From Polytrichum commune (lineage: Eukaryota; Streptophyta; Polytrichopsida; Polytrichales; Polytrichaceae): DNA of 64,000 bases. Of the stretch, positions 1 to 64,000 are shown piece after piece (position 1 is the stretch's first letter; each line of letters starts with the position of its first letter). The stretch spans positions 54,190,001 through 54,254,000 of the forward strand of contig OX485804.1 of NCBI GenBank assembly GCA_950295325.1. Direction: 5' to 3'. The notes beneath the pieces are model-generated. The model saw only the letters and a program-made list of their open reading frames with translations. It was not told the DNA's origin and did no database searches. A program made the translations under genes and the position numbers.

Positions 1-97
1 TCAGAGGAACCAAGTATTAAAAAATACTTCACCCCCTCATGGTCATTGTCACACCCAACCACTCAAAACAACATTCTACCCTAATATGGAGTCCCAC

Positions 98-1653
98 TGT
101 GAGCCCAAAATGGTGCCCACATGTGGTGATTAACTCTTTGAAACCAATTTTAGTTAGACTTTGATGTATTATGATTGTTCACAAAAATATAAAAAGAGTG
201 AAGTGTGGTGTGGATTTAAGTTTAGACATTAGGTGGTGTTGTGTGATTGTTTCAAGGTTTAAGTTCAAAAAGTGATGCCTTGACTAGGTGAGTATGGAGT
301 AAGGTGAGGCAAGGTGAGCTCCACGGGTTAAAATGCCCACATTAGGATCCACCTTGTTGATTTAGGAATGTAAGAGCTTTGTGGATGGGATGAGTCCCTA
401 CTTAGGAGGAAGGGATTAAGGGGTTGTGATTGGAGGTGCTAATCCTCTCACCCTATCCTTACCTCATGACCTCTCTCTCTCTTTGCTACTTAAGGCTTCC
501 CTCTCTCATTTTTGCTTTCTCTCTCAATGCCTCCCAAGTGAGTGAGCTCTTAGAGCTTAAGATTGCACGTGGTGATTAGGTAGTAGTTAGTGAAATTAGT
601 GTGTTAGATTAGTTCATGACTTAGGAGCAAAGAAAAGAAAAAGAAAAAGAAGAACCTAGAAAACATTTGATTAGTGGATGATAGGGTTTGTATTAAGGTG
701 CAACTAGTAGCTGGGTTGCCTATTCAGATATTGGAACTCTGTGGGATTAGGCTGTTGGGTAGCTGAGACTGCACCAAACTTAGTTGCTGCTGGGCAGCCG
801 AACTGCATCGAGCTTAGTGTTGCTGGGCAGCCGAACTGCATCGAGCTTAGTGTTGCTGGGCAGCTGAGACTGCACCCAACTTAGTTGCTGCTAGGCAGCT
901 GAGACTGCACCAACTTAGTTACTGCTGGGCAGTTGAGACTGCACCAACTTAGTTGCTGCTGGGCAGCCGAACTGCACCCAACTTAGTTGTTGTTGGGCAG
1001 CTGAAACTGCACCCAACTTAGTTGCTGCTGGGCAGCCAAACTGCACTGAGCTTAGTGTTGCTTCCAGGTTAACTAAGGGACTGCCGGTAAAAAGGCCGGA
1101 TTTGGACCGATAGGTTAATTAGCTGATTGGCTGGTTTAGCAAGCTAAGGCTAAGATTAAGTAGAGGGTGCCACTAAACTAGCCATGAGGGTGTTAGACCA
1201 TTTGTAGATTAAAATAGTTCCTAGACAAGTGTTAAGCTCAATAGGATAGGCGATGTGTGTGTGGAAGTCACATGTGATTGCATGTAACATTGACCATGGA
1301 GTAAAGTGTTTCTTAACACTTGCACACTCTCAAGTCACCATAAATCACGTGCACAGTTAATGGAGAATGTGGAGGATTCTTGCAATGGCAAGAAAAAGAA
1401 GTGAAGATTAAAAGAGTGGGGGGACTGTCCTTAAGGGCATGTGTGGCTAAAGCTGTGGGTTGGACTCTTGAGAAAGCCAATTTTACCACAAGCCAAGAGG
1501 CTAACATTAATAAAGCACAATGAGTGAGACAATATGTGTTCCTTTGAACATGAAAATTGCCTTGCACATGGTTCAAGGTTGTAGGAGATACATGTGATTC
1601 TCAAAGCCATCACCCGGACTAGGACGCTTAAGGGTGGTGGGTTTGGCCTCACA
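98..1653 (+). mobile_element. Solo LTR of the TGTGAGCCC family, copy 1
   Basis: The element begins TGTGAGCCCAAAATGG and ends GGTTTGGCCTCACA, so it has TG...CA termini with a short terminal inverted repeat (TGTGAGcCCAAA versus TGTGAGgCCAAA on the other strand). It is flanked by an exact 5-bp duplication CCCAC at 93-97 and 1654-1658, the hallmark of LTR-retrotransposon integration. No primer-binding site, polypurine tract or gag/pol reading frame lies inside, so a solo LTR left by recombination is the best reading. The 5' half carries a CT-rich stretch near 465-530, the middle a tandem array at 751-1066, and the 3' end a conserved block (1610-1653, ACCCGGACTAGGACGCTTAA) shared by the other copies. 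Confidence 0.88.
751..1066. repeat. Tandem array of about 35-bp units inside LTR copy 1
   Basis: About nine imperfect units built on GCTGCTGGGCAGCCGAACTG followed by CACCCAACTTAGTT. The other LTR copies carry different tandem or GC-rich sequence at the equivalent place, so this is a copy-specific expansion. Confidence 0.8.
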
Positions 1654-1658
1654 CCCAC

Positions 1659-3652
1659 CTCTCAATGTTGAACTACTGCACTAACCTAAGCAATGCCTAC
1701 TGGTCTTAGGACCGTTCTATTGTCACACACGAATCACCCATAACATTAATCGCTCACAACATTTAGTCTTTTCCTACACCCTAACTTCAATTTAATAAAT
1801 TACCTACACTTAATGCCATTCAACCAGATGCCATCCGAGGTCTTCCGTTGTACGTCCCTCCCTTCTCCTTAATCTGAGTTCAATCTGTCATTTCCGGCGG
1901 ATGCAGTCTAAAGTCACCTTGCTGCCTCGGCCAATCACATTGTGCTCCCAGTGGACAACCCCATTCCAGAGTTGGCAGTCTGCCGCAACGGCTTGCTCAA
2001 CCCCCTGTTGCACTTACCCCCAGCGAGGAAGTCCTCCCAGCTAGCCCACCGAGCTCTTCCCGCAGCCTTGAAAGGCTTAAGCCTCATTCACCGCTTCGCC
2101 GCGAGCTGCACTCTAGCTGCTCACTGGGACTAACCCATCTCTGCCCTGAAGCGGTTGCAGACTTGAGATTGTGAGCTTCAAGAGATTTTTGGGATGGCCA
2201 GTTGTCAGCAACAAACCCCCACCTTTGAGCGTCGTAGTCCAAGTGAGGATAGTTGGCTCACATTCGCCAGTCAATGTGGCCTAGTGAGTTAAAGTTGCTC
2301 TAGCTTTCCCAATGTTTCATCATTTAGACACACGAGTTTATTTCTTGAAAAGAATTACAAGCATTCACAAATGCCATTTCACCCCTTCCTCCCTAGTCCT
2401 ACTCTCTCACTCCTTAACTCCTCCTTACATTCTTAGCCCAATCCTTGAAATCCTTAATCAAAGGTCTCAAGTAGCACCTAACCTCCTCTTCCTTCATTGA
2501 TTGGATGTTTGCTCAGTTCCAAAACTAACTAGCCTACCCTCTGCCCATCCCCTAATTCCTTCCATGTGGCCGAATGACGCCTTCTCAGTCACCGAAACCT
2601 GCCTCCAAATCTACGTTGTTTGACGAAGGCGCCCTGGCCGTCAACTGTCCAAAGTAGAGCTCCAGACCAAGGTAGATAGCCCCTTTCGGTGAACCAGCCA
2701 ACGCAAGCTTACAAAGCTCTCCTGCCGCTTAGTTCAGCGAGCTTCCACCCTTCAGCCAGCTGTGGTATTGGCATTAACGACCCTAATTCTCAATGGCCAC
2801 TTCAGGGGTGCCACCCAACCAATGTGATTGCACATTTGGCCATTTGAAGTTGAGCCTTCACACACAACAATTCCCCGTGAGTGTGACCGCCCATTTGGCC
2901 TTCTGAATCTGATCCTTCATACGAAACAATTCCCCTTGATGGTTTTTGATTCCATCCTCTCCTTATGATTTCCCCCTTTCCCAGTTGTGTCAACCGTGTT
3001 GCTGGCAGTCCAGCGGATCCTTCATTCCACGACCCGCACCTTCAAATTGTTTTCGTCCTTGCAGCCTCAGTTTAGAGCCTGACCTCAAGCTCCCTTCGAC
3101 CTCCCCTTACTGCCACAATGCTCCACGAGGTTCCCCGCTTCCACATTTCGGCAATTCCTCCCACCTGTGTGGGTCCATCTGTGTCAACCAACCTCTTTTT
3201 GTACCGCCGCATTGCGGCCTCTAATCCTTCAGTCACCGAACCTCCTCGCCATAGCCTCCCTTCTCCGTAAATCAGAGAGCTCCCATCCTCTCTCTCCCCT
3301 TAGCCCCCTAGCCACCTTCAACCTCCTGACCCTTCGACCCAGTTCCGGGAATTCCTAGGGAACACAGTCCCCTAACCCTTGAATGGACAGTGGATGCCCC
3401 CATCTTAGTCAATTACGAAACCAGGCCCTCGAGGCCTTAGTTTTAGACCCACTCACTAGCTAATCCCTCTTTAATTAAATAATTCTACACTACAACTCTA
3501 AAATTCAACCTACTCCCCTTTTAACCTAATTCAACTCCAAACCAAGGCCTTCACTCTTTTTATGTTTTGAGTTTTTAGTAATAATATCAAAACCACAATT
3601 TTAACACTTCTAACGTTTTAAAAACACATGTGAGCTCAATATTGGGCTCACA
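1659..3652 (-). repeat. Reverse-oriented LTR-like remnant
   Basis: The right end reads ...CACATGTGAGCTCAATATTGGGCTCACA (to 3652), the reverse complement of the 5' end of the TGTGAGCCC LTR family, and the preceding 'cactctttttatgtttt' block also matches that family reversed. The rest is pyrimidine-rich, Pro/Ser-coding in several frames on both strands, and resembles the GC-rich cassette of LTR copy 4 only loosely. The left boundary is not visible and no 5-bp duplication was found. I see no gene here. Confidence 0.45.
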
Positions 3653-3747
3653 CCAATGGGTTGAATGACCCCAGGCGCCTCGCCACTCTGATGTGGCCTC
3701 ACCTCGGAGTGGTCATTCGAATTCGGTGATTCAGAATGGTGTACTTC

Positions 3748-4533
3748 CTCGGGGGGTGCACGGTACTAAACATGTACGAGTATACGTGAGTGTACAGGAG
3801 GGGTATTGATTTGGACCTTGCCATATTCCATATACATATGGTATACATGTTATAATTTATAGTTACATACATATATGGAAGGCCTTTAAAAAGCATACAA
3901 TAATTGTACTTGTATGGTACTGTTATTATACTACATATCATAAGTTTTCATATTGGATGAAATTAGGATTAACTAGGATTAACGATTTTCGTTAGCAACC
4001 TTATAGGGTAGTATGAACCATGTACAAGGTGTCAAGGTAATATCGGGGAAAGAGGCAGTATTAGGGTTTTGAAATGATTCGTTCAGCTCAAAGTAACAAG
4101 GAGATTGGTTTATGTTGGTATCAAAAAAGAGCTAACAACAAGTGGACATATGATCTTACTGATCATTTGATGGTAAACTTAGAGACAATAATTGCATTGG
4201 CTACAATGACATATATTGGTGAATCAAATGTTTATGAGCTACATCCGGGAGATGAAAAAGTTTTCAACGACTTTGCTGATGAAAGCTAGGATATTTTGTT
4301 ATACATATTATAGGGGTTGATTATTGTTCAAAAGTATATTTATATACTTATGTTAATGACTATATATGAATGGATGTTTTTTTGTGTATACATATTGTCA
4401 CTTGTATATTTCTTATTGCAATTGTATGTGTATTACTTCATTTCACAAAAAATAACTTTTGTATATAGGGGGTTTTTAGAGTATGCAGTGAACGCACGTG
4501 ATTCTAGGTTTTAATGAAAGGTGCACCCCCCGA
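3748..4533 (+). mobile_element. Family X (Mutator-like, non-autonomous) short copy
   Basis: The ends are inverted: TCGGGGGGTGCAC at 3749-3761 and GTGCACCCCCCGA at 4521-4533. The flanks GTGTACTTC at 3739-3747 and 4534-4542 form a 9-bp direct duplication, which is the target-site size of Mutator-like elements. The subterminal block (AAACATGTACGAGTATACGTGAG...) recurs at 17.4-17.56 kb (reverse) and 23.68-23.85 kb. Inside is a remnant reading frame (4074-4289) shared with the other copies. Compared with the copy at 23.67 kb this one has an internal deletion just after GTATTAGGGTTT (near 4070). Confidence 0.75.
4074..4289 (+). pseudogene. Family X repeated reading-frame remnant
   Basis: A 71-codon open frame whose core (IGLCWYQKRANNKWTYDLTD, then ALATMTYIGESNVYELHPGDEKVF) is also found at 15151-15500 on the minus strand and, frameshifted, at 27100-27290. 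It is therefore a dispersed element-borne sequence, not a single-copy gene. The longer copy at 15.2-15.5 kb shows that the N-terminal part is missing here. I do not recognise the protein family; it could be the C-terminus of an element protein or a captured host exon. Confidence 0.5.
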
Positions 4534-5022
4534 GTGTACTTCGGCCACACAGCTTGCCTCTGCACTTGGAATTCTAATGGTAGGGATTGGGCAACATTTT
4601 CCAGCCTCCCTAAATTAAAGCTTCCTTTGCAGCTTTCACCGAATGGATTCGCATCCTCGGCATTAGCTTATCCCCTCCTTAAACCCCTCGGCAGATTCAG
4701 TAATCAATTTCTTCTTCCCACTAATTTCCCTCCCGAGGCGCAGCCACATCAATGTGTATGTTTTAGCTTCCAAGCATCCTCCTCCCTACTCTGCCTCGCC
4801 TCAGTAGCCCCACAAGAATTTGAATCCGAGCATTAGCAACCGCCAGCACCAGCACCAGCCTCGGCCGCCGCTCCTCCCTTGCATCAGCCAACGAAGAGAG
4901 AGTTTCCTCCCCTTCCCTGCCCTGTTCAACCGAGCCATTCCAGGGGCTTCCATGGCTTCCTGACCTCTGCCATGTGGGAATTCGACCTCCTACCTCTAAA
5001 CTCTCCCCTAAAATGGACAGTG
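4534..5022. other. Interval without recognisable gene
   Basis: C/T-rich sequence between family X and the second solo LTR. It can be read as Ser/Pro-rich frames, but there is no codon bias, start context or homology that I recognise. It resembles the pyrimidine-rich reverse LTR remnant at 1.7-3.6 kb, which family X at 3748-4533 may have interrupted. Confidence 0.4.
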
Positions 5023-6020
5023 TATGAGCCCAAAATGGTTGCTCATATTTGTTTTATGTTTAGAATCTATTTAGAATTGCATTTGGAGTGTTATTGAAAC
5101 AATCAAAAGTATAAAAAGAGTGAGGCTTGGTGTGGTTTATGTTATAGGCCTTAAGCCTATTTTGTGTGGTTAATTAGAAACTTAGTGGCATTAGGGAGTG
5201 TTTTGGTTAAGTGAGTAGTGTTTGATGAAGCAAGGGGAAGGGCCTTGGATTTAAATGTTTGATTTAGAACATGTTCTTGTTGGTTTAGGGGGTGAGGGTT
5301 TAGTGGATAGGATAAGGTCCTACTAAGTAGGAGAAGGTTAAGGGGTTGTGGTCTTGGATGCCCTCTCCTCCTTCCTTTCTCTCTTCTTTCCTTCTTCTTC
5401 CTCTCTTCTCCTCTCCTCTCTCTCTCTCCCTCCTCTCTATGAATTTGAGCTCTTAGAGCTAGAAAATATGTGGGAATTAGGTAGTGGCTTATTGGAATTA
5501 GTGGGCTTGGTTAGGGTAGTTAGGTAGGGGGCTTGGTAGAATTAGGTAGATGATTAGTTAGGCTGCTAGGATTTGAGGCTGCCGGGTTTGGTTGCTGGAA
5601 TTTGAGACTGTGGCTTAGGCTGCTGGAATTTGAAGCTGCCGAGTTAGGCTGCTGGAGTTTGAGACCGTGGGCTTAGGCTGCTGGGATTTGAAGCTATGGA
5701 ACTTAGGCTGCTAGGATTTGAGACTGTGGCCAACTTAGGGGAATTTAGCTCCACATAAATAAGGGGGTGGCATAAGGAAATAAGTCTTAGTAGGAATTTG
5801 ATTGTGGGAATGTGAATTAATGTAGGAGGAAAGGGATAAACAAAGAAGAGCATTTTTCAATGCTTGTATTTTTATTATGGAATAAATTGGTTTGCAAGAA
5901 TTGGTGGGAATTGAAATGGAGTTTTATGAAGTTGGTAAGAAGGAGCTATGCGAACATGAATGTGATAACCATTCCCTCACCCGGACTAGGACGCTTAAGG
6001 GTGGGTGGTTTGGCCTCACA
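5023..6020 (+). mobile_element. Solo LTR of the TGTGAGCCC family, copy 2
   Basis: Starts TATGAGCCCAAAATGG (one change from the family start) and ends GGTTTGGCCTCACA. An exact 5-bp duplication CAGTG flanks it at 5018-5022 and 6021-6025. It contains the family landmarks in order: GGATAGGATAAGGTCCTAC (near 5305), a CT-rich block (5380-5440), degenerate repeats of TTAGGCTGCTGGGATTTGA (5575-5725), a hairpin-like TTTTTCAATGCTTGTATTTT near 5850, and the ACCCGGACTAGGACGCTTAA 3' block. At 998 bp it is shorter than its relatives. Confidence 0.87.
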
Positions 6021-6025
6021 CAGTG

Positions 6026-6285
6026 AGAAGCCTAATTTCGACACTAAAAACCTGACTTTAGACCGGTTATCCTAAGTACTACCTAATTCTCAAACTAATT
6101 CCCAAATCAATTCCACAAAAATCCCAACCTCTAAATAACTCGTAGCATAGGCTCTAACTTAATTTAAGTTTAAGCTGAGGACACCACTCTCTTTACCTTT
6201 TTGAATATTCAGTGTAATCACAAATTCTAAGTTTTAATGAACTTTTGGAATTAAGAACATATGTGGGCACCATCTTGGGCTCACA
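6026..6285 (-). mobile_element. Fragment of a reverse-oriented TGTGAGCCC LTR
   Basis: The right end reads CATATGTGGGCACCATCTTGGGCTCACA, the reverse complement of the family 5' end. Only about 250 bp of the LTR remain; its other end is lost against the neighbouring copy 2. Confidence 0.55.
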
Positions 6286-6412
6286 AGATGACATACAAAC
6301 CCTTTAAATTAATATTAAAAGAATTTACAAAGCATTTTAATGACATCAACTTTGCTAGCATTCAAGGTAAAGAAACACCCATAAAGAGCGTCACCACCTA
6401 CATGAAAGGGGA

Positions 6413-7928
6413 TGTGAGCCCAAAATGGTGCCCACATGTAATCTTAACCCTTTGAAACTATTAGAAGTTATATTTTGATGTTTTATGATTATTCACAAAA
6501 ATATAAAAAAAGTGAGGCTTGAGTGAAGTTATATTTAGACCTTAGGTTGATTAGAAGTTTAGCGGTGTGAAGAAAGTTCCTTAGTTAGGTGAGCATAGTG
6601 TGTGGTGAACCAAGGGTGGCTCCTTGAGTTAAATATTTGAATTAGGATCTATATTGTTGGTTTAAGATTTAAAGGCTTAAATGATAGGATGAGAGCCTAC
6701 AAAGTAGGAAAGAATTAAAAGGTTTATCTTGAGCCTTGGGGGTGCTCACCTACTCCCTTGAAGGCTTAAAAGATAGGATAAGAGCCTACAAAGTAGGAAA
6801 TGATCAAAAGGTTTATCTTGAGCCTTGGGGGTGCTCACCTACTCCCTTTCACCTCACTATATAATCCTCATTTTTTCCTCTCTCTCTCTCTCTTTCCTTT
6901 GTGCTTCTTGGCACCCCACGTGTTATGAGTGTGGGTGTATGAAAAGCAAGAAAAGAGCACGTGTGTGTGCAAGGTCTCAAGGTAAAGAACCAAGACTAAT
7001 TAGCCTTGAAGTTAGTTGACACTTGTTAGGAGTAGTCTTTGGTTTGAGGCATTTAGAGCTTAGCTCGTTGTGTTCAACTTATAGAATTTAGACTTATATC
7101 ATTTAAATTTATAGTGTTTAGAATTATGACATTTAGAATTGTAGCATCTAGATTCATGTTAGATTTAAAGCATTCAACCTTGTAGGCTTTAAGGCGGAGG
7201 CCACTTAGACTAGTTGCTAGTTTGAAATTGGAGGCAGTCGGCTTAGCTGCTGGTTTGAAATTGGAGGCAGTTAGACTTAGCGGCTGGGTTGAAGAGGGAG
7301 GCTAGTTAGGCCTGGCGGCTGGGTTAAGTAGAGCCAGTTAGATTTAGCGAATGGGTTAAGGAGGAATCTAGTTCCAACTAGTTGTGCACTCCCGAGTCTA
7401 AGCTAGATCGACAAGCTAAGTTACTACTAGTTAGTGAGGATGGTTAATTAGACTAATTAGTTAGGCTAGAGGGTTAGGCTAGTTGGGTTAGGCTAGTTGG
7501 TTTAGTGGTTGCATTATGAGATGAAGTTGGGAAGGATTTGTGAGGGACTTGTGGAAGAGGAGGTAATGTTAAGTTATATAAGTGTTTTTCAACACTTGTA
7601 TTAAAACTTATGTGCCTCATGGAATAACACATCATAGCCTCAGCGAGGTGTCATGCACCAGTGAAGAATCGACAGCCAGAACCAAAGTTGCAAGGGGGAA
7701 ATCATTGAAGACATGCGTGGCAAAGGTAGTGGGTAGACTCTAGAAAAAGCCAGAAATGTGTCTATGCACGAGGTTCACACTAATAAAATGTCATGATTTG
7801 AATTAAGTTAGAAACTCATCAAGGTAGAACATACATCCCATGTTACCACAAGTTGTTATGTTACACATATGATCTCCAAACCTATTACCCGGACTAGAAC
7901 GCTTAAGGGTGGTAGGTTTGGCCTCACA
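6413..7928 (+). mobile_element. LTR of the TGTGAGCCC family, copy 3
   Basis: Starts TGTGAGCCCAAAATGGTGCC and ends GGTTTGGCCTCACA with all family landmarks between, including a short internal duplication (about 6662-6730 repeated near 6763-6835) around GATAGGATgAGAGCCTACAAA. Flanking pentamers are GGGGA and TGGAA, so the target duplication is either diverged or not original. The conserved 3' third (AGTGTTTTTCAACACTTGTA near 7580, then a block near 7640-7780) is also what identifies the reverse copy at 19.5-20.98 kb. Confidence 0.78.
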
Positions 7929-8126
7929 TGGAAGAAAAAAAATGTCGTAATTAAAGAAAAAAAAATGAGAATGAACCCCGACACTAACCTTTGCAGACCA
8001 TCCTCTTCCAACTACAAGGCTTACCGGCCGTAAATCTACTTGTACCTAAATCAAATGATTAGCATCTATGCCCGACTTCATACAACCTATTCTTCTTCCA
8101 AACTCTTACACAAGCAACTTCTAACC

Positions 8127-9253
8127 GTGTCCCATGGGAGGAACATGGGATATACACCTTAAATCCCATGGGTCACAATGTTATAGATGGGAAATTTGTA
8201 TGTCCCATGATAAAGGGAAATCATCATGGGACAACCCAAAGTGAGATGCATCAAATATGAGAATTTGTTTCATCTAGCAATTGTCCCTTTCAATCAAAGG
8301 GACAATTTCAACTTTTGAATAATGAGAATACAATAATTTTATCTCAAAACATGATGGCCCCTCCACACTTGACTCTATCTCCGCCGGTTTAGGGCTTTTA
8401 CTTTGACAATGAATAACCTATCATTATGAGCTCCAAAAATTATCGAAAAAGTGACAACAACTTTGATTTGGATTTTCTAATCATCTTACACTAATCATAT
8501 GTTTATTATTGAATGTCCATGAAAGAATGTTCTATCTTTGTTCCATTTTAGAGATCTTGTAGATCTAGATGTGAATCACCTTCATAAGTAATTACCACAG
8601 AGAGAGAGAGAGAGAGAGAATTACTGCCTACAAGTGTTTTTCATTCATCCAACAAGAAGCCCTGAAATAATTAACAAGCCTCAATTTTTTTATTTTAGTC
8701 ATTTAGACACCGGATTTAGGTTCAATGACCCCAAATTAGTCTAGTCCAAATTATTTGAGATGAATCCGTCAAAAATCTATAAGGGACAAGTTTTTATGTT
8801 AGATGGAGGAGAGGTGTTTTAATTTCTGCATTCTTCAATACAAGGTAAATGTTGGCTTACGTATAAAGTGCTTAAAAGCCCTCAAATTTTTCATAAAATG
8901 TGCAATGAAGTGATGGCTAAGGTGTTGGAGTAGGGTGTCGAGGTCCAAGGTTCAAATTTTGCCGTTGCCTACGTTTTGTAAGTGGAAAAGGCCTCTCTCT
9001 AGGTTAGACCAAATTCATGGAATGTGTATGATTATTCATTTTTTGAAATCTCCCTTTGAAAAAGCTCCCCAGTAGCATATTCCCATCATTGATACAAAAT
9101 GTCCCATCTACATAATTTCTCATGTCCAACTAAACATTCCCATTATCAATCAAGGGACATGAGCAAAATTCCCACTCTTTCCGCATTCCCTTTCAAGTTT
9201 TATGAACCACGGGACATGAAAGGGAATTTTGGGAAATGTTCCCATTGGGACAC
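8127..9253. mobile_element. TIR element with GTGTCCCATGGG ends
   Basis: The left end GTGTCCCATGGGAGGAACAT (from 8127) and the right end ATGTTCCCATTGGGACAC (to about 9253) are imperfect inverted repeats, and further 'CCCATGGG/GGGACA' blocks mirror each other inside both ends. No transposase frame is present, so it is non-autonomous. A SINE-like sequence lies inside. A clear target duplication was not seen, so superfamily is not assigned. Confidence 0.5.
8905..9050 (+). mobile_element. tRNA-derived SINE-like sequence
   Basis: A box A-like TGATGGCTAAGGTGTTGGAG (8911-8930) is followed about 30 bp later by a box B-like AGGTTCAAATTTT (8948-8960), the internal RNA polymerase III promoter layout of tRNA-derived SINEs. 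There is no foldable tRNA and no clear tail or flanking duplication, so the copy is old. Confidence 0.5.
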
Positions 9254-12200
9254 AAGTGAAAGTTCCATGTGTTATATTCAACAGTCTTCATTCGCTGCCT
9301 TTTAGATCCAATGGCCTTTACCTTCATCCACTCACATCTTCATCCATCCACGTCTTCATCCACATGTGCCGTCATCCGCTCACGCCTTCATCTATACATG
9401 CATTAATCTGCATTCATCTTTCGGGTCTTCAAGTATTACCTAATCATCTAGCAATGCTAATTAATTGATATTAATCTAACTTCTAATAATTAATTCTTTT
9501 CTTAACTAGGCAGTAAGCCTTAACTCAAATCGTGCGTGATGGCTCCCACTACTCAACCTTCCCCTTCAACGCATTAAAAAACTAGACATTATGATTGGCA
9601 GGTTTTAGATATCATAAAGTTAGAGGCCGGATCATGTTCAATATCCAGCACAACAAGTTATAGTGATGGTTAGTTTTCTGTTAGCACATATTCAAATGTC
9701 ATTATGGAAGGTTTTATTATCGGTTTCATTATTTTTATTTCATTATTTTTATGCTATATCTTGGAGTTACACATGTTTGATGTCAAATTGTACCTTACTT
9801 GCACTCTCTATATTTGCGTTGTATCCTTGACCTATGACAAAATTAAGTATCATTTGCAATACATTTTGTTTCATTTTTTTAATTATTCATATTATGAATG
9901 TCAATGATAATCATTATCATAAGGTCATAGGGCATTCAATACAACAATGAAAATTTTGTATATGATATATATATGCCCATAGTCGTGTACATATCATTAC
10001 TTCTCGTTATTCACTAATCAATGCTCATTTCACACTACGCACAATCTTGCATCCATGTTGTTTATCCTCCCCACCTCTTTTTACTGAACCCCATAAATTT
10101 TTATTCTTCATGCCCAAATACCACAGTTATAGGATACTAGTGGGCTTATTACCAAATATTTTGCCTTCTTCACCGCTCACAAGTTACCACTCAGAAGATA
10201 GCACTCCCCGCTTGCTCACTTGGCATTATTGAACTTCGACAACCTCAAAAGTTGCCACCAAAGCAAATTCGCAAGCTTTGCGCGCCACAAACACCACCTA
10301 CCTAAAACAAGCAACAAACACAAAGACAAAACAAAATACATAGCTCACATGGGCTTGACTAGATAACCCACCCCAAGCTTCCAACCTCGCAACCCCACTC
10401 TACAAGATACTCTTAATATCCTACATTAATGACCCACACAGACTATGTTGTTCCTTGACCAACTCTACAACACACCAAAATTGGCAAAGTCAACCACCGG
10501 TGGACATCAATAAAATAGACACCGAGAGACTACACACCAAAAATCCAAAATCCATCAAAGTAAAACAATTCCTCACAAGAAACTGACATGAGCACTATGT
10601 GAAAAGCAGACACATATGAGACCACCGCTACTTCTACACCAACAAAGTCCAAAGTCCAAAGCATGGAGGCACACAAAGTAGAGCATCCCTACAAAGTAGC
10701 AATCCCATGCATTAATATTTTTACACACAAGGATTTCACATCGTTGTCCATAACATCATATGATGGCGATGTCATGCCTGGACCCAAAAGTGATATGTTT
10801 GCAAGGGTAAGTCTGACAATTTACCAAAGGTAGATTGATGCATTAAACCTCTTGGTCAGCTATCTGGTCAAATGCTAAGTCGATTGCAAAATCATAATTG
10901 CATGGTGGTTGACTTGTGCATAGCAAATGATTACACAATAAGAAAATCCAAAAATTCCAAAAAAAATTGAGCTATTAGATCTTGTTGGCTGCAAGATGTA
11001 ATGGTCCAATTTCTTTGAAATGTTTTTTATATTTGTATTTTTGGTTTACCAGTTGACATAGAGTAGTCAACTAGCTAGTCAACTACTACTAGCAATTATC
11101 TTCAAGGAAAAATAAAACAAAATGAAATAATTCCAAAAAAAAATTGGCCCTTTAGATCTTGCCAAAGATTTCATGTCAGCATCAGTCATGTCGCATCACA
11201 TATTTCGATGGTGTTGCAATGGAAAACCAAAAATAATCATGTCAACATGGGGTAACTCCGATAGTATGCCCAAGGATAAAGTTTTAAATTGACACGGTCA
11301 ATCCCTGGTATATAATATAGTTAATTATTGCATTGATTGTTACTTTACAACCAATAGGGTGGTCAATTGTTAAGGAACAAAAATAAATTGTAGATTCCAA
11401 AAATAAATCCTAGACCATTGACGCCCGTTGACTTGGTTGTTATTATAATGGTAAATCATTTGGAACAAGACATGACGGCCAGGGGTTGTATCACATCCAT
11501 TTGTACATCCCTAAATCTTGTAGCCAAAAATATATAAAGTTTTAGAATATTTTGGATTTCTTAATTCCTAATTTTTTTAAATCGACTACTAGTAGGAGTC
11601 GCCTAGAGCAATGAACTTGTAAAGTTATTCTTTCCTACTAGAATAATTACTATAGTAAAATAATTGCACATCGCAAGGTGTCACGTCCTAACATGAGGGG
11701 ATGTAATGGCATCACATAATTTGTGATTTGACATCACGGCCAGTGGTTAGATGACATCCATGTGCGCAAATGTGGTTGGGATACACAATCCATGAAGAGA
11801 AGGCAATTCAAGGAGGCAAGGCGATTATGGAGAAGGGCACAAACAAAGACTTTTGCATCATAGGGACTCCACCAAGTGAAGTCAACAAATTGTGAGCATT
11901 AAGGCACGCATCCCCATGAGTTCCACAATGACTCTACCTAAATGGATGATTAGATGTAGTATCTAGCCACTACCTCCACTTCACTCAACTACCTAGACAA
12001 GAAAAGATTGAATGCAAATTTAGCCTCTTCGAAGGCTTCCACATTGCCATCCAACTCAAAACCAGCTTCAAAGGCATTAGTAAGAACCAAGCGAAAGGAG
12101 CATGCTTGGTGAGACTTTGCCAAATGGACACTCCTAAGATGACTTGTGGTCCTTCCCACTAATTGCCCATACTACCATATGAGTCTCCCACACCCATCAC

Positions 12201-12477
12201 AACTAATATCAACCTCAACCAAGAAATTATGCACCATTATGTGGAACACAAGTCACATTAGCTCTAGCTTTCCATGGATCATAGAACTAAGATAATCCTT
12301 CCAAAACAAAATAACATCATATTTTTTCAAAAAAATAAAAAATAAAATCTAAACATAAATCCATAGTCCACCACAATGCATAGACAATAGATTTCTAATT
12401 TACCAAATTATATACAAGAACACAAACTGACTCAAACCCCCAAAGAGGATGCCAATTTATATCAATTAATCATGTTG
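9254..12477. other. Long interval without a supported gene
   Basis: AT-rich sequence with a degenerate CTTCATCCACTCACRT minisatellite near 9320-9420. An A/C-rich stretch at 10030-10750 and 11780-12260 reads, between stops, like the worn LINE sequence seen elsewhere in this window, but no diagnostic motif is intact. The short open frames here (for example 9704-9907, 10047-10232) lack any recognisable domain. I see nothing else. Confidence 0.4.
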
Positions 12478-13461
12478 TGTAAATAGCGATTGTGTGTCAC
12501 TGCAGCTCGAGTACCAACCACCACTAACAAACAACACTAAAACATAGCAAAATCACATATAAACAACACACCTCGACATGATAGATGGGGAAGGGGGGAG
12601 GAGGGTGAGGGGGGGAGGAAGGTACCGAGGGGAGGGGAGGGAAGGTACATGGGGGGGAGGTACCGGGACAAGAGGGAGGAGGAGGGGGGAGCCGCGGGCC
12701 CGGGCCGCCGCAGCTGCAGAGCTCCGGAGCCGGCCAGAAGCTCCGGCTCCTAGAGTCGGCTACTCTCCTCCTCTCTTTTTTATTTTTATTTTTATTTTTA
12801 TTTTTATTTTTTGAATGAAATCACACTTGAATCAAAATCAAGAGTGTTCTCGACAAGCTCAATAATGTGAATTCAAGCTTGCAAACGAACAAATGACACG
12901 AAATTCCGTGGAGAATTCAAAGATTTCTCACCACAATTCAAAGTGATGTCTAAACTTCACAAACACATCTCTTTCTTCTTGTTGCTTCAACAATCCGCGG
13001 CTTTCTTTGCTCCAAAATTCCAGAACTTCGTCGCTCCTTGTCCCCATGCGCCCCCTTGTGCGTTAAATGTCAAGAATCAAGAAAAAAAGAAAAAAGAAAT
13101 TAGAAAAATGAAGCATTTTTGCCAAGTGAGAAGGAAGAGAGTCAAACACTCATAAGAGCTCTAAATCTTTTATCAAATACACACAATGAGTCAAATTATC
13201 TCTCACTCCACCACAAGAGAATCCAAGAGTGTAAGTAGAGGGAGAAGAACTCAAGATTTATTGCAAAAACATGCAATCTCCACCTCACACAAGCTCTCTC
13301 CACACACTCACTCACAAGATTTGACTTGGCAAGAATGCCAAGCCAAGGAGGAGGCTCCTCACTTAGGAGTCTTCCTCTCCACATCTAGATTCATCCATCC
13401 AAACCTAAATGAATGAAGCCCAACGGATAAGGTGCGGCCGCTGACGCCGCATACCGTGACA
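12478..13461. repeat. Dispersed repeat family Y, copy 1 (LTR-like)
   Basis: This block starts TGTAAATAGCGATTGTGTGT and ends GCCGCATACCGTGACA; the same ends recur at 15506 and 16076, separated by a shortened interior. TG...CA termini suggest an LTR, but no 5-bp duplication is visible, so the class is uncertain. Unlike copy 2, this copy holds an extra 0.76 kb that includes a G/A-rich stretch (12580-12720) and a (TTTTA)n run (12775-12812). Confidence 0.5.
12580..12815. repeat. Low-complexity GGGGGAGG tract and (TTTTA)n
   Basis: A purine-rich G tract changes abruptly into a CG-rich segment and then into five to six copies of ATTTTT. Open frames across it code only for Gly/Arg and Phe/Ile runs and are not genes. 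Confidence 0.75.
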
Positions 13462-13469
13462 ATCCACTA

Positions 13470-14270
13470 ATAAGCATAATACTAGATATGATACACAAAG
13501 ACATCCACTCCACCAAAATTATCACCAAACTCCCACCCCAAGTAACATCTCACCATACATCCAAGTCCACAAGATAGCAAAGAAACCCCTTATCCATGAA
13601 CTCGTATGAAACCTATACATGGCCTCACACGTTAACAATCTACACCTCGTACCAGAATTGAAGACCAAATCATGATACTCACCAAACACTATCTTTCACA
13701 CAAAGTAATACTTGCAACAAACTTTAATATAGATACTTTAAGAGGACACATCCACAGTGGCACACATCAAAACCTTTATACATCAAACCAAGAATGGGCA
13801 CAAATACATATAGACTCTAGCACTCAATGCTACATACCACCAAAAAACATCCAAAAAATGCTTATCGTGTTCCAAGAAGCTACCAACCTCAAACTACAAG
13901 CACTCACACTCACACACACACTACAAAACCCACAACTACCACCCAACTTCGAATGAATGGAAGGAAGCCCAAGACATATTTAAAGACATCTTCAATACAC
14001 TAAATGCATTGAAGAAACATGCATCAACAAACAACCCCCACCTCCGCACCACACTGAGCCCTCCTACAAGGTGGCTCTTCCCTCATAAGCAACAAAAAGT
14101 TTGGAAATGACAACTTAAGATATACCATAGCATAAGAATGGCAATTATAATAATAAGCACCCAACATTGTACAATTTGGCTTAACCACCCAAACATCAAA
14201 AAACTCCACTCTCACCAATATTACCATCTTACCCACCCCCACAGACAACACAACAACCCAAAAGATGGGT
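13470..14270 (+). pseudogene. LINE fragment, endonuclease region
   Basis: The frame 13672-13956 contains KVILATNFNIDTL, which fits the 'VILxGDFN' motif of the endonuclease/exonuclease/phosphatase domain of LINE ORF2, with the catalytic Gly-Asp changed to Thr-Asn-like residues. The A/C-rich base composition matches the LINE reverse transcriptase piece at 18.2-19.4 kb on the same strand. Family X (14900-17574) probably split one LINE into these two parts. Many stops show that it is inactive. Confidence 0.5.
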
Positions 14271-15150
14271 TGAAGAAATCATTGTCATAGGATTGACTAC
14301 GAATGTAAGGCCCACAAAGTCACCACTAAGCAAACCGCCATTAATTGCACAACAATTTTTTATTAAAATCAAAATATAAAATAAAATCACAAAATATAAA
14401 AATACTTAACCTCAAGCCCAAAACCCTCTACAAATATACTCTCGATTGCCTCAGAGCTTTAAAATCAATTAATTTTTACTTTTATTAAATCAATTTTTAT
14501 TAAATTTTAATTTTAAAAAGGGGAAAAAAACATGTTTGTGATGACCCAAGTTCCAACAGACCACCAAGCAACATGTCACTACTCAATCCACAAATACCCA
14601 TTGCATGACCAAGACGGATTTATCAAAGAAAAGAAGAAAAAAGAAGAAAAAAAAACACACACACAAAAATCTAAAACAACATGAAACAGAAGTCTTCAAC
14701 GAAAGTCTAAATAAACTAGCTAGACATTGGGCCCAAATAATATTGTCAAGAAATTCTTGACGCACTCTCACCAACCTTCAAAAATATGATTCTTCACTTC
14801 TTCTAAGACTGTCACCATTGGAATAACGTCCCAAACTATTGCACAATGGAAATATAGCAAAGCATTTATTTTACACAAGAAAGATGACCCCTTTTTACTC
14901 CCCGGGGTTGACCCTTGCATTCAAAACCAAGAACCACATGCGTTCACAACATACTCAAAAAACCTCCTATATACAAGGTTTTTTTGTGTAAAATCAAGCA
15001 GTACATGTACAATTTCAATGATGAAAATTTAGGTGAAATTATGTACACGTAAATCAATTTACATTCATATTTAATCATTAACATAAGTATACAAATATAC
15101 TTTTGAATAATAATAAACCCCTTTCATATGTATAATGCAAAATCCTAGTA

Positions 15151-15500
15151 TTAATTGATAAAGTTGATGAAGATTTTTTCATCCCTCAGATTTAACCCAT
15201 AAGCATTTAAGTCTACGATATATGTCATAGAAACTAATGCAATTGTTGTTTGTAAATCTACCATCAATCGATCCGTAAGATTGTAAGTCCACTTATTGTT
15301 GGTTCCCTCTTGATACCAACATAAGCCAATCCCCATGTTTGATGGATGGTCCATCAAGTGAATTGGGTCCCTACACTCCACCCAAATATTACCAAATTCT
15401 TCACACATCTTATAAAACCCTCTTAACAAATCAAACCTTAATTGGAGTTGATTTCTTTGGTCTACCACATTTCTAGACAATTCTAGCTTTAGATGTGTTT
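15151..15500 (-). pseudogene. Family X reading frame, best preserved copy
   Basis: This frame runs for over 110 codons from about KTHLKLELSRNVVDQRNQ to DEKIFINFIN before a stop. The same sequence is recognisable at 4074-4289 (3' half only) and at 26930-27290 (frameshifted). Its upstream end runs into the family Y repeat at 15506, so the true start is lost. There is no signal peptide, membrane segment or cofactor motif that I can name. Conservation of the amino-acid sequence across three copies argues that it was once coding, as a protein of the element or a captured gene fragment (Pack-MULE style). Confidence 0.45.
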
Positions 15501-15505
15501 TGTCA

Positions 15506-16076
15506 TGTAAATAGCGATTGTGTGTCACTACAGCTCGAGTACCAACCACCGTTAACAAATACAACTAAAACATGGCAAAAGCACACATAAACAACACACC
15601 TCCACATAATGCCAAGCCAAGGAGGACACTCCTCACTTAGGAGCATCTCTCTAACTTCTAAGATTCATCCATCTAGATCTAAATGAATGAAATCCCATGG
15701 ACCCGGGGAGGGCAATGTGTTAAAAAGTTAAGGATATAGGTGCGAACAACCACTATTTTATAGGGGGGTATTACTTTCAATTCTCTTATTTTTCACATGC
15801 TATCATTATATAATTTTCTACTTTGGATTAATAGAAAAATGGCTTGCATTACTTATAATTCCAAATTCCTTATTATTCCATACCCTATAGTACTTTAAAG
15901 ACGTCCAGTGCCATTTTTGATACCCTATATTACTCTTAAGTCCAATTATAATTTTTTGCCCCCATATTTTTAAAATACCCTATCATTTGTTTGCACGTAT
16001 ATTGCTACTCCAACCAATGACTACCCTCCCCGGGCCCACGGATAAGGTGCAGCCGCCGATGCCGCATACCGTGACA
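15506..16076. repeat. Dispersed repeat family Y, copy 2
   Basis: Both ends match copy 1 (TGTAAATAGCGATTGTGTGT at the left, GCCGCATACCGTGACA at the right), as do internal blocks such as AATGCCAAGCCAAGGAGGA. About 0.76 kb of copy 1 is absent here, and the right part is interrupted by a small MITE. The repeat sits inside family X. Confidence 0.55.
15702..16034. mobile_element. Small MITE nested in repeat Y
   Basis: The ends CCCGGGGAGGG (15702-15712) and CCCTCCCCGGG (16024-16034) are perfect 11-bp inverted repeats. They are bracketed by CCCATGGA (15694-15701) and CCCACGGA (16035-16042), an 8-bp duplication with one change. Comparison with repeat Y copy 1, which lacks the insertion at the matching site (13420-13430), supports the boundaries. 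An 8-bp duplication would suit a hAT-type mobiliser; the 333-bp interior is non-coding. Confidence 0.75.
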
Positions 16077-16193
16077 GTTCCAAAAACACAGTGTATAATC
16101 AAAACCAAGATTTAACATAGTATCATGATTTGCAGTGGTAAGGAGTTTGGGCTTCATATATAATATATCAGGCTTAATATGAGTCAATCGACC

Positions 16194-16412
16194 TTAAAAT
16201 AAAGTTGGATTTCCATTCAATTGACTAACAACTGTATTTTTGAAAATTCTAGACTCCCCTACCTCAACATAAGCACCAATGAACTTTACAGTAGATTGAA
16301 ATGGCATTTCAACGTTTTCATGTTCATCAATTAGAACATCCAAGGCATGTTGAAGCTCACTTTGCAACTCCACATCTTCATGTAAATCATTTTCAACTTG
16401 TGACTGCATCAA
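16194..16412 (-). other. Open frame fragment within family X
   Basis: A 72-codon frame (…LIDEHENVEMPFQSTVKFIG…VVSQLNGNPTLF) with acidic, exon-like composition that continues, after a stop, in a frame at 16005-16187. I do not recognise it. It may be part of the protein carried by family X or a captured exon; there is no clear start or splice evidence. Confidence 0.25.
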
Positions 16413-17574
16413 TTATGTCTTTATGACAACATCCTTGCACATGTTTGAATGGTCTTCTCCAACCAGTGAATGGGATGATCTGACATTTAATGTGAAATTA
16501 GCCGAGTGAAATCGATAAATTACCGGTTTAATTTAGGCCGTATAACTGAAGGAAAAATTTAAGTGTATAGGAAATCAACCGCTTTTGTAAAGTCGATGAT
16601 GGTTTTTCATCCGTTCCCATTCAAAAGTGGGCGGATATTAGCTACCCCACATCATCTCCCACTGGTTCTTAGCCGGGTTGCCCGCGGGTAGCTCCGGTCA
16701 TAATTGGTTCTCCCACACCTTACCTTGAATCCTCCATCTGTCTCTTTCTATCTTTAAGGGTTTACATGTACGGTGCCCACGACGGTGCCGCGGTGATATT
16801 GCACCAAAGTTATCATCGCCATCTCTTTGTTAAGTGTTGTTTTAATAGTTTACAACGTTTATTTGACGTTTAAGGGTGCAAATTTCATATTTTTGAGTGC
16901 TTATTTGATATTTTTGGTTGTTGTCTTCATGTATTATTGAGGGTATTTCATGTTTCCATACTTGAATAATTCTAATTTCTTTCAAAATATGATTTGAAAT
17001 GATCTTTCATCATACGTAATAATCAAAGTTGAATTAGTGTGCAAATTTCCTTAAATTTAGTATGTGTACCGAGTTCTTATTTTATTTGTGAATTTTGTAA
17101 CCGATTGTTTATAGAAACTTAGGGGAAATAACCGGGAAGCCAAGAAAACGTTAGGTTTTTCACCGAATTGAGTTAATAAGCTTAGGCATCAACTGGATGA
17201 GCATAGACAACCACCAAATGATATGTGGAAAGAGGGGTAAAAATCTGAGTCAACCCATAAACTCCCCGTACACTGTCTCCAACACTACAATTTTCCTTGT
17301 CACCACCTTGTGCCCTAGAATTGCAATCAATGTATGATCATAATCACACTTCTCATCCTCCTTTATACTTCCAAATAAATGAGCCTCAATAAGTGACCCT
17401 ACCATACAAGTACAAATGTTGTATATTTTTTAGAGGTCCTCCATAAATGTACATAACTATAAGTTATAATTTGTGTAGCATATGTATACATAGTTGTACG
17501 GAAAAGTTGAAATGAATATCCCTTTTGTGCACTCACGTATACTCATACATGTTATGAAAGGTGCAACCCCCGGG

Positions 17575-18198
17575 CTTTTGCTCACCAAATATCTTGGGCG
17601 GGGGAAAGGGGGGCACTCCCATTCAGATGAGTATACACCTGCAATTACACAATATGCTATGGGGGTCTATTTACCTACTAGTATAGAGTATAGTTGGCAT
17701 GCCAATTTTCAAAATAATGGTAAATTGTTGTGACTCTTAATACCCTATGGGTGATTCTAAATTGTTGAATGATTAATTCAATGCTACCCCTATATATTTC
17801 ATATGTGGAAAAAAACCTCAATTGCCCAAAATCCATAAAATGTATCTTAAACTATAAGCCACATTCATTGGGCTGAAGTTTTCTAAAGGTAGAGAACAAT
17901 GAAACCTTAATGTAGAAGTTGGGTGAGGTGATGATTCTACAAGTGATTTCATTTATCCCTTGGTTCTTCACATAACATCAACAATTATTCATTCATTCTT
18001 CATAATTGAAATGCAAGGTATATTATCTTCTTTATCTAGCCCCTTATTTCCATTGTAATTTATATGTACCACTTAGGTAGTTTTAAGATGTTATGTTAAA
18101 TTCTATATGTAATTATTTTACAAATTTCACCCACAAATAATATATTAGACCCTATACTTATTCCACATAGCTCTTTGTATTTCACCCCCCCCCCCCAA
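17575..18198. other. Interval without recognisable gene
   Basis: AT-rich, with a C-homopolymer at 18187-18197. It lies between the end of family X and the LINE reverse transcriptase region and may be worn LINE sequence. Confidence 0.35.
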
Positions 18199-19390
18199 GT
18201 CCATTATAAACCCATTGCTCTAGCCAACACCATCTATAAACTCTACACTGGCACACTCACTATGCTCTTCACAAGTTATGATGAAAAACACAAAAAATTC
18301 CATTTCAACTAAGAAAGGTCTAGGCCAGAAAGAAACACTACAAGACAAATCCAAGTGGTAATTGCAACTTTTGAAGTTGCCAAACTAACAACAATACATA
18401 ACTCACATGCACCAACTTTAGAAAATCCCTTTTGATATATTTATCATGCATGACTCCTTGGACAAATGGAGATTCTAGGATATCCAATAGATGCAGTAGA
18501 ACTCGAATCCCACCGCCTCCTTTCATAGAAGGCACTTCAAAACAATGCCATCAATTCAAATCTATAGAGGGATAATCTAGGAAACACATTAAGCCCATAC
18601 CTCTTCATGAACTTCTTAGACTCACTCCTAGATGGCTCCAAAGAGATACCATAGTATATCACTTGAACACCTCTATAGCCACATACAACACAACAACCTA
18701 TGTAGACAACCCAACTATATCACTGGCAATGTCACAAAAATCCAACCTTAAATTGATGAATTGCATGAATTCTTCAAATGGGCCGGCTTTCCTAGACCTT
18801 AACATGTTCGAATGTTCAATCACAAGAAAACATATTTAAGCCATCATTCACACCAAAAACCACAATATGCAAAGACAAATGAGGAGCACAAGCCATTAGG
18901 AAAAATTACATATGTTAATGGAACACAACAACAGATAACACAACCAAATGGGTAGAAGGAACCCAACTTTTTCACATATACAATATAGCCTTAAATCACA
19001 ACCTATTCCTACTCCACAAGTTCATACAAAATAACCAAGAAAATAACTCCCTAGTGGCCTACAACTCTTGTATCAACCCAATCCCAATCCCAAAATTGAA
19101 GATTCATCCAACCCTTTACCAAGGTCCCAAATCTAACCCTATCCATCAAAGAATGTAACTTAGACAAAGAAATCATTGCCTTTAAACCCCACTATCCAAA
19201 TCTATGGATTATAATCTAATAAAACCAGAGCCTACATCACTACTATTTAACTCATCCAATTCCACTGGTTATGTTCATGATTCAATCAAAATAGCACACA
19301 CCCCCATTATCAATTTTCTCCAACCCCCACCTGTCACCAAAAGTTCCTCACCCTTTAATTTCATCCTAGCCCGAGTGAAAAAGCTATAAT
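18199..19390 (+). pseudogene. LINE reverse transcriptase remnant
   Basis: Translation from 18199 gives HYKPIALANTIYKLYTGTLT, the classic N-terminal RT block of LINEs, then SYDEKHKKFHFN, then RNTTRQIQVVIATFE. After frame changes QMEILGYPIDAVEL (near 18465-18510) and NTLSPYLFMNFLDSLLDG (18583-18636) correspond to the following conserved RT blocks. Several in-frame stops and frameshifts show that it is dead. The downstream part to about 19390 has the same A/C-rich character and probably represents the rest of ORF2. It is on the same strand as the endonuclease piece at 13.7 kb. Confidence 0.8.
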
Positions 19391-19499
19391 GACACGTAGA
19401 AAATCCTCCCTCGGTAATTCAATGTATAATTCCAATATACCCTTAGAATATACATAACTTGACTAATCCCACACTATGTCATTTTATATTCCTTAATTT

Positions 19500-20985
19500 C
19501 GGGTAAGATCACATCCTTAGCCTTCTCTAATGTCCACCCGGCCGCCTTAGCTACGTATGCCTTCAATGATTTCCCTCGTGTGAATCTAGTCCTAGCCGTT
19601 GATTCCTCGCTGGTACATGATACCTCGCGTGTTGATTCCATGAGCACATAAGTCTTTAATGCAAGTGTTGAAAAACACTTACATGACTTATCATCGGCCC
19701 CTCTCCCTTAAGCCAATACAACTACCTCCCTTTCTTAGTTTATCCCACACCCTCAAATGTCACAGCAGCTCTACGCTACAGATACGCTGCAAATACGTAG
19801 TTCTACTCTGCAGATACTAATCCATCCAGATGCGCAGCTCTGCGGCTGCAAATACGTTGCAGATACGCTACAATACGCAGCTCTACTGCTACATATACAC
19901 AGCTCTACGTTGAAAGTACATTGTGAATACGCAGCTCTACTGCTGCAGATACTAAGCTATCTACTATGCAGATACTAATCCATCCAGATGCGCAGCTTTG
20001 CGGTTGCAGATACGTTACAGATACGCTACAATACGCAGCTCTACTGCTACATATACACAGCTCTACGCTGAAAGTACATTGTGAATACGCAGCTCTACTG
20101 CTGCAGATACTAAGCTATCTACTATGCAGATACTAATCCATCCAGATGCGCAGCTTTGCGGCTGCAGATACGTTGCAGATACGCTACAATACGCAGCTCT
20201 ACTGCTACATATACACATCTCTACGCTGAAAATACGCTGTGAATGCGCAGCTCTACTGCTGCAGATACTAAGCTATCTACTATGCAGATACTAATCAATC
20301 CAGATGTAAATTCATAACTTCTAACAACATCACATACCCCAACTTTTAAATAAGAGACTTTGCACATCCACATAAGTATATGGCTAATCAATGTAAATTC
20401 AAGTACTCAAACAAAGCCATAAATTGAATTTTAAATCATTTACACCCAAACTATTACTAACAAGAGGTTAAGCCCTCTTAAAGGCCAACTAGCCTTGGCT
20501 CCTAACCTTACACCCATGCACACACACGTGCTCCTATCTTGCTTCCCACACACCCACACTTATAACACGTGGGGTGCCAAGGAGCACGAAGGAAAGAGAG
20601 GATGAGTGAGGGAAGAACGAGGTCTTAAATAGTGAGTTTGAGGAGGTGAGCACCCTCAAGGCTCACGATAAGCCTTCGAAATCTCCTCCTACTTTGTAGG
20701 CTCTCATCTTATCTCCTAAGCCTTCCTCCCTCAAATGATCAACAAAGATCCTAATTCAAATATTTAACTAACCTTGGTTTTCTATCTACCACACTTTCCA
20801 CCAAGGTCATGTCCTCACACTACTAAACTTACTCAATCCACTTCACACAAGCCTAATGCTTAAATTTAGCTTTCTTCAAGCTTCACTCTTTTTATATTTT
20901 TATGAATAGTCATAAATCATAAAAACACCACTTGTAATGTTTTACAAGTGTTAACAACACATGTGGGCATCATTTTGGGCTCACA
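19500..20985 (-). mobile_element. Reverse TGTGAGCCC LTR, 3'-truncated
   Basis: The right end CATGTGGGCATCATTTTGGGCTCACA (to 20985) is the family 5' end reversed. The matching block for GATAAGATGAGAGCCTACAA lies near 20690-20715, and the block matching 7580-7780 of copy 3 lies near 19530-19685. The left end lacks the expected TGTGAGGCC terminus and the GGACTAGGACGC block, so it is truncated or diverged around 19.5 kb. Its middle is replaced by a 158-bp satellite. Confidence 0.68.
19776..20310. repeat. Tandem repeat, exact 158-bp period, about 3.3 copies
   Basis: The landmark ATCCATCCAGATGCGCAGC recurs with phase points at 19821, 19979, 20137 and (slightly changed) 20295, each exactly 158 bp apart. 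Units contain shorter echoes of TACGCAGCTCTACTGCT. The array occupies the position where LTR copy 1 has its 35-bp array. Confidence 0.9.
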
Positions 20986-23335
20986 CCACCACAATATTTG
21001 CCACATAAATCCTTTGGTTAATCCAAAGATACATTGTTATCCTCCCTTTGAAAACTAAAATACATAATCCTAATAATAACCACCAAACATAACACCGAAC
21101 CCCCAGAGAGCATACTCTTCATTGGAAACCTAAATGACATGCATGCGTGAGACTATGAAATAAAACCCCCTAGATATGGAACATTTATGTAGGAAAACAA
21201 ATGTATACGTACTAATTATAGGCCCAAAAATGGACCCATGTATTTATACTAACCTTCTTATTTAAATGTGATAAATAACTACACTACATACACAAAATAT
21301 AAATAATGAAATAAGTAGGCCTATAGTACATATTTAATCCACTTTCACATTCCAAAGAGAAAGACATTGAACATTTTTTTATCTATAGAATATAACTCAT
21401 AATAATATGACCCTAAGACACACATCATTTGGATGACATAAGATAAATTGGACGAAACTAGGACATCTAAAGTCAATTTCCTCTAAACCTCAAGGGCCCT
21501 TTTAAGCATCTACCTTTGTTTAAGTTTATTAATATTTAAAAAAATTATACACACTAGATAAAAACGATATCTCTCCCTCATATGTGCTACGTACACTAAT
21601 GCCTCAACTAATACCCTTTCCTACACTCATGTTAGTTCATACATACTATGAAGAGTCGAAGCCTTCAACATCACACATTCATAATACTCCTCCCCACTCA
21701 CATGCCCAACAATACAAACTCACCACACATCCATGACATAATCTTTGGGTCATTCAGCCAAGCAAAATTCATCAAAGTGGGCAAGTTCGTGTGGCACATC
21801 CCTCATATCACAATTCCACCATGAGAGCGTCAGCAAGAAATGGAGGTCAAAAAGGTAATGCAACTACAAGCATAACCACACTCAACCACAAAGAAAACAC
21901 CCTCGCCCCCCCCCCCCTCCATACAAACTAACCCCGCATTCTAATGACCAATATCTACACAAATATGAAAAGAAATACACGTCCATCATATGCGTACATA
22001 ACCAAAGAACTAGGCCGGGGATTTGTGGCACTCATGTATTTTCATCAGTGAGAGTTCATTCATCTTTGCGGATGAGATGAACCACTTTAGACACTACCTC
22101 ACGGCGTCGGCTCCTTGTCTCAAGGGTTTCAAAAATACCAACTTTTAGTAGTTCTAAATAATCCTAGTCTAATCTAATACTTAAGGCAATAATACAAAGG
22201 GGGTTAGACATGAAAATAAAAAAATTTGCCTCATATAAAAGCAAGTGGGTGCATCATGCATTGCCAACCTATCATTACTAGTCTAGTTATTATTAAAATA
22301 AAATTTTGAACCTGACTGAAAATTGTTGCCCATCCCGTCCAACTTCGAAAAAAACATTGCCCTTGCATTCTTGAAGGTTGCTTGACTACAAATCCCATAT
22401 TGAATGCACTTCACCTTCAAGGTCTAAAATCCAATATATATGTGCACTTCCAATTAGTAAATTATCAATTGATTGGGATTTCATTCCGAAAGTGAAACCA
22501 TCAATGAAGTACATAATTAACTTGGAGGTCTTAAACATTACAAAATCCTCATTAACATTGAGGTTATAATTTTGTGACTTATCATTTAAAATTATCTTTG
22601 TTATTCTAATGATAGATTAGTGCAAGTGTTCATAAGATGATCAAAATGAAACAATGAAGATAGAATATAAAACATGTAACAAAAATATTATATAAAAATC
22701 AATTCATTTTTTAGGTATTATAATATGAGGTATAAATAAATGATATGTTATTTGGAATTAGACTTGTGGGACACCATTATGGATGGGGTATACTCAGAAC
22801 ATCATAAGTTTCTAACTATAGCCTATCTAAATTATTGTAATATTTTATCCTTGTCATATATTGTATTATCTTTAGAATCGCATGGTGTATATTAATTATT
22901 TTCAAAGAAATTTCATTATATAATAAATAATAATAATAATAATAATAATAATGAACTGATCTTTTGAGTTCACCAATTTACCATAAGGTGATATATATTA
23001 TTGTGACATATTACAAAATTTGAGCAATCACACCCGTGCAAAATGAATGAATTATGAACAAACAAAAAATGTTAATGACAACACCTCATAATGATATGTT
23101 GCACATGTTGATATCTTGCGATATTTATCAAAATGATCATGTGGAATTCAAAGCCACATCATGGCCTTGGAAACAACTCACGGGAGGTTAGAAAATAGGC
23201 TTAGAGCATCCAAGGCCACATCATTGCCCCTTGCCAACTAATTGATATTTACAATATAGCTAATAGTTCACAATAGCTATGAGGAAGAAAATAGGTCTTA
23301 CATGCCAACTCGGAGGTGTTTCACTAAAATAAGCT
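20986..23335. other. Long AT-rich interval without a supported gene
   Basis: No reading frame with recognisable content. It holds a C homopolymer at 21907-21917 and an (AAT)n microsatellite at about 22924-22953. Parts (21.6-22.0 kb) have the A/C-rich look of the worn LINE pieces but no intact motif. Confidence 0.4.
22924..22953. repeat. (AAT)n microsatellite
   Basis: About ten AAT/ATA trinucleotides in a row. Confidence 0.9.
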
Positions 23336-23339
23336 CCAT

Positions 23340-23667
23340 CCAAACTTCTTGATGGACTCATCCGATTTTTGGTACTGGATGACTTTACTTGAGTGCCACG
23401 AATCCCTGGCCAAAGAACTACCCCGACAACCAACAAATAATAAACACACTCACAAACAACATACTAGAACTTGACAATGTCCAAGTAAACACCAACCACG
23501 TACAAAGCCCACCCCTCACATACAAAGTTAAATCCTCAAAAGCATGGCATACAACACACAAAATTCAAAACATACACATTTTGGAACAACACACCACCCT
23601 TACCTACCACATTCCACACAACAAACACTCTCAAATACAACCCCCAACAATGCATCTACACTGATGG
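23340..23667 (+). pseudogene. LINE 3' region reaching an RNase H start
   Basis: An A/C-rich frame (23389-23664) resembles the region after the LINE reverse transcriptase, and it runs into CIYTDG (about 23648-23665 in the next frame), the first catalytic block of RNase H in plant LINE ORF2. Exactly there the sequence switches to the end of family X (CCCGGGGAATGCACC). The missing downstream RNase H sequence appears to resume near 27480. Confidence 0.5.
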
Positions 23668-23949
23668 CCCGGGGAATGCACCTTTCATAACATGTATGAG
23701 TATATGTGAGTGCACAATGGGGGTATTAATTTGAACTTTTCCATACTACGTATAGATATGCCAAAAAAATTGTAACTTACAGTTATGTACATGTATGAAA
23801 GACCTCTAGAAAATATATAACATTTGTACTTGTATGCTAGTGTCACTAGACTTTATGGGATAACTAATTAAAACCGGACGGAACTATGAGGAAGAATTTT
23901 CTCATTTCTTTATCTCATCCATGCATATATGAAAGAGGTAGTATTAGGG

Positions 23950-25688
23950 TGTGAGCCCAAGATTGTGCCCACATGTCTTCTTTCCCTTTTCGAATATTAA
24001 AATCTAATGTTTGGTATGCTTGAGTAGTTAAAAGAAACAAGAGCTTAGATTTAGTTAAGTTTAGTTTGATATGTGTTAAGTTATAGTTAGCCAAGTGTTG
24101 TGAGACTCAATATTATTAAGGTAAAACCAAAAACATGAGTGTAGTTAAAATGAAATGTGAGGGATGATAGGTTGGAAGTGGCTTAGGTCAGTTAATTGTT
24201 TGTTTAGTGCTAGTGTTGTGTTCATTTGAAGGGGGGTCCCTCCTTAATTGTGGATTAGGCCCTGGATTTTGGGATCCAGGGAGGGGTCCCCTATGAAGCT
24301 CAGTGAGTGCTCTCATTCAGGCACAGGGGGAAGAGGGAGATGGGGAAAAGACTATGGGATGGCGGAGGTGCTGCCGAATTTCACAATTTCGCTCCTGGTG
24401 CTTGCATATGGATGTGTGGGAAGGCAGGCAGGCGCAATGCCCAGCTCACCTTAGCCCGGCCGCTAGTGATTCGGGGATTGAGGAGGTCTCTCAGGGGGAG
24501 CAGGGGCTCTGAGCAGAAGTTTTCTGGCACTCGGCCTTAGGGCCATCCTCTATCGCCAACAGACCTGAAGAGATTGAGAGCTTGGAGGCAAGGAGAGAAC
24601 AACCATCGCAGTGCAACATTGATGCAAGCTGCTGACTCGTTGTAGGGAACTAGGGGAAAACCCGGGAGAACCGACCTGCTTGAAGCACTACTTGGCTTGT
24701 GTGTGTAGCTGCTCTGGATTCGATGGCTCGGGTTGTGGTTGGACATTCGGGGAAATTGATTCTGAGGGACTGAGAATTATTGTATTGCCGCTGTGACAAT
24801 GCGGGGTCGTTGGGCGAAGTTGGCCCTCTGATTTACTGGAATTATGCGAAGTCAAGGATTATTTTGGGCCGCTGCTTGTTTTTGAGCGCTGGGGAGTCGG
24901 ATCACTATCATGCACGAAGGGCTCTAGACTGGTGGAATGCTAGTTAATTGAAGTCTACTGCATTGCGGCTGCAACCGCGGTAGATCAACAACCTGTATGG
25001 GCAAAGGCTGGAGGAATTGCAAGGGAAGGGAGGGAGTCGTGTGCAGCTACACTCACAACACTAACTGGGATGGGCTGCCGGGAAGGAGAAGGCCGACAAG
25101 TGTCTAACCTTGGGCTGAGATCGGAGGAGGGGACGAGCCGGGGAAGGAAGAAGGGAGGTGAACTTGCTGGCCGAATTCGATCGGATGCTCCAGGGCACTC
25201 CAAGGTGACTGCCTAATGCTGGATTGCAGGGATCTGCTGCTTCCCAGACATCTGATGTTGTAGTGTTGGCAAATTCCATCCAAATCAGTTCTTCATAGTT
25301 GGTAGTTGCCATGTGCTTGGGGTTGGCAGTGAGGCCATGTCCTGTAAGCATCAACTTGATAGCCGAAGGAAGGGCCCTGGTGGTGCTAAGGCTGAGGAGT
25401 GGTCACATGGTTTAGGTGTAGAGTTAGTGACTTATAGTGCAATTCAGTGGCGTGGTGTAAGTGTGAAAGTATGGGTTTTGGGTTTGGAGGTAGGTTGTGT
25501 GTTTAGGCAAGAGAGTGGACCAAGTATTTATGAATGCTTGAAGTTTAATAAAGAAATGACATTCACACCAATCCATGCTTAGCTAATACAATGGGGTGCA
25601 TGATTGAGTAATGTGTTACTAAGTGTGAAAGGAGGAGTCCCCACCCGGACTAGGACGCATTCAAGGGTGGGGATGATTCCTGCTCACA
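23950..25688 (+). mobile_element. Solo LTR of the TGTGAGCCC family, copy 4
   Basis: Starts TGTGAGCCCAAGATTGTGCC and ends ...GATTCCTGCTCACA, with an exact 5-bp duplication TAGGG at 23945-23949 and 25689-25693. The 3' block reads ACCCGGACTAGGACGCATTC. The middle (about 24230-25330) is a GC-rich, non-repetitive cassette unlike copies 1-3 but alike in opening to 62.84 kb onward. Open frames in the cassette lack codon structure and I do not regard them as genes. Confidence 0.88.
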
Positions 25689-25885
25689 TAGGGTTTCGGG
25701 AGGGGTCATTGAGCTAAGGACAAGGCCACTTCTTGCTTGGGGTTGCAAGAGGAATGGGCCGTGCTTCTTTGTGAAGATTGTTCAAAGGGGACGTGGATAA
25801 TTCATGTGGGTGGTTGATGCAAGTAATGAATACCGGCATTAGGTGATTTAGTAGTTAGGTTTTGTCACAAAGACCAACATAAATA

Positions 25886-26576
25886 CAGGGTTGTCTATCC
25901 CGACGTCATGACGGTGTCGTGCCGTCATGACGTGTCGTGTCGTGATGGACCCCTCCGTCACGACACAATAGGGTCCACATAGGGTCAACCTAGGGGGAAG
26001 CTAGTAGGGTGGGTAAAATACTTACCTTTTTGCCAAGGTGGCGTCCTATGTGGCAGAAAAGGTCGACGTGGATGTGGATATGTCTAGCGCCAGGTAAACC
26101 ATTTTGCCATTTTGTTTATCATTCTATTAAAATCAAAGTAGTAAAATATGACTAAGGAGGGTGTGGGGCGGACAGGGGACGAGGGTGGGGTGGACGGGGG
26201 GGAACGGGGCGGACGAGGTCGGGAACGGGGGCGGACGGGGCGGGAACGGGTGCGGGAATGGGTGCGGGAATGGGTGCGGACGGGGGGAACGGGTGCGGGA
26301 ACGGGTGCGGACGGGGGGAACGGGGGGAACGGGGGCGGACGGGCGCTATTAATTTTTTCCCCACTTTACCTCTACTTTGTTGACATGTCATCACACATGG
26401 ACATCTTACATCCTACGTGTCCGAAATGGGGTAATGTAATTACACACAGAATTTGGTAAAATTCAAGTCCGTCAGGATAAAGACAACATCCGGCATAATG
26501 TTGTGACGGATACGTGTCGTGACGTGACGACATTATGCTGAGATTAGCCTCCGTCACAACACAATAAACAACCCTG
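25886..26576 (+). mobile_element. hAT-type MITE, copy 1
   Basis: Terminal inverted repeats CAGGGTTGTCTATCCCGACG (left) and ...AATAAACAACCCTG (right) begin with the CAGGG typical of hAT elements. Flanking octamers CATAAATA (25878-25885) and TATAAATA (26577-26584) are an 8-bp duplication with one change. The interior has inverted ACGTCATGACG-rich arms and a G-rich minisatellite (about 26150-26345). There is no transposase, so it is mobilised in trans. Confidence 0.88.
26150..26345. repeat. GGGGCGGACGGG / GGGGGAACGGG minisatellite
   Basis: Variable short units of GGGAACGGG, GGACGGGG and GGTGCGG lie inside the hAT MITE. Frames across it give Gly/Arg or Pro/Arg runs only. The homologous part of the second copy (60390-60620) is a C-rich mirror with different unit order. 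Confidence 0.85.
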
Positions 26577-26929
26577 TATAAATATTTGTTGAAATTGAGA
26601 TTGTGCTCAAAACTCCTCCTATCTTTATTTGTTTTGTGCATTTCACGTTGACCCTACATCCTTTTGGCTGCTTGTCACATTAGTGGTTTTGTGTGTTTGA
26701 TTGTGGAAGCAGCAATAGATGTTTACACAAAATTCTTCATGAATTGAATTATTGGTTCTAAATAGAGAGCATAATGCTCATCTTGTCTCCGAATTAAGTT
26801 GTGGCTATCACTAAAGGATGTATAGAAGACACTAATTAACAAGTGGAATAAAATGGGTCAAGTAGCTTTCTTTTCTTCACAATACTACAAGTTTTGATTG
26901 TTGTCAGAACTATACGATGTAGGCAAGGG

Positions 26930-27290
26930 AAGTCAAGACAAGAATACACTTGAAGCTAGAATTGTCAAGAAAGTGGTAGACCAAAAAAATCAACTCCGAT
27001 TTTGGTTTGGTTTCTTGGGAGGGTTTATAAAATGTGTAGAATATGAAATTGTTATGTGGAGTATAGGGATCTAATTGGCATGATAGACCGTCCGTCAAAC
27101 ATGAAAATTGGCTTATCTTGGTATAAAAAGGAACCAACAACAAGTGGACTTACAATCTTATTGATCATTGGATGAAAAACATAGAAATAATGGTTGCACT
27201 AGTTTGTATGACATATGTTGTAGACTTAGATGCTTATGGGTTACATCCGGGGGATGAAAAGTGTTCAACGACTTTATTGATGAGTGCTAG
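26930..27290 (+). pseudogene. Family X reading frame, frameshifted copy
   Basis: Pieces in different frames (KKVVDQKNQLRF, then DRPSNMKIGLSWYKKEPT, then NNKWTYN-like and MTYVVDLDAYGLHPGDEK) match the frame at 15151-15500 in order. Frameshifts and a stop interrupt it. Confidence 0.55.
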
Positions 27291-27479
27291 GGTTTTATAT
27301 TATACATATGATAGGGGTTCATTATTATTCAAACATATATTTCCATACTCATGTTAATAAATATATGTGAATGTAATTTTTTTATGTATACAAATTGTCA
27401 CTTGTAATTTTATCATTGGAATTGTATGTCTATTGCTTGATTTTAGAACCAAACCAACCAAAAAAACAAAACAAAACAA

Positions 27480-28000
27480 AAAGATCATAAACCCTCAAAA
27501 CCACTTTTGGACTACCCTTGGCATGTACAACGCAAAAAGAACACAAACATTAAAGTTCAGATATGCCCAATATATGGGTAAGCACTCACCTTAACCCAAA
27601 TTATACACTATGCCCAAAAAATGCAATAAACACATGGCCACATATATTGTCCACATGCTCAAACCACCCCACCGAAAATCATACGATCCATAGAATTCAC
27701 CTCTTGCCATGACAAATTTCCCATCATTACCTTCGTAGAAACCCAACAAATACAACCTCATACAAACGCTAAGAAACTCATGATGGACGGTCAACCCAAT
27801 CATCACTATTTCCATAGGTTTAAGTAAAAACATTCATGAACACTCAACTCAAACACTAGAACACCTCAAAACGCCCCAAATGAGATGAACAGAAGAAGAA
27901 AATACATATATCAAAGACCCACCAAATAAATCACATACCTAGTTCTAAACATAGGAAAACTAGATAACAAACAAAGCCCCCATAGACCCACCATAAGAGA
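27480..28000 (+). pseudogene. Probable continuation of the LINE RNase H region
   Basis: Right of family X the A/C-rich composition resumes, and YNAKRTQTLKF (about 27520-27560) resembles the second part of the RNase H domain that follows CIYTDG in plant LINEs. This assignment is weak and rests mainly on position and composition. Confidence 0.3.
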
Positions 28001-28004
28001 CTAA

Positions 28005-28402
28005 GGGTGAGTTTCCATGTAGGCCACTCGTCCACTAGATTCTAGTGTGAATAAGAACAAACCTGCCCAAATGTAGAGGGAATTTAGTGGGGTAGGGTTC
28101 GTATGTATCAACTAGCTACTCCCATCTTCTCAAACTGGGCCCACCTACTAACGTCCTCCTCCAGGTTAAAACCTCCTCCTTCTAAAACCGGTCTTCAAAA
28201 CCTTTGGCCACCATCACTTGTAGATTGAAGATTCTTTAGTGAACGCACAAAAGTTTGGTGGCATGTGTTCATGGCCCTCGACATTCTAGTGGACCGCCAT
28301 AATGTGGTTGGATGGTGGCTTACATTTTAAGTACATGCGAACACCTCTGATCCACTCTTTTCTAGAATCCAGTGGGCAAGCAACCTACATGGAAACTCAC
28401 CC
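28005..28402. mobile_element. PIF/Harbinger-type (Tourist-like) MITE 1
   Basis: Left end GGGTGAGTTTCCATGTAGG and right end CCTACATGGAAACTCACCC are perfect over 19 bp, and the inverted match continues imperfectly for about 45 bp (CCACTAGATTCTAG versus CTAGAATCCAGTGG). Both sides carry TAA (28002-28004 and 28403-28405), the 3-bp TWA duplication of this superfamily. Non-coding, 398 bp. Confidence 0.92.
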
Positions 28403-28831
28403 TAACCCCTCCCATTGACCACATGACCTATTGTTACTCAAAGGAGCCCACCTTCCAAAAGGAAGGAAATAACCCTACCTTGAAGTTTGATTACACATGA
28501 TTAGGGTGTGGAAGAATAGGCTCCCATTCACGACAGTGTAAAATTATAGCAATGATGTTATTCCTATATTAGATTACTATCACTCCTTTAGTACACACAG
28601 TGCAGCTCAGAAATGATTTTGGTTACATATCCAACTTGAAATATTTGTAATTGATAAGTGCTCAGTATTCAATAACTGAATGCTTAAAAGTCAAGATGAA
28701 GATCAGGTACAAATATTTTTATACTCAAACAATTGAGCAGTTTGCATTTTGTGCTTGGGCCTATACACGTGACCATAGCAAAATCTTCAGGTTGTGATCT
28801 GTAGGGAGAAGAAACCAGTGTTGTGCGGGTA

Positions 28832-29580
28832 CTGTTCCCCCTCTTTAGTATGACATGTTTGGGAAACACAAAAAAGTCGTATTATCGAGGTGTGGTCTTC
28901 TCATCAATATGACAAATGGTGTAAAGTTGTTGAATTATTGAGGGACTACGAAAACATAAGTAATATGAGCTTTAAAATATATACGAGTTTAAGCAATATA
29001 GATGGTATGAAATAATAACTTATAACTCCAAACAAATATAAATATTTTCAAGAACTCTTCAAATAGGAGTCCAAAGATCTATGGCGTTGCCCACCCAAGT
29101 TAGCAATTGTCGTCTTATCTAAATTCCCTACTAACTTTTGGAAACTAATAATGTCATTAACATCAAAAATATAAAAGAGTTCTTTAATAAGAAACTAGAC
29201 AACAACGATGCATGACGTTTAGCATCAAGATACTGGTGATACTATATCACCCGTGTACAAGGCAATATACTAGGCAAGAGGCCACTCTAACCCTAACCAT
29301 GTCCATTCCACACTAGTAACCCTAATTATCACTAAGTTCCCAATGATAATTGAAGTTTCCAAGTAGTTCCCAAGTGGAAAAGGATGTACTTTAGATGTAC
29401 ATAACATAGATGAAAGGAATTTTAGCATTAACTACCTCTTTACTATGACAAAACAAAGATTCTAAATGTTGCATTATCAAGTGCCGTAGTCGTGTAAAAA
29501 AGGGAATTTTGAACGGAAAAGTTTGGTCTCGCAAAAATGTGTCGTAATATCAAGGGTGTCGTATTAACAAGGTTAGACTG
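28832..29580. mobile_element. pogo/Tc1-like non-autonomous element A
   Basis: The right end ...GGGTGTCGTATTAACAAGGTTAGACTG is followed by TA (29581-29582), and its inner copy GTCGTAATATCAAGG repeats the motif. The left end is weaker: TA at 28830-28831, then CTGTTCCCCCTCTTTAGTATGACA, with an inner GTCGTATTATCGAGG near 28877-28891. The end style resembles the element at 31659. No transposase frame. Confidence 0.5.
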
Positions 29581-29599
29581 TATCATTTCTTTCATATAT

Positions 29600-30045
29600 A
29601 GTCCACCCTCTATAGATGTTACACCTATAAGTGTTAACCCTCTCTAAATGTTAACTTTCTTCTACTCCCCACATATTGCACACTATAAATGTTAAACGTG
29701 TTAATTGTTAACAAAATTGTACTCCCTTCTTTGTAAATTTGACTCTATAAATGTTAACGAATGAAATACAACCATAATATGGATGATAAAAACTACACAT
29801 CCATATTATTGATTCATACTTCACCCGTGATTTGTAAACTTGATATTGAATAAAGTTTTGATTGGGTTTGCAATTTTATGAATGGTATTCTCTCACAAGG
29901 ACTCTTCACAATTGCTTATATTTATAAATGTTAAGATTTGTATATTGCTCAAAAAAGTAATTTTATAATTGTTAACTGTTAACACCTCTATAAATGTTAA
30001 CTTTGATCCACTCCCGAGGGTTAACATTTATAGAGGGTAGACCTT
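29600..30045. mobile_element. pogo/Tc1-like non-autonomous element B
   Basis: Left end AGTCCACCCTCTATAGATGTTA and right end TAACATTTATAGAGGGTAGACCT are inverted with a few changes, bordered by TA on both sides. Many internal copies of TATAAATGTTAAC, in both orientations, suggest subterminal protein-binding repeats. Confidence 0.72.
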
Positions 30046-30352
30046 ATCAGTGCATAAGGCTATTGAAAAAACATGTAGAATTTGATACCAAATTAACTCA
30101 CTCAGGCCAGGAGTAAGGCCGGCCTTCTCCCTTTCCGAAGGGAGACCAGTCGGCCACATGCGTCTGACACTTGCGAATGTCCAGCCATGGATAGAATCCC
30201 AACGACCCAGTTGTCCAATTCAGCCGGATCATGCAATCCAAAAGCCACCATTCGCATTCTGCCACATATTGTGATATATGTATATGTATGAATCCGTAGT
30301 CCACTTGCTTGATTGTTTTTCCAATCAAGCAATGTTCGCATTGGACTAGTTA

Positions 30353-30841
30353 GGGCCCCTTCACACATGAGACTGCGAGCCCGTAACCATATTACACTTC
30401 AAGCACTCTCATTGGTGGAAAACGCGGAGCTGGTCCAAGTTCGCTTCACACTACGCTTGAGGGGCCCACGGAGTATGTGAATGCAAGATGGATGTAAAGT
30501 CTATACGGATTCCTACATGCCATCGAATGGATCATGTTTCATGGTCACTTGGACTATTTTCAATAACCACTTCTTGGAGGTAGGCCGGGAGATTACGGCA
30601 CTCCGAACGCTCACAACTGTTGATTTATTCTATTTTATCATGCGTGAGGACCCGCGTGAATAGAAATTTATTGAAATAGCATTTGGTTGAGGGCCCAGTC
30701 ACATATGACTTCACACTACACTTGAGGGCATGTGACCACACTACATGATTTTGGAGGTGTGTTGGGATGGCTTTTGGATGCTTTCTTTTGGGCTCTCACA
30801 ATTTCATGGTCATGGCTCTTGGCTCGTGTGTGAAGTGGCCC
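30353..30841. mobile_element. PIF/Harbinger-type MITE 2
   Basis: Left end GGGCCCCTTCACACATGAG and right end CTCGTGTGTGAAGTGGCCC are inverted with two differences. TTA flanks both sides (30350-30352 and 30842-30844), again a TWA duplication. Internally ACTTCACACTACRCTTGAGG occurs twice. Non-coding, 489 bp. Confidence 0.85.
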
Positions 30842-31044
30842 TTATTGGTGCAACTTGTCGAAACAAAATTTAAATTATCTGAAACTTCTGTCAAACACAC
30901 ATTTAAAGAAATAAACACTATTGCTATACAATATGCCGGATCAATCCTTCTACATAAAAGACGATTAGAAAACAACCAATCAATACCAATAGAATAAAAA
31001 GACGGGGGTAGTGGTGAAGACCACTATTTATTTTAAACAATTTG

Positions 31045-31255
31045 CATGGTGTCAGCACTTGTCTCAGGAAGATGGGTAGGGGCCGGTTGGTTGGTACAAC
31101 TTTCCTGCCTATGATAAATTCACTAGCAGCACCAAGTCATGGATATTACAATAACGCTCAGACGGACCCAACAAGATTCGAACCCGGACCGTTTAATTGT
31201 AACACAAACATCCTCCTCCAACCAACTAGGAACCATGACTTGGCGACCATCAACA
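31045..31255 (-). mobile_element. tRNA-derived SINE
   Basis: On the minus strand a box A-like AGTTGGTTGGAGGAGGATG (31212-31228) is followed by a box B GGTTCGAATC (31174-31184), a typical RNA polymerase III internal promoter. The tRNA-like head leads into an unrelated body (…CATGACTTGGTGCTGC…). It cannot fold into a functional tRNA, so a SINE is the best call. A CCAAGTCATGG/CCATGACTTGG pair brackets the promoter. Confidence 0.65.
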
Positions 31256-31658
31256 TAAAAAACTTCGTTTTAAATCATTACAAATGATGTAAATACTTGA
31301 TAATGACTACTGTGTGTTACTTTTACTTGTTTCTGGTTACTAAAGTGTCTATTCCCGGAAGGGGAGAGTAGTCTTGTACCAATGTTTCTTTGCCCAGTGG
31401 GCACTGGCTCATTGTCAAGACGAACAAACACTTTATTCACGCCGGCCTTGCAAGAGGACCGGAGTTTCTATCTATTTGCAACTTGTCAAATGGTGAACAA
31501 CACTCAAGCTGAGTATATTCAAAATATGGGAGAAACCAAAAATAATAGGAGCATAATGTCCGACGAATTCCTTGCCTCACAATGCATGGATACGCAACCA
31601 TGTAATGTTATGCTAAGGTCATGGCATTAAAAGTATTTACAAAATGTCGGTAGATATA

Positions 31659-32304
31659 CAGTAACCTCCCGCTTAAGTACACACCCGTTTAAGTACGCAT
31701 CCCGGCTAAGTACGCATTTTTTGGCAAAAAAATTAGGGTTCAAGATTTCTTAGTTGAACACGTCGTGAATTGTCATTTGGCGGAAGTTTTGAAGTTTATT
31801 GTGTTTGGCTTTGAGGCCAACCGCTCGGATCTTGCTCTGAAATGATTCAAACGATTTCTTAAGGCCATCAAATGTTTCCTAAGTCTGCTTCTGCTTGAAC
31901 TTCAAGGCAGAGCATATAATCCTCGATGTCAAGAACCTACTTATAAAGAGAATCAAAACCCTACAATATAACTCCATTTTCTAAACCGACATTCAGTCCC
32001 TGAGTGTTAACATCGCCTTCACTAACGATGTACTCTCGGGCTAGAGCCCTTTTGCTCGGAGATTCGTTCTGCCAAGCTTCAAGATGATTTCGCAACGTTG
32101 TTGCTCATTGAGACACGTTCCGTTTGGTTTCTTTGACATTGTAGGGAAACACAAAGCGATTTGGGAAACCTTAACCCCTAAAGTACACACCTACCGGCTA
32201 TAGCGAAACACAAGCAATTTGGGAAACCCTAAAGTACACACCTACCAGCTAAGTACTCACAAACTGTGCATGTTCAAGTTGCGTACTTAAGCGGGAGGTT
32301 ACTG
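31659..32304. mobile_element. pogo/Tigger-like non-autonomous element C
   Basis: Left end CAGTAACCTCCCGCTTAAGT and right end ACTTAAGCGGGAGGTTACTG are perfect inverted repeats (22 bp including the next two bases), each bordered by TA (31657-31658, 32305-32306), as in the Tc1/mariner-pogo group. The end also repeats internally (GGCTAAGTACGCA, GCTAAGTAC). The interior, 646 bp overall, holds no transposase frame that I can recognise. It lies directly against the outer left edge of the giant transposon. Confidence 0.9.
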
Positions 32305-33065
32305 TAGAGGGTATACCATTAACTTATGCATTGCTTTACATTGTGCAATTATCATGTATCAATACAATGTATAATATGGTATCTAGTGTCATGTACACTA
32401 TTTGCCCTTATTGGTGAAACATGTACTCTAGATTAGATGCCTAGAGTGTCACAAATTTGTCACATCCACTAATTGCAAAATATGTTACTATTTGTTAACA
32501 TGAGTAGTTTTTTGGAGTGAAAAAACGTATTTGTATTATAGCATTTACAGTAGCACATTGGGATACTTGAGATGATTATTTTGCATTTCAGTATACAAGG
32601 GGAAGATATTATTGAGCGTACTAATAGCAAGTGTCATGTGTTTAGGATTTTAGTATGCAAGAGGAAAATATTCTTGAACACACTAATGCCAAGTGTCATT
32701 TTGTGTACACTTTAATCAACTTATAGATCACTGTGTAACATAGGCATATACCTCATACACACTACCTATTGAACATACTCATGCCAAGATATTACCTAGT
32801 GAGAGCACGTGAACTCCAAGTGTCATGAGGTGACACTAAGAATGACGTTATTGATCATTAGTGTAAACTACACTAAATATGATATTTAGTGTCACTTATT
32901 CTTTGGAATTACATAATGCTATATCTATTTACTGTATATCTTGTATTTTACCAACATGTGTTAAATTGGTTGTTTGGACACTATAGAACATTAACAACTT
33001 TACTTGGTAAAACACTACATCAATGGGAGAAAAAATACAGCATTGTGTAAATCTGGACGACACTT
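32305..33065. other. Left subterminal region of the giant element
   Basis: Non-coding and AT-rich. The motif AGTGTCA/AAGTGTCAT occurs at least seven times on the plus strand (near 32384, 32444, 32630, 32691, 32819, 32888), and its reverse complement TGACACTA appears in the right subterminal region (49282). The inverted placement at the two ends is what transposase-binding subterminal repeats look like. Confidence 0.55.
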
Positions 33066-33094
33066 GTATGTGAGCGTAGAGCGGAGAGCGGAGA
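33066..33094 (+). repeat. Left inner terminal inverted repeat of the giant element
   Basis: Perfect 29-bp inverted partner of 49173-49201. It contains GCGGAGA-type repeats that continue after a spacer (GAGCGGAGAGCGTAGAGG to 33118). A 12-bp tandem repeat (ATTCCAAGAATA, about four copies, 33155-33210) follows, and together these could be transposase-binding sites. Confidence 0.9.
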
Positions 33095-33577
33095 TTTGGA
33101 GAGCGGAGAGCGTAGAGGAAATAAAAATAGTAAACTTGTCAGACTAAAATTAGGATATTCCAAAATAGCCAAGAATATTCCAAGAATATTCCAAGAATAT
33201 TCCAAGAATTTGACAATAATAGTAAAAAAATTGGACCTATTTCCGTGGGATGTATAGGTCATAAAATAAAAACCCTGAATTTGAAATGGTCTCATTAAGT
33301 TTGGAAACCGTGAGGTGGTTGAATTATTAAAACCAATGATGACTACAAGAAAAATCAATGAAAATGGATTTTTTGAGATTGGTATAATTGAAGAATGAGT
33401 CAATCAATATACAAAGGAATCAAAATAATAAACTTGCTTGGTTTTTATTCATCACTTTTCTCTTTGTCTTATATGTGAGTCTATTCTATAGCTTGGACTT
33501 TAGCAATTATCGTTTGTGGCCGAATAGATTATAAATTGGACTCATACCCAACATAATTGTATATACAGTTGCACACA

Positions 33578-34045
33578 ATGGGAGATGAGAGAGACATGTT
33601 TGCTGGATTAGGATGGGAGAAGGAAATTAGAAGTCTAGGAGATCCTCATATTCCATTTAATCCATCGCCGGAATTTGAGTTTGCTGCTGGAAATCAAAGT
33701 AGTGATGACTACGAGCTGACTCCATTTTCGCAGTCTACACAAGCATGGAGGTGGAGGGTGCAGGAGGAGCAAAAACAATATGAGAAAAAGGAAAAAAGGC
33801 AGGAAGATGTGCCGGAGAAGGATGTTGATTTAGATGAAGACAAATCGAACGAAACGGAGGAGGAGGTGAAGGTGGAAGGGGAATCTTCGAAGTCTCTTTC
33901 ATTTCGCGAACGGATGAGAGGAATGACGCCGCATCATCTTCCGCTGAAGGATCGAAAGAGAGATAAGACAATTTCTTATATGGATTTGCTTCGACCGGGT
34001 CCACCTCCCTCGCAATCATCTAAGAAGTATGCAAAACGGAAATAG
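33578..34045 (+). CDS. Small charged protein of the giant element
   Basis: A 155-residue protein. The ATG at 33578 (CACACAATGGGA) is chosen because the frame upstream to 33557 has no other ATG. The protein is hydrophilic throughout: residues about 25-60 are polar, about 70-115 are very rich in Glu, Lys and Asp (coiled-coil-like and acidic), and the end is basic (RKRDKT..., KKYAKRK), a possible nuclear-localisation tail. No domain is recognised. It lies just inside the left terminal repeat, converges tail-to-tail with the transposase (161-bp gap), and has an AATAAA at 34090-34095. Position suggests an accessory element protein; an upstream non-coding or coding exon cannot be excluded. Confidence 0.6.
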   Translation: MGDERDMFAGLGWEKEIRSLGDPHIPFNPSPEFEFAAGNQSSDDYELTPFSQSTQAWRWRVQEEQKQYEKKEKRQEDVPEKDVDLDEDKSNETEEEVKVEGESSKSLSFRERMRGMTPHHLPLKDRKRDKTISYMDLLRPGPPPSQSSKKYAKRK

Positions 34046-34206
34046 AGTTGATAGACATAGGAAGCATTGTAATACAAAATTTTGAAGCAAATAAAAATAA
34101 TCATTGAGATTATACCTTTATTATATCAATCAATTATTGCTTCACAAGAGGTCCAGAAATGGACACATATATCATAGCCCAAAGTACTGTTAGGCTGAGA
34201 TAAATC

Positions 34207-37200
34207 CTAAGAAGTAGACTTTGTCAAAAGACCCCCTTCGAGGATGAGTTTGACTTCGTTGAAGCTAAATGTCGGGGCGTGAATGAACAAATTCACTTCC
34301 GCATCCAAATTAGAAACCTTGATGAAAATGTAATATAAATGCTTACAATTCAAATAAGAATTTCGTTTGCGGCTGAACTTGGAAATCATATCCAAGAAAA
34401 ATGCGCAGTTGCACTCTGGAAGAGAACTGACTGTCACTTGGTAGATCGGTGGTTGGGGTTCTGATTTGGACTGCAGTGTGATAATGCAACCAAATCCCGA
34501 TTGAGGGATCATAGTTAACTTCATAACGGTACCATGCATAGCTTCAGCAGAGGCCACCATCTGCCTCTGCTTTGCCGAAGGTGCGCTACTGGATCGCCGA
34601 ACAAGCTTGGACAATCTTGTCGGAGGGATCATGTCGGGGTTTTCTGGAACACGGATTCCAGACATATCCAGCGGGGGAGCAGAGTTGGTGAAGAGTTGAG
34701 TCGGTGTGATGCGCTCCTTTGGTGGGAGTTGAAAACCTGCGTTCTCAAGGGCGAAGATATCCGAGCGGGTGAGGTTGGTACCAATCTTCACGGGCCAAAT
34801 TGGGGGAATAGGAGGCTTCTGGTCATGAGCAGAGAACGGCATGACCCATTTCCGACGAGGGCCCTTCACGCAACGCTCAATGTCGTCGGGGCAAAAGACA
34901 AAGTCCGTGCGCTTCATAGATTGGAGTTTGTAATGATGCCACATACCGGTGTAGGTCGGCGCAGGGACGCTCTTATTATTAGTGACGATTCTTGCGGTGC
35001 ACTTCTTCTTCGTGCCCGCATGATTAGCCCAACAAGACTTCCCAGACGTATAGGGTATGCGGGCAATATGCCAAAGAGAGACATCTACTTTGGTTTCTTG
35101 CACGGCAGTGACACGCTGGAAACCAAGTCCTGCAGGTGAAGGCACTTGAACCTCTTGTACAGAGGGGGAAGACTCCTCAATGATAGTGGGTAGTGTTTCT
35201 GGTTGAGATCGAGTGACACGCTTACCGGGGGGAGGGCGAGAGAAGTTCACGGTATCGGGGCGGTGGGTCTCGCCATCATCACCAATTGGAGTGTCTGATC
35301 TTCGCTTCTGCGATCCAAACACCTCAGCGCCCTCAAGGTGTGGATCGCGAGTGCAAAATTCTTCCCCACCGGACATGTCAAGCAAGACCTTCTGCAACAC
35401 TGTGGGGTCGCCAGTACGCTGAGCTCGACGTTGAGCACCCCTGAGCTTTAGTTCGTCTTTGCTTGGACCATCTCCGCCAATTCCACCTTTAAGGAACTGG
35501 TAGTATGCAACAACTTGTAAGAAGGCGCGAATGTAGTCGTCAACCGTAGCCACGTATAGATCTCCACCCTTGTTGCCGGGGGCTTGAAGCCATTTGTTGT
35601 GGACGGACTCCGCAAGATTGCACGACGGCATCTCGGCCAATTGGTCTTGGGTTAAAACCTTTTCCTGATTGGAGAAATCAAGTATTAATATAAATGTACA
35701 GAGAGAGGAAATCGAATCCAAGAAAAACCAATAATGAATTATGAAGGAGATGTACCAGTTCCATGAAACCACCCCATTGAAGGTAGCGGAAGTGCCAAAA
35801 AGCAAGCCAGAGCTGAAGATGCTTGAGACCGTCCTCACTTGTACAATTCGATGACGCCCACCAAGCCTTGATAGCTAGGTACCTAGTCTCAGCCTCTTCC
35901 ATAGATGACGCATTTCGATATTGAAGGCAAAGATGTCTATGTTGGTCTTGTAACTCATGCTTTATATACGATTTCGTATGTTTTTCGAGCGATTGTTTCC
36001 AATGGAAAAAACAAGTGCGCTCACGACCCTCCATTGGAACTTTGGGATCCCCCGAACCATATACAATGCGAACAGCGTTCCAATTGGCTTGGGCACTGTC
36101 CGCCATGAAGCCTATAAAGTTTGGATGTGGGATACCGTGTCGGGCCATGACGTGGTTGAGGTTCTGCCAGAAGAGAACTTGGGCATCCTTATCCTCCGAT
36201 TGGAAATCACAACATGAAATGGTCATGACCCGTTGATAAGTCCCATCGTACACATGAGCGGCCATGGTGGTCCACCCTTTGACCCGCTTCACGTGATCGG
36301 ACATCATCCACGCGTTCTCCAGGTCCCCACCCGGTTGCATCCGACGAACCAAATCCACTCCACTTCCAGGACCAACCTCCGACATCTTGAAGACGAACAC
36401 CTTGTCTGTATCGTCACCTTGTCCTGGGAATTGGTTCCGTTGGACGTAGGCCCAATTGCTAACGCCTCGGAGCTTTGCGATGCCATCCATAACACCAAAC
36501 CTCCGCAAATATTTGAAAGAGGTAACCTTAGAGCGAAGGTTTGGGGAATTCAACTCTCTACAGCTCTCAAAAACAGGTTCAAGCTCTTTTAAAGAGAAGA
36601 GACGGTGTGTGTCATTATCGCCAGAAAGGAGAAACTCACCAACAATGTCCTTGCTAGCTTCAAGGACGATCTTGCTGTGGGTGGCTTGAGGCGTACGTTC
36701 AACGTGCTCCTCAAGAAGTGCATTGATACGCTTCCGACTGTCTCTGCAGTCTCCAACCTTCACTGGATGTTGATGAGAACCGAGATGAATGCAGGCTCTT
36801 TGGGATGACTCCTTCCCATGGACGTAGAAGATTTTGGCCTCGCATAGTGCAATGCATTTGGGAGGCTCTTTACAGATCCTACAGACAAGAGTAGATCCGG
36901 ATGGCACAATGCCAGAGAGACGGAAAGGATCTTTAGTGAAACCTTCAAATTCTGTGTCATTGACCTTAGAGGTACGATGGGCGCGTTGAAGGTAATCACA
37001 ACTCGGGTTTTGGCATTGGAGATGGCCAACACAGGTAGAGGAACGAAATGCAAGGCCAACGTCGTTTGTAATGTTGGTGGTTTGAGTCTTAGTCCAAACA
37101 TGGCCATCATATTGCTTGTCCATGCCGTCCAACGACTTGGCCCTGGTTTGAGATGAAGAGACTTCTGCTGCAGGGAGGACAAATAACTGGGTGCCATCGA

Positions 37201-37879
37201 AACGAGGGGGAAGGTGATTAACTTCTTGGATTTTGATTTTATCGTAATCTATTTTCTTGAGGACGTTCTTACTACCGGGCATAGAGCCAAGACGACGAAG
37301 ACATTGAACAATAGTTTGAGGAGGTTTAGACGTAGGGACCGAAGGAGTTGAAGGGACAGAGCTAGATGGAGAAGGCGTTATGTAGGATGCAAAGGGAAAC
37401 AAATGAGGGGAATCATGGACAGCAACCTTATACACTGGTACATCTTCACTCGAAGAATCAGACAAGTCTATAACGTTGTCTACACCAGGCTCGGTCTTGA
37501 CGCTTATTACGGGGGGTGTGCTAAAGGCAACAGTGGATGATCGAAGAGGAGGAAGGATTTCTGTTGACACTTCCATCTGAGAATCTGGCCAGCCACAAAC
37601 CCTATACTTTCCCGCGCCAAGCTCCCACACTACATTGCCATTGTCAGTTATCTTGGAGGTCTCATGGAAGGTATGAACGAGCAATCCAGTATCAGGATGG
37701 TAGATCTCACGCTCTACCCATATTGTACTAGCTTTCAAAGAGAACCTAATGCTAAGATGAAGCTCCGAGACAACAACAATACCTTGTGCACCAATGGGGA
37801 ATATAATAGGGACCCCGATGCCATGTGAACGAAGTTCGGCCATCTCAGAGACGGGAGGAAGAATTGAGGTGGAAGCCAT
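34207..37879 (-). CDS. Mutator-like transposase with zinc cluster and SWIM finger
   Basis: Two exons on the minus strand, 37879-35756 and 35664-34207, joined by a 91-bp phase-0 intron with consensus ends (CTG|GTACAT ... AATCAG|GAA); total 1193 residues. Residues about 283-371 hold a Cys/His cluster (C283, C289, C294, C333, C336, C363, H365, H369, H371), like the WRKY-GCM1-type fingers of many Mutator transposases. Residues 540-630 carry the RNase H-fold core: HVYDGTYQRV (D545), FMADSAQANWNAVRIVYG (D594) and TCFFHW (C-x2-H), the usual MULE layout; a third acidic residue should follow in the Glu-rich stretch near 661. Residues 1126-1150 form a CxC...CxH SWIM finger (C1126, C1128, C1148, H1150). 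It should cut and join the element ends in the nucleus. No stop or frameshift was seen, so it may be active. The MASTSI start is preferred to the ATG at 37918. Confidence 0.88.
35665..35755 (-). other. Intron of the transposase gene
   Basis: Minus-strand donor GTACATCTCC after ...GAACTG and acceptor ...TCCAATCAG before GAAAAGG. Removal keeps frame (phase 0) and joins FMEL to EKVLTQ. Confidence 0.85.
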
Positions 37880-38198
37880 GAAGGCAGAGAAAGCAAACGT
37901 GAAGGAACAAAGATGCAAAGATGCATAGAGAAGGAGAATGGTGATGACGATGAAGTTATAAACAAATACGCATGAATATCAGGAAGGAGACAAAACTGTC
38001 AGGCATCCTAAAAAAAGATACCCCTAATTACAAAGATGGTTGTCAGATAGTAAAGCGCGCCTCCCATCGGGAGGTATTGCAATTATATACTGAGAAGAAT
38101 GCGATTGCTCACTTTCTTTCCAATGTGTGAGTTTGATGTGGTGAGGTTGTGGAAAGGAAATAGAGCGAATAGGTCTGAATTGCGGGAGGGTTGAACAC
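37880..38198. promoter_or_regulatory. Divergent promoter region of transposase and ParB-methyltransferase genes
   Basis: The 319 bp between the two divergent start codons. A TATATA at 38084-38089 lies 110 bp before the plus-strand ATG. A minus-strand TTTATAA (37956-37962) lies about 80 bp before the transposase ATG. A small hairpin CTCCCATCGGGAG (38061-38073) sits between. Shared control of both genes is plausible but inferred. Confidence 0.5.
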
Positions 38199-41100
38199 AT
38201 GAAGGAAATAGGCAATTCACAACCTCCGACAACGGAACCATCTAAGAAAAAGAAGAGGAGGCGATCGTCTACACATTACACTGATAAGAAGAGAAAGACA
38301 GTGAGGACACAAAAGTCACAGGCAAGGAAAGCGCCAATTGAGGGCCGTGGGACGCCCGAGGATTTGAGCCAAAGCATAAAGGACCTGCGGAAACCTTCGT
38401 GGAGGTTAGACTGTGGGATTCGGCCTTTTCATTTATCACCGATTGTAGAAGAGGCGGACGGAAGTAAAGCGCAACCAATGGCAGAAGTGGAGGAGTTGGG
38501 AAACGACAGCATCCAAGAGGACTCACGCGAAGAGACAAACTCTACAAGTGTCGTACGTATTCTTCGGGTTCTCCATATATTCAGTTGTTTGAGCACATAA
38601 TGAAAATGGTAGAACATATTCAACTGTGAAACAACTTTTCTTTTAGATATTATGGTTTGTCATCATTGTTATAAACATTGTTTTATCTTAAATATAGGAA
38701 GAGGGGGGGAGTGGAGATAGTGGAAATATCTATGAAGAAGACAACAAGGAGGTAGCACAACAAATTGAGAAGGCGTTAGAAGAGCGAGAACCGATGTCGG
38801 GACAACCAACGATTCAAGCAAGAGAAAAAATGAAGGCGTCCAAGAGGAAAGCGGCAAAGGAAGATCTGAAATCAAATTTGTTGGGAGGCCGCGAAAGAGC
38901 TGAAGGAGGAGACCCATGCGCAGAAACCCTAAGTGTGGATGTTGTGACCCCTGCTTCAAGATTTCTGCGAAGCAAGGCGGGCGGAACACAACAAACATCA
39001 AGGCGAGGGCGTGGCCGCGGGAGAGGAATGGCGCAAGTAAACCTCGGAGATTCGAGAAGCACTCCAATATCGCCGACAGAGGACGGGACCTCGGAAGATA
39101 GTGGCGCCAATATAGGGGCTTCAGTGGAGGGCATACTCCAAATTCTGGTAAGGTGTCGGGATCTCGGCCAAGCTATGTTCGCCAACGTTTTTGCTTTCTA
39201 TCACCTTGATTTCTCATAGTATTTGGAATATCAGCTTGACTTGCTTTCGGCCTTGTCTTGATTTGGGTTTAGGAACATGTTAGGAAAGGTATGTTTGTGC
39301 TTGAAAAATCAAAAGGTTATGTGCACATCATGTTGCTCTCGGCCTTGTCTCGTTTTGTGTAGTGCACAAGAACGAGCTAGGGCAAGAGGCCTCGGATCCG
39401 AGGCCTCATATTTGTGTAAGTTTGAGTATGTGAGAGGTAGGGTTTTGAGGGAGGTGAGGTTCTTGATTTCTCAACCTAATAGAATGTCAACTTTCTTGCT
39501 TTCTTGATTCCTTGCTCTCGGCCATTTCTTCTATTGTGTAGTGCATAAGTGGGAGCCATAGGAAGAGGCCTCGGATCCGAGGCCTCTTATTTGTGGGTAG
39601 GTTTGTGCTTGAAAAATCAAAATGTTATGTGCACATCAATTGCTCTCGCCCTTGTCTTGTTTTGTGTAGTGCATAAGAAGGAGCTAGGGGAAGAGGCCTC
39701 GGATCCGAGGCCTCATATTTGTGTAAGTTTGAGTATGTGAGAGGTAGGGTTTTGAGAGAGGCGAGGTTCTTGATTTCTCAAACTAATGGAATGTCAACTT
39801 TCTTCCATTTTTGATTCCTTGCTCTCTGCCTTGTGCCCCACGGGCGAACGCCCGTGGGCCATGTAACAAGTAACTTGGTTAGGCATGTCTTTATGAGGCA
39901 CTTTGGTTGGTTCTGAGTATGTAAACTAGTTTGTGTGTGAGGCCTCGGATCCGAGGCCTCTCGGCCGAGGCCACTTGAGGTTTTTTGATTCAAAGTATAA
40001 CTTGTATGAATGAGGCACTTTGCTTGTTTTTGAGGATGTAAACTAGTTTGTGAATGAGGCCTCGGATCTGAGGCCTCTTTTATGTGTTCCAAAACAAGTG
40101 TAGAGAAGAGGCACTTTGGTTGGTTTTGAGTATGTAAACTAGTTTGTGAATGAGGCCTCGGATCCGAGGCCTCTTTTATGTGTTCCAAAACAAGTGTACG
40201 GAAGAGGCACTTTGGTTGGTTTTGAGTATGTAAACTAGTTTGTGTGTAAGGCCTCGGATCCGAGGCCTCTCGGCCGAGGCCACTTGAGGTTTTTTGATTC
40301 AACGTATAGCTTGTATGAATGAGGCACTTTGCTTGTTTTTGAGTATGTAAACTAGTTTGAAAATGAGGCCTCGGATCCGAGGCCTCCTTTTAGTGCCCTC
40401 GATCAGCAGTCCCCAGGGAGTGGCTCCCGGGACTCCGAATGTTCAAACAGGCATAACTTCCTTGATTTTTGCCCAAATGGGGCAAGTGAGGTGTCCATCG
40501 GCATCTACATTTCACGTAGATGACGATAGAGTGGTTGATTGTTAGATTCGGAGACCACACGTGGAAGATATGGAGGTCTGAAGCTGCCGGGGGGGGGAAA
40601 TGTGTTTTGTTAAGTGCATATGTAGAAGCTAGGAGAAGAGGCCTCGGATCCGAGGCCTCTTTTATGTGTTCCAAAACTAGTGTACGGATGAGGCACTATG
40701 GTTGGTCTGGAGTACGTAAATTACTTTGTGTGTGAGCCCTCGGATCCGAGGCCTCTCAGCCGAGGCCACTTGAGGTTTTTTGATTCAACGTATAGCTTGT
40801 ATGAATGAGGCACTTTGCTTGTTTTTGAGTATGTACACTAGTTTGAAAATGAGGCCTCGGATCCGAGGCCTCCTTTTAGTGCCCTCGATCAGCAGTCCCC
40901 TGGGAGTGGCTCCTGGGACTGCGAATGTTTAAACAGGCATAACTTCCTTGATTTTTGCCCAAATGGGGCAAGTGAGGTGTCCATCGGCATCTACATTTCA
41001 CGTAGATGACGATAGAGTGGTTGATTGTTAGATTTGGAGACCACACGTGCAAGATATGGAGGTCTGAAGCTGCGGGGGGGGGGGAAATGTGTTTTGTTAA

Positions 41101-44100
41101 GTGCATAAGTAGGAGCTTTGGGAAGAGGCCTCGGATCCGAGGCCTCTTTTTTGTGTCAAGGTTTGTGCTTGAAAAATCAAAATGTTAGGTTCATTTTTGA
41201 ATTCTCTCGGCCATTTTCTGTAGTATGTATTTCATAAGGAGGGGCATTCGGAAGAGGCCTCGGATCCGAGGCCTCATTTTTGTGTCAAGGTATGTGCTTG
41301 AAAAATGAAAATCTTATGTTCATTTTTGAATGCTCTTGGCCTTCTTGTTTTGGGTAGTGCATAAGTAGGTACTTTGTGAAGAGGCCTCGGATCCGAGGCC
41401 TCATTTTTGTGTCAAGGTATGTGCTTGAAAAATGAAAATCTTATGTTCATTTTTGAATGCTCTTGGCCTTCTTGTTTTGGGTAGTGCATAAGTAGGTACT
41501 TTGTGAAGAGGCCTCGGATCCGAGGCCTCATTTTTGTGTCAAGGTATGTGCTTGAAGAATGAAAATCTTATGTTCATTTTTGAATGCTCTTGGCCTTCTT
41601 GTTTTGGGTAGTGCATAAGTAGGTACTTTGTGAAGAGGCCTCGGATCCGAGGCCTCATTTTTGTGTCAAGGTATGTGCTTGAAAAATGAAAATCTCATGT
41701 TCATTTTTGAATGCTCTTGGCCTTCTTGTTTTGGGTAGTGAAGAAGTATGTGTTTTGGGAAGAGGCCTCGGATCCGAGGCCTCATGTTTGAGTCAATTTT
41801 ATTTAAGAAAAATCAAAATGTTATGTTCGTGTAAGATTACTCTCGGCCTTCTTGTTTTGGGTACTACATGAGTAGGAGGTTTGTGAAGAGGCCTCGGATC
41901 CGAGGCCTCTTGTTTGTGTAAGTTTGAGTATGTGAGAGGTAGGGTTTTGAGAGAGGCGAGGTTCTTGATTTCTCAAACTAATGGAATGTCAACTTTCTTG
42001 CTTTCTTGATTCCTTGCTATCGGCCATTTCTTCTATTGTGTAGTGCATAAGTGGGAGCCATAGGAAGAGGCCTCGGATCCGAGGCCTCTTATTTGTGGGT
42101 AGGTTTGTGCTTGAAAAATCAAAATGTTATGTGCACATCAATTGCTCTCGGCCTTGTCTTGTTTTGTGTAGTGCATAAGAAGCAGCTAGGGGAAGAGGCC
42201 TCGGATCCGAGGCCTCATATTTGTGTAAGTTTGAGTATGTGAGAGGTAGGGTTTTGAGAGAGGCGAGGTTCTTGATTTCTCAAACTAATGGAATGTCAAC
42301 TTTCTTGCTTTCTAGATTCCTTGCTATCGGCCATTTCTTCTATTGTGTAGTGCATAAGTGGGAGCCATAGGAAGAGGCCTCGGATCCGAGGCCTCTTATT
42401 TGTGGGTAGGTTTGTGCTTGAAAAATCAAAATGTTATGTGCACATCAATTGCTCTCGGTCTTGTCTTGTTTTCTGTAGTGCATAAGAACCAGCTAGGGGA
42501 AGAGGCCTCGGATCCGAAGCCTCCTATTTGTGTAAGTTTGAGTATGTGAAAGGTAGGGTTTTGAGAGAGGTGAGGTTCTTGATTTCTCAAACTAATAGAA
42601 TGTCAACTTTCCTGCTTTTTTGGTTCGTTGCTCTCTGCCTTGTGCCCCACGGGTGAACACCCGTGGGCCATGTAACAAGTAATTTGGTTAGGTTTTAACA
42701 TCATCAAATGTGTGCCCCACGGGTGAACACCCGTGGGCCATGTAACAGGTAACTTGGGTAGGATTTAGCATCATCACGGGGAGATGTCTCCATGTCAAAT
42801 ATTTTTAAAAATTATGATTTTTTTTCTCTATATTCATAACTATTGATTATATCTTTTGTATATTTTTTTGAAATTTTTTGTCATCTTCATTTTTTCTAGT
42901 AATTGTTTTAGTTGAATACTGCGTCATTCTAGGTAGAAATGGTATGTTTTCTAGAAAAATATGGTCATCAAATTTGGTCATGATATTTTACTCCGTAATA
43001 GATATCATGTATATCTACGTCCCAAAAAAATTTGAGAAAAGTTTGACCCATTTTGGTGATGCAACTTGGCAATGGAGTGACCTCCCCTGGAACATCATCA
43101 AATGTGAACCTCACGGGTGAACACCCGTGAGCCATGTAACAAGTAAATTGGTTAGGTTTTAAAATCATCAAGGAGGGGCATTTGGAAGAGGCCTCGGATC
43201 CGAGGCCTCATTTTTGAGTCAGGTTGTGTGCTTGAAAAATGAAAATGTTAGGTTCATTTTTGAATTCTCTTGGCCATTTTCTGTAGTATGTATTTCATAA
43301 GGAGGGGCATTCGGAAGAGGCCTCAGATCCGAGGCCTCATTTTTGTGTCAAGGTATGTGCATGAAAAGTTAAAATGTTATGTTCATTTTTGAATGCGCTT
43401 GGCCCTCTTGTTTTGGGTAGTGCATAAGTAGGTACTTTGTGAAGAGGCCTCGGATCCGAGGCCTCATTTTTGTGTCAAGGTATGTGCTTGAAAAATGAAA
43501 ATCTTATGTTCATTTTCGAATCCTCTCGGCCTTCTTGTTTTGGGAAGTGAATAAGTATGTGTTTTGGGAAGAGGCCTCGGATCCGAGGCCTCATGTTTGT
43601 GTCAATTTTATGCTAGAAAAATCAAAATGTTATGTTCGTGTAAGATTGCTCTCGGCCTTCTTGTTTTGGGTACTACATGAGTAGGAGGTTTGTGAAGAGG
43701 CCTCGGATCCGAGGCCTCATTTTGGAGACAATGTATGTGCTTGAAAAGTCAAACTGCTATGTTCACATAAGATTTCTCTCGGCCTTTTTCTTTTGGGTAG
43801 TGCATAAGGAGGAGGTAGGAAAAGAGGCCTCGGATCCGAGGCCTCTCATTCGTAGGTAGGTTAGTGCTAGAGTTGAGCACTTGACTTAGCATTCGGCCAT
43901 TTCCATTTGTAGTTTGCTCTCGGCCTTGTATTGTTTTTGTGAGGATTTGTTTCTTTATAGTTACGAAGTTATTGACTTTTCTTTGTGAAATTCTCATTTT
44001 CTCCATGTTCTTAGGATATGGACTCTTCACAGGTTGCGCAATCGCAACCCCAATCTGGAGAGGATATTGTTCTTGCGGCCCCCGCGGTTGAAGTTGAAGC

Positions 44101-47100
44101 TGTGCAGGTTGAGAGTCTCAATTCGCAGGGCCCATTACAAGTAGAGGTGAGTTGGATAGTTGTTGAATAATTTGTTAAGCAAGTTTTTTGAGTTCTAGCT
44201 TTCTAAGCATGGTTTTATTGTTTGTGTTTTTGTTAGGCTCTCGCAATGAGCGAAGATGCCGTTCAAGCAGTTGCCGACACGGATCCCGTGGTGTGTGAGC
44301 TTGAGCTTCGGAAATCACAAAAGGAGGACTCCATTGGTGTTATCCAACGCCTTCGGATTAAGCCAACATGTAAGTCCCGCTTATCCATTCCTTTATGCCG
44401 CTTGAGAGCCCTCCCTCTCGTCCGTCCTATCAGTGAGGTTGAGGTGCAGCGCTTGGAATGTGAATTTGTAATGGGATACCGAGAGGGTGATCGGGTTCTT
44501 TACGTGTCTTCTTTCAACGACGTTCCCGTGGACCTCCCCATTCCCCCTGGCATTATAGCCTCTTGGAGCCCTCTCTGGCAAGAGGCCTCCGCAGAATTTG
44601 ACGCCAAGCTCAAGGAGGATCCGGATCTTGCACATTTCGCCGGGAAGATGTTCTTCGTCTGGGAAGGCAATCATCGTCTCACCGCTTGGTGGAGACACAT
44701 CAATAACCACCACGCCGATGACAAGAGTTGGCATATCTCGGTGGATTGCATTGTTGTTGACCCTAGAGGATACACCGGTATATTCCTCAATGCCATGAGC
44801 GACATTAATTGGTAAGCTCATTCATTTTTTTTATTCATTTTTCATTTTTGTTTCAATTCTTTTTCATTCTTTTCAGCTCACGTTCCTCACATATTTTTTC
44901 TCAGGTCAACCGAGCATGATTATGTCAAGGCAAACATTCCGGCCAAGCTCCTTCGAATCCGCACTTTTGGGAGGTTAGAGTTGTCCACCTTCAAGGATCT
45001 TATATCGCCATCTGACTACAAAGCATGCGAGAAGATAAAGGAGAGTCGCCCAACTTGGTACACCTTGACCGCGGATGTGTTCGTTAAGTTTCTTTACAAG
45101 GTATGGTTTTATGCATTCAATCATTTAGAGCTTCCAACATAGATAATTTCCATACCGATTATATGAACTCACAAGGTCATTTCTTGCAGAGAGACATTTC
45201 GGCTCAAGCAGACTTTGCAGTGAGGCATTACCGTGAGACCACACCCGTTGCAGAGAGGTCGGCCACTGAGATTTGGAATGTTATGACCAAGGCCCAGGAG
45301 AGAACAATCAAAAGTATTCGGGCCCGTTCTTTTGAGAAGTACATATCCGTTGCACACCCTGACAATAGAGAGGATTTCTTTCATGAGGTACTCTTTTGAA
45401 CTCAAATCACTCTTGAACGCAATTCATCCAAATCACTCTTCAACTCTATTACTCTTTTGAACTCAAATCATTTTTATTTTGTACACAGATTGACCGTCAT
45501 TTTAATGAGTTCTCTTCGACGGACATGACAATTGAAAAATTGCAAAAAATTGTCACATGCCCGGTCGAAGCTTCGTTCAAAGCTAAGTGGCTTCACTGGT
45601 GGAACGCCCCCCTTCGTGAAAGGTTAGATAACAAGTTCCCCGTCGACAAGCCTATGAGGGAGAGGGCTTTGGACGACTGGCTACACAAGGCGTCCTTCTG
45701 GGCTCAAGTAAATCCATTCCTCGGCCTTCTTCATTTTCATTTTCCTCTATTCCATTTATCTCATATCTAATCATCTCCTTCTCTGCAGTTGGAGAAAGAA
45801 GTCGCGGTTGAAATTGAGACCTTAGAGGAGAGCCTCTCCGTCGACATTGATTGGGACGCATCAGAAACTATCTTGCGCCCTCGTGAGTACGTTGATCATT
45901 GGCGGATTGTCCTTTGGGACAAGGCCTTCAAGCCTTATCTCGGCGATAAGCCTGACATCGCATTTGCCAAAGGTGATAATCTCTTGGAGTTCGAGGAGGG
46001 GGCTCTCGCTATTAAGCGTGTAGCCTATCGGTAATACATCTATCCTCCACTTTGCACCTCTCCTTAATATCATTTCTTGCTCGTTTTGTTGGTTTTCTTA
46101 CATTCTTGTTTTGTCATGTAGGTATATCATGAGAGAATTGGTTGTGAAGAATGCATTGGCCTCATCTTCCTTGCCGGACTACCTCTCGGACTGGGTGAAT
46201 ATTTTTTCTAGCCTCTGCGTATATACGACCGCGCAAACAAACAAGTTTTCCGAATTGCACTTGCAGGGTGGTGGATGGTACTTGGATTGTGCTGCAGGAT
46301 TTGTCCCCGGGGAAGAGAAGGCTTTGTTTGCTAGCCTTGTGGGTAGTGCTCTGGATAATAACATTGTTACCTTGGAGGACCCTGACATCGTTGAGCTTCC
46401 CCCTCCTCCTCCTAAGGCACCAAGGAGAAAGGGCAGAGCAAAGAAGACCGCCACTCAAGCATCTTCCCAAATTCTCACTCGGTCTGCTTCTAAGACCCCG
46501 GTTGAGCCACCCACCCTTCCACACAGTCCATCTATCGCTCCCTCCGTTGCTCCCTCTCTTGCCCCTTCTGTTACTCCATCTGCATTTCATCCACAATCTC
46601 TTGCCACTCCATCTCATAGTGGCACTTCTCTCCTCTCTTTGCCTCGCAAGAGGAAGGCCGCTCTCTTGGATACCAGTGCCACCTCTTCGGATGCCACTAA
46701 CACGCTTACCCTCATCGAAAATGTGGACATGGTTCAACTAATGCTGGATTCCGAGGTTGCCGGAGGTCCCCTCCCCGCATATACCCGCATCTAAGAGTTC
46801 ATTGCCAAGGTTTGTATACTTGCCTTCGTCAATTCTCAATTTTTTTTCCTTTGCTTTGTTTATTTCTTTCCTTCTTGTTTTCTCATGAAGTTTCAATTGC
46901 AGGTTGGGGCAGGTCGTTCCCGTGTGAACACCTCGACTACAACTCACAAGGGCCTCGATTTGCTCTTCGCCGACATTCCCGAAAATTTGCCGGTGCCGAA
47001 CATCTCCACCGATGTTCCTGCTTGGAACAAGCTCCATGAATCATACTATGAGTGTCTTTTTGCATTTGCGAAATCTAACCTCTATGATCATGGTGTCCTT

Positions 47101-48218
47101 GTTCTTGCCCATTGTGCGAGTGCCAGTGTTTCTAGGAGTATTTTCGATTGGGCACACACTTATGACTTCTACGTCGCGGAAGATTGGTTTGGAATGAATG
47201 ATTTAGACCTCCAATCTCCCGTTGTTCCCTCTGGAGTGGTAAGCAAGTCTCCCTCTCTTCCCCTTCCGTATTGCTTATCATTTCAATTTCAATTCAATTT
47301 CAATTCCATTTCATTTCAATTCAATTTCATTTTCATTGTTGCAGACTCGGAAGTTCAACATCAAAGTTCTTGTTCGTGTTAACTCCGTTCTTAGAGTGCG
47401 GGAGGAGGCCATACAAGAGTATGGTTACAACCTCCAACGAGATGGATGGTTGAATACCTTCACCGATGAGAAGAGCCAGACGATGCGCAGTGATGGGGTA
47501 CCTTGGCGAGGTGCCCGTGAGAAGCATCCTATTTTTTTTTCCATCCTTCTCGCTACTCTCACCGACAAGAATGATGTTATTATGGACTGGCAGTGTGGTG
47601 TAGGTACGCCTTCTTTTTCAACTTCATCCTTACTTTGAATTTTCCATTATTTTTCCTTGACTAGTTTTCATACTAACATTTTACCTCTCTTTGCTTTAGG
47701 TGGTTCGATTACAGCATGTCGCTCCCTTGAGCGGCATATTGTGGCCCTTGAGAGTGACCCCGTCATTTTCAATTCACTCCTACTCCCCATGCGCGATCCC
47801 CAGCCTGCGCGTATATCTCGCTCAGTTGCCGCACCGTCTACATCTATCTTTGATCCTCCTCAAAAGATGACCAAGAGGGCATTCGGATTTCTTTGTGCGT
47901 AAGTTTGCTTTCTATATTTTGCCATGTTTGCTTTGATTTCAAATTCTCATTTTCTAGTGTCATCATGTTTCTAATCCTTTTGCTTGGGTGTTTAGAGAGC
48001 CAGCGGAGGTCGCAGTCATTCGTCGAGACATGTTTTCAAGTCCTCCGAAGCCGTTTGAGCTTCCCCCGTATGCTAGTGCAATGGCGGATTGTTTTGCGAA
48101 GGCGGAGTCCCCATCTCCTCCTCGCGTTCGTCATTTCTCGCGTGGAACACGAAATCTTTTCTTGTTAGAAGCAAATGAGGGTGAGGAGAGTGATAGGGAA
48201 TGTTCTCCAAGCCCTTAG
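38199..48218 (+). CDS. ParB-like / N4-N6 DNA methyltransferase-like fusion gene, 13 exons
   Basis: Exons: 38199-38552, 38698-39147, 44015-44146, 44237-44811, 44905-45100, 45190-45387, 45489-45707, 45789-46030, 46122-46809, 46903-47238, 47345-47603, 47700-47898, 47996-48218; all GT-AG, frame kept, 1357 codons with the final TAG. Residues 1-312 are basic/acidic low complexity (KKKKRRRSS; RGRGRGRG). Residues about 370-520 resemble the ParB/sulfiredoxin-like fold: PISEVEVQRL, then WEGNHRLTAWW (456-464), then WHISVDCIVVD. After a Pro/Ser-rich linker, 1019-1356 follow the beta-class amino-methyltransferase order: LLFADIPENLP in the motif IV place (DPPY expected), a VLVLAHC strand, EKHPIFFSILLATL (motif X) and DWQCGVGGS (motif I, FxGxG). 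ParB-methylase fusions are known from phages. An in-frame TAA at 46792-46794 (codon 1013) precedes the methylase part. Exons 1-2 may be a separate gene, since intron 2 is 4.87 kb. Confidence 0.72.
39837..39858. repeat. Second hairpin family, copy 1 (of 4)
   Basis: CCCACGGGCG-AA-CGCCCGTGGG, a 10-bp stem with a 2-base loop, followed by GCCATGTAACAAGTAAC. The other copies are 42646-42667, 42716-42737 (both with a T-A instead of C-G pair) and 43110-43131 (another paired change). Confidence 0.9.
40248..41220. repeat. 486-bp higher-order duplication within the satellite
   Basis: Sites at 40248, 40365 and 40638 correspond to 40734, 40851 and 41125 (offset 486-487). The two copies of the intervening 270 bp (CCCTCGATCAGCAGTCCCC...) are nearly identical. 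Each contains the inverted pair CATCTACATTTCACGTAGATG and a G homopolymer of differing length. A 307-bp higher-order unit relates 42067-42373 to 42374-42680. Confidence 0.85.
42646..42737. repeat. Second hairpin family, copies 2 and 3
   Basis: Two copies of CCCACGGGTG-AA-CACCCGTGGG at 42646-42667 and 42716-42737, exactly 70 bp apart, each followed by GCCATGTAACARGTAA. Relative to copy 1, one stem pair changed from C-G to T-A on both arms. Confidence 0.9.
43110..43131. repeat. Second hairpin family, copy 4
   Basis: CTCACGGGTG-AA-CACCCGTGAG: the second pair is T-A instead of C-G, changed on both arms, so the stem is intact. The preceding 320 bp (42780-43100) is AT-rich and unrelated to the satellite units. 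Confidence 0.88.
46792..46794 (+). other. In-frame TAA inside exon 9 of the fusion gene
   Basis: The frame reads ...TACCCGCATC-TAA-GAGTTCATTGCCAAG and then the donor GTTTGT. A CAA-to-TAA change would explain it. If read as a stop, the product ends at residue 1012 and lacks the methyltransferase-like part, although the later exons keep frame and splice sites. Confidence 0.75.
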
Positions 48219-48273
48219 TTTATCATTTTGGTTTTGGAGATTATAACTCCGTTTGTTGTTGTTATCCGGCTTT

Positions 48274-48279
48274 AATAAA
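48274..48279 (+). terminator. Polyadenylation signal of the fusion gene
   Basis: AATAAA 56 bp after the TAG stop at 48216-48218, followed by a T/G-rich stretch (GTTGTGTGTTGG). Confidence 0.6.
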
Positions 48280-48501
48280 AGTTGTGTGTTGGTTTTATTT
48301 TTGATATCCGGCGCAAGTTTTATTCTTTCTTTCCATTATTTCATATTCATATGTCAACCCGCATTGCATTCTTTATTTTTTCTTCATCGTTCGGATCTCT
48401 TAACTTCTAGTCACAAAACAATCTAGCTCTCGGCTCTTAGTGTGAGATCTTAGTTATAGGGGGACCATACTTTCTATTAGTGTGGATGGTTTATTTTATG
48501 G

Positions 48502-48810
48502 TTGTGCACACTAATCACATTGGCCGTCTTCCAATCCCAATTGCTATATAGCAATTGGAAGTTTTGTTTGGCACGCGAACATAACCTCGTCAAACTTTTT
48601 AAATTGAAATTCATGTTGTTCTCAAAGAGCCGGCACGTCACCTCAAAAATTTCCAAGAGGATTCTAAGGTTGGACTTGGGGGATTTGTCTTTGAGGTCTT
48701 TGGCTAAGCTAAGGACTGAATTGGAAGGCTGTTATGGTGCGACGGAGTTTTATGGCATGTTCTTTGGATCATTTTACCCATATTGGACATGCCCGGCAGA
48801 TAGGGTGTAG
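48502..48810 (+). CDS. Unrecognised open frame at the right end of the giant element
   Basis: A frame of 102 codons. Its last 60 residues (SKISKRILRLDLGDLSLRSL... ending in PYWTCPADRV) look exon-like; the first part, with many Leu and Phe, does not. A 22-bp perfect palindrome (48537-48558, arm CCAATTGCTAT) lies inside it, which argues against a real N-terminus. No domain is recognised. It could be a terminal exon of a lost gene or chance. Confidence 0.2.
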   Translation: MCTLITLAVFQSQLLYSNWKFCLAREHNLVKLFKLKFMLFSKSRHVTSKISKRILRLDLGDLSLRSLAKLRTELEGCYGATEFYGMFFGSFYPYWTCPADRV

Positions 48811-49172
48811 ATGGCCCTAAACTAGAGTATATAGTTATTTTAACTAACTACCCATTTTTGTAAGTCTTGAGGTTGGCTACATTTTGTTGACCAATAAAAT
48901 ATTTTGTGTATGGTATTTTGATTTCAATTTGGTGACGTCAGCCCTAATTTAATATGATACATTTGAAAACATATACTATAAGATGTTTGATAACAAATGC
49001 AATCTTCCACGCCTATAGGATCCGTTGGTTTCTCAAACAATTCTGGGTTATTATGTCCACGGGAATGGGGGTACCTTTCCAAATATAGAATTCAAACTAT
49101 CTCTAATTCCACGGAAATAGGCACTGCTTCTCCTAAAATTACCCAACAAAATCTAAATTTTCCGCTCTCCGC

Positions 49173-49201
49173 TCTCCGCTCTCCGCTCTACGCTCACATA
49201 C
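49173..49201 (-). repeat. Right inner terminal inverted repeat of the giant element
   Basis: Perfect 29-bp inverted partner of 33066-33094. Here the CTCCGCT unit is repeated four times (49161-49188) without the spacer seen at the left end. Confidence 0.9.
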
Positions 49202-49351
49202 TTGAGTTTCCCGTGTAAATCCAAATAATAAGTAACACTTAGTATCATATTTACTGTAGCATACGCCTCAAAATAGGATAAATGACACTATTCCACATGT
49301 AACACTAAATACCATAAACGGTGTAATGGCGTTGGTGAGAATTATACCCTC

Positions 49352-51116
49352 CGGGTGAACCTAGAGATAGGTACACGCACAACATGGAAGAAACCTGAGA
49401 GCCAAAGTTGCAATTATCATCAGGCGTATCCTTGAAAGCCGTATTTACCTGTATACGAGCTTGTACCGAGTGTGTCATTTTGCAATAAACTGAAACTCTG
49501 TGTGAAAATGAAAGATACCCTTGGTTTTAAGTAAGAGCTTTCGAGAGAGTACGGATACTGTATATAAGCTCAACTCTGATCGTACACAAGGACATTCAGC
49601 GTACATGCTACACTTCACCGAGAGACAGACCATAATCATCAGAGGGTTTAGTAACTTTCTCCTCTCATTGTTGAAAGATAAACAGGCCTAATTTGGTTAC
49701 TTATCTCAAATGGTCACTATTACATAACATTATTAAGTAGCTAGAGGATGGTCCAAAGAAAGAGGTTGTCATTGACAAACTCTGATAATTTATAATACAC
49801 AGTTTGAGTGTCGAAAAGTGTACATTGTACAGTTTGAGTGCTTCCCATAAACATGGAATTCCATAATTAAAAAGGAGAAACTTGTTGGTCCAATACTTGG
49901 TGTAACAGAATGCAGATAAGGAGCTTAGTGATGTTAAGTATTTGTATGGTATGCGGTTAAGTAGAGATCTAAGAATGGACATCAAAATGATATTTATTTC
50001 AAATAGATTGGATTATGTTCTTAAAATTTGCTAATCATTTTATGTTTGATATTCAACTTGATTTGAAGGTGGGGAGGGAGGAGGCTATAAGATTAATTAA
50101 CAAGAAAAAGAATCTTAAGTTTGATGATGAATAGAATACTCATATGAGCTCCAAAAATTATGAGAGGATTGCCTACGAAAGTGATTTGGATTCAATGATC
50201 AACTTGTATTGCTCACATGTTCCTCAAAGGAAGTGGGTGCACAATATAAGATGTGTGTGTTTAAATCCCACTTGCCTTGAGATAATTAAGTATATCCAAA
50301 ACCAACACTTGACCTAAATCCAACACCTACAAATCTTGTATGATAAGAATATGATGACTATGGTGATGTACATCTTCTGAAACCCTGAAATAGGTAATGC
50401 TTTTAGGTCGCCTACAAATGAACATTTTTGCATACAATGCAGAGAGGATGCGTTCTTTGCTGCGTTAGAATCCTCGCAAATAAGAAATGTATGTAAAAAC
50501 TTAACATTCCTAATACTAGCTCATGTGCCCAACGATTATTCTGTTGGTTTTACATATACTTACCTTATAGCAAAGCTAGAATTTACTGATGTGAATTTCG
50601 GGTACAATGATTAAATACTTTGTTTGGTCATACTCTCAATTATATACGTATTTGTACATAATACATACCCCAAGAGTGCAATACACTAACCTGCCTGCCA
50701 ACCTAGTATACTGTGGAGGCAAGGTACTGATTGTGAGTGGAAGTAATGGTTTAACGTGAATTATTTGCTCCTATACAACTTTACTACTTAAAGTTCACGT
50801 CATTGCTATCATCGGATTTAATATAAGTTGAGATGCTTTAATAGATTCACATCAGTTGTTCCATCAGAAAGTTGACAGTACTAGCAGTGATGTGGAACTC
50901 CATCGTTGGATTCACTCACTTCAATATATTCCAAGAGAACCAGGTGGGGTATAGGCTCTCTCTGTAAGTACTTCACAATGTTATGCAATTTCCTGACCTT
51001 TAGTGCCCTGTAATGGACTGTAAGGCCGGGAAGGGGGCAAGGTGTTTGTGGGCCTTATGTGGCCACTCTTTCTGAATCGAACAGCTATATTTGATTTGTA
51101 TGTAACTTGTAGTTAA
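49352..51116. other. Interval without a supported gene
   Basis: AT-rich; short frames only (for example 49701-49985 on the minus strand), with no recognisable content or splice-framed exon. I see nothing else. Confidence 0.4.
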
Positions 51117-51455
51117 GGGCTGGTTCACATGGGGTCCCAAGTCCCACTTATAAATAGCAAGTCCCAATTTGGAGGCAAAGTTTCAACTTCTGAGTCTTAA
51201 TGAACCATTAAAATATGTCTAATTATCTTTGAAGTTAGATCTTGATTGTTTTATGCAAAAACATTGCGGAAGTTGTATTGAGAGTTGGGTCTAGCTTTCT
51301 GTTTGACCTAAGTCTCAATACAAGTCCCAAGCTTCACTTCCAAAAAGTGATGCCCTGTAGGCATCCATGTCGTACTTGGAGCTTGGGACTTGGGACCCCA
51401 TGGCTGAGATTGCATGGATTGACCTCAAGTCACTTGTGAAATCGTGTGAACCGGC
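51117..51455. mobile_element. MITE with GGCTGGTTCACA ends
   Basis: The left GGGCTGGTTCACATGG is mirrored by CGTGTGAACCGGCC at the right, and a second inverted pair CATGGGGTCCCAAGTCCCA / TGGGACTTGGGACCCCATG lies just inside. The left flank is TTAA, the right TCCA, so the expected TWA duplication is not preserved. End sequence suggests a PIF/Harbinger relative. Confidence 0.6.
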
Positions 51456-51838
51456 CTCCAAAATGGAGCTAAAATAATGTGAATTATGATGAGATTGGGT
51501 TGTGTGCTTTATGTTTATAGACATCATTCTAGGTTCAATGGTTAATGCAATTGGATTTGGGATGGTTAATGTAGATCACTTGACGAGAAAGAAAATCTTC
51601 AATTTGGCTTCTTCTGACTTTTAGCATTTCAACTCTAATTTGGAAAGTTGAATGGCAATCTAAGTTCATGATTCCTAAACGCTAACTACACGAGACAATT
51701 CTCAAACTGATCTAGATGTCAAAATTGTTTGTGGAGTTGGAAGTGATCACAATAAGGATACATACTTTATTGGTCTAAGAAAATCATGTTGGTTTTTTAG
51801 TGTGTGGCATCAAAATTGATGTCCCAAGTTAAATATAT

Positions 51839-52108
51839 TGAAGCACAATAGAACTAGCCATCAGATTGCACAAGCAAATACACATACACAAAAGCATATG
51901 AATAATGTTTGGAGTGAGATGATCACTTCCTTTCCTTATATTGTGCATTCCTTTCAATTCAACACTGTTGGTTCATACTATTTATATGGGATATTTTTAC
52001 TCCCACTGCCCACAAACCATATGGGTTTATTCAACCCATGTTCATTAATATACCTTTAACAATCATAATCATATGACTATAATATAATCTAATGCTCTAA
52101 GTTCAACA
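51839..52108 (-). repeat. Ty1/copia 3' LTR
   Basis: Direct repeat partner of 55040-55290. Landmarks shared in order are GATTGCACAAGCAAATAC, GAGTGAGATGATCAC, ACAAACCATATGGG and CAATCTAATGCTCTAA-like sequence. Confidence 0.75.
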
Positions 52109-52360
52109 AATCCATTTTGCGAGTAGTCAAAACATTGGAATTTCATTGCCTTTAATAGTGATTTTTGTTTCTCTTTTGCAAGTGCCATGTTATTGAATAA
52201 TATGACTTCACAGAATTTCAAAGAATCACCAAATTAGGTTACATTGACCTTTTCTTTACCATGTTGGGACAATATATGGTTCTTCCATCATTCTCTAAGC
52301 ACCCGATGTTTCCATATGGAGTATCTTTGGTTTATTAAAGGTTGTCCTTCTCCATAAACA

Positions 52361-52762
52361 TCTAGAATTGGTTTCATTCTTTCATTACAATTTTCGTGGG
52401 ACGGAGGTGTTGAAGAACACTATTTGCTTGTTGGTCCTCTTGAAATATAACTTAGTTATCTCCCACATATTGTTCACGCTCCTTAATATCTTTACCATCA
52501 TCAATCGCATGTTATTTGCAAGATTCGTCCACCCCAACCACCACGGCTTGGACAACATTTCAAAATTATTCAAAATACTTATACTATCCTTTATGAACAC
52601 AACATCTCTTATGGGACCACACACATCCAAATGTACAATCTCCAAAGGCTTAGTTTCTCGTTCCCACCCATCATTGGAAAACAATGTCCTATGTTGCCAA
52701 ACTACAATGCATTTTTCACAAATCAACGCAGGTGTGGGACAACCAATTTTGCTATGATTCAT
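52361..52762 (-). pseudogene. Ty1/copia GAG-pre-integrase and integrase start
   Basis: The minus-strand frame contains CEKCIVVWQHRTLFSNDGWE and then KPLEIVHLDVCGPI, the signature of the copia pre-integrase zinc region and the first catalytic Asp of integrase (HLDVCGP). The sequence then degenerates and ends near the LTR without the DDE remainder, RT or RNase H. Confidence 0.88.
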
Positions 52763-53199
52763 GCCACTTATTATCCTTTACAATGCATGAACACTATTCA
52801 CATTTAAATACCTAAGCCAACGATGCTAAAGTTCAAGTGCACCGTTTTTCTTCGATGATTGTGCCAAATTAACTACATCCATTTTATGCACCTTGGTAAA
52901 GTTGATTCCATATAAATTTCTTTGTAATAGTCCCATTATAATCATCTCTCCATCCATGCCTCCCACAATACATTTATTTTAGTTGAACTGCATTTTAACC
53001 CAATTGACAAAAGTTTGCTCACCACGAGCAAATTATCTTATAACTTGGACACATTAAAGGCATATTTAATGCAAATTCTCTTTGTTTTGCCTTTCGCCAT
53101 CACATCAACAACAACGGAACCCATTTCAATTGCTTTCATACTGCTATTACCTCCTAAATGAACATTGCGTGGAGTAGTTATCGCATATGTCTCAAATGC

Positions 53200-54044
53200 T
53201 CTTATAGAAACTCATATGTTCCATTGTTCTATAATCCATAATTCTTGTATACATACTCTCCGAATATGCTTCATGTTGTGTTGCAAATATGTAGTCATGA
53301 GATTCTTTTGTGTTATTTGCATTCTCTTTCTCCTTGTTCTTTGCAATGTAACAAAACGTACAATATGGCCTTGTTTACCACAATAGTAGTTCGTCTTCGC
53401 ATCTTTGTGTGAAGATGAATTGATTACTTTGCTTTGACACAATATCATTGCGACATCATCACTTGGGATTCCTTCCTCTTGGACATTTCGTGCATCAAAT
53501 ATGCCGTCACGTACTCTATAGTACGTCCCTTCATTGATATGATCTCCAAAGTGGTGATCAAAATTCATACGAAGATGACAAACTCTCGAACAAAGTTATG
53601 CGAACATCATCATTTTTCACATGTACCTACAAGCATGCAAGTTGATCGCAAATGCCTTCATCTTGTTGACGTGGTCTAACAAGTCATCACCTTCTTGCAT
53701 CTTGTACATAAAGAACTTACGCCGAATGAAGAGAATATTGGACAAGCTCATCTTCTTATGGATGTTACAAAGGACCTTTCATGCCTCCATTGCAACTTTT
53801 GATGTGTGTAAGTTGATTGTCCGCCAAATTAAGCGCAATGATGGACAATGGCTTTTGGACAAGCCTTTCATTTTCTTTTTACACAGTGGAATCAACGTTG
53901 GAATATGGTGTTTTTCTCATATTTGTCCACAATGTCCCAAAGGTCCATGAAAGCCAACCATGTCTCCAATTTAAAATTCTAAAGATTAAAGTTCTTTCTA
54001 TTGAACTTGTCAATGACTCAAGCACCCTCACTATCAAGTGACGT
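53200..54044 (-). pseudogene. Ty1/copia gag remnant
   Basis: Frames on the minus strand give FNLxNFKLETWLAFMDLWDIVDK-like sequence near 53930-54010 (typical copia gag start), KMQEGDDLLDHVNKMKAFA near 53640-53700 (central gag), and a worn zinc knuckle YYCGKQGHIVRFV near 53360-53395 (CCHC with a missing Cys). Frameshifts and stops separate them. Confidence 0.82.
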
Positions 54045-54159
54045 TATTTTACGCTCAAACGCTGGGAATAAAATCTATAATCATTCAAATCAATATTCTT
54101 TTAGCAATTGTATGCACTCAATAGCTTCACAAACCTCAATCTACCCCTATTACATTAAA

Positions 54160-54965
54160 TGAACCCCTTTTTGAACTCAAAGATACCCTTGCACCTCTAT
54201 CCGTACAAATGAGGCATTTTTGCCCTAAAATGTGTCTTTGCACCTCAATTTATTCAAACGAGATCATTCTACTCTAAATTGTATATTTGCACCCTTAATT
54301 CACTCAAGTCATATATTCTTAAACTCAAATAAGCCCTCTTGCTCTCAAAATGCCTTTGCATCCTCAATTCACTCATATAAGCCGTCTTATTCTCAATTGT
54401 GCCTTTGCACTCCCAATTCATTCAAATCATATCCTCTAGAATAAAGATATGTCTTCTTCCTCTCAAATTTGCCTCTGCATCCTCATCCACTCATATACCC
54501 CCTTTCATTTTTAACTATGCCTTTGCACTCTCAATCCACTCAAGTTTGTTCCTCTTGAGCTATCTTGCTCCCAATTACACCTTTTCACTTTCGACCCCTC
54601 AAATCAAACTTTCTTCAACTTTAATGTACATTTGCACCTTCAAACGACTCAAATTGGACCCTCTACAAATCACTCAAATTAGGCCCTCTTGAACTTAAAT
54701 GTGTTTTGCATCCTCAATTTACTCAAATCATCTTCAATACCCTCACATATATACATTTGCACTTAACCAACTTAAATCAATACTCTATTGCATCAAATAT
54801 GCATTCAAGGATAACAAACACTTAATGCAATACTTACACCTCCAAATATGTACTTGTACACCTATAATGCTTCAAACATTTAAACCTCCAAACCCCAATG
54901 ATGCTCCAAATGTGCACCAATGCACATCCAACATAAAGCACCCCAAAGACTCCTCCAAGCACTAG
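54160..54965. repeat. Degenerate tandem repeat, about 50-60 bp units
   Basis: Repeats of CTCAAATTGTGCCTTTGCACYCTCAATTCACTCAAATCA... continue from about 54180 into a looser T/C-rich stretch. They lie between gag and the 5' LTR of the copia element, its leader region. The open frames here are by-products of the repeat. Confidence 0.7.
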
Positions 54966-55039
54966 AGTCACTCAAGATCCACTCCTTTACCAACTAGCAA
55001 TCACTTATCCCACAACTTACGTGAGTGGGCCATAACATA

Positions 55040-55290
55040 TGGAAGCATAACATAAACTAGAGATCAATTTGCACAAGCAAATGCATACATACAAAGACAT
55101 ATAAACAATGCTTGAAGTGAGATGATCACCTCCTGTCCTTGCCTTGTTGTTTATTCCAATTCAACACATTTGGTTCATACAATCTCCACTTTCCACAAAC
55201 CATATGGGGTTATTCAAACCTTATTCATTCATATACCTTTAACAATCACAATCCTATGACTATAAGCAATCTAATGCTCTAACTTCAACA
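55040..55290 (-). repeat. Ty1/copia 5' LTR
   Basis: Partner of 51839-52108. On the minus strand it starts TGTTGAAGTTAGAGCATTAG, a usual copia LTR opening with TG. Confidence 0.75.
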
Positions 55291-57470
55291 AAATATAGTG
55301 GTCTCCATAGCTTATCCTATAGTAGGGAGTATATGAGGTTGCCTTCTTTGGTTGCTATCCAATGATTGCAACATTAGCTACGGAAATTGGTGATAAATAA
55401 TGTGGGCCACATTAAATAAAATGTATTATAGTGATTGTGTTATGAAGAGTGTGAATGAAAACATTATATCTTTGGAGTATAACATCTGAACATGATAAGA
55501 TCATATTCAATTTTTCCATATCAACAATGCATTCATAACTTTTAGAATTCAAGGTAGAGGGTGCTAAAACCAACACCCCACTTAAAATCAACACCTTAAA
55601 ATCTTGCATAATAAGTGCATATTGATTATGACAACGTTCATCATTTGATATTCATGTCCTCTAACAATTTTGGGCAACACTCAATTTTCACTTCAAAATT
55701 TTGTATTAATTACAAGGGGGGGGGGGAGACTAATTAGTGAACATGGTATTTATTTATGTATTTCTTTATATTTACTTCTAGTTCATACAACTACCACATG
55801 TATGCCAAATACCTAAACTTTTTGGTTTGAGGTTCTGCTGCCTTAAGACTCAGGGTTGAGTTATGAGACTGCCAACTTGGGGTTTGTGGTTTAGATCTAG
55901 ATGCTAATACTGCTCTAACTTCAATGGCATGTCTTGCATAATAAATCTTCTATTTGTGACTTGCATCCCAAAGATAACAAAGTCTTCAGTGACTTTGACA
56001 ATTACAACTGAAATTAGATTAAATATTCAATAAAGACCTTGCTATTTCTTGTGCTTTAAATATATTGTACATAGTTTGAGGTTCTATATGTAAACATGTA
56101 TCATCATTATATATACCATATGTAGATATTCACTTTTATTATTTTTAATTGATATTATTCATATATTTGCATACTGTCATTTGGTTATGGAGCATCCATA
56201 AATAATCATCTTGAACTTACACAATCTACATGTGCTTAGCACATGTCTAAAAATGTTCAGCTCAAAGCTATGTGTTCTTGAAATTATGAATTTTGAACTA
56301 AAATATGCTTACACCAAGTTCACCACGTTGTTTGGCACCAACCACACGGATACTATCATTGAATCAACATCGACAACTTCTTGTTACAAAATACGATTGT
56401 ATTTTCTAGACTTGTAGCTTCATTTTTTAACTGAATAAAGAGTGTGTGGTGCTTTGTGAAAAAAGATTGAAACTTTAAGGGTTAATGGGCCTTATTTTTG
56501 GACTCGGGATCGGAACAAAGGTTGAAGATTGGTGCTTAGAACCACGAGGAATATTATTTTGAGTCAAGATTAACAAGATTTGGTGGGAAAACACTGTTAC
56601 ATTAGCACCACTTCATTTTTCCCTTACTTTGGAGAAGAACTCTAATCTTAGTGTAAATATTTTAGGGTTTTTAAAAAGTCTCTCCACAAATAAGCTCTCT
56701 TAATTTTAATGTTCTTTGGTCTTAACCCCTTATGTAAACCACCTAAAGTACACTTCATTAATGTTTTACTTACAGGCGTGCTCACATTAGTGACCAAAGG
56801 CCGTGACCATTGTATTCTAAATTCTATTATTTTGATTGGCAATCCCACCTCTTTTCACAAAGGGTCACCACTAATTAGATTGACTATGTAAGAGAAAGTG
56901 ACAAGGAAGATTCTATATTTCATGAAATGAATAATTATTGGTGGTCACCCAAATTTGCGACCCAACTACCCAAAGACATTGTCTTAATATGAAAAGGACG
57001 GTGATCGTTGAGAACAACATTGAAATCAATTTTAAATCATTATGTCAAATGTTTCACAAAGTGATTTTTGCAATGGCAATTACTTTTTCGTATTGATGAA
57101 AACGGTTGCGATTTTGTTATCCCAAACTATTTGTTGGCCATTTCAAGATTATCGGATACTTTCAAGTGAGGTTGAGGCATGTATTCATTTTAACAGGATA
57201 GCTATGTGGGAAGGTAATAAAACACGCAAAACAAAATGGGAACATAGTCCAATATGGTACTTGCCAAATATTTCTAACCTTGGACAACTAACCAACTAAT
57301 TCAATTAATAGTTTACTAGTTGCTCTCCGTAACTATATTTGTTCATGATTTGACATGTCAAAAAATGTAGTTAACTACAGTTATGTCTAGTTAACTAAAG
57401 TTGAGTGCAACTTGTTCATAGAATTATGTCGTAGTGTTGTAGTGTCACTAATGTGTTATTTGTGTTGGTG
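55291..57470. other. Interval without a supported gene
   Basis: AT-rich with a G homopolymer (55718-55727). Frames at 56648-56848 (-) and 57042-57299 (+) are short and unrecognised. I see no element ends here. Confidence 0.4.
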
Positions 57471-57587
57471 TACATGGAGGTTGTTCCGGAGCCCAAAATT
57501 GTGAGTGATTGCATAAAGGCATTTCTTGATGATCCTCAAAGGCCTAAGCATATTAAAGACCCTCAACTAAAGCAAATCAAGAGGTGA
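57471..57587 (+). other. Exon-like open stretch
   Basis: Opens MEVVPEPKIVSDCIKAFLDD (ATG at 57474) and stays open to AAGAG|GTGAAC, a plausible splice donor. Composition is protein-like, but the rest of any gene is not visible. It may be a captured exon. Confidence 0.22.
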
Positions 57588-57878
57588 ACTTCTTCGAATA
57601 TGTAATAATACTTGAAAATTTTCTAGTTAACTATAGTTGTTCCCTAAAATATATTGAAAAAAAAAATTAACTACAGTTATTTTGGTAATTGTCCAAGGTC
57701 TGAAATATTCCAATGCATGGTGTAGGTCCTAGATGTGGACCCAAAGAAATGGATAGCCAAATCTTTCCTAGTTTATAGTTGTCTCATTTTCAGTTGTGAA
57801 ACTTTTACTACGACTAACAGGAGACCGTGCGGCTAATTCTCATCCTCAAATAATACTGTATCAACAAATCAGAGGAAC

Positions 57879-58082
57879 TTGAACAATGAAACATGCACCT
57901 CTGAGAAAATAAAGAAGTGCATGGCGCCAATAAAATTTGAGAAGGTCCAACATTCACGTAGTCAAACTCCACTAAATATGAGGTCACTTGATTGGGGAGA
58001 AGGCGGGATGACTCGAGCAACTGGCAGAGCTCTGGTGCACAACGGAACTAGAGGTTGGCTTGGATTCTTGATTGAATCTTGA
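57879..58082 (+). other. Unrecognised 67-codon open frame
   Basis: Reads MNNETCTSEKIKKCMAPIKF... to ...GWLGFLIES*. The composition is exon-like (basic, with Trp and Gly), but no family is recognised. The stop lies directly against a cluster of palindromes at 58081-58149. Confidence 0.25.
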
Positions 58083-58149
58083 GGATCCTCCAGAAATGTA
58101 CACACTAGTGTGTACAGTTTGCATCAGATTCTTGGGTGCAACACCCAAG
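58081..58149. repeat. Cluster of three palindromes
   Basis: GAGGATCCTC (58081-58090, perfect), a 20-bp perfect palindrome TGTACACACTAGTGTGTACA (58097-58116) and the stem-loop CTTGGGTG-CAA-CACCCAAG (58131-58149) stand within 70 bp. They may be element ends or a regulatory site. Confidence 0.8.
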
Positions 58150-60150
58150 GCATGTGTGAACTTTTAATGGGTTTTCGCACTCCTTCCTTGCTCCATTAAC
58201 TAGTTCGCCACTAGTCACGTCCAAGCCTTGCAAACACACCTCCCAAGCTAGTCCCTCATCCCTAGATACCTCCTTTGACATATAATCCCCTAAAACGTTC
58301 GTTTAAGGCTTGAAAATATGCCCTGGACACTTCCTACCACCTCATGTTTTTGGCCCGATCGACCAACTTCCAAAGGTCGTTTCCACAATATATGCTTGGA
58401 TCTAGCATCTCTTACCTCCTACCATATATGATCCAAAAACTCTACATCACAAGCTATCCATTGCATAATTTCAGTAACACATTCAACACCTTTGTCTTGT
58501 CAACACTAAGGACTATGTTAGCTTACAAGCAGTGATAGGAGAATACCAACAATGAATATACTCTTTAAATCCCTCTTTCAACATTTTACTGCTTGTTTTC
58601 CAAGACTGTTATCCGTCCGGACTGCAATACATTTCCAAGATACTACTTGTCCAAATCTAAAACTCACAAACATACACACCTTCTCTAAGAGTCTAAGCTA
58701 TCTCCGCATATGTGTACTAAGAGAGCCAAAAGGCTCTAGGGCAATCCTTATATACTTCAAAACAACCACCTACTAGGTGGGTCAACTTGGTAGGTTGCCA
58801 CCATGTCAAAACACTGCAACTAGCTGTCCTGATGTGTTTTTGCCCTGTGTCCAGTTCATGACTAGCTGGCAAATTGAGGTCATAAAAAACGGTCAACTAA
58901 TATAAGACTCGCAATGCCTTTTTAATAACTTTGGACCTACAAGTCATTTTTTGACCAACTAAATTACTAACACCAAATAATTATTATTACTCAATAGATT
59001 GTTTAGTAGTAAAACAATATAAACCAACTAGTGGACATTCTAACAATTAATTGCATTAGGGACATATTTGACGTCAACCAATAAACTAACAATTTTTGCC
59101 CTTTTGATAATTTGTGACCAACTAGTTAGTTTTTGACGGGTTGGTTTACTATGGACATTTATGTTCTAATAACACAGTGCTAAATGCTACCTTAACATGA
59201 ATGACAGACAAGGTGCACAACGATATACAACTTTTCGCATATTGATACTAAGGCAGAGCTCAATAATCTGAAGCAATGGCAAAAGGAATGTAGGATGGCC
59301 CTCAGACACAATCTATACAACAAGGTAAGGTTTTTTTTTGCAACTTATAAGTTTGGAATGGATCCCATGAGCTAGGAACTTAAGTGGAATCAATTGAGTT
59401 ATGTTGGATCATAGAGTAAATAAGATAAATGTAGGAATTAATGTTAGCATGGGGAGATGCAAAATGGGGTGGAGATGAGAGAATACATGTGAGTTAAAAT
59501 CTTGAATTGGAAGGTAGACTAGATTGGATCAAAAGCTGTAAAAAAAAAAGGTGGAAGGTTAGAATAAGAAAGTAAAGAGATCTAGATCGGATCAAGTGAG
59601 GTAGCAATGATTGTAGGGGGAGATCAGGGTAAGGTTGTGAGACAACTTTGGGCATCAACCTAGGAAGTGAGATTAGGCTTAAGAGAACTAACCAAAAAAA
59701 AAGGATGTAAAGAGAGCTTTAGATCAAGGAGAATAGATTAGGGAGAGGAAACAAGAGGAGGTCAAAGGTGAGTGCAGGCAGAAGGATCAAGATTAGGCGA
59801 GGGGAGGTGGGAGGAGCGGGGCAAAAGGATTTGTTTGCAAAGGTGGTGCTTGATTAGGATGGATGCAGTAAGGGTGAGGGAAGGGAGTCAGGAGAAACAT
59901 AGGTGGGTGGCAGGAGTGGAGTGGCCGGGGACATGAATACGGGAGAGCACAACATGGGCGAGGGACAAGGAGCAGAGGGAGAGGAGGTGACAACAAACTC
60001 CACGATAGAGGGGAGGCAAGAGTGGATCAAAGCTGAGAGCTTGCCAAAGTGAGGGAATGGAGGAGGGAGGAGAAGGGAGAGGGAAGGTCAGAGCGTGGAG
60101 GCGGAGGGACGGAGGAAGGGGTTGGAGAGATGGGAGGGAAGGGTTGGGGG
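58150..60150. other. Interval with one exon-like stretch but no supported gene
   Basis: 58.2-58.8 kb is pyrimidine-rich. An open stretch at about 59214-59325 (…IDTKAELNNLKQWQKECRMA…) ends at AACAAG|GTAAGG, a good donor, but no partner exons are evident. From 59.4 to 60.15 kb the sequence is purine-rich with no codon structure. Confidence 0.35.
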
Positions 60151-60899
60151 CAGGGTTGTCTATTGTGTCGTGACGGAGGCTAATCCCGACATAATGTCGT
60201 GGCGTCACGACATGTATCTGTCACGACATTATGCCGGATGCCGTCTTTATCCTGACGAACTTGAATTTTACCGTATTTTTTTGTGTAATTACATTACCCC
60301 AATCAAGACACGTAGGATTTACGATGTCCACGTATGGTGCCATGTCAGCAAAGTAGAGGTAAAGTGGGAAAAAAATTACTAGCGCCCGTCCCCCCCCCCC
60401 CCGTTCCCCCCGCTCCCTACGTTCCCCTCCCCCATCCGGCACCCCATCCAGCCCTCATCCAGCCTCCATCCACCCCCCCCATCCGAACCCCAATCCAGCC
60501 CCCATCCGGCCCCCATCCGGCCTCCATCCGGCGTTCCCCCCGTCCGCATCCGTTCCCGCCCCCGTTCCCATCCCCGTCCGCTCCGTTCCCATCCCCGTCC
60601 GCTCCGTTCCCCTCCCCCCCACACCCTCATTTGTCATATTTTACTACTTTGATTTTAACATAATGATAAACACAAAGGCAAAATGATTTACCTGGCAAGG
60701 GAAATATGCACATCCACGTCGGATTTTTCTGCCACATTGGATGCCACCTTGGCAAGAAGGTAAGTATTTTACCCACCCTACTAGCTTCCCCCTAGTATGA
60801 CCCTACGTGGACCCTATTATGTCGTGACGGAGGGGTCCGCCCCGACACGACACGTCATGACGTCATGACGATGGCAGGACGTCGCGATAGACAACCCTG
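60151..60899 (-). mobile_element. hAT-type MITE, copy 2
   Basis: The same family as 25886-26576 but inverted: it starts CAGGGTTGTCTATTGTGTCG and ends CGCGATAGACAACCCTG. Octamers GTTGGGGG (60143-60150) and GTTGGGGA (60900-60907) form the 8-bp duplication with one change. Its minisatellite is C-rich on this strand and includes extra CCCCATCCGG units, so the two copies diverged mainly in this tract. Confidence 0.88.
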
Positions 60900-62690
60900 G
60901 TTGGGGAGTAAACTGGAGAGGAAATGAGGGACAGAGGAAGAGAGAGGAATATGGAGAGTGGAGTATGGAAGAAATGATTGGAGCGATGGGAAAAGAGCGT
61001 GGGAAACTAGGTAGGGGAATGATGACCGGGGGTCAGACGTAGAGGGGAAAGGGTTGGGCAAGGAGTGCAAGGAGAAATGAAGCAGAATAGAAAGATAGAG
61101 TGCAGATGGGGGGAGGGGGTTGTTGCAACCTTTGCTAGTGCCCCTTGACTATCTTGACCATTTCCCAATTTTATCAATGAGCACTAACCCTTCACATTCC
61201 ACCATGGAAATGGTTAGCTCCCTATACTACGGAGATGTAGTAGTAAATTTTGAATTTTTTGGTTCATTTCTAAAAAAAGTGGAAACAAAGTATTTATTCA
61301 CCTAGTTATTGCCTAAAAGGACTAGTGGAAATGGGCAATAGTTTTGTGAGATCGGAAAGAGTTATTAGTAAGGGCAATAGTATGTTTGCAGCTGAGATAG
61401 TTACGAGAACTCGGCCGGCTCTCGGGGGATATTAAGGAGTTGAGAATTCATAATTAGCTCTCGAAGAAATGAGCAAGGCTGGGAGAGCCGAGAGGGAGAG
61501 AGAGATATACTTTGATATTATAACTTTCTACAATTGCTTACAATTTGTTTTTCCTTTGAATGTCTTTGTTGAAATTGAGACTCAAATTGAGGTGATTCCA
61601 AGGTGAATGGACTGGATTAGATTGGAACTTGAGTTAATTATGTACCTTGCTTTTTATATCGGAATACTTGCTTGAGGCAATATAGTTGAGAGGTGGACTT
61701 TTCTGTAATAAAAGGATAAATCCGGAGTTGCATTTCAAGTCTATTGTCTGGTGTTTATGAGTTGTCGTAGTAATCCACTTTGCTGGAAATCAATATTTGA
61801 ATTGATTTGTGAGAATTATAATATTGTCAAGCATGTATGAGTTGCCTTGTCTAAATTTAATTTGAGGCTATGGCCTAGTCTGAATTGATTTCGTAATGCA
61901 AATTGGATTTTGTTTTGTATCAGGGATAATACAAGAGCTTTGGTTGATTGAATTTACTATAATTATGACGTTATGGATAATTTTCATGCTCGCAATTGCT
62001 GGTCACATGATCTAAAGTATTTGTCAATCTATTGTGAGTGATTGCGAGGCCATCGTATGTGAGGGAGATGGTCGGGTAAAATAGACTCGAATTTTGATAA
62101 TAATTTCCGAGAATTAAACCCGAGAGTTCGGATTGGTCAGTTTATTGTCTTGTGCACTGAGAGTAATTTATATGATTTGATAGTCTACCCGAGGAAGAAA
62201 TGGAATCCAAGAGTGATTGGGAAGCAAGAATTTGGAGGTACTCTAAGTATGGATTTATAGACAATTGATTGTTTTGTTGAATTGTGATCGGTTAATGATT
62301 AATGTTTCTACGTATGCAACTTAAGCAAATTATCATTCTCAATTCTGAAATGATTTGTTCTTGCATTAATCGAATTCGAAGTCAATAGAACGAATCAACC
62401 TCGTACAAAACAATTTAACTCCTGAAGGTCATGGATTCAAAGCAAAGAGGTTGGATTTGTGGTTGCATTGAATTGTTTGACTGAGCAAATAAGTAGGACT
62501 ATGGTCGTTGTAGTGTAAATGGAGAAATTGTTTCTTTCTAACCTCTAATGGAAGGTGAAGCGTCAATGTGTGGAAACTATTGATTGTGAAGGGTTAACCG
62601 GTAGCGGGAGAAGATAAAAGGATGTGCTGCTTTTGAAATTGGTAAATATTGCTTGACAATTGAAATCTTAAATAGATTAAGAATAATGAT
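60900..62690. other. Interval without a supported gene
   Basis: Purine-rich to 61.1 kb, then AT-rich. GAACTCGGCCGGCTCTCGGG near 61400 and GGGAGAGCCGAGAG near 61480 form a loose inverted pair. No gene or element boundary can be defended. Confidence 0.35.
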
Positions 62691-64000
62691 TTTGGGCAAG
62701 CTTAGCTTGTAGTGTGTTAGTTGGGGTTGAATAGAGTTAGTTGTGTTACTCAAAGTATTAAGTTGAAAAGGATTAAAAAAAAGAGGGGCTTGAATCAATG
62801 TTTTATTGTTCGTTTAGGGTGTGGTGCTTGTGTTAAAATGGTTAGGAGCCTTTTTCCAGTAGATTAGGTTCTGGATTTTCGGGGGCCAGGAGGGGGGTGC
62901 CGAAGTCGATCGGCAGGGGGCTCATTTTTTTCCCTCTCTTTGTAATGTGTGCCGAAAGGTTGGAGAGCGGAGCCCTAGATACCGGGTTAGGATTGGTGAT
63001 ACATGTCGCCACAGGCAATGTGAATGCCACAGCCGGGTTTTGGGAATCAGGGGAGTACAGGTAGATCATAATTGGGTGTGGGTTGAAGGGATTCGGAGGT
63101 TCACTGGAATTGAGGCAGGCTATGGAGAAGGGCTCAACAGCGGATGGATCTACCGCACAGTGAATGAAAGGGCGAAGGAGTAGAGAGGAGAACACGCCGA
63201 AATCGGCAAGGAGCAAGGCCACATTGCTAAAAAAGGTCCGGAGGCTGCTATAGCTGGGTGCACTCGAGGAAAGGGGTGTCAAGAACAGGAGCTAGATCCA
63301 AACTGGGTAATCTACAAGTTGCGAAGGAGGTGAAGCCTCGGCCGTGCAGACGGGCAAATACCTGGTTTCGGGCGGCAGGGATTTTTGTGCAGGTCCGACC
63401 AGCTCTTTTGTTTTGGAAGTCGACCTTTACCAGGCGAGCATGCCGGGGACTAGAGCAGTGCACACAGGCTGTGGCTTGCGCCCACAATGTGACTATGAAA
63501 ATCCACAGCTTGTTCGGGAGTTGAGTCCAGGAGGGAGAGATCGATACAGATAACGCCGAGGAGGTTGTGGGTAACAACTGCAAGAGTGTTGGCTGGTTCA
63601 AGCGCTTCAACTGAGGCAGAGGGAGTTGGCTTCCTCGGAGAAGGGGACAGCTCAGAGCCAATGAAGGGGAGGAGGTGCCACATGGCATTCTCAGGTTGCC
63701 GAGGCCAATCGTGAACCACAAGGAGTGACCGAACCAGAAGCCTCTCGGCAGCTGGTGCCACAGTGCATCGAAACATGGGACTTGCTGGTTTTAACACAGG
63801 GACAAGTAAGGCATTTGGAGTGGATTGGTGGGGGTTCATGGGGGCTTCCATTAGGTAGGAGGTTAGGGGTTTGGTTCGTTGCATTACTAGGGGAGGGAAG
63901 CTATCTTATGAGCGATGAGCAGTGAGCGGTGAGCGGTGAGCAGTAACACATGAGCAATGAGCAGTAACATATGAGCAATGATTCCAAATTTAGTAAAGAC
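62690..64000 (+). mobile_element. Probable TGTGAGCCC-family LTR, cassette type, cut by the window end
   Basis: GTAGATTAGGTTCTGGATTTTCGGGGGCCAGGAGGG (62858 onward) parallels 24250-24290 of LTR copy 4 (GATTAGGCCCTGGATTTTGGGATCCAGGGAGGG), and the following GC-rich 1 kb has the same character. Neither terminus is in view (the start is not recognisable and the end lies beyond the window). Open frames here are not supported as genes. Confidence 0.4.
63905..63980. repeat. GAGCARTGAGCAGTAAC short tandem repeat
   Basis: Units of TGAGCGG, TGAGCAG and TGAGCAATGAGCAGTAACA repeat to 63980, near the end of the window. Confidence 0.75.

Follow-up and report, generated by a model that had tools for sequence, protein, structure and literature searches.

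What kind of mobile unit occupies this part of the Polytrichum commune genome, and why does its transposase lie beside a second large gene and an array of palindromes? Within the stretch of 64,000 nucleotides that we analysed (hereafter the window), a preliminary description had placed, at 32307..49351, one mobile unit in which a transposase is accompanied by a ParB-methyltransferase gene and by a palindrome satellite peculiar to the element. The element itself was borne out, with different bounds: the transposon runs from 33055 to 49212 (16,158 bp), and 45-mers taken at 32307 and 49351 agree at only 23 of 45 positions. Twenty copies were compared at the left end. The match begins exactly at 33055 in 17 of these, with unrelated flanks, and within 10 bases of it in the remaining three, while the base equivalent to 49212 is the last base in all four of the further complete copies. 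These four copies are 16.5-19.4 kb long, share the ends and gene order of the window element, and are each flanked by a perfect 10-bp target-site duplication (chance of a perfect 10-mer at fixed boundaries ~2e-6 per copy). The duplication in the window is 9/10 identical, with GTGTAAATCT on the left (33045-33054, + strand) and GTGTAAATCC on the right (49213-49222, + strand).

Terminal inverted repeats pair 33055-33094 (+) with 49173-49212 (-), and contain the perfect 29-bp inverted repeat already reported (33066-33094 / 49173-49201), which lies 11 bp inside each transposon end. A second inverted match of 39/45 bases (32869-32913, +; 49214-49258, -) had been described just outside it. This repeat is real, but was rejected as a part of the transposon: since it lies outside the target duplication and its right arm overlaps the right-hand copy of that duplication, we assign it to host DNA.

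The unit is best read as an autonomous Mutator-like DNA transposon, on the basis of its target duplication, its terminal repeats and a pattern of residues in the transposase. This protein (1193 aa, - strand) is intact in the window and is encoded by two exons, the first of which (35756-37879, 708 aa) carries Cys clusters and the second of which occupies 34207-35664. Possible catalytic residues, located by eye, are D545, D594, a CxxH at 623 and E727 (within AESVHN in exon 2), an arrangement that we take to be the Mutator DDE transposase pattern, and a C-terminal CxCx19CxH at 1126-1150 is SWIM-like, with no Pfam match. Searches of Pfam with the whole protein (E<=1) returned no transposase family, the only hit being FERM_M at E 0.027, below its cut-off; the catalytic piece had no match at E<=10, and the first 769 residues gave one chance-level row against solved structures (E 0.11). 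The element resembles Mutator-like elements (MULEs) in its terminal inverted repeats, DDE-like residues with CxxH and SWIM-like cluster, and differs from them in lacking a Pfam transposase or SWIM profile match, in its length of 16-19 kb and in its additional methylase-like gene. PMC6446971 gives 8-11 bp for MULE target duplications, a range into which the 10 bp found here falls; the word 'methyltransferase' does not occur in its main text. In an alignment of 20 copies, from which L012 was left out, 14 copies, including that of the window, keep a small ORF of 155 aa (33578-34045, +) open.

The second gene, on the + strand, has 11 exons encoding 1087 aa. Exons 1-7 (44018-46809; 44018-44146, 44237-44811, 44905-45100, 45190-45387, 45489-45707, 45789-46030 and 46122-46809) encode the N-terminal half, and exons 8-11 (46903-48219; 46903-47238, 47345-47603, 47700-47898 and 47996-48219) a C-terminal half resembling DNA methylases. 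The window copy has a single in-frame stop, at 46792, where other copies are open. Among the five copies of the window family that were read, two are fully open with all splice sites present, and the remaining three consist of one with a 9-aa deletion that is open, one with a changed splice donor that is open, and that of the window. In L038, exons 9 and 10 are fused (84% identical over 153 residues).

Transposase exon 1 has 64 matches in the genome (76-100% identical), and exon 2 of the second gene was found at 150 scored places out of 1284 candidates. After one of two adjacent C6:12375xxx transposase rows was dropped, the second gene was found divergently oriented within 30 kb of the transposase at 50 of 63 places (shift controls 0, 1 and 0) and on the same strand at one of 63; among the matches listed, 13 of the 63 had no second gene nearby. 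Viewed from the left ends, 33 of the 40 listed are followed, at a distance of up to 35 kb, by a second gene in the same orientation and seven are not, a count that used 55 of the 150 second-gene places. Copies of the ends without the genes between them, which had been named as evidence against a single unit, are therefore the minority, and, given the four further complete copies, we conclude that the transposase and a conserved second protein travel as one mobile unit. The family is large and has probably moved recently.

The two genes have diverged to different extents. In 14 of the 19 divergent pairs the transposases are 87-91% identical and the second-gene exons 63-66%. Across many pairs of older copies, with five frame-broken copies left out, transposase pN/pS is near or above 1. 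For the second gene, a single distant comparison gave dN of 0.22-0.36 with saturated dS in exons 2-6 and dN/dS of 0.19 and 0.12 in exons 8-9; a separate exon-10 row, being out of frame, was left out. Because the halves differ strongly in dS, module exchange could account for part of the greater divergence seen in the second-gene exon.

Between the two large genes of the window lies a tandem-repeat array (39240-43900) with 28 sites of a 22-bp palindrome, GAGGCCTCGGATCCGAGGCCTC, at 39386-43845, of which 23 are exact and five carry one change. The exact sequence occurs 1903 times genome-wide (reversed control 0), and the number of matches within five changes varies between copies of the element from 31 to 53. 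Of 378 site pairs, 237 have flanks that are less than 60% alike; in these the palindrome cores are 98% identical and the flanks 42%. Outside the exact cores the array has a CpG observed/expected ratio of 0.49, compared with 0.56 and 0.37 in its flanks and 0.78 in the genes; as it is not CpG-rich there, the idea of a lastingly unmethylated array gains no support.

Three other subfamilies, with second-gene exons 64-82% identical, possess related but different palindromes that share a TCG-N4-CGA core: AGGCCTCGGGTCCGAGGCCT in L039 (82%; one site, seen by eye), CCTCTCGATTCCGAGAGG in L037 (65%; 20 sites, 15 exact) and GACCCTCTCGGAACCGAGAGGGTC in L041 (64%; three sites). The centre of the site is GATC in the window and GGTC, ATTC and GAAC in these three. 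In a fourth subfamily, L040 (59%), no palindrome was found within the 501 bp read. A further form, CCTCTCGNNNNCGAGAGG, occurs 2564 times in the genome (reversed control 0), and at C1:16461491 a second-gene exon (66%) has a listed array of it on either side. Two exact window-type sites, at C1:12943277 and 12943532, are flanked by the divergently oriented genes of a copy with 81% identity. Two single palindromes (C1:467244 and C1:9750568) and an array (C1:24591149) had no second-gene place near them among the 150 scored. The palindrome is a strongly conserved site, which differs along with the second protein in the subfamilies read.

To our knowledge, VANC is the best-studied example of a plant transposon that selectively frees its own copies from silencing. 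By analogy, we tentatively suggest that the element described here is a Mutator-like transposon with a VANC-like system of self-recognition, which probably also counters silencing but uses a different protein. The two large genes are divergently transcribed around the tandem array of palindromic sites; the second protein, probably dimeric, would use its faster-diverging N-terminal half to bind these palindromes, and the better conserved methylase-like C-terminal half would serve as a common effector that keeps the control region of the element free of host silencing. Such a role would equal that of VANC in the Arabidopsis VANDAL Mutator elements, the protein being unrelated.

Another function for the array, in which the transposase or a host factor would bind it as a bidirectional promoter or enhancer or as an accessory site for transposition, with the second protein acting otherwise, seems rather unlikely. 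Both in the window and beside L037 the array separates two divergently transcribed genes, which would suit such a function, but in L037 the arrays lie upstream of the second gene and also fill one of its introns. Moreover, L037 and the copy at C1:16461491 have a different palindrome, although their transposases retain 87% and 91% identity, with second-gene exons at 66%; since the palindrome changes while the transposases stay similar, the second protein suits the role of reader better than the transposase does.

The C-terminal half of this protein weakly resembles beta-class DNA methylases. At one segment we obtained matches to CcrM (E 0.0045), PHROG 18293 (E 0.0039), DpnA structures (E 0.014; DpnA residues 177-223 align with the motif I segment), phage methylases (E 4e-3 and weaker) and PF01555 (E 0.1), all below curated cut-offs; with a profile built from two sequences the score fell (E 0.17), and the whole protein matched no Pfam family at E<=1. 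The motif order, ADIPEN at 772 (IV) followed by DWQCGVGG at 942 (I, with a candidate SAM-binding GxG), is that of CcrM, DpnA and the phage enzymes. The motifs themselves depart from the DPPY and DPFMGSG of this class, as does the protein in its long N-terminal half without a database match and its intron-rich gene. For the N-terminal half, 613 of its residues had no tblastn match in phages, its sole match in PHROGs being to a family of unknown function (E 0.046), and exon 2 found no relative in viral contigs.

These similarities, the GATC centre of the window site and the strong conservation of the C-terminal half in one distant comparison might be taken to indicate that the second protein is an active amino-methyltransferase, whose methylation of its own palindromes would protect or label the DNA of the element. 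We regard this as improbable. The classical motif IV of beta-class amino-methyltransferases is DPPY, and the catalytic (D/N/S)PP(Y/F) is replaced by DIPE in all six copies read (the window, the four complete copies and L038); nor is a GATC centre kept in the three other subfamilies. From sequence, the methylase-like half is most likely no longer a classical DPPY amino-methyltransferase, and it may bind S-adenosylmethionine or act in a non-canonical way. That the protein once modified DNA, as the preliminary description proposed, is accordingly not established. The same description had read EGNHRLTAW (residues 186-194) as ParB, from which one might imagine a parS-like system for pairing, tethering or partition, in which the protein would cluster on palindromes and bridge element copies or sisters during replication or transposition; parS sites do occur as clusters of palindromes, which the arrays resemble, but Pfam, NCBIfam and PDB yielded no ParB match, leaving the identification without support and this explanation quite improbable. 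A structure prediction for exon 2 from six sequences was too poor to judge the fold (mean pLDDT 38.5). Least probable is a structural satellite that no protein reads and that unequal exchange keeps homogeneous, the palindrome hitch-hiking: site number does vary between copies, as in tandem arrays, but the cores stay alike in site pairs of different context and TCG-N4-CGA recurs within the otherwise different arrays of other subfamilies.

Returning to VANC-like self-recognition, PMC5735166 and PMC10398659 describe VANDAL elements that likewise combine a transposase with further genes in one Mutator element. According to the former, VANC targets lie upstream of and in an intron of the gene, as the L037 arrays do, and motifs differ between related VANDAL families while the transposase is more conserved than the accessory protein, a pattern that the present element matches. 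VANC, however, is a DUF1985/DUF287 protein with a 9-base target motif, whereas the second protein has no Pfam match to either domain (E<=1), is methylase-like instead, and would have a 22-bp palindrome as its putative target. Fungal DNA transposons encoding a TET/JBP dioxygenase, discussed in passages of PMC12730594 as a possible counter to silencing, similarly join a DNA transposon to a gene related to DNA-modifying enzymes; they involve another enzyme fold and other transposases, and those passages mention no palindrome array. Among the openly licensed papers listed in literature searches, none showed an element of this type with a gene for a ParB protein or a methylase.

A broader reading, which we consider doubtful, is that self-recognition operates across a eukaryotic transposon superfamily, a fast-changing reader for each subfamily's TCG-N4-CGA palindrome being coupled to a conserved effector that would block or redirect host methylation. 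This effector would be interchangeable, a descendant of a prokaryotic DNA methylase whose classical catalytic motif has disappeared. If VANC-like self-recognition does operate here, the family would represent a second arrangement comparable to VANC but based on a protein with another ancestry. Since at least 150 second-gene places are scored in one genome, and the several subfamilies have matched sites recognisable in the sequence itself, it would make target choice and the countering of methylation by such proteins testable through swaps of proteins and palindromes, and could show how a bacterial-type methylase was turned into an epigenome editor.

The element is a discrete unit that recurs throughout the genome. 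In the 408 Mb assembly (64 contigs; window at C2:54190001-54254000), a query with its left end returned 41 rows, representing at least 40 places including that of the window copy (40 scored of 414 candidates), and 20 of the 39 non-window places were fetched. The match begins exactly at base 33055 in 17 of these 20 copies, with unrelated surroundings, and within 10 bases of it in the remaining three. The transposase side was found in 19 of the 20 at 97.4-99.7% identity (matches >1 kb), while copy L012 showed only 144 bp of it in the stretch read. The right halves of four copies place the right boundary at the base matching 49212. These shared bases now define the element, in place of the wider bounds (32307..49351) of the preliminary description, and the outer 39/45 inverted repeat (32869-32913 / 49214-49258), formerly counted as part of the element, sits in the DNA where it landed. 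The search for other full copies proved fruitful: four complete ones (16.5, 16.6, 18.3 and 19.4 kb; window copy, 16.2 kb) each carry a perfect 10-bp target duplication (ACTGTGAGCA, GTTCATTTGA, CAACTGGCCA, GGTTTTGGCC), with GTGTAAATCT / GTGTAAATCC at the window copy. Since right halves are 99.3-99.5% identical pairwise, the family appears to have moved recently.

We also noted several features at and around the ends. An 11-bp unit forms a short tandem repeat just inside the left end (33169-33223). The flanks of the window copy (32307-33044 and 49223-49351), with GAGGGTATA / TATACCCTC ends plus the 39/45 inverted repeat, are possibly an older inverted-repeat element of ~0.9 kb that served as landing place. 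The left flank of another fetched copy (L019:1-200, element orientation) is a piece of an older element copy (88.7% match to 37568-37770); by this match, the L019 copy is inserted in the transposase gene of that older copy. An open stretch at 52388-52777 on the minus strand resembles a copia-type retrotransposon fragment.

The minus-strand transposase gene specifies a protein of 1193 aa in two exons; splice signals and reading frame place the intron between them at 35665-35755. Among 20 aligned copies (L012 left out), the gene is open in 11, a figure that includes the window copy and one version of 1201 aa. Its residues D545, D594, CxxH at 623, E727 and CxCx19CxH at 1126 form a pattern that we take to be that of Mutator transposases; a Pfam search returned no transposase or SWIM match. 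With five broken copies left out, pN/pS against the window was 0.24-0.72 in 14 copies but near or above 1 in many pairs among non-window copies, and selection on the transposase, as judged from these ratios, is therefore uneven inside the family. A small ORF (33578-34045, 155 aa) is open in 14 of 20 aligned copies.

The second large gene, on the plus strand, comprises 11 exons encoding 1087 aa, and intact copies exist: two of the five complete copies (c11 and c28) have it fully open with all splice sites present, c10 has an open version lacking 9 aa, c18 an open version with one altered splice donor, and the window copy a single in-frame stop at 46792. An intron lies inside methylase-like motif I in the window family, and exons 9 and 10 are fused in a distant subfamily (L038:520-978).

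Across the genome, the two genes occur as a divergent pair. Exon 2 of the second gene scored at no fewer than 150 places of 1284 candidates (59-100% identity), 116 of the 150 without a stop, and the transposase exon (64 rows) at no fewer than 63 of 2391 candidates. A divergent second-gene exon lies within 30 kb of at least 50 of the 63 transposase places (at least 31 of 34 near-identical copies and at least 19 of 29 divergent ones); a same-strand exon was near one of the 63 among the matches listed, and controls shifted by 2, -2 and 5 Mb gave 0, 1 and 0. The notion that the ends enclose these genes held for 33 of 40 left ends, each followed within 35 kb by a second-gene exon of the same orientation, and failed for the other seven, as judged from 55 of the 150 places. 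Of 19 divergent-copy pairs, 14 (two of these with genes over 20 kb from each other) combine a transposase of 87-91% identity with a second-gene exon of only 63-66%.

Searches of five collections gave weak matches between the last 338 residues of the second protein and beta-class DNA amino-methyltransferases, always over a single segment: CcrM (E 0.0045), PHROG 18293 (E 0.0039), two DpnA structures (E 0.014), phage DNA methylases (28 records, E 4e-3 and weaker) and PF01555 (E 0.1). With a two-sequence profile the score was poorer (E 0.17), none of the methylase matches reached a curated cut-off, and the full-length protein had no Pfam match at E<=1. Because motif IV reads DIPE in all six copies read, classical catalysis is doubtful, and methylase activity has probably been lost. 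For the N-terminal half, the earlier ParB identity, a name we take to reflect resemblance to a ParB motif, found no database support.

In the one distant comparison, of the window with L037/L038, the second protein shows constraint, and both halves look constrained: exons 2-6 are 56-72% identical (synonymous change saturated, dN 0.22-0.36), and exons 8 and 9 reach 87-88% identity (dN/dS 0.19 and 0.12). Synonymous divergence is far lower in the C-terminal than in the N-terminal half (46690-48219 against L037/L038), which suggests that the halves have been exchanged between subfamilies.

Between the genes lies an array of a conserved palindrome, GAGGCCTCGGATCCGAGGCCTC, with 28 sites at 39386-43845 (23 exact, five with one change). 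In 237 of 378 site pairs the flanks are less than 60% alike, and there mean identity is 98% for cores and 42% for flanks. The other four complete copies hold 26 to 44 exact sites; of the 20 fetched copies, read over 10 kb each, 18 contain sites, L009 and L012 being the exceptions. The whole genome has 1903 exact sites, against 0 for the reversed control. CpG observed/expected is 0.49 in the array minus exact cores; for comparison, the two flanks have 0.56 and 0.37 and the genes 0.78, so base composition does not hint at an array kept lastingly unmethylated.

Different subfamilies carry different palindromes, as read in the window, in part of three other subfamilies, and in one further short, negative stretch. 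L037 (second-gene exon 65% identical), with a divergently adjoining transposase at C7:6437578, has a different array both ahead of the second gene and inside it, in the intron that separates exons 5 and 6; CCTCTCGATTCCGAGAGG occurs there 20 times (15 exact). L041 (64%) has three of GACCCTCTCGGAACCGAGAGGGTC in 501 bp, L039 (82%) one AGGCCTCGGGTCCGAGGCCT, spotted by eye below the script threshold, and L040 (59%) no palindrome in 501 bp. TCG-N4-CGA is common to the four palindromes seen, and CCTCTCGNNNNCGAGAGG occurs 2564 times genome-wide (reversed control 0). Among the matches listed for these patterns, which are the first ones on C1, an array of this last pattern at C1:16459013-16465962 extends to either side of the exon at C1:16461491 of the second gene, and an 81% copy at C1:12940403 has two exact window-type sites between its divergent genes. 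Counting against this association, none of the 150 scored second-gene places accompanies two single sites or the array that begins the listing at C1:24591149. The latter array (C1:24591149-24594959) reads CCTCTCG-N4-CGAGAGG with several centres (GAAC, GTTC, GACC, GAAA).

The Arabidopsis VANC protein removes silencing and binds short motifs located in non-coding tandem repeats of its own VANDAL family, among them repeats ahead of the transposase and within VANC introns; between VANDAL families, motifs and VANC change and the transposase changes less (PMC5735166, PMC10398659). The second protein is not a VANC member, having matched neither DUF1985 nor DUF287 in Pfam; it is unrelated, with a palindrome as likely target. 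Because site arrays, their positions, their change between subfamilies and a fast-diverging second gene recur here as in VANDAL elements, we propose that the N-terminal half would read the palindrome as a dimer, with the methylase-like half as effector. On this reading, the family would work like VANDAL/VANC, through a second protein that may bind the palindromes and act against silencing.
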